Source: Linum tenue
Lineage: Eukaryota; Streptophyta; Magnoliopsida; Malpighiales; Linaceae
Assembly (NCBI GenBank): GCA_946122785.1
Contig: CAMGYJ010000011.1
Span: forward strand, 25,173,007 to 25,237,006
Length of the DNA: 64,000 nucleotides
Reading direction: 5' to 3'
How positions within the stretch are numbered: position 1 is the stretch's first letter; every line of letters starts with the position of its first letter. A program made the translations under genes and the position numbers. The notes under the pieces were generated by a model that worked only from the letters and a program-made list of their open reading frames with translations, searched no databases and had not been told where the DNA came from. This document shows positions 1 through 64,000 of the stretch, in pieces.

Positions 1-764
1 AAGCCCCTAGGATTTCTTAATATTTTTATGTCCCCGCCACAATGTTTTGGCTCATTTACGAAATTTCCCCCGCTTTGTCCCTGATTTAAAATGAAAATTT
101 ATCAAATTTTGAGCCTGGGTCGTTGATTATATACGCGTTTTTCTACTAGCAGTTTAGTCAGTGGGCTAGGCGGCCGTCATTCATTAACTCATCCTATCCA
201 CGTAATTTTATCATTGAATATCCTTAATACAAATTTTGAATACAGAAGAGTCCCTAAGTTAGGTTAATTTTGTTTCTTTCCTAATACGTGAAATATTTCT
301 TCATGATTAAAATTCTTATATTTTATCTTCAGAAATCTCGCAATAATTTATTTAAATTTTATTAACAAAATGACTTATATGATAATCACGACTAGTGGAA
401 CGTGGGTATAACTAAAACACCAAAATTACTTTTATGAACTACGTTGATTTTGATCCCGTGTTACGAGTATGTAGGCAACCAATAAGGTTCGACTCCAATC
501 TACTATCAAATTTTATCTTTAAAATGAACACTATTGTGTGCATATTTCAAGTCGAAAACTAGTATGATATATTTTCAACTAGAGAAAATGGATATTCTCT
601 TATAGCAGGAACGAAGAGAAGACAACTAATCACAAAATAAACCATCATCTTGATTGAGAATTGGGGAAAAAAAGCCTTTTACTGAAACACCGTGCAAAAC
701 AAGTTTACATGAAGTGGGAGAGCGATAGGGACAAAGAATGAGGCACAGGGGAAGGTTTGGATGC
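1..764. other. Intergenic, downstream of the GDSL gene
   Basis: AT-rich sequence with no ORF, repeat or RNA gene that I can support. The part next to 765 must hold the 3' UTR and polyadenylation site of the minus-strand GDSL gene, but no single signal stands out. Confidence 0.5.
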
Positions 765-2257
765 TTAAGATGAGTCAGGGGAAGGAGCAGAATCTGGAGC
801 AGGGGAAGGAGAGATGAGAAACCCAAACTTCTTGATGAGCTCGTCAGCAATCATCTGGTTGGCTCTATCCGACGGATGGTATTCATCCCAGAACACGTAC
901 TTGCTCCTGTCCTTGCACAGCGTTGACATCGGCGTACACGTTATCGCCGGCCTTATCCTCCCCATGGAACAACACGGCGAGTCTGCGTTGCTGAAGCCTG
1001 CAAACACCCACCCACGCCTCAACCGTCAAGAAAGTGAAACACCCCCCAAAAAATGAGATGGTGAAAACCAAATAATATAGTACCGTGTTTTTTGGGACTG
1101 GTGATCAAATCATTGACGACATCATAAGCATCCCCGAACTTGAAGCTGGCATTGGCGAGCTGGGCTGACAAACCGGTGACCAGCTGGTCGGTAGCTTTGT
1201 TAAAGCTGAGAGCCAGCTTGTTGGTTCGATCTTGGCACCCTCCTGATGAGCTTAGCACCCTTTGGAGTGGGATGCAGCCCATTGGTCCTAATCCGAACAC
1301 CATCAGCTGCCTCGCCCCCAAACTGTGCAACACCTGTACCAGCAACAGACAAAGATACATTACAGAGAGAGTGTTAGGAATTGTGTCTAGAGTCTTGTAC
1401 TATTGGCATGTTACAACTATCATTACAATTCACTCAAGATGGTTGGATTTGGTAGCTTGCCTTGAGCTGGGCACCCAGAGTTTCCATGAGGTAGTCGATG
1501 AAGGTTTGGTCGTTGTACTTCCAGGAATCGCTGTAAACGGGCATCAAGTAGTTGTTGATGAAGTCATTGCTTCCCAAGGCTACAACGTAGCGACCGTCTT
1601 GGAAGAACTTGTCCGCTTCCTCTTTCCCTATCTTGTCTGCAATCAGCTGCTGGGTCCCCTGGAACAGCTCAATCTGCCTGCTCAGTGAAATCCTCTGTAT
1701 CTGAAGAAAACCACAACCAAACCAGAATTGCCCTGAAATTAAAACAGAGGAAATAGACAGAACAACCATTCATTGTGAATCAAGTTTCACTTACGAAGAG
1801 GCCACCGGTTTCGTTCAAGATGCCGCCGCCTCCAGACGCGAAATTCACGCCGTTGCTCAGTATTACATCCTCCGACAAGGACGAATCCAAGAACGGCGGC
1901 GGCCGCGGAAGCCCCGAGTGATCCCCTGCATGCCAAAGTAGAGCAAATTGCCATTAACATGAATGAAACGGGTCAGGATTTCACAGATGGGCTAACTAAA
2001 TTACTGCTCGTTCGTTCGTTCGTACCGATAATGTCAGCAACGGTTCTGCCATTGGTGAATCTGCCGTTGGGGAGGCCATTGCCGAAGTCGATGCCGTACC
2101 ATGGCAAGCTGGCCTGTGCCAGACTCTTGGGGAGGTTCATGTTGTTGCCAACATCAGAGAGAGAGTCGCCAAATATGAACTGGACAATCTTGCATTGGCA
2201 GCCATGGATTGGGAGGAGAACGAGTAACAGTAGGGTAATTAGGAGGGTGGTCTTCAT
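765..2257 (-). CDS. GDSL esterase/lipase, five exons, about 361 aa
   Basis: Secreted-type SGNH/GDSL hydrolase, the plant family that cleaves ester bonds of lipids and cutin-like substrates. Exons on the minus strand: 2257-2026, 1925-1795, 1700-1461, 1333-1084, 997-765; the phases join cleanly and give about 361 residues, normal for the family. Residues 1-20 are a hydrophobic signal peptide. Block I is FGDSLSDVG (nucleophile Ser), block II is SNGVNFASGG, block III is LGSNDF, and block V is WDEYHPSD (catalytic Asp and His). The start is the ATG at 2257-2255, directly before the signal peptide; upstream in-frame codons do not look coding. Introns 1, 2 and 4 are GT-AG. Intron 3 appears to be GC-AG (donor AAG|GCAAG at 1461/1460). 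From memory the sequence resembles Arabidopsis At1g74460-type GDSL proteins; the substrate is unknown. This looks like the only intact host gene in the window. Confidence 0.93.
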
Positions 2258-2959
2258 TTCAGGCGTTTGCTCAATCGAACAGTTGGGACTTACTGGGAAT
2301 ATTTTCTTTCTTGTTTTGGGATGTCTCATGGGAGTTGCTCTTGAATTTAAAACCAAAAACGGAACAAGGGAGGCGGTAGAGCTGTTTGATGAACCAACTA
2401 TGGTTGCCCAGTTCAAACCTACTACAACCACCATCCAGCAACCTGGTCTTCTTCCCTTCCCTTTCCCTTTTGCTCTTGTTTGGCTCCCAACTTAATCTCA
2501 TGCCGTATTAATCGATTTCCTTTGCTTTTTAAATTAAAGTTGAGCGTTGGGAATTGCTTTTTCTTATGTGTTGGTAAGCGAGAAATATACGCTCGAGTTG
2601 GCCCCTTAGCAAGTATTTGTGCACACGCCATTGTTATAGTATAGCATAATAGCACTTATGTCGTTGACAGACTCGAGAAAATGCTGCCCAAAGGTTTCAT
2701 TTCTTTGTTGTGACTACCGATTACCCATTATTTAGCTACTTCTATTGTTCCAATAATCCTTCTCGGTCTGCCCGGATTTTTTCCCCAATATATTAAAAGT
2801 AGGGAGCTCCTAAAATAATTTGGATATAATTCAAGTAATCTAATTTGTATAAATCAAAACCGTTTTTAATATATTAAATATATTCTTAATCATTGATTAA
2901 AAAATTGAAAAGAATAGGTACCAAACTCTATCTTACAAAACCGGGGTCGGATACTATGC
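2258..2959. other. 5' flank of the GDSL gene
   Basis: Region upstream of the minus-strand GDSL start, expected to hold its 5' UTR and promoter. It is AT-rich. I see no unambiguous TATA box. The ORFs running through it extend out of exon 1 and are not coding. Confidence 0.4.
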
Positions 2960-3823
2960 TAACCCCTAAAGGGGTAGTGGTTTTTGACACCCTCCTCTTG
3001 ATTGGTCACTTTTCCATTTAAGCTTTTTACTTTATTTATTGTAATCTTGTAAATTGGGAAAGCCTTAATTGTGATAATAATTATGAATGGGGAAGGAGAA
3101 AAACGTTGGTAATTATGAATGGGGAAGGATCTGGGGAAAAACGAAATCACCCCCATTAATTACATAATTAATTTCTCTCACTGGTACATTAATTACACGT
3201 ACCACTCCACTGGTACACGTACCACTCCACTGGTACATGTACCAGTGGAGTGGTACGTGTACCAGTGGAGTGGTACGTGTAACCATATGTCCTGTTTAGG
3301 CTTAAAAAATTGTGAAGACTTTATGTTTATTCACATTCGAAGGATAATTTATTGCTTTTGGCACAGTTTTTGGCTACTAATGGAAAGTTCCTATTTTTTC
3401 CCTATTATTGTTTATCATTGTTATGAAAAATATCATTGCACTGGTATTGTTCTCACTCTAACCTACCTTGTGGATTGCTCGCACCAGTGGAGTGGTACGT
3501 GTACCATTGGAGTGGTACGTGTACCAGTGGAGTGGTACGTGTACCAGTGGAGTGGTACGTGTACCAGTGGAGTGGTACGTGTACCAGTGGAGTGGTACGT
3601 GTAATTAATGTACCAGTGAGAGAAATTAATTATGTAATTAATGGGGGTGATTTCGTTTTTCCCCAGATTCTTTCTCTTTTCCAATGTGGTGAGAGACCCC
3701 AAATTACAAGATTAAAAAAAATAAAAAATCAGTTTAATTAATACTTGCCAATGATTGGAAATAAAATTGGCCAATCATAAAGGGGGTGTCAAAAATCACT
3801 ACCCCTTTAGGGGTAGTCACGCT
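2960..3823. mobile_element. Foldback/MITE-like inverted-repeat element
   Basis: Both ends carry ACCCCTAAAGGGGTAGTG followed by TTTTTGACACC in inverted orientation (about 2962-2990 and 3787-3816). Inner arms are also inverted: a stretch around AACGAAATCACCCCC at 3140-3160 recurs as its reverse complement at 3640-3660. Most of the 0.86 kb can therefore fold into one long hairpin around a 200-bp loop (about 3290-3480). The flanks share GCTA but give no clean TSD, so the superfamily is not assigned. No coding capacity. Confidence 0.75.
3484..3603. repeat. 20-bp tandem repeat of a palindromic unit
   Basis: Six head-to-tail copies of a 20-bp unit containing GTACCAGTGGAGTGGTAC, nearly identical; one copy has ATT in place of AGT. 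The unit itself has inverted ends GTACCA/TGGTAC. The left arm of the same element (3198-3283) has the repeat in both orientations, meeting at about 3238. Confidence 0.9.
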
Positions 3824-4051
3824 AACTGATCCCTACAAAACCACTACAAAACACAATCTACCACCATTCATCTAACTATCATCTGAGGCAGAATAATTCC
3901 AAAATAAAAAAAAAATAAGAAGAACATACTAGTAATTCTACCATTTTCCTTCTTATTTTTTTCCTGACACTCTGACACGAATCATGAGGAGAGAAAATGT
4001 ACTTTTCCTAATCCCTATTTTTTTAATCGAATCCTACATCATTTGTTTTAA

Positions 4052-5140
4052 CTCAGAAATTCAAAAAAGTGCATAGAAAGAACGTATTAATCATGATTTA
4101 CACAATGATATCCATTTTGCTATGTTTTGAGGGGGAAAATTAACTTCCCAAAATATGTGTTGATTATAGTGTTATCACTATCATATCAATCATATCATAA
4201 TGATATGATGACTCATCTCTTTCATTTCAACTCAAAATTTAAATCAAAATATTTAAAAAGAACGTGTTCATTAAGATCTACACAGTGGTATGCATTTTGT
4301 TAAGTTTTGTCAATCATAATACCTCATACAAACATCATATTAGTGTCATTTCATGTTACCATAGTGATAATATCATTTTATGCAATGATATGATGTCATC
4401 AAATTATTTTGTCAAAGTTAAGACATCATACCAATATCATATCAACAGCATATCAATATTATATCACTATCATATCAACATCATACCATTGATATCAAAC
4501 TACTTTCAGGTAATAATGTGATATTAAAGTGCTAAGACTCATCTTCTTGAATTCAACTAAGAATTTTAAACATACTCTCTCCAAAGAATGCATTAATTAT
4601 AGGGTAATGTCTGGTTTTTTTTTTCAAATCTTTTTTAGATTCTTTTATATTATCAAAACCTTTTAAAATACTTTTAATTAGCCAAATCTTTTGTAATGCA
4701 TCAAAATATTAGTCATTATTATGTTAAAGTTAATAATTTTGTAACCCTTTTCCTAGTTGAAATACTAAAATTTTGGAATGTTAACTTTCATGTGTCTCTT
4801 CCAAGTCAGTATAATGTTGCCAAGTCAATATTACTAACAAAATTGTTAACTGAAAGTTAACATTTGTCTACTTCTTAGTATTTCGATAAGTTTGGCAAAG
4901 AAAAAAGAATCCAAAAAAGATTTGGATAAAAAATAGACATTACCCTTAATTATATGATACTATGATATGACACTTATATAAGACCTCAAAAATGGTATGA
5001 TGTCATCAAATTGTTTTGACAAATATAAGACCTCATAAGTCATACCAACATAATATTACTGTCATATTAACATCATATCAACATTATATCACTATCATAT
5101 CAACATCATACCATTGTGATATGACAGTGGTAAGATGTGT
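4052..5140. repeat. Diverged AT-rich tandem duplication
   Basis: Three related units start near 4052, 4230 and 4547. Each begins with an ACTCARAATT-like stretch and AAAGAACGT/AAAGAATGC, and continues into runs of CATATCAACATCATACC. The segments at about 4390-4500 and 4990-5130 are clearly homologous (both have GATGTCATCAAATT and ATCACTATCATATCAACATC). The third unit is split by the MITE at 4602-4945. Confidence 0.6.
4602..4945. mobile_element. Mutator-type MITE, 344 bp, 9-bp TSD
   Basis: Terminal inverted repeats begin GGGTAATGTCT and extend for over 40 bp with few mismatches. Direct duplications TTAATTATA flank it exactly (4593-4601 and 4946-4954). A 9-bp TSD and long terminal repeats are typical of Mutator-like elements. 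A smaller inverted repeat (GTTAACTTTCA / TGAAAGTTAAC) lies inside. No coding capacity. Confidence 0.88.
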
Positions 5141-6186
5141 TTAAAAATTTTGGTCCAAAAAATATCAAAATGGATGTCATCTTGTAGAGTACAAAAAATC
5201 TGATTTTCAAATGCAAATTTTTTTGAAATCCAATGTAAAAAGATTGAGTTATAGTCTATTGAATTTTCTTGGGGATTAGAAAGTGCTTTAACTACACCTC
5301 TAAATCTGCACCCTTCTTCCCCAAAATCTAGGCAGCAGGTAGATAATAGGGATAGCACTCTTTATTTCTCTCCCTACCACTCCTTAATATGGATCATTGA
5401 ATCTTCCTTTATTAAATTACATTATTTTAATTAGATTGTACCCTAAATCCAGCCCTCAAAAATATATAAAATGTCGCCTATCGTGGCTGCTCGTTCCCTG
5501 AATTTTTGTTTTCAAAGTGACCGTCCACTTTGATAGTTTTGTAACACCCTAACCCGATCGAGTACTACTATTATCGAAATGTCCTTGGTAAACCATCAAC
5601 CAAAAACAAGAACCAAAAAGAGTAGGATAATTAGCAGGAAACTTTATTTAAACATCTATAATAAAAAAAATTGAAATTCAAATAACAATTTCTTAAAACT
5701 TGCATAAGTTGTAGTCATAAACATCTTCAATAAATGCGCCACAAGTCTAGAGTCCTATTAAATACACGAGGTTGGAACTTTGGGAGAAAAATTAACGAAC
5801 TCCCGGTAGTAATTTAAGTATGTGAAAAAGAAGAAAAATGGTAGTATATGCGATTTGAATGTATACCATTATAGTTATTAGTAAACATTATTTCTATTAT
5901 ACTATACTTTATTTGCTGTGATTTTTTCATAAATGTCATCATAAACGTATAACTCTTATCCTCAATTTTTTCAAAGCCCAAACGTGAACCCACGAACTAT
6001 CCTTAATCCCTGTTGTATTATAATTTCTAACACAATTTTATTATCAAAAGTTTGTCATATTGCTGATTCTTTTCTTCTACATGATATTGAGAATTGTTAT
6101 TATTGTGTTCAAAATGAGAAGTTATTTTGTAGATTAAGTTAGTTGAGTTGATCGTGGAGAATAAATTGAATCTATCATATTCATGG
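5141..6186. other. Intergenic, with a possible LTR fragment near 5540
   Basis: AT-rich DNA without genes. At about 5541-5660 the sequence starts TGTAACACCCTAACCCG and is similar to the reverse complement of the right end of the 3.2-kb solo LTR at 18375-21613, so it may be a diverged fragment of a related LTR. Nothing else is recognised. Confidence 0.4.
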
Positions 6187-6350
6187 GTATATTTGCTTCT
6201 CAAAGTTGTATTGGTTTTACTAGTTGCAACTCCAAGTGTCGAGAGAGATTTTTCAACTTTGGATTACATCAAGAATAAGGTTCGGAATTGAATAAGCGAT
6301 CAATTCGCGAATGATTTTCCAGTATGATATATTGAAAATGATTTTATGAG
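6187..6350 (+). pseudogene. hAT transposase C-terminal dimerisation domain remnant
   Basis: Frame 6187 reads VLLVATPSVERDFSTLDYIK, then KNKVRN, a stop, ISDQFANDF, and another stop. This matches the conserved hAT-family C-terminal dimerisation motif (VATxSVERxFSxLxxIKNxLRN). Two in-frame stops and the lack of any upstream transposase make it a dead fragment. No terminal repeats were found around it. Confidence 0.8.
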
Positions 6351-7567
6351 CAATATAGACAGTGAGTAACACGCCGTAAACTTTTTGTCAAGAAATGAAA
6401 AACCGTACCATACTGGCGGTTCAACCTAAAAAATCTCCTTCTGGAGGCTAAACTCGTAGGCGGTATTTAGCACTATGAAAAGATTTCATCATAAAATATC
6501 CTACTGGTTACTTTTCCGGTACAACCTCCGGTACGTTTTTAGAATCCTTGCTTTTTGTTGTAACTTGTACTAGTCAGATATTTTCTTATTTAAGTAAGTT
6601 TAATAAACTTCAAATATTAATTTAATTTAATTTTTGAAAGGGACACCCCTATACAAAATTTCTAGGTCCAGCACTGCCTATAGGGCCATTGATTCTTGTC
6701 ACGAATTGCTGAACTTCTAAGCATACTTCGGTGCTTCCATAATTCTTCAAGGCAGGCAATAGGGTTAGTCTTAATTCTAATTTCGTTAACAACCATTAAC
6801 ACACAACTATGCACATGCAAAGCCTTGGGTATGTTATTGGATATGTTATTCGAAAGAGTAGGTTAAATTTTTTATCATGAATGTGCCCCGCCCCTCACTT
6901 AGAAAGCGCAACCGTCCTACCACCAGAATGTGATAATCGTGATAAGCTTGATAAGTACTAGGAGCCTGATAAGCTTGATAACTTGATAAATACTTCCTCA
7001 AACATGGGAAGAAAGGTGGTCGTGTATGTAGCTAGCTAAGCAATGCTCTTACGTGTTCTTACTTATTCGTACTTATTAACTTCATAAGTCTTACGCTTGC
7101 TTATCTTGATCTCTCACTCATGATTAATTCTTCATATGTACTTGCAAACTTGAAAAGCTTGGTGATCTCCCACACAATTGGAAGACCCAACTTATTAACT
7201 TGCACAAGTCTAGCTTAGATTTGAAATCCTTGAAACTTAGTTTACAGATGCTTAGTGATGTTATGCAAACTTACATTAACATGGAAGCGTATAAGGAATA
7301 ACTAAAACATAAGGGTTGAACTGAATGGATACCTTAAATGCATATATATTGGTAAGAAAACTACTCTAACCCTCGTTAACCATGCCCCTTAATGCTCGAA
7401 TTGATTTGTTTGACTTCCCTTCAGTTCCTTGCTTGAGGTGTACCCGATTGCGTCTACTACGTCAAATTGCATTAGTTATAATGGATCCTTAGTAAAGCTT
7501 ATGTGACCAGTAATCCCCACAAACTGGTTTACTTAATCCTTAACACTTGGTTTCTTATTCAAATCTC
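6351..7567. other. Intergenic, no gene seen
   Basis: No coding region is supported. A few short direct repeats of GATAAGCTTGATAA occur at 6940-6990. The region runs up to the 5-bp TSD of the TRIM element. Confidence 0.5.
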
Positions 7568-7649
7568 CACTCTATTAGTAAATGGTATATGATCCACGAT
7601 TGAACATCTTCCAACAACTTGAGTTATTGGGACCAACTAGTTGTTGACA

Positions 7650-7661
7650 TGGTATCAGAGC
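7650..7661 (+). promoter_or_regulatory. TRIM primer-binding site (tRNA-iMet)
   Basis: TGGTATCAGAGC directly follows the CA end of the short LTR. It is the standard plant site complementary to the 3' end of initiator methionine tRNA. Confidence 0.85.
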
Positions 7662-7787
7662 CTTCTGTGACTGAGAGGTCTTCTGTTCGAATCCCGACAA
7701 TCCCCATCTATTTCTGTTAAGCACATGGTGTCCGGACCTATGCAAACTTCAAGCCCATATATGGTGGCTTTCGTTTGAGGGGGTGTA

Positions 7788-9227
7788 TGACTCGTACCGA
7801 ATATCACAATAAAACTCCCAAGTAAGGTCCAAGTATAACCTTAATTTGGTCCAACATAGGGCAAGTATGTTTAAATATCAACTCGGGCCGGTCCATGTAC
7901 TCCTACTTTGATTGTTTGAAACATTATCTAGCGATTGGTTGTTTGATTGAAAACTATGATCTACTATTAAAGCAGTTGCAAAAATAATTGTTTTTTACTC
8001 TTAAATGAGAAGGATTCACCCGGGTGTAGCTCCCCCTAACTCGCTACCATGACTTGTCGGAATGACTAAAAATGTATGGTGGAGGTGATTGAGAACCGTA
8101 AGCGAAGTGTAGCTAGTGATGGAACAACACTCTCTCGGTCCCTAGGCCAAAGAATTCAGATTAACCTAGCAAGGAAGCTCTCTTGGCCTAATGACTAAGG
8201 ACTACCAAACCTTCACTCTCATATCAGAATTCGGACGGTCAAAACACAATCAACCTAGATGCCAACACAAACAAGGAGGGATGCCTGCATTAATCTAGAT
8301 AGGAGACATGATTTGCCTAAGAAAACCCAGCTTTACAAGCCTCTTTAACAAAAGGGAGTTTTCTCTCTACCTAAGTTAAAAGGGAAACTAGATTGATAGG
8401 CAAACACACAACACAATCTTTCATGAAAATACCTCCAAATTCGTATTAAAACACACCCACTCATAGACAATCATTCCACATAAGCAATCACATGGTAGGA
8501 GTTATGGTTTACCAACACCCAAGTGAAAACGAAAACTACTCCATGCTAGGAGAGGGAAAACCCAATGAGAAAGAATAAAAACCATGATGGAGATGATTGA
8601 ATCCTCCCTTGTATAAAAGAGATCTTCCTTTGTGGAATATTTTCCCAAATCATTGTCTTGGAATGAAACCCTAGATTCTTCTCTCTTCCTCGTCACTTTC
8701 TCTCTTTAGAATGCCGAAGAAGAAGATTTTCTCACTCAAGGTCTTCTCCCTTCCTTTTCCTTAAGCTCAAACTGCCCTTTTATACCCAGGTCAGGCTCAC
8801 ATCACCATCCCTGTTCATGCCCGTGAACTCAAGGCGAGGACCGTGATCTCGAGCCAAAATGCGCCGCATCAATAATTCAGTTCACGGTCTCTGGCTTGGG
8901 TTCATGGTCTTGACCGTGAACTAGCTTGAGTCCAGTGAGAGAAAAAATGTCTCTAGACGCCTGGAAGTTCACGATTGCGGCTCCAATTCACAGTCTCTAT
9001 AACCGTTAACTCACTGCTTCCACCATGATCTGCTACTGCCTCTATCCTTTGACCCGATTTTTCGCCTTTTCGTGAAACTTTTGACTCTAGGGTTGGTTCC
9101 ACCTGCTATAGACGGAAATGCACAAAAATGAGACAAAACCCAACGTAAAACCAAACCTCTCGGAGTAAAAATGCCTCAAACGACTAAGGAAACCGGGGGT
9201 AAAAAGTGTACAATTAAGCCCGAAGCA
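7788..9227 (-). repeat. Element A 3' LTR
   Basis: 1440 bp, homologous to 47416-48848. On the minus strand a TATA-like TATAAAAGG lies at about 8774-8782, just downstream of repeated GTTCACGGTC/GACCGTGAAC motifs (about 8815-8930). The purine tract abuts its right edge. Confidence 0.88.
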
Positions 9228-9242
9228 CTCCCCCACACTTAG
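9228..9242 (-). promoter_or_regulatory. Element A polypurine tract
   Basis: Minus-strand AAGTGTGGGGGAG directly before the 3' LTR. The same tract precedes the 3' LTR in B, C, D and E. Confidence 0.85.
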
Positions 9243-9244
9243 AG

Positions 9245-9266
9245 GTTTGCTTGTCCCCAAGCAAAC
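9245..9266 (-). ncRNA. Pre-PPT hairpin, element A
   Basis: Perfect 9-bp stem GTTTGCTTG/CAAGCAAAC closing a GGGA loop, immediately upstream of the polypurine tract in the RNA sense. Cis element; the function is inferred only from conservation. Confidence 0.6.
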
Positions 9267-11150
9267 CATTTTCAACCAAGGTGATATCTCAACCTAACAA
9301 AATAATTTGGGGACAAATCAAAAGGCAGAAAGTGGTGAATCTCCTTGACTATTGGGCATCAGCACGTGAACCTCTACAAGCAATACCGACATCCACCACA
9401 AACGACATTCAAATGCATCAAGAATGGGCAAATGAAAAGTTCTCACCCTGTTCACAAATCAAAACAAGTCTCGAGCGGACTACTCACCAACCACAACTAA
9501 CCATGCATAGAACTCAAGTCCAAGGCACAAATGACGGGCAACGTAGGTCCTCACCGAGGTAAGATATGAAAATGCAAAACAAGAATGAATCTCTCACTCT
9601 CAACCAGTGGGGTCAGGACCTTTTTGATGCAAAAGATGTGCACAACCATCAACACTCGGCCCTATCGTCTCTCCACCACTGCGGAAACCTCTAAATGCTA
9701 GAGTTTATAGGATGGTTGTCATCACTAGCTTGTCCGGAGGTCTTAGACACAGGTTCAAATGACTGGCAACTGCCTTGGACATGGGGAAAAGGCCTTTTGG
9801 GTGGTTCCAAACTTATCATAAGGTCCTACATCTTCAACCTAAAACCAAAGGTTCTATGGTCTCGACTAAGAACCTTTCCTACAATCAACGACCACTAGCA
9901 TTGGCCAAAAACCACACTTCCCTTCTCCCAAACCACTACCAATCACGAACTTCGCTCAAGCACACATCCTCGGTCTATTCTGGCTATTCACATTTCCATT
10001 ATAATAGTGAAAGGGGGTCATCAAAGAATTTAGGTGTTTCAATGGACTGAGTGCCAAGAAACCCTTCCTATAACATATAATTAGACTTTTGTGGTCACTC
10101 TCTACTTTTCTTTACCCCATTTTATTATCTCTTTTTCGTTTCTTTTGTTTTTTTTGCTGTCTTTCTTTTTCTCATTTTTTTCGAGGGGGGTACTAGAGAG
10201 TACAACACATGCCACTTATTCTTTAATGAGCAATGCTCTTTATAAAGAACTTTCCTTCAAAACTACCTTTTCATTTATAACAAGAACCGTGCAAAACCAC
10301 CTGGGTAGAACCTCAATGGAGCTCAAAAGCGAGAACACTGAGACACATGGATGACTCACACTTCGACATGAATAAAGGATGGGGGTCATTCTCTTAATCA
10401 CCATTTAGCTCAACAAGCACAAAACTCGTAACATTAGAATGACCCCTAAAGTCACACGGCTCAAAGGGGTTGACTAAGGGATAAAATGTTTAAGGACAAT
10501 CAACTTTTGGGCGTGGACTAGTCCTATGCCTCCATGATACTCACTAGTGACAACGGTGAATGTTACGCACCATGGCGAGAGGGATCTATCACACATGAAA
10601 AAGACGATCGACACAAACCTCACATGGCTACCTAGCCACCCAATCATCTATTCCAATTTCACGTACTTCGTTGCAAGGCAATTGTGATCAAAGAATAACC
10701 AAGTCAAGACATCTATTCATTTAAGCACACATGAGAACTAAACATTTGCACACACCTAATGCACTCTCAGTCATCATAATAGGATGCACTCGATCACATG
10801 CAACAATTCAAGATCATTGCCAAATAAGCACGAGATTCACCCACCAACCAGCCATTTTGATCATGCATTTCTTGGTAAATGAAAGTTGGACAATTTCCCG
10901 GGGTAGGATGTTTGAGCTTCAAAGGGAAGACAAAACAAAACTCAAACACACGCACATTCTCGCTCAAGGCGAGGTCATTACACATAACAAAGTTTCACAT
11001 AATGATTCAAAGGAAAGACAAACTCACAAATTACTGGTTCACACACTAAGGAAAGAAAAAATAAAAAATAAACAGAGTTCAGAGTTTCAAGAGGAGAAGT
11101 GAGGCGAAAGAAATCGACTATGGCCACATGTCTCACTCGTCGACTACCTT
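9267..11150 (-). other. Element A 3' non-coding domain
   Basis: About 1.9 kb between the env-like ORF and the PPT, without coding. It shares ordered blocks with B (42224-44003), C (58091-59889), D (61829-63459) and E (16370-18199): CACATGGCTACCTA, GGCTCAAAGGGG, GGGCGTGGACTA, GGTTCAAATGACTGG, and GACATGGGGAAAA (plus-strand reading here). ORFs in this stretch are chance. Confidence 0.75.
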
Positions 11151-12330
11151 GTCATGGATCCAAGCTTGCTCCTCGTCTTCTAAAAGGACGCCTTGGCGTC
11201 GAGAAATCCTCTAAAGGAGGTCGGTGGATCGGTGGAGCCGAGTATTGACTCTCACAAACTGCTCCTCGAGGCGATCCATGTGCTGCTCGAGGTGGGCTCC
11301 AGAAGAGGAAGGACCAGCATCGGATGAAGATGGTGCTCCTAATGGTGGTGGTGCGGTGCGCCGACGGCAACCTGGAGCTCTGGTAGATGGTTGCTCTGGC
11401 GGAGGGACCTCTGTATCACGCTCCACTGAAGAAGGGTCGACCTGTGGCCTTAGAGCGGCCAAAGTTCAAAGTCCCTCGAGGAATTCAATCTCTCGCTCTC
11501 CCTGGAGCACCAACTTCATGTTGTAAAGTGTCTCCACCGAGAATGGCTTGGTCCGGTAGATGATGGGGCTTCTCGTCAAATCAACCCTGAAGTGTTAGGC
11601 TAGCCTCGTGATGTTGCCCCCCAAATGCATCGTATCAACTTGATCCCGCCCCTGGCATCTGGCGAAGGTGGTGGCAACCACTGATCCCAGATGGAGTGGT
11701 TCTGCTAGGCGGTTCATGGTATGGGGGGCTATTAACCCCCTGTTAGTGATCATCATGGATAATAGACTTCATAAGAAGTGTGTGCAGGATCCTCCACGGC
11801 ATCCGAAGCTTCACTGCATTGGTGTTGGAGCCCTTGAACTCGTCGCCGTGGTGCTTTGGGAGACAAATGGCCTGGATGACTGCCTCGTAGTGTAATTATC
11901 TTTTGTACTGCCTCTTTGTCATCGTCATGTGTGTGGGGTCGAGCCCCATGGCCTGGGCAAAGCCATCATAAGACATTACACACTGATCACCCCCCAGCAT
12001 GAACTCCATGTACGGGCGGCTACGCTTGCTCCCTAGGATGACGTGGAAGAAGGTGTAGTAGAACTTCATGCAGAGCTCGCGGTAGATGAGCTTTTCAATC
12101 GCTTGTAGACGACGCTACAAGGGATGACTGAGGACCCCTGACATCACTGCCCGACACTTGAACAAATTGAACATGTCCAGGTCCAACACCCAATGAGGCC
12201 CCGCCTCGCTGTACCTCCACTGTTGAAACTTGGTACCAAACTTCTCGTGGTTCACCAGGTAGTGAAAATATGCATGATTCGTGTCAACCATCCGGCAAAA
12301 AATCCAAAACATACACCATACGTGGAAATA
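11150..12330 (-). pseudogene. Decayed env-like (Athila ORF-1 type) gene of element A
   Basis: Minus-strand coding remnant reading from about 12330 downward with several frameshifts and stops. It has the same order of blocks as the copy in E: GPHWVLDLDMFNLF, LGSKRSRPYMEFMLGG, DGFAQAMGLDPTHM, a Pro/Ser/Arg-rich segment (about 11320-11430), then a short heptad-like segment with MDRLEEQF (about 11250-11290). Placement after pol and before the PPT fits the third ORF of Athila elements (Pfam ATHILA ORF-1 family, from memory). The protein's role is unknown; it is not functional here. Confidence 0.65.
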
Positions 12331-13459
12331 TCTGTCAATCTCACATCAAAGGGGAGAAAAGAACCCCCCCCCCCCAACACACACACTTAGGATTCCACTA
12401 AGGTCCAATGCCTTTGAGGCTTTACACAAGACCGAATTTCGACAATTTAAGCACGGCCACGAATGTAACACATCGAGACATGGTTCTAGGCGATTCAAGG
12501 TTTATCAAAATAACACATCAAACCTAAATCATGCCTCGATGGCCACCAACCACCATTCACAAAAGTGAATTGAATCAACATTCAAACATAATGCACTTGG
12601 TGGGCAAATCCCACCAAGACTTAATCAAGTCCACTTGCACACATCATTCAAACTAACCTATTCGGCCAACCCCTCGCCTAATTTCATTCATTCAAGCAAA
12701 ATTAAATCGATTCTCCTCACCTAAGAAATCTAACCCAATTCTCCAGAAATGACAAAGTAAAGGTTTGAAACAGACATGGAGACACAAGAAGGGTCGAAGA
12801 GGAAGGTGAGGAGAAGGCGAGGGTGCCGAAAAAAATACCAGAAAAACAAGCCGAAGAGGCTTGCCGGAAATCGCCCTCCCGAGAAAAAGTTTAGCCAAAT
12901 TGGCTCAAAACTTTGGCGAATGGGTGCCCTGAGGTGGGGATTATGAGTATGTTTTTGGTTTTTGAAATGGGTGGCCGAAAGTTGCCAAAATAGTTGGAAA
13001 ACTCCAAGAAATCGTGATTTTCCTGCGAGAACTGAGGATTACGGCGAGGTGGCGGCGTGATGTGAAGATTATGGGTTCACGCCCCTTTTATTGGCCGAAA
13101 CCGCAGTTCATGGACGGAGGCGTCAGTTCACGGTCGCTAAGACCGTGAACATAACTCCCGGACCATAAACTCGGGTGCAATGGTGAGTTTCAAAGAATGC
13201 TAGATTCGCCCTCGATCACAATCTCCAGCCTTTTATCACGGTTGCTAAGACGTGAACTAAAGGCAGAAACCGTGAACTGAGTGAAAATAGGGCATTTCCA
13301 AATTTTTTGACTCGATCTACTCAACCGTGCCCCTAACTCAATCACAACACATCCCAAAATACTCAAACACATAGACCCGACATGGTGATACCCATTCTAA
13401 CACTTGAAATCTTTACACAAACACAAAAAGAGAAAATAAGGAAAAGAAAACAAACCATC
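12331..13459 (-). other. Element A spacer between pol end and env-like ORF
   Basis: Non-coding. It contains an LTR-like module at 13080-13290 (see the separate entry) and a C12 run at 12366-12377. No other feature is seen. Confidence 0.55.
13080..13290 (-). promoter_or_regulatory. LTR-like promoter module in element A spacer
   Basis: On the minus strand, repeated GTTCACGG/CCGTGAAC motifs (about 13105-13275) are followed by AATAAAAGGGGCGTGAAC near 13078-13093. This is the same arrangement as in the LTRs of A, E and F, where such repeats precede TATAAAAGG. Here the TATA box looks mutated to AATAAAA. It could drive the env-like ORF downstream. Confidence 0.45.
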
Positions 13460-13477
13460 GTTGGGTTGCCTCCCAAC
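13460..13477 (-). ncRNA. Post-pol hairpin, element A
   Basis: RNA-sense stem GTTGGG/CCCAAC with loop AGGCAA, just after AGCGCTT and just downstream of the gag-protease ORF end. Equivalent hairpins are present in B, C, D and E. Confidence 0.65.
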
Positions 13478-13515
13478 AAGCGCTAGTTTAACGTCACTAG
13501 CTCGACGTTGCAGAT

Positions 13516-14149
13516 CTAGCATGCTTGAGAGCACAAAGCCACCGAGAGTGGATCTTCCACGGTCTCGGGGCAATTTTCGTCACCTCGCAACTTAAGCTCC
13601 ATAGGGTGGCCTTCTTGGCCCGACACTATCACCTTACCCTTATCTTTTGGTCTGGATTAAGCGCGTTTCAGCGTATCCCTCCATGCTCTCTTCTTCTTTC
13701 CTTCGGACTTAGTACCCACCTTGATTTCCTGCACCTCATCATCAAATGGAACACAAACACTAGTGGGGTTTTCCTTCAGAGGCTCACCTTCACTTCCAAT
13801 CATACCACTTGAGTCCATTTCCTTCACAACATCATTCTTAGCCTTATGATCAATTGAAAGATTGAGTTGTTCCTCTCCATCTCTCAAAATCAGAGTTCCC
13901 TCATTAACATCGATTAAGGCCTTGGTGGTGGCGAGTAAGGGGCGCCCTAGTATGAGTGGCATATCCGAATCTTCACTGATATCAAGGAAAACAAAATCTG
14001 TCAGATGTGATCAGCCAATGTGACACTAAGCCTAGTGGGCTTTAACTCACCCAAATGCAACTTTCTAAAAAGCTTGTAAGGCATCACATTAATGTTCGCT
14101 CCTAAGTCTGCCAAGGAGTTTTCCATGTGGTGATTTCCAATTCAGAGAG
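13516..14149 (-). pseudogene. Retropepsin-like protease region of element A
   Basis: Minus-strand continuation of the gag-protease frame after insertion E. Blocks: MENSLADLGANINVMPYKLF (the DLGA motif in place of the usual DTG/DSG), then LGELKPTRLSVTLADH, then LILGRPLLATTKALIDVNEG. After the protease comes a charged tail (GKKKRAW, GQEGHPMELKL) with a frameshift, ending at about 13516. The RT domain that should follow is absent. A short internal deletion removes residues after the ADH motif. Confidence 0.75.
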
Positions 14150-16330
14150 TGACTCATTCCGAATATATCACACTTAAATCCCACCTAAGGCCCAAGTATA
14201 AAACCTTAAATCGGTGCAATATAGGGCAAATATATTTAAATATCAACCCGAGCCGGCCCATGTATCCCTACTTCGATTGTTTGAAACATTATCTAGCGGA
14301 ATGAAGTTTGTAAAAATCTCTACAATCTACGTTCAAAAATGCAAGACTTGAAAAGTAAAAGGATTGAAACTCTTGATGAGAAGTTTCACTCAGGAGTTGT
14401 TTCTCCCTAACTAACTACCATGAACCGTGGGATAAAATGAATATGGGTGCGACAAGGGGATTGCGAACCGCTAGGAGGAGCAACAGTGGTTAGAAACCAC
14501 ACTCTCAATCGCTAGGCAAAAGAATGCATTATAGGATTCAATCAAGGTTCAAGAAGGCGCTAGGCGTAAGGCAGGCGTTGGGGCAGTGCCTACCACATTG
14601 CTAGCTTAGGCGTCGCCTAGGCGCACTTAAGCGTTGAAGCAAAAATAGTTGTTTTTAATATGTGTTCAATGAAATTGTTTTTTTGCAATACTTTTCAATT
14701 CCGTTTAAATTATTAATAACTTAACAAACAATATGATGAATGAATTAACATTTAATAACCTCTTATATTGATGTTTCACGTATTAAACAGGTATAAAATG
14801 TGTACCACACATGGAATACACATATTTTAGGCAATTTAATTGATGATTTCATTATTTTTTATATTACTATCTAGTCATAATAACATATAAAACTATCTGC
14901 ATATAGTAATTTAGTATTGTTATATACTCATATAATATTTAACTGAATAGGCGTGCAAAACACGTAGGTAATTACTAACAAAATAATCTCATCAAATCAA
15001 AATGAAAATTACTCCACTAGGTGATAATTATTGGTTAATTCACTTATCTATATCATTGTATGTATTTTTCTGTACACGTACTTATTGTACATATATATTA
15101 TTGCAGTTGTATATATGCAATTTATATAATCATTGTGAAAAGAAAAGGCTGGTCAAAAGTTTAAAAATATTACCTTGTATTATATAACGCTTTGTGTGCC
15201 GCTTAATGAATAAACGAAGCATTTTGTGGCCCCCCGCCGCACAGGCGAGCACTTAATTACGCTTTCCATAACCCTGGATACAATTGTAACCCTCTTCGCC
15301 TAAGCAATTGAGGGTTGACTTATCTTCTCCCTCAAACCAGAGTTTGGATGGCTTAATCACAATTAACCTAGGTGTTCAATTTGAGTTAAGAGGTTTGCCC
15401 TACACTAACCTAGATAGGAGGCATGGAAAGCCCAAGAAAACCCAGCTCAATTTGAGCCTCTTAAGATAAGGGGGTTTCCCTCTAAGCTAGGTTAGAATAG
15501 CACAATAGATTGCCAAGCACACACAATGCACAATCACCATGAAAAATACCTCAAACCTTAAATTAAACACCACCAACACTCAATCATTCAATCCACACAA
15601 TCAACTACATGGTAGAAGTAAGGGTTCTACAACACCCAAGTGAAAAGGAGAATACTGCATGCTAGAAAAAGTTAGAACACAAAGGAAAAGGGAAAAACCA
15701 TCATTGTGATGCCTCAATCCCTCCTTGTGCTTGTATAGATCCTCTCTTGAAGAGGAACTTCCCAAATCTTAACTTGGAGCAAACCCTAGCCTCTTCGAAA
15801 TCTTGGTTCATGCCTTTCTCTCTCTAGGTTTTCAAGAAGAAGAAGGTTTCTCTCACTTTGGGTTCCCCTTTCTTCCTCCTTTCAGCTCTCCTTTTATACA
15901 CTAGTCGCGCCCAGTTCACGACCGTGAACATTTGGCATGGATCGTGAACACAGTCCAAAACACACCGCTTCAATTGTCGAGTTCGCGGTCCATGGCTTCA
16001 GTTCACGGTCTTATGATCGTGAACTGACTTGGCGTTAGTAACCTCTGAAAACTCTCTGGACCCCCTTCAGTTCGCGGTTTGTGCTCCAGTTCACGGTCCT
16101 GATGACCGTGAACTCACAACTTGGACCGTGAACTGTGGCTGCTTCCTCCTCTTTGCCCGATCCTAGCGCCTTTTCTTCCAATTTTCGACTCCGGGGTTGG
16201 TTCCACATGTTAGACTCTGAAACACATTGAAACACAGCAAACCTAGCGTAAAACCACCCTTTTTGAATCTCAAATGCCACAAACTCCAAAGAGAAAAGGG
16301 GATAAAAAGTGTACATTTAGACACGAATCA
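14150..16330 (-). repeat. Element E 3' LTR (with internal insertion)
   Basis: Homologous to 36473-37742 from TGACTCATYCCGAATAT to ACGAATCA. Without the 734-bp hAT element and its duplicated 8 bp it is about 1.44 kb. A minus-strand TATAAAAGGAG box lies at 15890-15900, beside GTTCACGGTC-type repeats (15910-16135). Confidence 0.85.
14543..15276. mobile_element. Non-autonomous hAT element, 734 bp
   Basis: Interrupts the 3' LTR of E; the uninterrupted sequence is seen at about 36852-36870. The ends are inverted: CAAGGTTCAAGAAGGCG on the left, and CAGGGTTATGGAAAGCG as the reverse complement of the right. The 8-bp flanks GATTCAAT (14535-14542) and GATACAAT (15277-15284) differ at one base, typical of hAT. 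GC-rich ends with GGCGCTAGGCG motifs flank an AT-rich middle. No transposase; the 61-aa ORF at 15002 is not credible. Confidence 0.8.
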
Positions 16331-16345
16331 CTCCCCCACACTTAG
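16331..16345 (-). promoter_or_regulatory. Element E polypurine tract
   Basis: Minus-strand AAGTGTGGGGGAG immediately before the E 3' LTR. Confidence 0.85.
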
Positions 16346-16347
16346 AC

Positions 16348-16369
16348 GTTTGCTTGTCCCCAAGCAAAC
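16348..16369 (-). ncRNA. Pre-PPT hairpin, element E
   Basis: Identical to the element A hairpin: stem GTTTGCTTG/CAAGCAAAC, loop GGGA. Confidence 0.6.
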
Positions 16370-18199
16370 CATTTCACACAAGGTAATATCTCAACCTAAA
16401 CAAAATACATCGGGGACAACTCCAAGGGAACAAAGTGGGGAATCTCAATGGCTATTGGCAATTAACACATGGATTGTTGCAAGCGATACCAGTATCCACC
16501 ACAAACGACATTTAAGACCACCAAAAACGTGAAAACGAAAAGTTCTCACCTTATTCGTGAATCAATTCAAGTCTCAACAAGATCAGTCATCAACCACAAC
16601 TAACCATGCATAACATTCAAGTCCAAGGATTAAATGAATGGGCAACAAAGGTCCTCACCGGGATATGATATGACATGCAAAATAGGAATGAATCACTCAC
16701 TCTCTTGACTAGTGGGGTCGGGACCATTTGGTGCAAAAAATGTGCACAATCATCAACATTCGGTCCTATCGTCTCTTTACCACGGCGACAACCTCTAAAT
16801 GCTAGAGTTCACGGGATGGTTGTCATTACTAGCTTGTCCGGAGGTCTTAGACACGGATTCAAATGACTGGCAATTGTCTTGGACATGGGGAAAAACCCTT
16901 TGGGTGGTGGCAAACAAAACATGAGGTCCTACATCTTCACCTTAAAACCGAAAGTTCTATGGTTTCGACTAAGAACCTTCCCTACACAAAACCGCAACTA
17001 GCATAAGTCAAAAGCCTTACTTCCTTCCAAACCCAACTATCACCCATCACGAACTACATTCAAGCATACTTCCTCGGGCTATTTTTGCTATCACATTTCA
17101 AACATAATATTGAAGTATTTCAACATCAATTTGGGTGTTTCAGTGACTTGACTGTCAAGAAACCCTTCCTAGAGCATACACTTTGATTTTATGACCACTC
17201 TCTACTTTATTCACCCTGTTTTATTACCTCTTCTTTCCATTCTTTTTCTTTCTACTTTTCTTTTCTTTCTTTTTCTCTTTTCTTTTCTTTTTGAGGGGGG
17301 GGGGGAGTACTATAGAGTGAAACACATGCCATTTGACAAACAATGATCTCGATTAAGGACTCACCCCAACACTACCTCTTCTTTTCTAGCAAGAACGACG
17401 CAAAATCCTCCTATTTAGAATCTCAATGGAGCTCCAAAGCATGGACTCCGGGACACAAGGATGACTCACGTATAGACACGAAGAAAGGATGGGGGGGTCC
17501 TTCTATCAAACATCATAGCTCACAAGCAAAAAACTCAAACAAGAGAACAGGGGTTGACTAGGGGATAGAACATTTTGGGACAATCAACATTTGGGCGTGG
17601 ACTAATCATATGCCTCCATTATACTCACTTGTGACAAATGTGATGTTACTCGCCATGATAAGAGGGATCTAAGCACAGAAGAAGAAAACGATCGGCTCAA
17701 AACTCACATGGCTACCTAGTCACCCAACCATCTATTCCAATTCACAAAACACAATGCATGGCAATTGTAATTAACAAGTAATCGAGTCAAGACATCCATT
17801 CATTTTTGCACTCATGAGAACTAAAACTTTGCACTATCCTAATGAACCTCTCAGTCATCATCATAGGACACACTCGATCACATGCAACAATTCAAGGTCA
17901 ATGCCAATAAACACGAGATTCTTCCACAAACCGGCAACTTTTTAGTACGATGTTACCGCATGGCTTGGTGAGTGAAAGTTGGAATTTTTCCCCCAGGTAG
18001 GAGATTGAAGCTTCAGGAGAAGACAAAAGAAAACACAAACACACACATTCTCGCTCGAGGTGAGGTTATTAAACATCACAATACGATAGTATTAGTACTA
18101 ATTATTCACACACACTAAATAAAATGAAGGCTAAACAAGACAAAGGACAAAAGAGTTCAGAGTTCCAAGTGGAGAAGTGGGGCGAAAGAAATCGGCTCT
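16370..18199 (-). other. Element E 3' non-coding domain
   Basis: Homologous block by block to 9267-11150 of A. It contains a polypyrimidine run and an extended G tract near 17215-17307. No coding region is supported. Confidence 0.7.
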
Positions 18200-18374
18200 G
18201 CCACATGTCTCACTCGTCGGCTACCTCATCACGGTTCGAAGGCCCCAGCTCATCACGTGGAAGGATACCCTAGCGTCGAGCCATCCTCTCTATCAAATCT
18301 GAGGTGCGGTCGAGCCGAGTGGTGAGTCCCACAACATGAGTCTCGAGGCGATCCATCCTCTCCACGAGCTGATC

Positions 18375-21300
18375 TGTTACATCCTGCTCTTTGCAAATGG
18401 TCAAAATAACTATTATACCCTTGGGTAAATTGGTCAAGTCCACAATAATATTTAAGGGAATTCAAAATGTGGACTCTATATTCAAACGGTGTCAAATTTT
18501 GATATAAGACGAGGAAGTTACAGACGTAGATTGGGTTCAAGGACCTTGTATGAGTGAACCATGCTAATTGGTCTAGATTTTAATTGTGATTGATTTCTAG
18601 GGGTCTTTGGTTTTGGGCCGAGTTTGAATGATAAAAAGAGGTGGGATTAAGTGAGAGTTTGATAAGAGATTGAGAAGAAAGGAAGAAATGGGCTGGCGGC
18701 CCAGCGAGAAGGAAGAAAAATGGAAGGAGAGGTGGGAGATAAGAAGGAAGGAGTTGGGCTCCGACCCAAGGTGGGAAAAATAAAATAAAAGACGGGGGTA
18801 CAGGAAGAGTGAAAGAAAGAGGAGGAGTGGGCCACTTGGGTCTGGGTGAAAGAAGAGGGCTCAAGTCCGTTTGGGAAATAAAGAACGAGCATACTCCTTG
18901 CCAGCCCAAGAAGGAAAGGAGAGGGGTGACCAGGCCGATAACACAAGAAGAGCAGAAGGAAAAATAAAGGTGGGCTTGAGGCTGTTTGGAGGAAGATGAT
19001 TTGTTCTCCTCTATGTGAATTCAACCGGAGGCAGGGAGCAGAAGGGGAAGAAAAGAAAATAGAGCAGTGGTAAGGAGAGATTTTTGGTGGTAACGGCTGG
19101 AATTAATGGATTTAAATTGGGAAGTTTAATTGGCTATTAAGGTAGATTAATGGGGGGGGGGGGGAATAGATGGGTTGGTTTCCCCAACTAAAGGGGCGTG
19201 TGAAAGGGTTGGAAATGAGTGGCAATTCGAACGATGAGTTGGGAGGAAGTCGAGATAAACAAAGGACCGCGAGGGAGGAGAATCAGGTCTGATGGCGAGT
19301 TCATCAAAGCCCGGCGAACTAAGTAGTGAACCATCACAAGTAAGAGAGAAAGGAAGGAGAACAGAGACTCAAAAGCGTAAGGACTCGACGAAGGCCGCAC
19401 TGAGGGCCAACGTCGAGCTCGTTGTTAGGCAGACAAGAGTTGGAGTTGTTTCCAACGGTGGCGGGGTGAAGGATGATGCGATGGTGATAGCGCGAGCCTA
19501 CCGTCCTAAACGGACAGGGGTGTGCGCGATCCGTCACTGGCCCCCAAATTATGGCCCGAGGGGGGTGTTGAATATGATGGCGTCGGCGGGAAGCTCCCGG
19601 CGGCGATGGCAGATGGCGAACCGTTACTCGAGGAAGAAGAAGAAGAGCCAGAGGAGTGCGACTGTTGTGGGTTCGAAGATGGGGAGGAGGACGACGGCGA
19701 TGGCGGCCGGAGTATGGGAGTCGGCGGCGGCGGTGTGCAGGTGAGGAGTTTCTCCCGTTAGTTTGGAATCCAATCGCATTGGTTCCTAAATTTAATGAAG
19801 ATTGGGTTAATACAATATATTAGCCATAACTATTAAGCAGCGGGGAATTATAGCCACAACTATCGAAATACAAATTATTAGCCAATCGTTAAGTTTTTGT
19901 AACACTTCTATTAGTAATGATGACTAAACTTTTATGATGCTGAATTGGCTCCCACGTGGCAGTCATCATATCATATTTTTTACGATGATGACATGGCCTT
20001 CTCCGTTAAAAATTTGAAAACAGTAACGGGCTGTTAGCCAAATCTTGACCCGCAACAATAGTTATGGCTAATAATTTGTATTTCGATAGTTATGGCTATA
20101 ATTCCCCGTTGCTTAATAGTTATGGCTAATATATTGTATTTATCCAATAATAGAGGGTATTTTGGTCATTTCAGACATAAGGGAAACATGGAAATTTTTA
20201 GAAATTGGGCAATCAGTAATTTACCAGGCCAAATGATTAGTTTGTAAATAGCAAAGGTCTGAGTATCGGATTGGAAATAAGTCTTTTGGACTGAAATTTT
20301 AAAATCAAAAAGTGGGAATTGGCCTGCTTGACTAAATTCTGCAATTCTGAAAGATTGGGGCCAAATTGGTAATGCTCTGGAATTTCGGGTACCATTATGT
20401 AATTTGCCATTTTGGGGCAAAAAGGTAATTTTCCAAAATTTCATGGGGAATTCTAGTAATGATTAATTGGAGGAGAAATCAACTAAATTAAAAGTCGTTT
20501 GGTTAGTTATGCTTAGAGAAAAGTGAGTTAAGTTTTGCCTAACTACTTAATAGGAGGAAATGCAAAAGGAGGTAAAGCACGAGGAGTTCGAACGTGGAGT
20601 TTCGGACGATGACATGGATCAACCGACAATTAAGAAGGGTCGTATCTTCGAGGTGAGTGTAAAGGGGTTAAATTCTACGCCTTACAATATTTCAATTTTT
20701 GAGATTGACTACTATGTGTCATACTTGCCTTTGTGTGTTTATAAGATGCATTTGATCGCGTGTGATCTATGCTTCCAGTTATACATATTATAAGTGCATG
20801 CTTTATTTACAAGTTGAAGTTTAAGAACACGTTTCCTTTTAAGAAGTAATTCGCCTTCAAGAAGGTGAAACCGTTTTAAGAGTTTTAGTCACTAGCGCCA
20901 TTTTGTTGCCTTTGTGATTTTGAGATAGAGCAGCAGTTATGCTCTTGAGACTTTTAAGATGAGAAGCAGTTATGCTCTTGAGATATTTTAAGATGAGAAG
21001 CAGTTATGCTCTTGAGAATTGTCGAAGAAGAGCCTTCCACGATAAGTTTAAGTTTAAGGAAAGTCGGGATGGCTTCTCATACGTATGAGTTGGCAACCAG
21101 ACTATCTAGTGAGGGATCCCAGTGTCAGTCAAATATCTAAGTTAAGATTTGAGCTTTAAGAATACAGTTTTAAGAGTTAAGATTTTTAATAGTGGAAGTA
21201 CAAAACAACTTCCGCTAAGTTAAGTAAAGTGATCAAGTATTAATAAGATGTTAAACATAAGGGCGTAGACTGACCCCATCTCACTCACCAGTTAGTGAGC

Positions 21301-21613
21301 AGCGAGTTCGAGGGCAGCCAGCTGGATGAGAGCAGTGTAAGCGTCACGGAGGATGCTTAGTCAAGGTTTTCAGTAGCAACAACATTAGAGATTATAGTTA
21401 TTTACATTTATGATGGTGAGTATAGATTGGAGATCACTTGGAGATTTTAAGTATTGAGTTTGCCCATGCGTTAGGGCGTTGCTTTAAACTACAAGTGTGT
21501 GTTTTCAGTATTTTATTTATGAAAATTTTTCCTGCTGCAATTTAAGATTTGAATATTTTATTTATCAAGGGCATTTTAGTAAAAGTAGTACCCGGCCGGG
21601 TTAGGGTGCTACA
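18375..21613. mobile_element. Solo LTR G, 3.24 kb
   Basis: Begins TGTTACATCC and ends GGGTGCTACA, flanked by perfect 5-bp TGATC (18370-18374 and 21614-21618), inside the env-like ORF of E. One uninterrupted LTR-sized block without PBS, PPT or coding indicates a solo LTR. Length and the ends (reverse complement TGTAGCACCCTAACCCGG) suggest a long-LTR chromovirus (Del/Tekay-like), a tentative guess. It holds a MITE at 19801-20148 and a GC-rich patch at about 19250-19745, plus a triplicated motif with AGCAGTTATGCTCTTGAGA at 20930-21020. Confidence 0.8.
19801..20148. mobile_element. MITE, 348 bp, long terminal inverted repeats
   Basis: Outer 80 bp are inverted with few mismatches, from ATTGGRTWAATACAATATAT on each side through GCCATAACTATT and GAAATACAAATTATTAGCC. 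The middle is unique and non-coding. No convincing TSD: flanks are TTAATGAAG and AATAGAGGG. Superfamily not assigned. Confidence 0.8.
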
Positions 21614-21745
21614 TGATCCCTGGAGGTGGAAGGAACGGCTCCGGATGATGATGATGTTGGTGCTGGTGTAGGTGCGGGACGTTGAAGTGCAGGACGCCGG
21701 TGGCGGTCGGGAGCTCGAGCAGGTGGTTGTTCTGGAGTAGGGACC

Positions 21746-22967
21746 TGACTCGTTCTAACTACAGCATCCCGATCGACGGCCAAGTATAACCTCCGATCGG
21801 TTGTACCATAGGGCAAGCAAGCAATAAAAATTTATCATACCACGGGAATCTAGGCTTACCCTACTTCAGGTTTAGGTTTCATTAAACTAACTAACCTAGC
21901 TTGAAACGACCTGATCCTTTCCAAAACCAAACCATAACTCAAACCACATATCGGCAACCCAAAAAAGGTTTACAAGTCAAAACCAAAAATCAAGAACAAC
22001 AATGTTTAAGATTCTCAAGTGAAATGCCCTAAACACTTGGGCGACCTCAATCCAGAGCAACAAAGGTTCGCCGCGGCTGCTCTCCTCGGGTAACCCCTCT
22101 TGATGAGTGCATCATCTTCCCCTCTCTCCACCTGGTGAGTGAGAAGGGGTCAGTCTCGTCGTTATTTCCTAAGGTCCTTCCCCTAAGAAACTCCTTAATA
22201 AACACATTATTCGGGGGAGAGAGAGAGAGAGGAGGGTTTACAAAGAAATCTCTAAATCTTCATCTTCTTCTTCTAGGCTTGATTCCTAGCTTTCAAGCTT
22301 GATCAAATCCTTCAATAATATCCATTATCACTCTGTCTCTCACTAGAACCCCCCTTTGGTGTTTTGGGTTGAAACTCTAGAGAAAGAAAGTGTTCCTTCT
22401 CCAAAAACCAGCTCTGCCTTCTTCTTTCTTCTGCTGCTGTTTTTATACCCAGGTCGAGCCCATTCACGGGCTCTGTTCATGGTCGTGAACACCTTAACCG
22501 TCCGTTAACTCAACGTCGTCTCCAAAATGCACCGCTTCACTCTCCAGGGTTCACAGTTTGCACTCAAAGTTCACGGTCTTAGAGACCATGAATTGCCTGA
22601 TCATTAGTAACCTCTGGAACCCTCCTGGACACCTCACTGTTCCCGGTTTGTGGTTCCAGTTCACGGCCTTAGAGGTCGTGAACTGCGGCTGCTTCATGGA
22701 CGCCTGCGCTTCACTGTTACTGGGGCAATTGTCATGGCCGTGGACTGCGGCTGCTTCATGGCCGTGAATTTGGACATTTTTTTCACTTTTTGGCACTTTT
22801 TGACCTCCAATCGATTCGAAACTCGTCCTCGACTTTCCCACGCGTGCTAGGACCTTAAATGCATCAAAACAAGCACAACCTAGTGTGAGATATTCCAGGG
22901 AAGATGAAATGCAAAGCCAAACTATCAAGACATGAGGGGTAAATTGTGTACAATTGGACCCGAATCA
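21746..22967 (-). mobile_element. Solo LTR F, 1.22 kb, Athila-like
   Basis: Starts TGACTCGTTC and ends CCCGAATCA on the plus strand. It is flanked by perfect GGACC (21741-21745, 22968-22972) inside the env-like ORF of E. It resembles the LTRs of A and E: TATA box on the minus strand near 22444-22451 and GTTCACGGTC/GACCGTGAAC repeats at 22460-22760. There is no internal domain, so recombination between its LTRs removed the rest. Confidence 0.85.
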
Positions 22968-23905
22968 GGACCTCTGGATCGGGCTCTACTGGAGCAGTGT
23001 CGACTCTAGGCCCTAGGGCCGCCGAAGGTCGAATTCCATCTAGGTACTCGATCCCTCGCTCTTCTCGAAGCACCAGCTTCATGTTGTAGAGGGTCTCCAC
23101 TGGAATCGCTCGGTCCGGCCAATGATGGGGAACCCCGTCACGTCCACTTCGAAGTGTTGAGCCAATTTGGTGATGATGCCCCCCAGATGCATCGTGTCCA
23201 CCGGATTCCGCTCAAGACACCGGGCGAATGTGGTAGCAACCACGGCTCCCAAATGGAGTGGCTTGACAGGATTCCTCATATAGTGGAGGGCAATCAGCCC
23301 TCTGTTGGTGATCACGTGGCCCGCTCTCAGACTGGGGATGACGGACCTGGTGAGCAGGGTGTGCAGAATCCTCCACAGAGTCCGCAGCTTTACCGCATTG
23401 GTGTGGCCACCCTCAAACTCATCGTGTTGGTTCTCGGGGCAACTGAGGGTTTGGAATGCTGCTTGGTAGTGGAAGTCGACAGTGTACTGCATTTCCATCA
23501 TGATCATGTGAGTGGGGTCCAACCCCATGGCCTGAGCAAAGCCGTCGTATTTCATCACTCGATGCTGACCTCCCAACATAAACTCCACGTGGGGCCAACT
23601 CCGCTTACTCGCCAAGATGACGTGAGAGAAAGTGGAGAAGAACTCCACGCAGAGCTCTCAGTAAATGAGCTCATCCACCGTCATCAGCTGGCACCACTAG
23701 GGGTGACAAACAACCCCCGAAATTTACGCCTAACACCTGAACATGTTGAACATGTCCAAGTCAAGCATCCAGTGAGGCCCAACCTCAATATTCATCTTAT
23801 ATGTGAACTTGGACCCGAACCGTTCGTGGTTCACCAAGTAGCGAATGTACTCATGATCCATTATAAGCATCCTACAAAACATACAAACACGCACCATACG
23901 TGGAA

Positions 23906-25013
23906 ATAATTGTCAAACTCCACTCATCGGGAGGAAAAAGAATTCCCCTCACACTTATGTTCCCACTACGGTTCCATGCCATTGAAATTTTCCCTCAAAA
24001 ATGGATTCAAACAATTAACCTCAAGCACATCGAGGCATGGTTCTAGGTGTTTCATGAATTATCCACACAATATCAAACCCGGATCATGCCACGACGGCTA
24101 CCATCCACCACACAAACACCAAACAACCACATTCATTCACATTTTTGCACTTGGTGGGCCAATTTCACATTTAAACGCAATTTGTACCTAAAATCGACCC
24201 CACCAAGGCTCAATTAAGCTCAAGCAAGCATCATGAACATTCATTCACCTAGAATCAACTAATCCCTCGCCCTATTTCTACATTCAACAATCAATTCACT
24301 AAATTCACCTCACTTCACACCCTAATCTGATTCTCCAAAAATTACAATGCTAAGGTCGAAAACCAACCTTGAGGCCCAAGTAGGATCGAAGGGGAAGTGA
24401 GGAGAGGGCGAGGGAGCTGAAAAATCGCACGAAAACAGGTCAGAGATGTGTCGTCGGAGCTTCGCCAGAAGCTCGCTGGAAATCACCTATCTAGAAAAAC
24501 CACAACCAAATATCCCCAAATTTGCAGCGAAGGTCGCCCTCGACGTGGGAAAATTTGTCGCCGGAGATCGATGAAAATGGCGAAATTTGTCGGTGAATTG
24601 CGGTTTTCCAGTGAATTTGAAAAGATTCCTGCGAGATTTGGGCTGGGTTCACGCCCCTTTTATAGGCAGAACCCCTAGTTCACGGATATGTTGCCCAGTT
24701 CACGGTCTCGAAGACCGTGAGCTGGGGTAAAACGGCGAGTTTCGTCTGAAACACGGAGTGCCCTGGTTCATGGACGCGTTGAGCCCTTCCCGGTCAATTA
24801 AGACCGCGAACTGAAAGCGCAACCGTGAACTGAAGTGAAAACAAGGCATTTCCAGAAAATTTTGACTCGACCTACTCCACCGTGCCTACTATCGATTACA
24901 ACACATCTCAAAATACACAATCACGAAGACCTGGCATGGGGATACTAATTCGACCACTTAAACTCTTCAGTCAAACACAAAAAGAGAAAATAAGGAAAAG
25001 AAAATAAACCTAT
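23906..25013 (-). other. Element E spacer between pol end and env-like ORF
   Basis: Non-coding, colinear with 12331-13459 of A. It contains the promoter-like module listed separately. Confidence 0.55.
24640..24840 (-). promoter_or_regulatory. LTR-like promoter module in element E spacer
   Basis: On the minus strand, GTTCACGGTC/GACCGTGAAC-type repeats at about 24675-24835 are followed by CCTATAAAAGGGGCGTGAAC at about 24647-24666. LTRs of the same element have the same repeats just upstream of TATAAAAGGAG. It lies upstream of the env-like ORF and could be its promoter; this is inference from architecture. Confidence 0.5.
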
Positions 25014-25031
25014 GTTGGGTTGCCTCCCAAC
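25014..25031 (-). ncRNA. Post-pol hairpin, element E
   Basis: RNA-sense stem GTTGGG/CCCAAC with loop AGGCAA, preceded by TAGCGCTT. Same as element A. Confidence 0.65.
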
Positions 25032-25072
25032 AAGCGCTAAGTTAACGTCACTAGCTTGACGTTGAGGATCTA

Positions 25073-25804
25073 TCATGCTTGAGAACATGAAGACACCGAG
25101 AGTGGATCCGCCACGATCTCGGGGCGAGATTTGTCGCCTCCCAACTTAAACTCTATGGGGTGGCCTTCTTGGCCGATGATCTTCGTTTTGCCCTTGTCCT
25201 TTCTCCGGGAAATAGCCTGATTCATCCTTTCCCTCCATGCTTTCTTCCTCCTTTCTTTGGGTGTGATACCCTCCTTGGTTTCCTGCTTCACATCACCACT
25301 AGGAATAATAGTAATAGTGAGGTTCACCTTGAGAGGCTCTCCTCCACTTGCATTCATATAATTCGATTCGACTTCTTTACATCCCCACTCCTAGGCTTGG
25401 GTTCAATTCCAAGAGTAATTTTCTCCTCACCATCTCTCAGAATCAAAGTTCCCTCATTAACATTGATTAAAGCCTTGGCGGTGGCAAGGAAGGGGCATCC
25501 TAGAATGAGTGGCATTTCCGAATCTTCACTTATATCTAGGATCACAATGCCCCAAGGACTAATGACAGAGTGATCGGCCAATGTCACACTAATCCTAGTA
25601 GTCTTTAGTTCACCTATGTCTAGCCTCTTAAAAAGCTTAAAGGGCATCAATTAACGTTCGCTCCTAAGTCCGCCAGGAATTTTCTATGTGATGAGCGCCG
25701 ATGCAAAGAGGTATAGTGAAACTACCTGGATCGGGCTGCTTTTTGAGCAACTTGTTGATGATGAATGCGAAGCACTCCTCGCCTAGGGTGACATTGGTGA
25801 GATC
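25073..25804 (-). pseudogene. Retropepsin-like protease region of element E
   Basis: Minus-strand gag-protease continuation after the CACTA insertion. It reads DLTNVTLGEECFAF, then LLKKQPDPGSFTIPL, then a broken active-site segment (one or two indels near 25640-25670 around the LADLGAN block), then FKLFKRLDIGELKTTRISVT and LILGCPFLATAKALINVNEG. The tail has GKTKIIGQEGHPIEFKL and stops at 25073. RT, RNase H and integrase are absent. Dead because of frameshifts. Confidence 0.78.
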
Positions 25805-25820
25805 TTGCACTACAAAAGAA

Positions 25821-26609
25821 TGCACTTTTTCTTACCGGAAAATGGTGTGCGGGAAAACTCCGCTGACTAAACGTGCCCCACTAAAAACTAACTTTTGATG
25901 GGGAAAGCCAAATTGGCATTTAGCAAGAGGTATTTTGGTCCCATATATTTTGACACAAAGGCCCCCTCGTTAATAATAAAGAAAGAATGAGTGATAATGG
26001 TCAGATCAAAAAGTAAAAAGGAAGGGAATTGACATTTTGGAAAGGCGGGAGTTCCTTCTTCTTTTACCTCCAACTTTTCACCTAAAGTTTTTTAGTTTTC
26101 TTTTTGATTTTTTTATTAATTTACAAATAACTAGAGCCATTCAGTTTCCCAGCTCATATCTTCATGAGAAAGACCTCTCTATTGCATAATCCCTTTCTCG
26201 AGATCACACAAAAAATTGCCTTCCTCAGTCCTTCCACTGCACACATGTTGGACGGCCACTGGGTTTCCATAATTTCATCTACGACCCTTTTTTGGTTTGA
26301 TCTGTGACCTCCTCCCTCGAACAAGAACATCGCTGTCTTGTTTCATTGTTCTATCGGCAGCATTATCAGCCTTCATCCACCTCCGGCTTCTACATCAACA
26401 AGGACATATCTAAAAGTAAACTGGTTGAAGCTCTCGTTTTCTAACTGGTAATATTTATTATTCTTTTCATGCTAGAGCTCTCTCTTCCTTTGTCATTGAT
26501 TAAGTTTCTGCTTACTCAATCTGTCATTGATTAATGGCTTTGTTTTCAAGTTCATTCATTTTTTTTTATCTGAAAAATTTAGGGATTCAATTTAGTTAAC
26601 TTCATTTTA
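25821..26609. other. CACTA left subterminal region
   Basis: Non-coding DNA between the left terminus and the Pack-MULE-like insertion. In CACTA elements such regions carry short motifs bound by the transposition proteins; I could not define a clear motif here. Confidence 0.45.
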
Positions 26610-27992
26610 GGCTAAATTGCAAGTTTGGTCACTTGAATTACTACTAAATTTTACGTTAGCCACTAGAATTACTTTATTCCATCTGTAGTCACTTAAATTG
26701 GGTTAACAGTCCAAGTTTGGTCACTCGCCGTTAGTCTCCGTTAATTTTTGCTGATGTGGCGGTCAACTCTCACTATTGACCGTTAAGTGAGTGACGTGGC
26801 AATTAAAAAATAATAAATAATAAAATTTAATTTTTAATAATTTCCACCTCATTATCACAATAAATTAAAAAAAAATTAAAACAAAAAAATGTCACAAGCA
26901 ACAGCAACGACGAAGGATAATTCTTCTCCGTCGAGGTCGTCAGCTCCGACCACGTCTCCCTCTCCAAAATCGACACCATCTAGAGACTTGAGCACAGTTC
27001 TTAAAGGGCAGCCTCTGATTCTGAATCTCGAATTGATGTTGATTTTCCCCATCACAATGTCGGGCCAGGCGTGGAAGGTCGTCGTCTGCAGCAGGGGAAC
27101 CACCACCAATGCCCATTTCCGTCCTCATTTCTTTGTTTCCTAGGCGGCGGACGGTTTGGGTTTCCCTTCTTTTCTTGCGAAAGCTGTCGAGGAGAGAGCG
27201 TTTTTCTGGTAAGTGGTGGTGATGCGACGCGGCTACTCCTCCGCCACCGCCTGGTACGATTCCGGCGACGAGATTCCAGCTCCACCTCCAGGTACGATTC
27301 CGACGACGAGTCACACAAATACCTAGCCGATTCAGAAACCAATCCAGCGAGGACTCCTCTGATCCGGAAACAAATACCTAGCCGATTCCTCCGACGCCAT
27401 CTTCGATCGAGCTAGAGGAGCCGATGACTCTGCTTCTGGCCGAGCCTATGTGGGAAGACGAGGCGACAACTGGACTCCAATCCTTCCAGGAGTGCGAGGG
27501 TGAAAACAGCAGCAACCTCTACTCTTCCTCCGACGACTATTTCCACACCCTGCTGCTGGGCGCCCTTAGTAAATATTTGGTGATGTGGGTTTCTATAATA
27601 AGCTCTCAACTTCCTTCCTGTGTGTTAATTAGGATGATGATAAGATGAAGGAGAAGATGACGAAAGGGTGGGCAGTGGTTTCTTCTCTTTTGGGTTTGCA
27701 GAGAAAAGAAGGAAATGAAAAATAAAAAATAAAAATATTTAATTTAATTTTTATAATAATTAGGTGGAAAATAAAAAATATATTTTTTTATTTTTGTAAT
27801 TGCCACGTCACTTACTTAACGGTCTACAGTGAGAGTTGACTGACACATCAGCAAAAGTTAACGGAGACTAACGGCCAGTGACCAAACTTGAACTGTTAAC
27901 CCAATTTAAGTGACTACGGATGGAATAAAGTAATTCTAGTGGCTAACATAAAATTTACTAGTAATTCAAGTGACCAAACTTGCAATTAAGCC
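26610..27992. mobile_element. Pack-MULE-like element, 1.38 kb
   Basis: Terminal inverted repeats of about 230 bp (26610-26845 and 27775-27992), including GCAAGTTTGGTCACTTGAAT and TTAACGGAGACTAACGG. Perfect 10-bp TSD CTTCATTTTA (26600-26609, 27993-28002). Long TIRs with a 10-bp TSD fit Mutator-like elements. No transposase. The interior (about 26889-27660) is GC-rich and codon-like, unlike the AT-rich TIRs and host, as expected for captured gene pieces. Confidence 0.82.
26889..27660. other. Possible captured host-gene fragments in the Pack-MULE-like element
   Basis: GC-rich block with overlapping ORFs on both strands. One plus-strand frame starts MSQATATTKDNSSPSRSSAP. A minus-strand frame contains FRIRGCPLRTVLKSLDGVDF. 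ACAAATACCTAGCCGATTC occurs twice (near 27315 and 27370). I do not recognise the parent gene and cannot choose the coding strand. Confidence 0.4.
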
Positions 27993-28682
27993 CTTCATTT
28001 TAGGTTATAGCAATCCACAAGATATAAAGATTAAGGGGTCCAATTTAGATCCTGGTTTGGTGTAGCTCCTTATTGCCTATTGATAATATCGTACTCCTTG
28101 TTAAGCTAAGGTTAATTGGGGAAAATGTTGCTTATGAGTGTTCATTCACAAGTGGTTGGTTAGAGTGATAATGTGAGGCTGCATTTGGGGTGGAGACTCT
28201 CTTGAAGTCATGTTTTGTCATGGTGTTGCTCTGTCTCGATGAGGAGGTTTTCTATGAGCAAGTTGGCAGGTTGTGTTTCTTTGGGTTTATATTTTTGGGT
28301 TTTTGTTGCTATTCGTGGGAGTTTCAGTTGGTGTTGTGGGTGGGATTGGCTTGATTTTGGGAGGCAACCCTGTAGCTTTGTCGTTGGGATGTAAAGACGA
28401 GAAGCATCTGTTATGGCTCTTCTGTATATAGATAGATATATAAATTTTGACTATGAGTTTGCCTCATTTGCGGACCAGTAGATCATCCGAGGAAAGTTAT
28501 TGAAAGGAAATTTGACTTTGTTTCTCCTCATCTTCCTATTCAGGTACCTTTCCCTCATCTCTGTCTAAATAATGCTTGTAAATTCTAGTAAATAAATGCT
28601 TGGGTGAACATAATTTCGTTCATATATGGTTTCTATTATAATCTTTCATATCATATAACAGCTTTTTAAATCATATTAGGAA
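27993..28682 (+). other. CACTA sequence upstream of the transposase
   Basis: Non-coding, likely leader or first intron of the transposase gene. No ORF or promoter element is clear. Confidence 0.4.
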
Positions 28683-31600
28683 ATGGCACCCAATAAAAAT
28701 TGGATGAATCTTGGTCATGATAGGCTTAGTGAAGAGTATAAAAATGTGTTGCGGAATTTTTAGACTATGCCTTTGAAAGAAATAATGGTGAGAATCAAGT
28801 AAGATGTCCGTGTGTGAAGTGTTTCAACGCAAAGCAAGGAACTAGGGAGGATGTATGGACACATTTGATGGTCAATGGAATTGTTTCAAATTACGCATTC
28901 TGGTGTCACCATGGTGAAGAACTAGGTGAGACATCTCAATCAGGCAATAATGATAATAGTGCACCTATGGATGATGTGCACCATATCTTGAGGGATATGT
29001 GTCCGAGTTTTGATACTGACAGCGGTCAAGTTGATTTGGACAGCGAGGATACATATGAGGAGAGTCCAAATATTGAAACTGAGAAGTTTTATAAATTGTT
29101 GAGCGACTCTGAACAACCACTCTATAGTGGTTCTAAGATTTCTAAGTTGTCCGCTCTAGTGAAACTTCTCCACATTAAGACTATTGGTCAATGGAGCAAT
29201 GAGTCTTTTACCATGTTGCTCGAAATGTTGAAAGAAGATCTTCTCCCTCATGATTCTTGTTTACCGGATTCGTACTATGAATCTAAAAAGGTAGTTAAGG
29301 AGCTTGGTCTCTCGTACGTGAAAATTGATGCTTGTGAACGTAGTTGCATGCTGTTTAGGAATGATGATTCCAAACTTGATGATTGCATGGTCTGCAAATC
29401 ATCTAGATGGAAGGTTGACCAACATTCTGGGGAAGTTATGCGTAAAGAAAATGGGAAGAGAATTCCGAAAAAGACTTTACGATACTTTCCATTAAAACCA
29501 CGACTCCAGAGGCTATTTATGTCAACTAAGACTACTTCTCTCTTGGAATGGCACCATCAAAATAAAGCTGGCGATGGAGTCATGAGGCATCCAAGTGATT
29601 CGATGACATGGAAATCATTCGATGACCTTCATGAATCCTTTTCAAGTGATCCTCGAAATGTGAGATTGGGTCTTGCTAGTGATGGTTTCCAACCGTTCAC
29701 CAATGCCAAAAAACCTCATAGTATTTGGCCAGTGATATTAATCCCTTACAACTTGCCTCCTTGGATGATAATGAAACCTTCTAATTTCATTTTGTCAATG
29801 ATAATTCCTGGTCCAGAAAGTCCCGGAGATGCTATAGATATCTATCCCCAACCCTTGATAGATGATTTAAGAGATTTGTGGGAAGTGGGTGTGAATACGT
29901 TTGATGCATCAAGGCGTCAAAATTTTCAGCTGCGTGCTTCCTTGTTATGGACAATCAATGATTTTCCAGCTTATGCCAACTTATCAGGATGGAGCACTAA
30001 GGGAAAGCTAGCTTGTCCAGTTTGTGCTAGGGACACGATCTCTAAATGGCTATATAATGGAGGAAAGCATTGTTATATGGGTCATCGTTGTTGGTTGACT
30101 CGTACTCATAAATGGAGGAATGATGAAGACTCATTTGATGGTACAAAAGAGAGGCGGGGTAGGCCAAGAAAATTTTCTGGAGATGATGTACTTGACCAAA
30201 CAAGAGATCTTGAAGGGATTCAGTTATCAAAATGTCCAAAAGTAAGAGCCAAGATCTCGCATGATGCTCAAGGAGAGAATTGGAACAAAAAGAGTATATT
30301 CTTCAATCTTCCTTATTGGAAGACGAATTTGTTGCGGCACAACTTAGATGTAATGCACATAGAGAAGAATATTTGTGACAATATACTTGGAACAATCATG
30401 AATTTACAAGGGAAGACGAAGGACTCAATGAAAGCACGTTTGGACTTAGAGTCGATGAAAATAAGACCAAAGTTACATCCGAATCGAGAAGGAAGTAAAG
30501 TGACTTTGCCAGATGCAGAATTCACATTGATAAACAATTCAAAGCGTAAATTTTGTCATTTTCTGAAGCGGCTGAAAGTTCCAGATGGATTCTCATCTAA
30601 CGTATCACAATGTGTGAATGTCAACGAGCAAAAGATCTCAGGTCTAAAAAGTCATGACTGCCATGTTCTTTTGGAACATCTCATTCCTCTAGCGATACGT
30701 GGTCTTCTACCAAAGCATGTATGTAAGCCTCTTATCGATTTATCCATCTATTTCAAGACACTGTGTTCAAAGACATTAAACTTACAAGAGTTGGAAGAGA
30801 TGAAGGCCAAAATTCCATACACTCTTTGTAAGCTGGAGAAGATCTTTCCGCCAGCATTTTTTGATGTTATGGTCCATCTATCTATTCATTTGGCCGATGA
30901 AGCTATCATTGGGGGACCTGTCCAATATAGATGGATGTATCCAGTAGAGAGGTACTTACATGACTTGAAATCATTCATTCGGAATAGAACTCATCCCGAG
31001 CCTTCCATTGCTGAAGGATATCTTGCTTCAGAATGTATGAATCTTTATTCAAGGTACTCGACGGGCATCAAAACAAAGTTTAATAGGCTTGATAGAAATC
31101 ATGATTCTGGTGACATGCCAGAGTTTTTGGGATTCTCTCAAGTGGGACGTCCAATAGGGAGCCTTGGGAAAGTACGTAAGTTGAACTTGAAAGAGTTAGA
31201 GCAAACACATATTTATGTGATGAAGAATACTGATGAGGTGCAACCTTTTATCAAGTAAGTGGACATTCTTAATGATATTAATAATATCCATTTTTTAATA
31301 ACGTTTAATTATAAGTTACATCATGTCACTTGGTTGTAGAGAATTCAATGAGTTACTCGAGAATAATTCGCTGCAAATTTTGGCCAACAATTGGAATGCA
31401 ACCTTCATCGCATGGTTCAGGCAAAAAGTAACATTCTTCATGACTCTGTCTTCTAAAATTTAATGTAAATTTCTATAAGAAGCCTAAACAAAATATTTGG
31501 TAAATCATTTGTTGTAGGTTGCCAATTTGTCGAAAGATTACCATGGCAAAGAGATGGATGATCTTTTATCATTATCGAGAGGTCCTGCTCAATGTGTTAG

Positions 31601-32015
31601 ATATTTTATTGGTTATGTGATTAACGGATATCGTTTCCACATCAAATACCATGATAAACATTTAAAAACACAGAACAGTGGAGTTACTGTGGTTGGTGAT
31701 GATGGGATTGATGTGGATGCCGTAGACTACTACGGCATTATAAGGGAAGTCGTTGAATTACACTTTCTTGGAGGAAGAAAAGTGGTATTGTTTTGGTGTG
31801 ACTGGTGTGATGTGTATGACAAGAGAAGGGGGATTAAGATAGATGAGAATGGTTATGTTAGTGTCAACCTCCAAAGAACTTTAAGGACGAATGAACCTTT
31901 TGTCCTAGCAAGTCAGGTATCTCATGTATTTTTTGTCGATGACAATAAACATAAAGATTGGCACTTGGTTGTAAAAGTGCAGCCTCGAGATGTATATGAT
32001 GTCTGCTCAAGATAG
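28683..32015 (+). pseudogene. TNP2-like CACTA transposase, frameshifted
   Basis: Starts MAPNKNWMNLGHDRLSEEYK at 28683. A one-base deletion near 28747 shifts the frame; the rest continues as FLDYAFERNNGENQVRCPCV and an 814-codon ORF to about 31254. Domains from family knowledge: transposase-associated zinc-binding N-terminus (CPCVKC), Transposase_21/TNP2 core (about 28970-30400, including LRHNLDVMHIEKNICDN), then a DUF4218-type region (GGPVQYRWMYPVERYLHDLK). Exons: to 31254, 31339-31427, 31518-32015, with GT-AG introns. Exon 31339-31427 has one extra T near 31377-31381 that breaks frame before NNWNATFIAWFRQK. The last exon is a DUF4216-type domain (VNGYRFHIKYHDK, VVLFWCDWCDV). It would cut and move CACTA ends if intact. 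Confidence 0.88.
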
Positions 32016-32212
32016 AGATGGTGAAGAGAGTGTAGTAGTTTAATCTACACGCGTGGGTAAATATTTTATTTGTATGTGGTTTAATTCAAGTTATCGTTAC
32101 TCTACTTTTTGTGAATATCATGCTAGTCTATTACTAAAGTGTTGTTCTTACTGATCATGTTAAAGAGATCTTGATTTTATTATATTTTGTTATTCTGAAT
32201 TTTAGAGATACA

Positions 32213-34728
32213 ATGAACAAAGGAAATGCTTTAGAGGTGTCCAGTAACCCCACTAAGAAGAAAGGTGCTACGAAGTTCCTTCCACCAGGCTTGTTGGGAA
32301 GGAGTGTGCCAAAACAGAGATTATCATTTGGTAGCTTGAGCTCATCGTCAAGTATGAATTCCAAAATTCAAGAGCTTTCACGACAATTGCCTACCATGTG
32401 TAAGTAATTTAACGATTTTGTAAAGAGATTTTTAGCTTACAACATACTAACATTTATTAACTTGCTTCATAGCTTCTCAAGGATTGAAGGGTTCTTTGGT
32501 TGATAATACAAGATCCACTGGAAATGAAAGAAGGAATGGTGATAACCAACTACTAAATGATGTCCCAAGAAATCAAGAAATCCCATCAAAAAAAGGTATG
32601 GGAGCTACATTCATGAAGGATATGTCATTGATTGAGAATGAACAAGCAGCGCATCAAGGTGAGTTTTTTGGTGACCTAGATTCTGATTGATGGATTTTGT
32701 GCTAATTTGGATGGATGGTAACTTTCCATTAGTTCTTGGCTAGGTTGTGAATGAATTTCTTAAGCTATTATGAATATCCAATGAGATTTTTCTTTTGTAG
32801 TTGCTGATACTATTGTTTCAGGTGCTGCAATTGGTGTTTCTAGTGCTGAAGCTGGAGTCATATGTACTAAAACTAGTGTCACTAGTGCTGAAAATAACAT
32901 TGTAGGTGCTTCTACTGGCGTGACGAGTTTCACATGTGCTACAATTGGCATCACAGCAGCTGCTACTATTGTCACAAAAACTGCTACTGCTGTTACAAGT
33001 GCTTCAACTAGCCTTGTAGGTGCTCGAACTGTTGGCAAGGCTGCTACTAGTAAAGGTGTTGTAAAACCAAAGAAAAAAGTTCGAGGCCCAAACATGTGCA
33101 AGGCACTCGCTAAGCTTAGACCAGGCCAAAAGTTACTGGTACAGTTTGAAGAAAATCGTCCTGTTGGAACAAATCAGGAAATCTTTTCAAGACATCTTGG
33201 CAAGATTGTGAGAGATAGTCAAATTTGCCCATTTAGAATTAAAAAATGGGAAGACATTGGTGAACAACCAGCAGAATATATGTGGGCTGCTGTGAAGGTA
33301 ATAAACAATGTGTAATTAACTTTGTATGCAAAGTTAGTGTAATAGTGTATGACCATATCTTAAGTTTTCCAGCATATATGTCCTTATATATGAACTTATT
33401 TGCAGGAATACTTTAACAGCCCGGACATGGAAGAAAATAGAGATAATTTGTTTAATCAAATGAAAGGTAGTTGGTACAGATGGAGGTCTGGGATGTATCG
33501 TTCACGTGTGAAAACTTCATCTTCTCTTGAAGTGGCTCTGAAGAAGGTGCCAAAAATGCTAACCAAGGAAGACTGGGCATGGTGTTTGAAAGAAGTTTAT
33601 TCCTCTGAAATATTTCAGGTTTTAAGTCTTACTCTATTTGTTTTGGTACCACCTTGAATGTTAATGAGATATTAGAATATTTTTTTGTTTATGATGTTCA
33701 ATTTTTATTTTGTAGGCAAGAAGCAAGAGGAATCAAAAGAATAGAATGAAGAAAACAATGCATCATCGAAGTGGTAGTCATTCGATTGGAAATATTAGAT
33801 ACAATCTGGTAATTATTCTCGTAATGCCACCACTTGAAATTTTTATTGGTTTTAAAGGACTATGGGTGATTTGATGCTAAGACTACTGCTTTGTTGTTGC
33901 AGCTATTATTATTTATTTACTACAACACGTATATATTGTCGTTTGATATGCAATTGCCCTTCTCTAATTTTCATGCGTAGGCAGCAAAAAATGGAACTAA
34001 ACCAAAAGAGGACGAAGTTTGGTTTCAAACTTACAAGAGCGGAGATGAGATAAAGGATACTGAAGCAAAACGAGCACACGTAATTACAATTTCTCTCATC
34101 CTTCATTGCATTTGCTGTCAATTTTGATGATATATTGGTTAATTCCCACTTTTCATATGTTAATATTAAGGAAACTATTGAAGCTGATCCTACTTTGGAG
34201 CGGATCGAAGTGATGGAAAAGTGTTTTGGGAAACAGAATCACGGCCATGTAATAGGATCTGGACCTGGGGTAAAGCGAAAACATCTGAAGAGACAAAAGA
34301 AGGATACTGAGTCTGCAGCCAAATTAAGAAGAGTGGAAGAAGAAAAGGCTTCTCTTCAAGAAGAGAATGACAGCCTGAAGGCTATAGCCAGACGTGAAGC
34401 TAATGAAAGAGCTAATGGCGAAGATGAAAGACGATCTGGAGCTGGGAACAAACGCAAACATCTGAAGTTACGAAAGGCAAAGAAGGATGCTGATCGTGCA
34501 GCAAAATTAAGAAGACTCGAAGAAGAAAAAGCTTCTCTGCAACAATAGAATGAAAATCTGAAGGCTAAAGCTATGAGTGCAGCTAATGAAAGAACTGATA
34601 TGGAAGCTGCAATAGAAACAAAGATGGCAGCAAAGTTGAAGGATGAAATTATGGCACAGATGACCGGGCAAATGCAAGTTTGGGCGCAAATGTTCAAAGG
34701 TCAACTAAGCAACAACCAACAATCTTAA
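32213..34728 (+). pseudogene. TNP1-like CACTA accessory protein (plant transposase Ptta/En/Spm type)
   Basis: Multi-exon gene just after the transposase. Likely exons: 32213-32400, about 32472-32659, 32801-33297, 33406-33618, 33716-33809, 33981-34079, 34170-34728, with GT-AG borders. The N-terminal part is basic and Ser-rich. A degenerate Thr/Ala/Ser-rich repeat region (32815-33060) precedes GPNMCKALAKLRPGQKLLVQ. Then come WYRWRSGMYRSRVK and the DEVWFQTYKSGDEI block typical of the Ptta/En/Spm family. The C-terminus has two tandem copies of a coiled-coil unit (KLRRVEEEKASLQEENDSLK and KLRRLEEEKASLQQ). In the second copy a TAG at 34546 replaces the GAG expected by alignment; the frame continues to TAA at 34726. 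The partner protein is thought to bind subterminal repeats. Confidence 0.78.
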
Positions 34729-35904
34729 TTAGGTACGTACATTGTGATTATTTTGAGTTCATAGTGTTATTTAGAATAGATCATATAAGGGTAATCTTTG
34801 TTTGTTTGTTTTTCCCCTGGCCTTATCACCTTTGTTTTAGTTTTTTGCGAAGTTGACTCTAAGGGTTGTATTCATGCGTATATTAGACCAACTTAGGCTT
34901 GTGGAATCTAGACTTTAGTTTAGATATTTTATTATTAAGGGTTGAATATTTGTGCATATGAAAGCAACAGAGGGAAACTAGATCGCAATCGTTACAGAGT
35001 ACATACTTTAGAATTTTTAGATAAAGGTTGTTTTCCTCCTTTTGTTAGTCCAACTTGTGAGCAATTTTTGTTTTATTTTTATATCTTCCTTAGATGATTT
35101 TAGAACCTTAATGTCAGTTGTCTAATGAATCACTTTAAGATAGTTGGTACTTTTGAACTATGCATTTGTTTCCAGAACTCCTATTGACAAGTTGTGATAT
35201 GCATACTGATATATGAATCCCTTTTGGTAACTATTTTCGTTGTCATTATTATTATGATTATCCATCAATGCAAATTGGTTTAGTTATCATTCTTTTATGT
35301 TAAGACTCCTCTTTGGGCTGTTGCAGGTAGCTAGTGAACGTCAAACATGGGATTAACAGTTAACATTTTGTTATATATGGAAGAAGATAATGGATACTCC
35401 ATCAGAAGATCTATAAGAATTTTTTGTAAATGGTGTTAGATCTTCTAGAACACTGACATATGGTGGAAGCATGTATTAAAAAATCCCCATCATCTTTTGG
35501 ACTTGAATGATTACTCATGTATTGGCTTTCAATTATTATGTAATTTGATACTATTAGCAGCAATTAACAAATACAATTGAATGGTTTAATGTAATGTTTG
35601 TTAGTTTTTATAATGAAACAGGTGATTTTGTGTTTGGGAAAAACGGCAGCTAAAACAAAGAAATGGTTGCATATATAATAGCTGGGACATGGGTATTCTA
35701 CGGTCCCTAAATAGTCCTTTAACGACTGTATTGGTGCGGTCGTTATTGCAATTAATGGCCGGAGTTGAATCACCGTCGCCAGTTACATCTAGTGACCAAG
35801 CTTTTAGCGGTCGGAAAAGAACTCTCGCTAAAAGCATATAGCGACCGTTTTCTGTCTTTTAGCCACGGGATTTACGGTGACTAAAGGATGTATTTTTTGT
35901 AGTG
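34729..35904. other. CACTA right subterminal region and terminus
   Basis: Non-coding. The last 250 bp (35690-35904) contain several short GC-richer motifs such as AGCGGTCGG, AGCGACCG and TGCGGTCG in both orientations, as expected for transposase-binding subterminal repeats. It ends TTTTTTGTAGTG. Confidence 0.65.
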
Positions 35905-36442
35905 TTGAAACTTCGACTTGTTGGAGAGAAGCCCCTTGAGGTATTTTGAATACCGCGACATGTGGGCCATTGCTTCCAGGAAGGGAATGTTGAGTTCGAG
36001 TTTTCTGAACATCTTCATGAAACCTCCACATTCAACTTCCAATCTTTCTTTGTGCACCCTCGAGGGGAAAGAAAGGGGTGGCGTGTACTCAGCCACTAGA
36101 GGTGGCATTGGCGATACCTTCCTTGCCCCTCCTTTCTTTTCTCCCGAGCTTTCTTCTTCTCCAACCTCTGGTAGAGAGTCTTCCTTCTCGATCACTTCTT
36201 TGGCAACAACCTCCAGAGTCACCTTCCCGCTTCTCAATTGAATCGCATTTACCCCGGCATTTTGGTCTTTGGGGTTTGTAATGGTTTGGGAAGGTAGAGC
36301 TCCCCTTGGTCTCTCGGGGAGGATCCAGGCAAGATTGCCAATCTTAATCTTGCTCAAAGTGGGTGATCTTCTCCCTCCACTCGGCTGTCTTGGAAGGAGG
36401 ACAATATCGGACAATATACCATCATTTTTCAAAATAATGGAC
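35905..36442 (-). pseudogene. Truncated gag of element E
   Basis: Minus-strand frame that begins just after the PBS. It contains LPRQPSGGRRSPTLSK (the middle of gag), fused to KIGNLAWILPERPRGALPSQ and PKDQNAGVNAIQLRSGKVTL. It ends in FLEAMAHMSRYSKYLKGLLS, where CACTA interrupts. Compared with element A, most of the gag N-terminus and the CCHC knuckle are deleted. Confidence 0.75.
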
Positions 36443-36448
36443 TGAAGT

Positions 36449-36466
36449 TCCCCGACAACAGCGCCA
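36449..36466 (-). promoter_or_regulatory. Element E primer-binding site (tRNA-Asp)
   Basis: Minus-strand TGGCGCTGTTGTCGGGGA, six bases inside the 5' LTR end. It matches the 3' end of tRNA-Asp with two C-to-T-type changes. Confidence 0.85.
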
Positions 36467-36472
36467 AAAACT

Positions 36473-37742
36473 TGACTCATCCCGAATATCACACTTAAAT
36501 CCCACCTAAGGCCCAAGTACAAACCTTAAATGAGTGCAATATAGGGCAAGTATGTTTAAATATCAACCGGAGCCGACCCATGTACCCCTAATTCGATTGT
36601 TTAAAACATTATCTAGCGGAATGAAGTTTGTGAAAATCTATACAATCTACATTTAAAAATGCAAGACTTGAAAAGTAAAAGGATTGAAACTCTTGGTGAG
36701 AAGCTTCACTCGGGAGTTGTTTCCCCCTAACTAACTACCATGAACCGTGGAATCGAATTAATCTGGGTGTGACAAGGCGTTTGCGAACCGCTAGGAGGAT
36801 CAACAGTTGTTAGAAACCACACTCTCAATTGCTAGGCCAAGTAATGCATTATAGGCTACAATTGTAACCCTCTTGGCCTAAGCAATTGAGGGTTGCCATA
36901 CGTTCTCCCTCAAACCGGAGTTTGGATGGCTTAATCACAATTAACCTAGGTGTTCGATTTGATTAAGAGGTTTGCCCTACATTAACCTAGGTAGGAGGCA
37001 TGGAAAGCCCAAGAAAACCCAGCTCAATTTGAGCCTCATAAGATAAGGGTGTTTCCTTTTAAGCTATGTTAGAATAGCATAATAGGTTGCCAAGCACACA
37101 CAATGCACAATCACCATGAAAAATACCTCAAACCTTAAATTAAACACCACCCACACACAATCATTCGATCCACACAATCAACTACATGGTAGAAGTTAGG
37201 GTTCTACAACACCCAAGTGAAAAGGAGACTACTTCATGCTAGACAAAGGAAGAACACAAAGGATAAAAGGGAAAAACCATCATTTTGATGCCTCAATCCA
37301 TCCTTATGCTTGTAGAGATCATCTCTTGAAGTGGAACTTCCCAAATCTTGACTTGGAGTAAACCCTCGCCTCTTCTCCCTCTTGGTTCGTGGCTTTCTCT
37401 CTCTATGTTTTCAAGAAGAAGAAGGTTTCTCTCCCTTTGGGCTCCCCTTTCTTCCTCCTTTCAGCTCTCCTTTTATACACCGGTCGCACCCAGTTCACGG
37501 TCCTTGTTCACGGTCATGAACATCTGGCCTAGACCGTGAACACATTCCAAAACGCACAGCTTCAATTATCGATCCTCGTGCCTTTTCTACCAACATTCGA
37601 CTCCAGGGTTGGTTCCACCTGTTAGACTCTGAAACAAATTGAAACACAAGAAACCTAGCATAAAACCACCCTTTTTGGAGCTCAAATGCCACAAACGCCA
37701 AAGAGAAACGGGGATAAAAAGTTTACATTTAGTCTTGAATCA
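36473..37742 (-). repeat. Element E 5' LTR
   Basis: 1270 bp, TGACTCATCC...TTGAATCA on the plus strand. A minus-strand TATAAAAGGAG box lies at about 37468-37478, beside CCGTGAAC repeats at 37492-37545. Somewhat shorter than the 3' copy because part of the repeat region around 37560 is missing. Confidence 0.87.
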
Positions 37743-37846
37743 AAGAGGTATAGTAAAACTATCATAGATCCGATTGCTTTTTAGGCAACTTGTTGAGGAT
37801 AAAGGGGGAGCACTCCTTGCCTAAGCACCTTGAGGTATTTGGCATA
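37743..37846 (-). pseudogene. 104-bp fragment of element A gag-protease between E and B
   Basis: The minus-strand translation includes YLK and, in a shifted frame, LGKECSPFILNKLPKKQSDL. This links the gag remnant at 45391-47283 to the protease at 13516-14149. It shows that B and E are separate insertions in the same ORF. Confidence 0.8.
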
Positions 37847-39187
37847 TGATAGACCGATAATTATACATGTTTTTACCCCTATTCTGAGGCCGTTTGCGAC
37901 GAGGAATCTCGTGGTTTAAGCCGATTTCACGCTAGGTTGTGTGTTTATGTCATATTTCAGGTCCCGGCGTTGGAATCGAGGCGGAGAAACGAGTTCTGGG
38001 TCGAAAGGAGCAAGGTTGGGACGAGTAGGGCTGAAGGAGCAAAATACCCGGTCAGGTGGCCAAATACCCGACCGGGTATTAACCAAGGTTGGGCGCCCGA
38101 GAAACAGAGAGGGGCCCGGGCACAGCAGTTAAATCCCCGGTCGGGGATTTTGGTGTTGGACCGGGGATTTCCCTCTTTAGTGAAACGGTGCGTTGCAGAG
38201 ATACCCGGTCAGAACCCAAAATACCCGACCGGGTATTCTGACCGGGTATCGCGACCAGGCAGAGGATTTAAGGGAGAAGAAGAACAACCTTGAGGGGCCC
38301 CGAGTTTTTGAGAGAGAAACCGATACCTAGAGAGAGAAAGCGTCGAACCAGAGTTCTCAAGCGCCATAGATCGATCTTCAACACCATTGGAGCCCGTCTT
38401 GAGCTTGGAGAAGTGCGATTAAACGTCCAGAAGCAGGAATCCAACTTCACAGTATGATTTCCGTGTCTGAATCTGCTTTTGCTTCTTTCTCTATGGAGTA
38501 GTTTCCCCATTCATCTGGGTATGGAGAACCCTAGATTTGTATGCTAGGTCTGATTGTATGAACCCAAGTACAGTGTTTGTGAATTGATTATATTCGATTG
38601 AGGTTTGATTGATTGAATGACTTGAATCCTGATCAAATTCCTGTTGTTTCTGCTTTAACCTGGAATGAGAATATCTGCCTAGGTTGATAGAGTACCCTTA
38701 ATCGAAGGTGGCGAATTGGTGACTTTAGTCGAGGAGCCAATTCGCTATTCTGTACCGAAGTCAATTCGGTAGTGGAGGTTTGGTTCATTAGGGCCTCAAT
38801 CTGTTTACTCCGGTGGAGGTTAGTCGCCCGCTAGAGACTCAGATTGAGAGGGTCTGGAGACCTTTAGTCGAGACTTCAGGCTAATTGAGAACCTTCCGCA
38901 GTATAACTTTCATGAAAACTGAACTTGGTAAACTGCAATCCGACTTAACTGCAGTCTAGGGGGAAACCATATCCGGGTGACCTCTCTTGACTTGACAACA
39001 AACCGTTTACTTGCTTTGTGTTTTGTTTGCTTGAGTTTCACTAAAAGTTCACCGCTAAATAACAAGAATTCACCGAGTAGTCATCACATCTAGGACCTGG
39101 GTTGACATTAAAACCCGACCCGCTATACTACGCTTTAGGAAGTGGTTATACTTGGCCATTTTCTAGGGTGACAGTAGAGTCGAGTCA
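37847..39187 (+). repeat. Element B 5' LTR
   Basis: TGATAGACCG...GAGTCGAGTCA. It carries an array of ATACCCGGTC / GACCGGGTAT and related CCCCGGTC motifs at 38048-38250. Short ORFs inside it recur identically in the 3' LTR and are not genes. Confidence 0.95.
38048..38250. repeat. CCCGGTC inverted-motif array in the B LTR
   Basis: About eight half-sites of (A)ATACCCGGTC or AATCCCCGGTC in both orientations, several paired head-to-head as AATACCCGACCGGGTATT, able to form short hairpins. The same array is in 44246-44448, 57645-57855 and 61381-61591. Confidence 0.8.
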
Positions 39188-39193
39188 AGTTTT

Positions 39194-39211
39194 TGGCGCC
39201 GTTGCCGGGGA
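39194..39211 (+). promoter_or_regulatory. Element B primer-binding site (tRNA-Asp)
   Basis: TGGCGCCGTTGCCGGGGA, a perfect 18-nt complement of the 3' end of plant tRNA-Asp including CCA, six bases after the LTR. Confidence 0.95.
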
Positions 39212-39334
39212 CGGCTAGGTTGTTGAAGAAAAGTGATTTCTGTTACTTTAGCATTCTCATTTTTGCATTGAGTTTTTGCTTTGTCCCAGTTGTGCCTTCA
39301 CGGGTTTGCTTGCTTGAGTGTGTGCAGGTAGTGC

Positions 39335-42160
39335 ATGACCCGTAGCCAGTCAGGAGGTTTACTGCCGTTGGATCCAGAGCTTGAACGCACTTGCCGCCAA
39401 CTTAGGAGACAGCAGCGAGCTAGACTGGTTACGGGAGAGCGCATAGACGGCCACTTGACCAGCGATTCTGAGGAAGAGTACGAGATGGAGGGCGAAGACA
39501 TCCCACAACCGGGGAATGCTCGACAGGCTCCCCCGGTGAATCAGCATCCACCACCACCGCCGGGTCCCACCTTGGAGTACTACTACACTCCACGGATTGC
39601 TGACATCCGCCCGGTCATCCTCTATCCACCCATCCCAGCAAATAACTTCGAGATCAAGCCAGGCTGGATTCAGCTCATCACATCCTCTATCCAGTTCCAT
39701 GGCTTGAAGGATGAGGAAGCCCGGGCACACCTTTCCCGTTTTCTGCAGCTGACAAACGGTTTCAAGCTGAATGGTGTTCCGGATGATGCAATCCGCCTTC
39801 ACCTCTTCCCCCATTCTCTGGCGGGGAATGCTAAGAGGTGGTTGGAGACCCAGCCCCCACTGTCCATCACTTCCTGGGACGATCTGGCGGATAAGTTCGT
39901 GCACAGATATTATCCGGCATCGAAGACTACTGAGATTCAGCGGGAGATCACTCACTTCCGCCAAGAGCCAGATGAGTCCCTCCGTGATGCATGGGAGCGG
40001 TACATGGGATACTTCTGGCAGTGTCCCCATCACGGCTTCAGCGATGCTTTCACAGTGGGGAACTTCTACAGTGCCATCACCCCAGACAGCCAGAGGGTGA
40101 TTGAGTCTCTATGCCCAGGAGGGGATATCCTTACTAAGACTCCACCCGAGCTGAACCAGATGATCAGTACTTTGGCTGCCCGCGATCATTCCTGGGGGCA
40201 GAGCAGCAGAGGCAGGCACTCCCGGGACCGTGGTGTGCATGCTATGGAGGCCAGATCCGGGTTAGAGCAGCAGGTGGCTGAGTTGGTGCAGACCCTGAAG
40301 CAGCCTAACAGTCTCCTTCCGGGCCGAGGTGTAGCTGCGCCTCCGGTAGCTCAGTGCCAGTGGTGTGAGAGTCCAAACCATCTGGTGGAGGACTGTCAGG
40401 CTATGCGGGAGTCCTCTACTCCCCAAGAGCAGGTGGCCTTCATCGCCAATGCTCGGCGCTTCGACCCATACAGCAATACATATAATGAGGGATGGCGCCA
40501 GCATCCCAACTTCGCCTGGAGCAACAACACCAACAAACCACCTGGTTTCCCAGCCCCAGCAGGTGGTTTTCAGCAGAGGCAGCCCTACCAGGATAGGCAA
40601 GGGCCACCACCACAGCAGCAGCCCTACCAGCCTAGGCAAGGGCAGCCATTCCAGCAGCCCCAGGGCCAGTTTGCTCAGCCTCCAGCAGCCGCAGCTCCCG
40701 ATAATCAGATGGCTGATCTGAAGAACATTTTGGCGACATTCATGACCACCAGCCAGGCGAATTTCGCAAGGGTGGACCAGAGCATAGCTTCTTTGGAGGC
40801 AGGGCAGAGGAACCAGGGTGCTATTTTGCAAGATCTACAGCACCAGGTCGGTGTCCTAGCGCGCCAGCTTACTGCTCGGGCCCCGGGGACTCTACCTGCC
40901 ACCACCATCCCCAATCCACGGGACCCGCACGAGACCGCACATGCCATTTTCACCCTGAGCGGCAGGCCTACATCAGCTGATCCTGCCCCGACCAGGCAGG
41001 AGGAACCATTACCTGCTCCAGCACTTCCAGCCGGTGATGCAGAAGTGCGGGTGGAGAAGGAAGCCCCTGCTCCTAAGCCACAACCAGTGGTGAAGGAGCA
41101 CGTACCCCAGCTTCCCTTCCCCACTCGCCTTCACAAGGACAAGCTGGAGACTGAGTTTGCCAATTTTATGGCAATGTTGAAGCAGCTCAACATCAGCATA
41201 CCATTTGTGGAGGCACTGTCGAAGATGCCCAAGTACGCTAAGTTCATGAAAGATCTCTGCACCAACAAGAAGAAACTTGGGGATCTCTCGACAGTGCTGC
41301 TGAGCGAGGAATGTTCTGCCATCCTGCAGAACAAGCTGCCCGAAAAGCGCAAGGATCCAGGGAGTTTTACTATCCCTCTTACTATTGGCAGCATGCATGT
41401 AGGAAAGTCCTTGGCGGACCTAGGAGCTAGCATTAATGTCATGCCATATAAATTGTTCAAAAAGCTAGACCTAGGTGAACTTAGCCCTACTAGGATGAGC
41501 ATTCAGCTAGCTGATCGTTCTGTGGTGCATCCTAGGGGTATCATAGAAGATTTGCTTGTTAATGTGGGTGCATTCACATATCCTGCTGATTTTGTTATTC
41601 TGGATATAAATGATGATGTGGATGTGCCTTTGATTCTGGGTAGACCATTTCTTGCCACCGCCAAGGCATTGATTGATGTGCATGATGGTAAACTGATTCT
41701 GCGTGCTGGGAATGAACAGGCTACTTTTTCTGTGACTGAGTTTGATCACTGTGCTATGATTGCTGTCACCCCTGTGCATGCTATTTATGACCAGATACAC
41801 GAGCCTGTCGTGTATCCTTCTGCACCTCTCATTTTGCAGGACCCTCCTATCATTCCTTCGCCGCCACTCCATCCAGCCTCGCCTCCGAACAAAAAATTCA
41901 AGGAGGAGTGGCGGCCGAAGCCGCAAGTGGCTAAGCCTGCACGAAAGAAGAGTGGAGACCACTATGAGCTGGTCCCACCCCCCGCACCACGACCACCCTG
42001 GCCATCCGAGTACTCACTCGCCTGCATCTTGCCGGATGGCCAGGTCGAGCTGACTTCTGCTGGTGGTTGCAGCCGTCGGGTGCACGGTCACCACCTGAAG
42101 CTGTACCTCAAGAGCGATGTGGATCCGCTCTTGGAGGCACCTGTTCCTGCACTTCCCTGA
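39335..42160 (+). CDS. Gag-protease polyprotein with fused Pol tail, 941 aa
   Basis: Single open frame, no stops or frameshifts. Residues 1-80: basic then acidic N-terminus. About 90-270: retrotransposon gag capsid domain (LAGNAKRWLETQPPLSITSW, DKFVHRYYP, LRDAWERY). CCHC zinc knuckle: Cys341, Cys344, His349, Cys354. 380-460: Gln/Pro-rich linker. 590-680: conserved linker (LPFPTRLHKDKLE, MPKYAKFM). 688-800: retropepsin-like protease with DLGA at 696-699 and LILGRPFLATAKALIDVHDG. 855-925: KKFKEEWRPKPQ to VHGHHLKLYL aligns with the end of the D Pol (KLKSKWSSP, NGHRLKLYL). So the protease has been joined directly to the Pol C-terminus, with RT, RNase H and integrase missing. It should form the particle and process itself but cannot copy or integrate DNA. 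The start is the first ATG after the PBS in good register. Confidence 0.93.
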   Translation: MTRSQSGGLLPLDPELERTCRQLRRQQRARLVTGERIDGHLTSDSEEEYEMEGEDIPQPGNARQAPPVNQHPPPPPGPTLEYYYTPRIADIRPVILYPPIPANNFEIKPGWIQLITSSIQFHGLKDEEARAHLSRFLQLTNGFKLNGVPDDAIRLHLFPHSLAGNAKRWLETQPPLSITSWDDLADKFVHRYYPASKTTEIQREITHFRQEPDESLRDAWERYMGYFWQCPHHGFSDAFTVGNFYSAITPDSQRVIESLCPGGDILTKTPPELNQMISTLAARDHSWGQSSRGRHSRDRGVHAMEARSGLEQQVAELVQTLKQPNSLLPGRGVAAPPVAQCQWCESPNHLVEDCQAMRESSTPQEQVAFIANARRFDPYSNTYNEGWRQHPNFAWSNNTNKPPGFPAPAGGFQQRQPYQDRQGPPPQQQPYQPRQGQPFQQPQGQFAQPPAAAAPDNQMADLKNILATFMTTSQANFARVDQSIASLEAGQRNQGAILQDLQHQVGVLARQLTARAPGTLPATTIPNPRDPHETAHAIFTLSGRPTSADPAPTRQEEPLPAPALPAGDAEVRVEKEAPAPKPQPVVKEHVPQLPFPTRLHKDKLETEFANFMAMLKQLNISIPFVEALSKMPKYAKFMKDLCTNKKKLGDLSTVLLSEECSAILQNKLPEKRKDPGSFTIPLTIGSMHVGKSLADLGASINVMPYKLFKKLDLGELSPTRMSIQLADRSVVHPRGIIEDLLVNVGAFTYPADFVILDINDDVDVPLILGRPFLATAKALIDVHDGKLILRAGNEQATFSVTEFDHCAMIAVTPVHAIYDQIHEPVVYPSAPLILQDPPIIPSPPLHPASPPNKKFKEEWRPKPQVAKPARKKSGDHYELVPPPAPRPPWPSEYSLACILPDGQVELTSAGGCSRRVHGHHLKLYLKSDVDPLLEAPVPALP

Positions 42161-42205
42161 GTATCCACCATGGGCGTCCAGCTAAAAGACGGTAAAGAAG
42201 CGCTT

Positions 42206-42223
42206 GTGGGGAGGCAACCCCAC
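42206..42223 (+). ncRNA. Post-pol hairpin, element B
   Basis: Stem GTGGGG/CCCCAC with loop AGGCAA, 45 nt after the ORF stop and preceded by AAGAAGCGCTT. Compared with A and E (GTTGGG/CCCAAC) and D (ATTGGG/CCCAAT) the stem changes in a paired way while the loop is constant. Confidence 0.7.
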
Positions 42224-44003
42224 CACGGTTTGACTTTCTTTCTTATGTTTCGAGTCGGATTGCGATTTGGTTTTGTTTTGGTTTGTTTCTTTTCATTCTG
42301 GATTATGTACTATTGGGCTGACCGTTGGACCTAACGTATGTGTTTGAGCTTTTTGGTCTCTTTTAGCTCTGCCTGTGTTTCCGACTGGTCCTCTCTCCAG
42401 TCCGTCCCATGCCGACTGGTCCATTTCCAGTCTTCTGCAGTCTGTGCACACCGGTAACATCGTTCCCCTTTCCTTCCCTCTTCTCCATTGAGGGCAATGT
42501 CGATCTTAAGTGTGGGGGGATGTTTATCTTGTGACTGCATTAGCTCTGTTTGTGTGCTTGGAGCCTAGTCCATTGTCCAAATCTTACGATTTGAGGGCTC
42601 CAAGTACTGCTGTTTGATCATATTGGCACTGTGTTTTGATGGGTGAATTGATTGGTTTTCGGATTAATGCATGCCAACTTGTTTGCGACTAGGACAACCT
42701 ATGATGAGGACTGAGATGTGCAGTAGAACGATGTAGGGGTTCAGTTTTTCAACTGTCTGCTTGCCAACTGTGACTTGATCTGACTTGATCTGATTACTTG
42801 TTCTTGACAGTCGTTTATGCATCTAGTTCAGGGTATCAAAATGTGAGATAGAGCATATAGGTAGCCATGTGAGATTTGAGCCTGCTCGTTTCTTTCTTGT
42901 GCGATAGATCCCTCTTCCATGATGTGTAGCATTCACGTTGTCACTAGCTAAAATGATGGGGGCATAGGATTAGCCCACGCCCGAAACTGACTGTCCTGAT
43001 GTGTCATATCCCCTAGTCAGCCCCTTTGAGCCGTGTGTTATCCTTTCTTTTGGTCTATAATGGAAAAAATCACCCTTGTTGCATCTTTTAGAAGGTTCCA
43101 CAGAGTGGTTTTATGTATTCTCTGCTGTTTCTGCTAAAGTCTATGTGAGTGTTGGAGGTAGTGCTTAAAAGTTGGGCAAGTGTTTGAAATTTATGCAGAA
43201 GTGGTGGCTCTCTTAAGAAATGAAAGAAAAATAAAGGAAAAAAATTGAAAGCAAAAGAGAGCCACTACTAAAAATCTGAATAATGCCCAGTAAGTAGTGT
43301 TTCTTAGCAGTCTGGCTTGGAAATGCTGTTGATTATGCCTCCTTCGCTTTTGTGCTCTTAAGATATTGAGTAATGCAGAATAGCAGAAAGAAAATGCAGG
43401 GTTGTTTGACTGTGATTGTGTGTTTGGAAAATGTGGAACCTTTTTGCTATGAATACTTCCACCACCTAAAAGGCCTTTTCCCCATGTCCAAGACCCTAGC
43501 CAGTCATTTGAACCTGTGTCTAAGACCTCCTGATTAGTTAGTGGTGACACCCCATATGTGAACTCTAGCATTTAGAGGCTGCCATCATGGTGAAGAGATG
43601 ATAGGGATTGAGAGAAATAGCATGCGCATCTTTCGCATCAAAATTGTCCTGACCCCACTGGTCGAGAGTGAGTGATTCATTTTCATTTTCTATATGCTCT
43701 TGTACCCCGGTGAGGACCTAGATTGCTCGGTCTCTATTCTGATATTTTGAGTTGGATGCATGAGTTGACTGTTTTGAGTAAGTGGTTGAATCAAGTCTAG
43801 GTTGGCTAGTGAACAGACGGGAGACTCTTCCTTTACTCGATTTGCTGCACTCGAATGTCCTTTGTGGTGGTTGTCCAGGTTGTTATTGAGGTTGTGCATG
43901 TATTGATGGTTGAAAACCAGGGTGATTCACGTGTTTTGTGCCTTTATGACTTGTCCCCAATGTTGGTTGATTGAATATGTAAGCTTACCTAGTGTCTGAC
44001 TTG
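42224..44003 (+). other. Element B 3' non-coding domain
   Basis: 1.8 kb without coding capacity, similar in reverse orientation to 9267-11150 and 16370-18199 and nearly identical to 58091-59889 of C. It begins with a short AGTGTGGGGGGATG purine tract near 42508-42521 that resembles the terminal PPT and could be a second plus-strand primer site. Confidence 0.75.
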
Positions 44004-44025
44004 GTTTGCTTGGGGACAAGCAAAC
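44004..44025 (+). ncRNA. Pre-PPT hairpin, element B
   Basis: Perfect stem GTTTGCTTG/CAAGCAAAC with a GGGA (GNRA-type) loop, four bases before the polypurine tract. Confidence 0.65.
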
Positions 44026-44029
44026 GGTT

Positions 44030-44044
44030 AAGTGTGGGGGAGTT
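44030..44044 (+). promoter_or_regulatory. Element B polypurine tract
   Basis: AAGTGTGGGGGAGTT directly before the TGATAG start of the 3' LTR. Confidence 0.92.
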
Positions 44045-45385
44045 TGATAGACCGATAATTATACATGTTTTTACCCCTATTCTGAGGCCGTTTGCGACGA
44101 GGAATCTCGTGGTTTAAGCCGATTTCACGCTAGGTTGTGTGTTTATGTCATATTTCAGGTCCCGGCGTTGGAATCGAGGCGGAGAAACGAGTTCTGGGTC
44201 GAAAGGAGCAAGGTTGGGACGAGTAGGGCTGAAGGAGCAAAATACCCGGTCAGGTGGCCAAATACCCGACCGGGTATTAACCAAGGTTGGGCGCCCGAGA
44301 AACAGAGAGGGGCCCGGGCACAGCAGTTAAATCCCCGGTCGGGGATTTTGGTGTTGGACCGGGGATTTCCCTCTTTAGTGAAACGGTGCGTTGCAGAGAT
44401 ACCCGGTCAGAACCCAAAATACCCGACCGGGTATTCTGACCGGGTATCGCGACCAGGCAGAGGATTTAAGGGAGAAGAAGAACAACCTTGAGGGGCCCCG
44501 AGTTTTTGAGAGAGAAACCGATACCTAGAGAGAGAAAGCGTCGAACCAGAGTTCTCAAGCGCCATAGATCGATCTTCAACACCATTGGAGCCCGTCTTGA
44601 GCTTGGAGAAGTGCGATTAAACGTCCAGAAGCAGGAATCCAACTTCACAGTATGATTTCCGTGTCTGAATCTGCTTTTGCTTCTTTCTCTATGGAGTAGT
44701 TTCCCCATTCATCTGGGTATGGAGAACCCTAGATTTGTATGCTAGGTCTGATTGTATGAACCCAAGTACAGTGTTTGTGAATTGATTATATTCGATTGAG
44801 GTTTGATTGATTGAATGACTTGAATCCTGATCAAATTCCTGTTGTTTCTGCTTTAACCTGGAATGAGAATATCTGCCTAGGTTGATAGAGTACCCTTAAT
44901 CGAAGGTGGCGAATTGGTGACTTTAGTCGAGGAGCCAATTCGCTATTCTGTACCGAAGTCAATTCGGTAGTGGAGGTTTGGTTCATTAGGGCCTCAATCT
45001 GTTTACTCCGGTGGAGGTTAGTCGCCCGCTAGAGACTCAGATTGAGAGGGTCTGGAGACCTTTAGTCGAGACTTCAGGCTAATTGAGAACCTTCCGCAGT
45101 ATAACTTTCATGAAAACTGAACTTGGTAAACTGCAATCCGACTTAACTGCAGTCTAGGGGGAAACCATATCCGGGTGACCTCTCTTGACTTGACAACAAA
45201 CCGTTTACTTGCTTTGTGTTTTGTTTGCTTGAGTTTCACTAAAAGTTCACCGCTAAATAACAAGAATTCACCGAGTAGTCATCACATCTAGGACCTGGGT
45301 TGACATTAAAACCCGACCCGCTATACTACGCTTTAGGAAGTGGTTATACTTGGCCATTTTCTAGGGTGACAGTAGAGTCGAGTCA
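44045..45385 (+). repeat. Element B 3' LTR
   Basis: 1341 bp, same length and apparently the same sequence as 37847-39187, followed by TSD GCATA. Confidence 0.95.
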
Positions 45386-45390
45386 GCATA

Positions 45391-47283
45391 CCTCGGCATG
45401 TGAACCATGGCCTTCAATAACAGAATGGTGATACAGAGCTTCTTGAGCATCTCCGTGAACCCACCACATTTTGCCTCCAATCGGTCCTTGTGCATCCTCG
45501 TGGGAAAAGGAAGAGGAGGCTTGTATTCAGCCAGTTATGGTGGTGTCGGCAATGCCTTCTTAGGTTGTTCTTCCTTTCCTCCTACTTATTCTTGATCATT
45601 GGCCGTTGGATGGGTCTTCTCTTCTTCGGTCACTTCCTTAGCAACAACCTCCTCGGTCACCTTCCAGCTCCTCAAAAGAATAGCATTACAACCTGCATTT
45701 TGATCTTTGGGGTGGGCAATAGTTTGTTAGGGTACGGCTCCCCTTTGCCTTTCAGTAAGGATCCCTGCAAGATTACCAATTTGCACCTCCAAGTTTTGAA
45801 GACTTGCTTGATGGCTCCTCAATCCCACCTCAATCGAAGTAAACTTTGTTGTTGCCACATTCATAAATTGCTCAATCTTCTCAAACTTTTGAGTGCTCGT
45901 GCTCACAAAGGTGGTCACTAGGTCCTCAAGTTTTGCAAACTTATCGGGTTGGCCTTGACCACCTTGAGATGGTTGTTGGAAGTTAGAGCCTTGGAATTGC
46001 GGTCTTTGTTGAATGAAAGTAGGCCTATGTTGATAATTTCCCGTCAGTCCTTGGAAACTGGGGGGTCTTGGGTTGGTAGGAGAGGACCGAGATAAATTGG
46101 GATATTTCGCCACCCCAGGTTGTAAGTGTTGCTATTAGGGATTCCCCCCTAGCATTGGAGATGAAACTCACTTGCTCCTCGGGGGTGCTTGACTCTTTCA
46201 TCATTTGACACTCTGAAATCTTGTGGTTGGTACTCAAACACCAATCACACGCCATTACAGGCATCTTCCCATGCTTCTTGTCCTCTAGGAGTGCATCAAT
46301 CCATCGATCAATCTTAGCTTCAAGCGGAGGACTCGCTCATACACTTTGCACTCCTCTTGAGATGCTTCTCTTGCCACTTCTCGTCAAACCCCAATCATAC
46401 CCTTTACTCGCCATGTCTTCGAGCAACTCGGTCTCTTGGGGCGGAGTCATATTCATCAATTTCCCTTGGCATAAGGAGTCAATGAGAATCTTGTCGTCTT
46501 GGTGGAGACCGCCATAGAATGTCTCAATCCGAAATTTCTCCTCGAATCCATGGGGTGGGCACTGGAAGAAGAAATCAGATTACCTTTCCCAAGAATCCCT
46601 CAATGTCACATCTTCCTCTTGCTCAGAGTGGGTGATCTTCTTGCGCCACTCCGTCGTCTTTGAAGGTGGGCAATACTGAGTCATGAACTTGATGAGCATG
46701 TCATCCCATGAGGTAATTGAGAGGGCCGGTCTATTATTGAGCCAACAAGATGCATTCCCCACAAGAGAGTAGATGAATAGCCTCAACTTCAAAACATCCT
46801 CGGGAACACCATTGATCTTCAAACTTCCCACAAGCTCGATGAACTTCTGAAGATGCTCCCTTGGAGACTCATTGCTAAGCCCATGAAATAGTTCATTGTT
46901 TTGGATCATGGTGAAGAGGGCGGGATTGATCTCGAAATTGTTGGCGGTCACAGGCAGATGTCTAAAGGTGGGTTGAATATCTGCTACCTTTGGAGTCATA
47001 TAGTACCCCATGGTCCTCGGTTGCTCTTCTGAGGCACTCTAGCTAAAGCATGTTGATTAGCCGCCATATCAGCTTCACTTCCTTCCTCTACGGAATCAAA
47101 CTCTTCCTCAATTGCAACTTCCTCTTCGGGACCAACTTGATGTTGTCCCCTCTCTTCTATCCTTCTTCTTGTCTCTGCTAGCTCCCTCTCACGATCCAAG
47201 AGTCGGCGAGTGAGATTGAGATTCTCGTCCAGTGGCGCCAAAGATGTCGGATTACTCTGGGTCATACACCTCCCTGCATGCAC
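45391..47283 (-). pseudogene. gag of element A
   Basis: Minus-strand Gag with several stops and frameshifts. It starts near 47283 (MTQSNPTSLAPLDENLNLTR). The capsid-like domain reads LRLFIYSLVGNASCWLNNRP, SITSWDDMLIKFMTQYCPPS and EDVTLRDSWER; the CCHC knuckle is CDWCLSTNHKISEC (46210-46250). A Gln/Pro-rich stretch (YQHRPTFIQQRPQFQG) and QIGNLAGILTERQRGAVP follow. The last part, LPFPTRMHKDRLE and MPRYA, ends where B is inserted. It corresponds to residues 1-635 of the element B polyprotein. Confidence 0.85.
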
Positions 47284-47391
47284 TCAAAAGAACCACAACT
47301 CGTCTAACACGAGCAAGATTCACAAACACAAAAGCGAAAATAAAAGCTAAATTAACACCAAACAATATTTTCAAAATAACGGGTCGTTTGT

Positions 47392-47409
47392 TCCCTGACA
47401 ACGGCACCA
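47392..47409 (-). promoter_or_regulatory. Element A primer-binding site (tRNA-Asp)
   Basis: Minus-strand TGGTGCCGTTGTCAGGGA, six bases inside the 5' LTR; three changes from the perfect tRNA-Asp complement, in line with age. Confidence 0.85.
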
Positions 47410-47415
47410 AAAACT

Positions 47416-48848
47416 TGATTCGTCCCGAATATGAAAATAAAACTCCCAATTAAGGCCCAAGTATAAACCTTAATTGGGTGCAATATTGGGTAAGTATGTT
47501 TAAATACCACCCCGGGCCGGTCCATGTACCCCTACTTCGATTATTTGAAATATTATCTAGTGATAGGTTGTTTGATTGAAAACTACGATCTACTATTAAA
47601 GCATTTGCAAAAATAATTGGTTTTGACTCTTAAATGAGAAGGATTCACCCGAGTGTAGCTCCCCCTAACTCGCTACCATGACTTTTCGGAATGACTGAAA
47701 ATGTACGGTGTAGGTGATTGAGAATTGTAAGGAAGTGTAGCTAGTGATGGAACACCATTCTCTCGGTCCCTAGGACAAGGAATTCAGATTAAGCTACCAA
47801 GGTAGCTCGCTTGGCCTAATCGACTAAGGACTACCAAACCTTCACTCTCAAATCAGAATTCGGATGGCCAAAACACAATCAACCCAGGTGCCAAGACAAA
47901 CAAGGAGGGATGTCATACATGAACCTAGATAGGAGACATGATTTTCCTAAGAAAACCAAGCTTTACAAGCCTCTTTAACAAAAGGAAGTTTTCTCCATTC
48001 CTAGGTTAGAATGACAACTAGATTGATAGGCGAACACACAACACAATCTTTTATGAAAATACCTCCAAATTCGTATTAAAACACATCCACACATAGACAA
48101 TTATTCCGTACAATCAATCACATGGTAGGAGTTAGGGTACCCAAGTGAAAAGGGAAACTACTCCATGCTAGGAGAGGGAAAAAACACAAGGAGAAAGAAT
48201 AAAAACCATCATGGAGATGCTTGAATCCTTCCTTGTGTAGAAGAGCTCTTCCTTTGTGGAAGATTTTTCCAAATCCTTGCCTTGGAATGAAACCCTAGCT
48301 TCTGCTCTCTTCTGGCTCGTCACTTTATCTCTCTAGAATGCTGAAGAAGAAGATTTTCTCACTCAATGTCTCCTCCCTTCCTTTTCCTTCAGCTCAAACC
48401 CCGCTTTTATACCCAGGTCGGGCTCACATCACGTTCCTAGTTCACGACCGAGAACTCAAGGCAGGGACCATGATCTCAGGCCAAAACGCGTCGCATCAAT
48501 AATTCACTTCACGGTCTCTGGCTTGGGTTCACGGTCTTACGACCGTGAACTTCCAGTGAGAGCAAAAATGTCTCTGGATGTTTGGCTGTTCACAGTTTGC
48601 GGCTCCAGTTCACGGTCTCCCTAACTGTGAACTCATTGCTTCCACCGTGATCTGCTACTTTCTCCATCCTTTGACCCGATTTTTTGCCTTTTCGTCCAAC
48701 TTTCGAATCTGAGGTTGGTTCCACCTGCTATAGACTGAAATGCACAAAAACGAGACAAAACCCAGCGTAAAACCAAACCTCTCGGAGTAAAAATGCCTTA
48801 ACGAATAATAAAATCAGTGGTAAAAAGTTTACAATTATGCTCGAATCA
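47416..48848 (-). repeat. Element A 5' LTR
   Basis: 1433 bp, plus-strand TGATTCGTCC...CTCGAATCA, homologous to 7788-9227. A minus-strand TATAAAAGCGGG lies at about 48404-48415, with GTTCACGGTC repeats at 48430-48630. Confidence 0.9.
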
Positions 48849-48933
48849 GTATATTAGTAAATGGTATATGATTCACGATTGAATCTCTCCCAACAACTCG
48901 AGTTTTTGGGACCAACAGGTTTTTGACACACTC

Positions 48934-49348
48934 ATGACACCCTAAACCACAAGCTACCTACGTGCCCAAAAGCCATGCATGCAGTTTAGAGATTTCCCCA
49001 CCAATCAATTATTTGATTATGCCTTGATAACCCCTTAGCTAAGCCTTACGTGATACACATTAACCACCACATTTTAACCCTTCGTCAAGCTCCCCTATAG
49101 TGGTAAATGGTATAAACGAGTATTACTCCTTATGTAAATCCAACCATGGCCCTGTTCTTGAAATAATTATCCATCAACCCACTGCATCCATCCATATGTA
49201 TAGATTAACATCCTACCGCATTCTCCTGGCCAGTGACCGATCCATTTTGCAGCTAAAGTGAACTAGGATAAGTCCTTTACCTCCGGTCTCTTCAGGAAGC
49301 ACGACAACAACCTGGTCTCCCCTCGGTCAGCTCGCCAATCCGCAGCCA
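48934..49348. other. Intergenic
   Basis: Right flank of the TRIM. No gene or repeat recognised. Confidence 0.5.
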
Positions 49349-49356
49349 GTCAATCC

Positions 49357-50787
49357 TAGAGGTGTCAATTGGGCGGGTTGAGTCGGGTTGGTTCTAACCG
49401 GGTTGCGAGTTCAATCGAGTCGGTTTCAATTTGGATCGGGTTTAATTGGGTTGCAGGTCAATTGGGTTACGAGTCAATCAGGTCACTGGTTAATTGGGCT
49501 ACGGATTGGGTCGGGTTATGGGCGCATCAAATTACGGATTTATTGGATTGCGGGTTAATTCGGGTTCGGTCAGGTCGAATTATGGGTTATTCGGGTCAAC
49601 CCATTGGATCATTTACTTCTTGACAGAAAATAATGTTTTACAAACTATCAATATATGAATATAAATTGTAGGTAATGATACAAAATTTAAGAAAATGATA
49701 ATATGATAATATTTTACACATACAAATTAAATATCCATTATGTTAGCATAAAAACTAAATATAAATAAAATAGTGTATATAAAAGCTTTGTTGCTGGTTA
49801 TAATTTTTTTTTATGGTGAGAGATTGTAACTTCACTTATTTTATTAATTTATAAAAAAAATTGAATCAGGAAAAATTTGAGAATGAAGTAAAAAAGGTAG
49901 ATTACATGCTGATACATTTCGAAATGAATCATCTTAATTAAATATAGTATGAACTAGATTTTTGTCTCTTCATTTCCACGAAAACTTATGAACATCATTC
50001 CGAATCACCCACTTATATATTTTCACAATTTTTTTTATATATTCACGGTAACATCTCATCCTAAAAATCATGGGTCGGACAACGGTTCGGTCAAATATGA
50101 TATTATCATCCAGTTCTAATCGTCGATTTAATAATTTATAAAAAATAAATAAAATCATTAAAAAGTTGCGAATGAAGTAAAAAGGGTAAACTATCCACTT
50201 ATATATCTTGATAGGGATCATTGATTTTGGGAATTTCATTAATTTTCAAGGGTTGATTTTTTTTAATATAGTTATGGGTGGTGGAGATACGAATTTGTGT
50301 CTAACTTTTCCTATTATCTTCTAAAATTTATCCTTTGAATTTCATAAAATAAAAAATGAATGAAAAGATATTTCATATATTATTATTTTAAAAATTAAAT
50401 ATTTAAGAAAAAACTTCAATTTATACCATCAATTCTACAAATAATTTTCAATTATTGTGAGAACAACAGTTCTTTCTTGGTAAATTTAAAAATATAATAA
50501 TGTATACATTTAATTTTTGTAGAAGCATTCGGGTAAAATGGGTTATTCGAGTTGGGTTCGATTTGATTACGGGTTATTTGGGCTATGAATCATTCGGGTT
50601 ATAGATGAGATGAGTTATGGGTTGGATCAGATAACGAGTTCATCGAGTTATGGGTTGATCGAATTACGGGTCAATTGGTTTCAGGTTACATCGGGTGGTT
50701 GACTTTTTGTCAAATCGGGTTACAGACGAGTTGTGGGTGGGGTGGGTTGGACGGGTTGGTCGTGTTGGGTTCATTTTGACAACTCTA
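49357..50787. mobile_element. Non-autonomous hAT-type element with GGGTT-rich ends
   Basis: Perfect 8-bp TSD GTCAATCC (49349-49356, 50788-50795). Inverted ends TAGAGGTGTCAA (left) and TTGACAACTCTA (right). Both subterminal regions (49365-49610, 50528-50775) are packed with TCGGGTT/ATTGGGTT/TACGGGTT-type repeats; the middle is AT-rich. No transposase. The ORFs at 49369 and 49970 follow repeats and are not credible. Confidence 0.85.
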
Positions 50788-50920
50788 GTCAATCCCGTCA
50801 TCGCTTCTCCGTGACTCCATGATCTTCTTGCAACCCCCAAATCCCGCTACCTTGCAATTACCGCAGCCGTTGTGGCTATGGTTTGTTTCTCTGTCTCTCT
50901 CTTTGCCATAGCGACCGGGG

Positions 50921-51527
50921 GTTAGGGACAGAGCTACCTTATGTGAAGGGGGCCATGGCACCCCTAAACCAGTAAATTTGTACAAAACATGAGTATGGAG
51001 CATAAGAAATTTCGGCAGAGTAATGGTTGAACGATTAGTCAACTCTCAGCATTGGGAGAAATCAAAATGGTTCGAAGGCCTTCCCTACCACAACTTTTTG
51101 CAATTTTTGGCTAATTAATTATCCGCCTTCAAGATTTTTTACATTTTTTCTCTGAATTTTCTTCTTGAATTTATAATTAGCTTTTTTGAAATCACTTGTC
51201 AATGTTGAGTATCTTCTTTATCATTGTAAGTTAATTTCTTTGAAAATATATCATGTTTCTATTTATAAATAGTCAATTTGAATGTATGAGATTTTTTTTA
51301 ATTATCATATTGGTAAATATAGGAGACTATGAAAGATATGATTCTTATATAAATGATCACATATGTATAGTTATATGATTTTTGCAATTTTTGGCGAAAT
51401 TTTTAGTGGATTCTATATAATAAAAAAAATGGTCGGTTAAAAATGTGATATTATATGTTATTAGTTATTACAATTGTATTGCAAAAATATTTGCCCCATT
51501 AATTAAAAATTCTAGCTCTGTCTCTGC
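50921..51527. mobile_element. Probable MITE, about 607 bp
   Basis: Inverted ends share GACAGAGCTA (GTTAGGGACAGAGCTA on the left, GCAGAGACAGAGCTA as the reverse complement of the right). Candidate 9-bp flanks CGACCGGGG and CGACGGTGG match at 7 of 9. The interior is AT-rich and non-coding. Boundaries are less sure than for the other MITEs. Confidence 0.55.
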
Positions 51528-52160
51528 CGACGGTGGTGCTTAGCGGATAGATGATATGAGTTGGGATTAGGAATATGGAGAGGACGAAGTGTTGTGGGTG
51601 GCAGAGCTGGTCTTAGTTCCTCTTTGGGAAAAGAGTGGCCTTCCTGGGGTGCTAGGTTTAGGATTAAATACGAATAGAATTAGGTTTAATCAAGGATAGT
51701 TTGGAAATTCCACCTGAATATGAGTAGTGGGGTGTTACAAGTTTTTCGTAATTGGGTGGACCGAGAAAAGTTCCTAGCTCTTTTTTTTGGAAATTTTTTT
51801 TATCGACTTTGGAATTTTTTTTATTGATGAAGTAACATTCTTTGTCATTTAAATTAGAATATTTTGAATAATCTTACCAAAATAATAGATAATATTTTAA
51901 ATAATAAATTTGCGAAAGGTTTATTGCTATTGAATGCATTTTCAACTATTTATTAAAAATAAACAAACATATTAATATTTGTCATTAATTTTTTTAATTT
52001 TACTTATGTAATAAAATTTTAAAACTGTTGCGTAAAATACATATCCATTACGTAAAGGTTACGAAATGATAATTATTTGTGTTAGTAGCATTTTGTACCA
52101 CTCTACTTTTACAAATTAACAAACGTACCCCTCTACTAAATTTTTCCACGGAAATACCCT
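51528..52160. other. Intergenic, AT-rich
   Basis: No gene, RNA or repeat recognised. Confidence 0.45.
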
Positions 52161-52161
52161 T

Positions 52162-52890
52162 CTAATAGTAGCAGCAGTAGTTACTTGCATTCCACGGCGA
52201 GTGTTCGCCGACGAACCCAAGCTTCTTGGCAACGACGAAAGCACCATCGAGCAACCAGTGAGAATGTTTTGAACCATTTTCTTTAGTTTCATTACAACAT
52301 ATTATCCACTCTGACTCGTCTTCTTTCATCTTAATTGATAGAACAACACCTCCAGGCCTAGAGGAAAGCGTACTGCTCAGCATAATTAGTAACACACTGA
52401 AAGGAGGAAAAGAGTACCTCATTGTTCAAAGTGTGGTGGGATACACACATGCAAGATCATGTCTTATGAATCGAGGTGGTGGAATACAAGTAAGTTAGAG
52501 GGAAAATATGAGATCATGTTATGTACAAACGACAAATGTGGTTGTGATGTCTATATTGATATTGTGTAGGTTGTTAGGCTGAATATTGACGATCGAGTGA
52601 CAATTGAACAAGAGTTGTGTGTTGCAACAACTTGAGTGGGAGTCTATGTGGATGAAAACACTGGGAACCAATACATTAGGGTTAGTGTGACTTATTTCAT
52701 TTGCTTTATTTTGCATGAACTTCCTCATAATGTGAACCATGACTTTGTTTCAGCTCAATGGAGCAGGAGGTCATCCTGTAGGTGGCACTCAACCCACAGT
52801 TGTGGATATGCAAGAAAGTCAACCCCCACCCACGCAACCTTAGACTTGGCTGACCATGAGGTACTTTATTTTTTGTACAAGCCTATGTAA
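52162..52890. other. Unrecognised sequence with coding-like patches
   Basis: A minus-strand 86-codon ORF (52422-52162) and plus-strand patches are present. One plus-strand frame at 52398-52480 gives HCSKCGGIHTCKIM, a possible zinc-knuckle-like CxxC motif. Another at 52636-52690 gives VGVYVDENTGNQYIRV. The pieces cannot be joined into one gene and may be remains of a transposon gene. No function is proposed. Confidence 0.25.
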
Positions 52891-52912
52891 CTGTCCTCCC
52901 TAAAAGAGCTTT

Positions 52913-53638
52913 TTGAAAGTTGACAGAATGGAGGGGTACCAAAAGTTTCTGGATCTTTTGGGTAAGGTACATGTCAACATCCCCTTCATTGAAGTCATCT
53001 CGAAAATGCCTCAATATGCCAAATTTATGAAGGAGATTCTCACACACAAGAGAAAAATGGGAGATGTGGCTTTGGTTGTCCTGAATGAAGAATGCTCTGC
53101 CACAATCCTCAACAAGAGTCTACCAGAAAAACTCAAAGATCCAGGAAGTTTCACTCTATCATGAATTATCGGTAAACTAGAAGTGGAAAGAAGTTTGGCC
53201 GATCTCGGGGCAAACATTATTGTTATGCCATTTTGCCTCTATCAACAACTTGGGCTAGGTGAGCTCACTTCGACCAAGATGACGATCCAACTAGCAGATA
53301 AATCCACACGCCACCCCCTTAAAATCTTGGAAGATGTGCTCATGAAGGTGGGACCATTTGTCTTCCTAGCAGATTTTGTGATCATGGATACCGACGAGAC
53401 TGATGTTTCGCTAATCCTTGGTCGTCCCTTCTTAGCAACGATCAGAGCTATAGTGGATGTTCATGATGGGAGGCTCACTCTACGAGTTGGAGATGCCAGT
53501 GCCACCTTTCGACTAAATGATGGAATGAGATATGCCCATGTTCATGATGACCTCAACTCAATTGATGATGAAATTGAAATGACATCTGTTTCGTGCATCA
53601 CCATATTCCCGGAGGAAGAAAAATTTGAAGTATTCTAA
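52913..53638 (+). pseudogene. Gag linker and protease of element D
   Basis: Reads VNIPFIEVISKMPQYAKFMK, then LPEKLKDPGSFTLS, a TGA at 53162, then VERSLADLGANIIVMPFCLY with the DLGA protease motif, and LILGRPFLATIRAIVDVHDG. Homologous to residues 612-800 of the B polyprotein. Confidence 0.85.
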
Positions 53639-53798
53639 ATTACTAATCTTGAAGAAGAAGGGGAAGATTCTTAGCATCTTGAGAAACAACAAGAATTACT
53701 AAAGAAGAATCTAATTTTTCAGAGGAAGAACTACTGGAGGAGGTGGTTGAGCTCCCTATAGTTCCCCTCTTGAAAACTTCCTATGATGAACCACCAAC

Positions 53799-55310
53799 TT
53801 GGAGCTAAAAGCATTACCACAACATTTGGAGTATGCCTTCCTCAGCAACAACTCCAAATTGCCGGTCATCATCAACTCATCTCTTTCTCCACAGCGGAAG
53901 GAACAACTAGTGGCTCTACTGAAGAAACACATAAGAGCCATTGCTTGGAAGATCACAGACATCCAAGGGATAAGTCCATCCTTCTGCACCCATAAAATTC
54001 TTATGGAGGCCGAATACAAGCAGTGGTACAACCACAACGTCACCTAAATCCAAACATGAGAGAAGTGGTAAAGAAGGAAGTCCTAAAGCTTCTTGATGTC
54101 GGGATAATCTATCCAATCTCTGACAGCCCTTGGGTCAGCCCAGTACAAGTAGTTCCGAAGAAATGAGGCATGACTGTCATTCCCAATAACAAAGGGGGAC
54201 TCATCCCAACCCGAACAATTACTGGTTGGCGCGTTTGCATCGACTACAGACATTTGAATGATGCTACTCGGAAGGATCATTTTCCTCTTCCCTTCATTGA
54301 TCAGATGTTGGAGAGGTTGGCTGGCCATGAATTCTATTGTTTCTTAGATGGCATGTCCAGATACTTTCATATTCCGATAGATCCAGCAGATCAGGAGAAG
54401 ACCACTTTCACATGTCCATATGGTACTTTTGCTTATAGACGTATCCCTTTCGGATTATGCAATGCACCTGCCACATTTCAAAGGTGCATGACAACGATCT
54501 TTGGGAATCTAGTTGAGGATGTTGTAGAGGTCTTCATGGATGACTTCTCTGTCTATGGAGATTTCTTTCATAATTTTCTATCAAATATGGAGAAGGTGCT
54601 TACTCGATGTGAAGAGACACATCTTGCATTAAACTGGGAGAAGTGTCGCTTCATGGTGACAGAGGGAACTATTCTTGGCCACAAGATCTCAAACAAAGGC
54701 ATTGAAGTTGATCGTGCAAAGATCGAGACAATTGCCGCTCTTCCCCCACCATCTTTTGTAAAAGAAATATGTAGTTTCCTAGGCATGCGAGATTCTACAT
54801 ATGCTTCATCAAAGATTAGTCAACCTTTGACCAAGTTTCTGGAGAAGGATGCAGTTTTCTCATCTGATGAGAAATGTCTTCTAGCATTTGAGTTCTTGAA
54901 GGAAAAACTCACTAACTCTCCCATCCTTATGGCTCCAGATTGGAACCTACCATTTGAGCTCATGTGTGATGCCAGTGATTGTGCAGTTGGCGCTGTGTAG
55001 GGACAAAGAAAAGAGAAGAGGTTCCATCCAATTTACTATGCCAGTAGAACTTTGAATGATGCTCAAAGGAAATACACCACCACAGAGAAGGAGATGTTGG
55101 CCAATGTCTTCACTTTTGATAAATTTCGTTCATATTTGGTGCAATCCCATACAGTGGTCTTCACAGATCATCAGACACTCTGATACCTTCTATCAAAGGC
55201 AGATGCTAAACCGAGACTCATTCGATGGATCTTACTACTCCAAGAATTTGACATAGAGATCAAAGACAAGAAAGGAGTCACAAATGTAGTTGCTGATCAT
55301 CTATCTCGTT
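53799..55310 (+). pseudogene. Reverse transcriptase and RNase H of element D
   Basis: The RT N-terminus begins about 53799 (ELKALPQHLEYAFL), with a frameshift near 54045. The palm contains WRVCIDYRHLNDATRKDHFP, FLDGMSRYFHIPI, FGLCNAPATFQRCM and the catalytic FMDDFSVYG (FMDD at 54533-54544, the YxDD box). RNase H follows (MCDASDCAVGAV, then a TAG at 54998, YYASRTLNDAQRKY, TTEKEMLA, FTDHQTL, a stop, ADHLSRLEG). It copies the element RNA when intact; at least four stops or frameshifts kill it. Confidence 0.9.
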
Positions 55311-56443
55311 TGGAGGGTGCTGAGTTTTCTATTTCAGATCCAGTCGAAATCAATGAGTCATTCTCGGACGAACAACTCTTCGAAGTCATCATCAAAGAAG
55401 CTGAAGGACCATGGTTTGCAGACATGGCCAATTATCTGGCTGTGGGACTACTTCCCCAACACCTATCATATCAAGAAAAGAAGAAGTTCTTTGTTGACCT
55501 AAAGAACTACTTTTGGGATGATCCATTCCTATTCAGGATAAGATCTTATGGGATAATCTGTCGACATGTTCCTGTCACCGAGACACATAATATCATCCAT
55601 CATTGCCATTCCGGCCAGGCAAGAGGCCACCACAGTGGAAATTGTACAACAAGAAAAGTATTGGAACTCGGATTATACTGGCCCGCTATTTTTTTAGATT
55701 GCGACCACTTTGCTAGAAGTTGTGATGATTGTCAACGGTTTGGAAACATATCTCGTCGGGATGAAATGCCACAACACATTTTTCAACCCATCGAGATCAT
55801 TGATGTCTAGTTGCTTGATTTCATGGGACCCTTCCCATCATCTTCGGGCAACAAATACATCCTGGTGACTGTTGACTATGTGTCAAAATGGGCTGAAGCA
55901 CAATCCCTTCCCACGAATGATGCTAGAAAGGTGGGGAAGTTTCTCCAACAACTATTCACCCGATTCGGAGTACCTCAAGCAATAATCAGTGATCGTGAAA
56001 CTCATTTCCAAGGTCAATTTCACAAGGTGTGTACTCGATTCGGGGTGACACATCGGCTATTCACATCCTATAATCCACAAACAAGCGGTCAAGTAGAGCT
56101 GACAAATCGAGAGCTCAAGCAAATACTCCAGAAAACGGTTGATCAATCTCGCAAGGATTGGTCAACTAAGCTTAATGACGCATTATGGGCATATCGCACA
56201 GCTTTCAAAAATTCAATAGGCACCTCGCCTTATCGGATGGTGTATGGTAAAGCTTGCCACCTACCAGTGGAATTGGAGCATAAAGCATTTTGGGCTCTCA
56301 AATCACTAAACTTGGATCTTGGAGTAGCAGGTGAAGAAAGGATCCAGATGCATGAAATGGAGGAGTTTCGCTTTCATGCCTATGAAAGTACATGCCTTTA
56401 CAAAGAACGCACCAAACGAATCCATGATGCAAAATTGAAATGA
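55311..56443 (+). pseudogene. Integrase of element D
   Basis: HHCC-type N-terminal zinc site: [15 protein letters not shown], then CDDCQRFG (about 55595-55745). A TAG at 55808 interrupts. The core holds the DDE triad in [21 protein letters not shown] and [11 protein letters not shown] (about 55865-56120), then [20 protein letters not shown] and [20 protein letters not shown] ends this frame at 56441. In an intact element it would insert the DNA copy and leave a 5-bp TSD, as at B and C. Confidence 0.9.
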
Positions 56444-56708
56444 AAGGATTTCAAGGCTAGAGATCGAATGCTTCTGTTCAACTCTCGCCTTCGACTCTTT
56501 CCTGGAAAACTCAAGTCCAAGTGGTCTAGTCCATACACAATCAGCACGGTCCATCCATACGGCACAGTGGAACTTTTTGGTGAGGACAATTCAACCTTCA
56601 AGGTAAACGGGCATCGACTAAAACTCTACCTTGCCTTGGAGCAGCCTTCCAACCTTAACGTTGTCCACCTCTCTGCCCCCAAATTAAGCTCCACATTGTC
56701 CCGCTATC
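56444..56708 (+). pseudogene. C-terminal Pol tail of element D
   Basis: Continues the integrase frame after the TGA: KDFKARDRMLLFNSRLRLFP, KLKSKWSSPYTIS, then TVELFGEDNSTFKVNGHRLK. It ends STLSRYL at the insertion of C. This is the part homologous to residues 855-925 of the B polyprotein and to the remnant in C. Confidence 0.85.
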
Positions 56709-58049
56709 TGACTCACTCCTACTGTCACCCTAGAAAATGGCCAAGTATAACCACTTCCTAAAGCGTAGTATAGCGGGTCGGGTTTTAATGTCAACCCGGG
56801 TCCTAGATGTGATGACTACTCGGTGAATTCTTGTTATTTAGCAGTGAACTTTTAGTGAAACTCAAGCAAACAAAACACAAAGCAAGTGAACGGTTTGTTG
56901 TCAAGTCAAGAGAGGTCACCCGGATATGGTTTCCCCCTAGACTGCAGTTAAGTCGGATTGCAATTTACCAAGTTCAATTTTCATGAAAGTTATACTGCGG
57001 AAGGTTCTCAATTAGCCTGAAGTCTCGACTAAAGGTCTCCAGACCCTCTCAATCTGAGTCTCTAGCGGGCGACTAACCTCCACCGGAGTAAACAGATTGA
57101 GGCCCTAATGAACCAAACCTCCACTACCGAATTGACTTCGGTACAGAATAGCGAATTGGCTCCTCGACTAAAGTCACCAATTCGCCACCTTCGATTAAGG
57201 GTACTCTATCAACCTAGGCAGATATTCTCATTCCAGGTCAAAGCAGAAACAACAGGAATTTGATCAGGATTCAAGTCATTCAATCATTCAAACCTCAATC
57301 GAATATAATCAATTCACAAACACTGTACTTGGGTTCATACAATCAGACCTAGCATACAAATCTAGGGTTCTCCATACCCAGATGAATGGGGAAACTACTC
57401 CATAGAGAAAGAAGCAAAAGCAGATTCAGACACGGAAATCATACTGTGAAGTTGGATTCCTGCTTCTGGACGTTTAATCGCACTTCTCCAAGCTCAAGAC
57501 GGGCTCCAATGGTGTTGAAGATCGATCTATGGCGCTTGGGAACTCTGGTTCGACGCTTTCTCTCTCTAGGTATCGGTTTCTCTCTCAAAAACTCGGAACC
57601 CTTCAATGTTGGCCTTCTTCTCTCTTAAATCCTCTGCCTGGTCGCGATACCCGGTCAAAATACCCGGTCGGGTATTTCGGGTTCTGACCGGGTATCTCTG
57701 CAACGCCCCGTTTCACTAAAGAGGGAAATACCCGGTCCAACACCAAAATCCCCGACCGGGGATTTAACTGCTGTGCCCGGGCCCCTCTCTGTTTCTCGGG
57801 CGCCCAACCTTGGTTAATACCCGGTCGGGTATTTGGCCACCTGACCGGGTATTTTGCTCCTTCAGCCCTATTCGTCCCAACCTTGCTCCTTTCGACCCAG
57901 AACTCGTTTCTCCGCCTCGATTCCAACGCCGGGACCTGAAATATGACATAAACACACAACCTAGCGTGAAATCGGCTTAAACCACGAGATTCCTCGTCGC
58001 AAACGGCCTCAGAATAGGGGTAAAAACATGTATAATTATCGATCTATCA
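56709..58049 (-). repeat. Element C 3' LTR
   Basis: 1341 bp, same family and length as the B LTRs, including the CCCGGTC motif array (57645-57855). Confidence 0.95.
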
Positions 58050-58065
58050 AACTCCCCCACACTTA
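58050..58065 (-). promoter_or_regulatory. Element C polypurine tract
   Basis: Minus-strand TTAAGTGTGGGGGAGTT directly before the 3' LTR. Confidence 0.9.
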
Positions 58066-58068
58066 ACC

Positions 58069-58090
58069 GTTTGCTTGTCCCCAAGCAAAC
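58069..58090 (-). ncRNA. Pre-PPT hairpin, element C
   Basis: Stem GTTTGCTTG/CAAGCAAAC, loop GGGA, identical to B. Confidence 0.65.
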
Positions 58091-59889
58091 CAAGTCAGAC
58101 ACTAGGTAAGCTTACATATTCCAATCAACCAACACTGGGGACAAGTCATAAGGGCACAAAACACGTGAATCGCACTGGTTTTCAAACATCAATACATGCA
58201 CAACCTCAATAACAACCTGGAAACCACCACAAAGGACATTCGAGTGCAGCAAATCGAGTAAAGGAAGAGTCTCCCGTCTGTTCACTAGCCAACCTAGACT
58301 TGATTCAACCACTTACTCAAAACAGTCGACTCATGCATCCAACTCAAAGCATCAGAATAGAGACCGAGCAATCTAGGTCCTCACCGGGGTACAAGAGCAT
58401 ATAGAAAATGGAAATGAATCACTCACTCTCGACCAGTGGGGTCAGGACAATTTTTGATGCGAAAGATGCGCATGCTATTTCTCTCAATCCCTATCATCTC
58501 TTCACCATGATGGCAGCCTCTAAATGCTAGAGTTCACATATGGGGTGGTCACCACTAACTAATCAGGAGGTCTTAGACACAGGTTCAAATGACTGGTTAG
58601 GGTCTTGGACATGGGGAAAAGGCCTTTTAGGTGGTGGAAGTATTCATAGCAAAAAGGTTCCACATTTTCCAAACACACAATCACAGTCAACCAACCCGGT
58701 ATTTTCTTTCTGCTATTCTGCATTCCTCAATATCTTAAGAGCACAAGAGCGAAGGAGGCATAATCATCAGCATTTCCAAGCCAGACTGCTAAGAAACACT
58801 GCTTACTGGGCATTACTCAGATTTTTGGTAGTGGCTCTCTTTTGCTTTCAAATTTTTGCTTTGTTTTTCTTTCATTTTTTCTTTTCATTTCTTAAGAGAG
58901 CCACCACTTCTGCATAAATTTCAAACACCTGCCCAACTTTTTAAGCACTACCTCCAACACTCACATAGACTTTAGCAGAAACAGCAGAGAATATGTAAAA
59001 ACCACTCTGTGGAACCTTCTAAAAGATGCAACAAGGGTGATTTTTTTTCATTATAAACCAAAAGAAAGGATAACACACGGCTCAAAGGGGCTGACTAGGG
59101 GATATGACACATCAGGACAGTCAGTTTTTGGGCGTGGGCTAATCCTATGCCCCCATCATCTTAGCTAGTGACAACGTGAATGCTACACATCATGGAAGAG
59201 GGATCTATCACACAAGAAAGAAACGAGCAGGCTCAAATCTCACATGGCTACCTATATGCTCTATCTCACATTCTGATACCCTGAACTAGATGCATAAACG
59301 ACTGTCAAGAGCAAGTAATCAGATCAAGTCAGATCAAGTCACAGTTGGCAAGCAAACAGTTGAAAAACTGAACCCCTACATCGTTCTACTGCACATCTCA
59401 GTCCTCATCATAGGTTGTCCTAGTCGCAAACAAGTTGTCATGCATTAATCCGAAAACCAATCAATTCATCCATCAAAACACAGTGCCAATATGATCAAAC
59501 AGCAGTACTCGGAGCCCTCAAATCGTAAGATTTGGACAGTGGACTAGGCTCCAAGCACACAAACAGAGCTAATGCAGTCAAAAGATAAACATCCCCCCCA
59601 CACTTAAGATCGACATTGCCCTCAATGGAGAAGAGGGAAGGAAAGGGGAACGATGTTACCGGTATGCACGGACTGCAGAAGACTGGAAATGGACCAGTCG
59701 GCATGGGACGGACTGGAGAGAGGACCAGTCGGGAACACAGGCAGAGCTAAAAGAGACCAAAAAGCTCAAACACATACGTTAGGTCCAACGGTCAGCCCAA
59801 TAGTGCATCGTCCAAAACAAAAGGAAACAAACCAAAACCGAACCAAATCGCAATCCGACTCGAAACAAAACAAATAAATGAAAACCATG
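58091..59889 (-). other. Element C 3' non-coding domain
   Basis: Nearly identical in reverse orientation to 42224-44003 of B. No coding. It is kept whole although gag and protease are gone, suggesting cis function. Confidence 0.8.
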
Positions 59890-59907
59890 GTGGGGTTGCC
59901 TCCCCAC
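59890..59907 (-). ncRNA. Post-pol hairpin, element C
   Basis: RNA-sense stem GTGGGG/CCCCAC, loop AGGCAA, as in B. Confidence 0.65.
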
Positions 59908-59952
59908 AAGCGCTTCTTTACCGTCTTTTAGCTGGACGCCCATGGTGGATAC

Positions 59953-60391
59953 TCAGGGAGGTGCAGGAACAGGTGCCTCCAAGAGCGGATCCACATCGCT
60001 CTTGAGGTACAGCTTCAGGTGGTGACCGTGCACCCGACGGTTGCAACCACCAGCAGAAGTCAGCTCGACCTGGCCATCCGGCAAGATGCAGGCGAGTGAG
60101 TACTCGGATGGCCAGGGTGGTCGTGGTGCGGGGGGTGGGACCAGCTCATAGTGGTCTCCACTCTTCTTTCGTGCAGGCTTAGCCACTTGCGGCTTCGGTC
60201 GCCACTCCTCCTTGAGCTTTTTGTTCGGAGGCGAGACTGGATGGAGTGGCGACGAAGGAATGATAGGCGGGTCCTGCAAAATGAGAGGTGCAGAAGGATG
60301 CACGACAGGCTCGTGTATCTGATCAAAAATAGCATGCACAGGCGATACAGAAATCATAGCACAATGATCAGACTCAGTCACAGGAAAAACG
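59953..60391 (-). pseudogene. 3' remnant of the Gag-protease-Pol-tail ORF in element C
   Basis: Encodes the last 140 residues of the B-type polyprotein, from TESDHCAMISVSPVHAIFDQ to GHHLKLYLKSDVDPLLEAPV. The upstream part is gone: the ORF runs directly into tRNA-derived DNA at 60392. No start codon with a gag context, so not a functional gene. Confidence 0.9.
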
Positions 60392-60438
60392 GCCTGTCAC
60401 GCGGGTGACCCGGGTTCGGTCCCCCGGCAACGGCGCCA
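60392..60438 (+). other. tRNA-Asp-derived sequence (residues 30-76) overlapping the PBS of element C
   Basis: On the plus strand, 47 bp read as the 3' part of tRNA-Asp(GUC): anticodon loop CTGTCAC (60394-60400), anticodon stem GCGGG, variable loop TGAC, T stem CCGGG and loop TTCGGTC, acceptor strand and CCA (60436-60438). A normal PBS holds only the last 18 residues. Differences from the plant tRNA-Asp that I know: residue 58 is G instead of A (60419), plus one extra C in 60421-60425. Not a tRNA gene: the 5' half is missing and CCA is encoded. Confidence 0.9.
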
Positions 60439-60444
60439 AAAACT

Positions 60445-61785
60445 TGACTCACTCCTACTGTCACCCTAGAAAATGGCCAAGTATAACCACTTCCTAAAGC
60501 GTAGTATAGCGGTTCGGGTTTTAATGTCAACCCGGGTCCTAGATATGATGACTACTCGGTGAATTCTTGTTATTTAGCGGTGAACTTTTAGTGAAACTCA
60601 AGCAAACAAAACACAAAGCAAGTAAACGGTTTGTTGTCAAGTCAAGAGAGGTCACCCGGATATGGTTTCCCCCTAGACTGCAGTTAAGTCGGATTGCAGT
60701 TTACCAAGTTCAGTTTTCATGAAAGTTATACTGCGGAAGGTTCTCAATTAGCCTGAAGTCTCGACTAAAGGTCTCCAGACCCTCTCAATCTGAGTCTCTA
60801 GCGGGCGACTAACCTCCACCGGAGTAAACAGATTGAGGCCCTAATGAACCAAACCTCCACTACCGAATTGACTTCGGTACAGAATAGCGAATTGGCTCCT
60901 CGACTAAAGTCTCCAATTCGCCACCTTCGATTAAGGGTACTCTATCAACCTAGGCAGATATTCTCATTCCAGGTCAAAGCAGAAACAACAGGAATTTGAT
61001 CAGGATTCAAGTCATTCAATCATTCAAACCTCAATCGAATATAATCAATTCACAAACACTGTACTTGGGTTCATACAATCAGACCTAGCATACAAATCTA
61101 GGGTTCTCCATACCCAGATGAATGGGGAAACTACTCCATAGAGAAAGAAGCAAAAGCAGATTCAGACACGGAAATCATACTGTGAAGTTGGATTCCTGCT
61201 TCTGGACGTTTAATCGCACTTCTCCAAGCTCAAGACGGGCTCCAATGGTGTTGAAGATCGATCTATGGCGCTTGGGAACTCTGGTTCGACGCTTTCTCTC
61301 TCTAGGTATCGGTTTCTCTCTCAAAAACTCGGAACCCTTCAATGTTGGCCTTCTTCTCTCTTAAATCCTCTGCCTGGTCGCGATACCCGGTCAAAATACC
61401 CGGTCGGGTATTTCGGGTTCTGACCGGGTATCTCTGCAACGCCCCGTTTCACTAAAGAGGGAAATACCCGGTCCAACACCAAAATCCCCGACCGGGGATT
61501 TAACTGCTGTGCCCGGGCCCCTCTCTGTTTCTCGGGCGCCCAACCTTGGTTAATACCCGGTCGGGTATTTGGCCACCTGACCGGGTATTTTGCTCCTTCA
61601 GCCCTATTCGTCCCAACCTTGCTCCTTTCGACCCAGAACTCGTTTCTCCGCCTCGATTCCAACGCCGGGACCTGAAATATGACATAAACACACAACCTAG
61701 CGTGAAATCGGCTTAAACCACGAGATTCCTCGTCGCAAACGGCCTCAGAATAGGGGTAAAAACATGTATAATTATCGATCTATCA
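60445..61785 (-). repeat. Element C 5' LTR
   Basis: 1341 bp; differs from 56709-58049 at about seven sites. Followed by TSD CTATC. Confidence 0.95.
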
Positions 61786-61810
61786 CTATCACAACGGTAA
61801 AGAAGCGCTC

Positions 61811-61828
61811 ATTGGGAGGCAACCCAAT
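61811..61828 (+). ncRNA. Post-pol hairpin, element D
   Basis: Stem ATTGGG/CCCAAT with loop AGGCAA, preceded by AAGAAGCGCTC. Relative to A and E the first pair is A-U instead of G-C; relative to B the third pair is also changed, always in complementary fashion. Confidence 0.7.
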
Positions 61829-63459
61829 ACTCAGTTTGCATTTTCTTAACCTTATTTGTTGTGATTTCTTCTTGTTCTATTTTTTTGTGCTTTGAATTTT
61901 CTTTTAAAAGATGTGTTTCTGTGTCCCCACTTGTTTTTCACGTCCATTGAGTACAATGTCCAATTTAAGTGTGGGGGTGTATTGTGTGGCGTGAACTTCA
62001 TAATTTTATTTATATGGGTGTTTTATGGAGAAAAAAATTGTGATATAAAAAAATTGTTTTAATAGTGGGTATCTTTTGTTTTTATTTGAATTTCGTGATA
62101 ATTACTATTGATGCATGAATATTGTGATGTGGACATCCAGCAACCTATTATGATGACTGAGGGATTAAAATGAATGTGTCTCGTGTTACTCTTCCTTAGA
62201 TGGCAAAAATTTGTATGAAATCTTGAATTGGTCGATTGTCATCTTTGATTGTCTTTGCATAGTCACTAGAAATCGTAGCATGAGAAACCGAGCATTTAGG
62301 AAACGAAGTGAGAGTTGAGCCTGTTCATTTCTTTCTTCTATGTTTTGATCCCTCTCTGCATGACGAATATGCTTGATAATTGCAAAATATTTGAGTCGTG
62401 AAACCACTGAGGAGAACGATGGAGGCATAGGTTTACCCCACTGCCCAAATGACTACCCGAAACTTCATATCTCCTAGTCTAACCCCGTTGAGACGAGCCT
62501 ATTTGTTCGGTGACAACCTGTTTTAAACCAATTCTTGTTCTTCAAGCCGTATTAATTTGAACTCTTCTTTTCAATGTTCCATCAGAATGGCTTAAACAAA
62601 TGACTTTCTGCTTATTACATAAACAAATGACTTTGGAAATTGGGAGAAATTGTTTCTAAAAGTGTTGTTCGTAAAAATAAATTTTGCCCACTCTATAAAA
62701 AAAAATGAAAGATACACATATACATGATACTAAAACAAAAGAGTTGGTCATCAATTTCGTGCACTTACAAAAAGGAGTTTTTCTTCAAAAGCCCAATTCG
62801 GCTACTTTCAAACTCCAAAATATCTCCAAATGCTTTCTCCCATTCCAATCATTCTACTAAAAAAGTAGCAAGGTCCTGGTATTGGTATGAAAATTGTGGA
62901 ACATTTAACTTACCACTAGATTAAATAAACTTTCACATGTCCATGCCCCCAGCCACAATGTGACCCATTCAAAAGACCTCTGAACAAGTCAGTGGTGACA
63001 CAAATTTGAAAACTCGAATGGCTTGCTAGCTCATGGCAAAGAAATGGTAGGGCGAGTGTCTTTAAAATGTATGTAAAAGTCATCTTTACTTTGCATACAT
63101 TTATAACCTGACCCCACTAGTCGAGTGCGAGAGACTTTCAATCATCTCTAAAAATTCCAAGTGAGATCCTACGTGCTCTATCTCTCATGCTATGCTTTGT
63201 GATTCCTATGTTTGAACAATTGAAAATGATGAGAACTAATCCGCATTTTATGCAGTTCTTGCATCTAAGTCGGAGTTTCCCATGTCACATGAGTGTTATG
63301 ATCAAATGTCGTCTTTGGTGGTTGCCAACATCCATATTATAAGAAAATTTGTATCGATTTTGATTGTTACTTGTGATTCACCTTATTTCCCACTATTGTG
63401 TGTTTGAGAGTTTTGAATAACAGGAAACGAGTTTTACAATTGAACTCGGGATTTATGTG
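61829..63459 (+). other. Element D 3' non-coding domain
   Basis: Diverged version of the 3' domain of A, B, C and E. It keeps ordered motifs such as GTTGAGCCTGTTC (62315), GGAGGCATAGG (62419), CTGACCCCACTAGTCGAG (63108), and a purine tract AAGTGTGGGGGTG (61966-61978). No coding. Confidence 0.7.
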
Positions 63460-63481
63460 CTTTACTTGAGGACAAGCAAAG
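63460..63481 (+). ncRNA. Pre-PPT hairpin, element D
   Basis: CTTTACTTG/CAAGCAAAG around loop AGGA. The outermost pair is C-G where A, B, C and E have G-C, a compensatory change; one internal A-C mismatch. Confidence 0.6.
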
Positions 63482-63485
63482 ATTC

Positions 63486-63500
63486 AAGTGTGGGGGAGTT
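63486..63500 (+). promoter_or_regulatory. Element D polypurine tract
   Basis: AAGTGTGGGGGAGTT directly before TGATACGCC. Confidence 0.9.
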
Positions 63501-64000
63501 TGATACGCCTAGAAATACACATATTTATTCCCACATTTAAATATCCAATTGGCTTGTAACACAAAATAAGTACAGTTGTTTTCCAGTTTTACGCTTGAGG
63601 GAGCTAGAGCTGAATTAGACGCGTCTACCAAGCAAGCAACTCAGCAATTGGAAGTCAAAGCAAGTAGCTTAAGTTAGCAACTGGTACAAATAGCTCAGGT
63701 CTCACAGACAAAGAGGTTAAGCAAGTAGCTGAGGTGGAACTATGCCGCAAGTGCAAATGGAAAAAGCAGGCTGGTTCAAATAAAAAAGCTAGCACGTCAA
63801 TTATATGGAAGCAGGTTGCTTGAATTAAATGGACAAGCTTGCTTCCATGAACGGCCAACTTAGATGGAAGCAAGCAAGTAGCTCAAATTAAATGGACATT
63901 GCTGGGTGGAATGTATAAGCATTGAGCCTGGTTGCATGGGGTGCAAATTTGACAATTTTGAGTACTCATCTCGAGCTCACAAATCCATCTCCGACGTTGG
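63501..64000 (+). repeat. Element D 3' LTR, partial
   Basis: Starts TGATACGCCTAG after the PPT and runs off the window. It contains diverged copies of AAGCAAGTAGCTCA-type motifs at 63650-63890. Not closely similar to the LTRs of B and C. Confidence 0.8.

Follow-up and report, generated by a model that had tools for sequence, protein, structure and literature searches.

A modified base on a host tRNA is believed to make plus-strand synthesis end where it should. In HIV-1 the plus strand copies the primer tRNA past m1A58, up to A37 in vitro, and primer over-extension sequence has been described beside lentiviral primer binding sites (PBSs; PMC13191261, PMC1785368). According to PMC1785368, integrated HIV-1 proviruses obtained with an A58U primer carry no extra tRNA. 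Primer-tRNA sequence is reported not to be inherited in Ty1 and Ty3 (PMC5371799). A plant review presumes a Ty1-like model; for animal elements it reports that the second strand can be transferred at microhomologies, by way of alternative end joining (PMC12786077). PMC12220202 mentions an MMLV circle with tRNA-Gly between the LTRs (Colicelli and Goff 1986), hairpin-induced tRNA-mediated recombination in HIV-1 (Konstantinova 2006), and HIV clones with tRNA-Gly and a provirus deletion. No report of inherited primer-tRNA read-through in plant retrotransposons was found in titles and opening lines of abstracts, mostly from outside subscription journals.

Copies of tRNA-Asp extending beyond the PBS reside behind LTR ends in Linum tenue. 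As in HIV-1, the plus strand appears to go beyond residue 58 of the primer tRNA; HIV-1 over-extension is mostly a biochemical product, whereas the Linum copies are integrated, inherited, and reach residue 1. Ty1 and Ty3 are also LTR retrotransposons in which the plus strand first extends into the tRNA, but in them the tRNA sequence is reported not to be inherited, and in Linum it is. The MMLV circle is similar in that primer tRNA was copied into viral DNA, and differs in being a cloned circle, with a spurious primer and the tRNA between the LTRs, and no internal join described in PMC12220202. The case of Konstantinova also combines a tRNA-Asp piece in retroviral DNA with a deletion, but concerns nef and 63 nt, with no link to the PBS described in the same source; the HIV clones with tRNA-Gly share the association of reverse-transcribed tRNA with deletions.

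The first copy was noticed in element C, found along with its sibling B in a window of 64,000 nt (the whole stretch of DNA analyzed). Features of the two elements, in window coordinates, are as follows.

37847-45385, plus strand, sibling element B
37847..39187, plus strand, 5' LTR of B
39194..39211, plus strand, ordinary 18-nt tRNA-Asp PBS of B
39212..41715, plus strand, B stretch (gag and most of protease, 2504 nt) absent from C
39335..42160, plus strand, gag-protease ORF of B, 941 aa
41716..41721, plus strand, ACAGGC in B, point where homology to C resumes
44045..45385, plus strand, 3' LTR of B, 100% identical to the 5' LTR of B
56704..56708, left copy (CTATC) of the target site duplication (TSD) of C
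56709-61785, minus strand, element C
56709..58049, minus strand, 3' LTR of C
59953..60396, minus strand, what C retains of the gag-protease frame, 147 codons ended by a stop
60392..60397, plus strand, GCCTGT/ACAGGC microhomology at the junction of C
60392..60419, plus strand, tRNA-Asp residues 30-58, past the normal 18-nt PBS, tRNA sense on the plus strand
60419, plus strand, residue 58, G in place of A (putative m1A58 site)
60420..60438, plus strand, tRNA-Asp residues 59-76, PBS of C, 19 nt
60445..61785, minus strand, 5' LTR of C
61786..61790, right copy (CTATC) of the TSD of C, perfect match to the left copy

C has the paired LTRs and the TSD of an LTR retrotransposon, and a PBS complementary to the 3' end of the tRNA including CCA. 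Its LTRs are 99.48% identical (7 differences over 1341 sites), and the AGTTTT spacer between LTR and PBS is the same in B and C. The family has gag and protease: the ORF of B matches PF03732 (8.8e-18) and PF13650 (3.7e-4; 21.6 bits, below the cut-off of 24.3). No second ORF of 150 aa was found on the strand of B before the 3' LTR, and no reverse transcriptase in B or C, neither of which encodes a reverse transcriptase and integrase of its own; both domains are present in some relatives found with the ORF of B. The Ty3/gypsy superfamily (Athila-like) is a candidate placement, which reverse transcriptase and domain order would decide. With gag-protease only in B, and a remnant of that ORF in C, the two elements look non-autonomous, and reverse transcriptase and integrase would have to come from another element. 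Linum trigynum supplies the proteins closest to the ORF of B (87% identity to the best cluster, which has 72 members); a search with the remnant of C returned 14 proteins, all from Linum trigynum, uninformative on junctions.

The original prediction that C holds residues 30-76 of tRNA-Asp is correct: the 47 bases at 60392-60438 (plus strand) are in register with the PBS, and abut the LTR via the AGTTTT spacer. The plus strand of the element consequently carries antisense tRNA, including the complement of CCA, as expected if the tRNA served as template in plus-strand synthesis. The predicted G at residue 58 and the extra C are found at 60419 and in a run of five C at 60421-60425, the latter making the PBS 19 nt long. 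ACAGGC occurs in B where C resumes, at 41716-41721, the 2504 preceding bases are absent from C, and the TSD is clean, as had been claimed. Besides the stop that ends the remnant frame, an in-frame stop lies just upstream of it, inside the tRNA part. Allowing as many as 7 mismatches, the window has a single match to the 28-nt tRNA stretch past the PBS; two further PBS-like sites, with 2 and 3 mismatches, have no tRNA extension, and Rfam gave 0 matches on 60300-60500 (201 bases). Scaled by the LTR clock, the expectation for 47 nt is 0.12 changes, and the probability of two or more is 0.007. Overlaps of at least 6 bases were found in 226 of the 275674 joins enumerated between the tRNA and the internal DNA of B.

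C is probably, to judge from its sequence, the product of primer read-through followed by a mis-aimed strand transfer. Plus-strand synthesis would have continued on the tRNA-Asp primer beyond residue 58, as far as residue 30 at least; the resulting over-long plus strand would then have annealed, via ACAGGC, to the protease region of the minus strand, rather than at the PBS. A minus strand ending early at GCCTGT, and annealing to the over-long plus strand, would fit equally. Over-long copying joined by ACAGGC would also explain the loss of 2504 bases. The proposal that one event produced both insert and deletion is upheld in its read-through part; that the event was single, and which strand primed on which, we infer. 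Read-through and deletion likely belong to the same cycle, although this is not proven.

The 692-Mb genome was searched for other copies; 40 of 98 candidates were scored, and all counts are lower bounds. The scored matches include C, 28 others joined to an LTR end, and 11 of the tRNA-gene type, so that the proposed search for LTR-PBS junctions with more than 18 nt of tRNA was productive. The 29 LTR-linked copies, C included, correspond to at least 22 distinct junctions: L014, L026, L027, L035, and L045 are nearly identical over kilobases to another copy, and L030 and L031 have the same junctions as L020 and L022, respectively; junctions and LTR-end groups were sorted by eye. All 29 carry in-register antisense tRNA past residue 58, and 28 retain the complement of CCA (TAG in L022). 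Given four copies (L019, L020, L025, L028), ARAGORN called in each a complete tRNA-Asp of 75 nt, CCA included, immediately after the LTR spacer. Gene-type matches were fetched in 9 of 11 cases, the other two being typed by query range only; all nine are tRNA-Asp(GTC) by ARAGORN, with A58 and four C, which bears out the tRNA sequence of the original prediction. None has the G58 or the extra C that had been named as evidence against read-through. A pattern search gave 16 exact extended PBSs, one of which is the gene match L034. LTR-PBS junctions with A, C, or T as next base number 4340 in the genome, versus the 29 read-through copies seen. An extended initiator-Met pattern gave 0 matches in the same genome, although a wrong letter in the query would also give 0; pattern scans of viral contigs gave 0 matches each.

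The junction of C is unique in the genome at up to one mismatch, which answers whether it is shared. The LTR of C is 98.4% identical to that of B, and at most 91.7% to those of the other extended copies (24 of the 28 were compared, the remaining four being near-duplicates). Since the junction is unique and the LTR closest to B, C does not descend from the extended copies seen, and a common lineage with them was rejected.

Alignments to the tRNA end at residues 44, 37, 32, 30 (C), 27, 19, 15, 14, 13, 12, 9 (twice), 8, 5, 3 (twice), and 1 (six times); the end at 19, in L012, is probably an overrun, as the final tRNA letters match the internal sequence also. The outcomes vary. L020/L030 are near-simple insertions, in which the whole tRNA is rejoined within a few bases of the PBS end, and L011 (residues 27-76) appears to rejoin at the PBS edge. 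C and L015 have internal deletions; L015 is rejoined in a G-rich tract that lies some 0.9 kb ahead of its 3' LTR. An inverted LTR follows the tRNA in L018 and L024, possibly made by a self-primed or wrongly transferred plus strand. In the former (3056-5827, plus strand) LTR-PBS-tRNA and the inverted LTR form a 2.77-kb palindrome (97.9%); in the latter (3720-5185, minus-strand reading) the corresponding figure is 85%. In L017 a second partial copy of the 5' third of the tRNA occurs at about 4390-4412 (minus strand), soon after residue 3. Two LTRs and matching 5-bp TSDs were found in C, L012, L015, and L016, the TSDs of the last three being read by eye; L010 has an LTR pair, and no TSD was found. 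The remaining loci examined showed no LTR-length direct repeat within the fetched stretch.

Overlaps at the junctions were measured in two ways. A strict exact-match test was given 12 of the 22 junctions, L012 being without reference, and showed no excess (11 bases at 11 junctions, P 0.15); several references are diverged, and C scored -8 through a wrong seed, though its 6-nt overlap is plain. Nine overlaps picked post hoc, leaving out L011, L012, and L016 as ambiguous, total 24 bases (P 5e-6; 2.7e-4 without C), figures which are indicative only, the value of 2 for L015 coming from one reference, while the closest gives -4. Among the ten junctions outside the strict test, L013, L017, L021, and L028 align with their best reference only from 14 to 34 bases beyond the end of the tRNA, joins that may carry filler, and L044 from 1-2 bases beyond it; at the junctions of L010, L023, L029, L033, and L039 no reference alignment was found. 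By analogy with animal elements, alternative end joining could be the way in which mis-aimed joins are made.

At residue 58, 13 of the 22 junctions depart from the tRNA, compared to 26 of 1362 bases elsewhere (Fisher p 3e-16). The changes are A>G in eight (C, L010, L011, L012, L023, L024, L028, L044) and A>T in five (L017, L018, L021, L029, L032); 17 of the 26 changes elsewhere are C>T or G>A. The 26 include two changes in L012 probably belonging to internal sequence, and for L020/L030 and L022/L031 the representative with fewer changes was used, the other choice adding about 7 elsewhere. When junctions are collapsed by hand-sorted LTR-end group and base, the figures are 4/7 vs 26/1362 (p 6e-6); copies share ancestry, which makes these p-values optimistic. 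Together with the nine fetched genes, the 28 further LTR-linked copies, and the unique junction of C, the recurrence of this hotspot strongly supports the primer read-through proposed for C. Residue 58 is presumably m1A in Linum tRNA-Asp, and the changes, as read from the sequences, would be misincorporations. Misreading of m1A by reverse transcriptase is established, and at m1A followed by U dATP is taken very efficiently by SuperScript III, according to PMC4787781; in contrast to that preference, dC-type changes (8) exceed dA-type changes (5) in Linum. Small-RNA reads of tRNA-Asp 3' ends in Eragrostis have A (179), G (109), and U (338) at residue 58 in Table 4 of PMC6852985, rows that could equally be tRNA variants, and a table for Fraxinus lists a read with U (PMC9011107). 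The five-C form of tRNA-Asp was not found in the literature searched.

Residue 58 changes could alternatively reflect the native base behind the PBS, acquired when synthesis moved briefly onto the minus strand and then returned, instead of a misread m1A58. Among the matches listed (the first 100 per pattern, one pattern without G) the native base is mostly C, then A, and C or A at residue 58 in a single copy therefore need not be a misincorporation. In B it is C, the same letter as the G58 change of C, and for this reason the G58 of C alone is weak evidence. Only the T class and the transversion excess resist this confound. T, the correct copy of A58, occurs in 9 of 22 read-through copies and in 5 of 200 ordinary ones listed (p 2e-7), and A, G, and T at residue 58 are all found within each of the two larger LTR-end groups. 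In ordinary copies with the flank of B, 61 variants lie opposite residue 58 (T 39, A 15, G 7), and a control position two bases further along has 32 (A 31, T 1); transversions number 22 against 1, the control being one single G, rather than another C. The native base is an unlikely source of the changes. Among the first 100 junctions listed with the LTR end of B, the residue 58 base is changed in 5 of 70 B-flank copies, 4 more having gained an A, against 2 changes over the four bases that follow. The variant pattern suggests that, in normal cycles too, a single base opposite residue 58 is often misread in the plus strand. At the places listed, ordinary copies vary in base and length exactly at the 3' edge of the PBS: the same flank follows directly, or after one or two additional bases, which may be a trace of short over-extension.

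C itself might have arisen in two steps: an ancestor that still had gag would first have acquired a longer tRNA insert, and gag and protease would have been lost afterwards through ACAGGC. L020/L030, with the whole tRNA, rejoin near the PBS as such an ancestor would, L011 appears to do so, and a 6-nt microhomology suits end joining as well. The LTRs of L020/L030 are, however, only 82.5-84% identical to that of C over 898 bases, compared with 98.4% for the insert-free B, and these two copies have A58 and four C; L011 has G58, but its LTR matches that of C over 162 bases only, at 75%, and a junction like that of C occurs nowhere else in the genome at up to one mismatch. A full-tRNA ancestor with gag is possible outside the copies seen; the two-step origin is unlikely. 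An origin by DNA recombination or by gene conversion involving a tRNA-Asp gene, which shares 15 nt of homology with the PBS, is very improbable: it would need a second join every time, and the CCA complement in 28 of 29 copies, the 6 of 22 junctions ending at residue 1, and A58 in all nine fetched gene matches led to its rejection. The same observations, with residue 58 changes in none of the nine fetched genes, mark the mature tRNA, rather than a gene, as template. Copying of a free tRNA by copy choice during minus-strand synthesis, as in the tRNA capture reported for HIV (PMC12220202), has scarcely any likelihood, and was rejected; like the HITME-type inserts, it would be expected, by reasoning, to leave sense tRNA on the plus strand of the element, out of register with and away from the PBS, and the opposite is seen. 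The best reading is that reverse transcriptase repeatedly copied through the primer tRNA, and that the over-long plus strand was used in transfer and inherited.

Primer tRNA seems, with fair probability, to be inherited in this lineage, contrary to the Ty1/Ty3 rule. Read-through of m1A58 would then be a continuing process: it would mark the base behind the PBS in ordinary copies, insert as much as a whole tRNA, and, when transfer is mis-aimed, generate deleted, inverted, and other derivative elements. Many failures of the stop appear to have been inherited in this genome, each keeping in DNA its endpoint and its residue 58 base. Sequence data can test whether tRNA-copied plus strands are transferred in plant retrotransposons, in contrast to the reported Ty1/Ty3 rule, how frequently the stop at m1A58 is overrun, and whether deleted non-autonomous elements result.

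L020 and L030 lie about 8.7 kb apart, with the same whole-tRNA junction and 8% divergence, and possibly represent a lineage that moved with the tRNA insert. Scanning of genome contigs for an LTR end plus PBS identified one contig, L001, without extension; filed as Streptomyces clavifer, it carries at 972-992 a plant-type LTR end and a tRNA-Asp PBS, probably a contamination.
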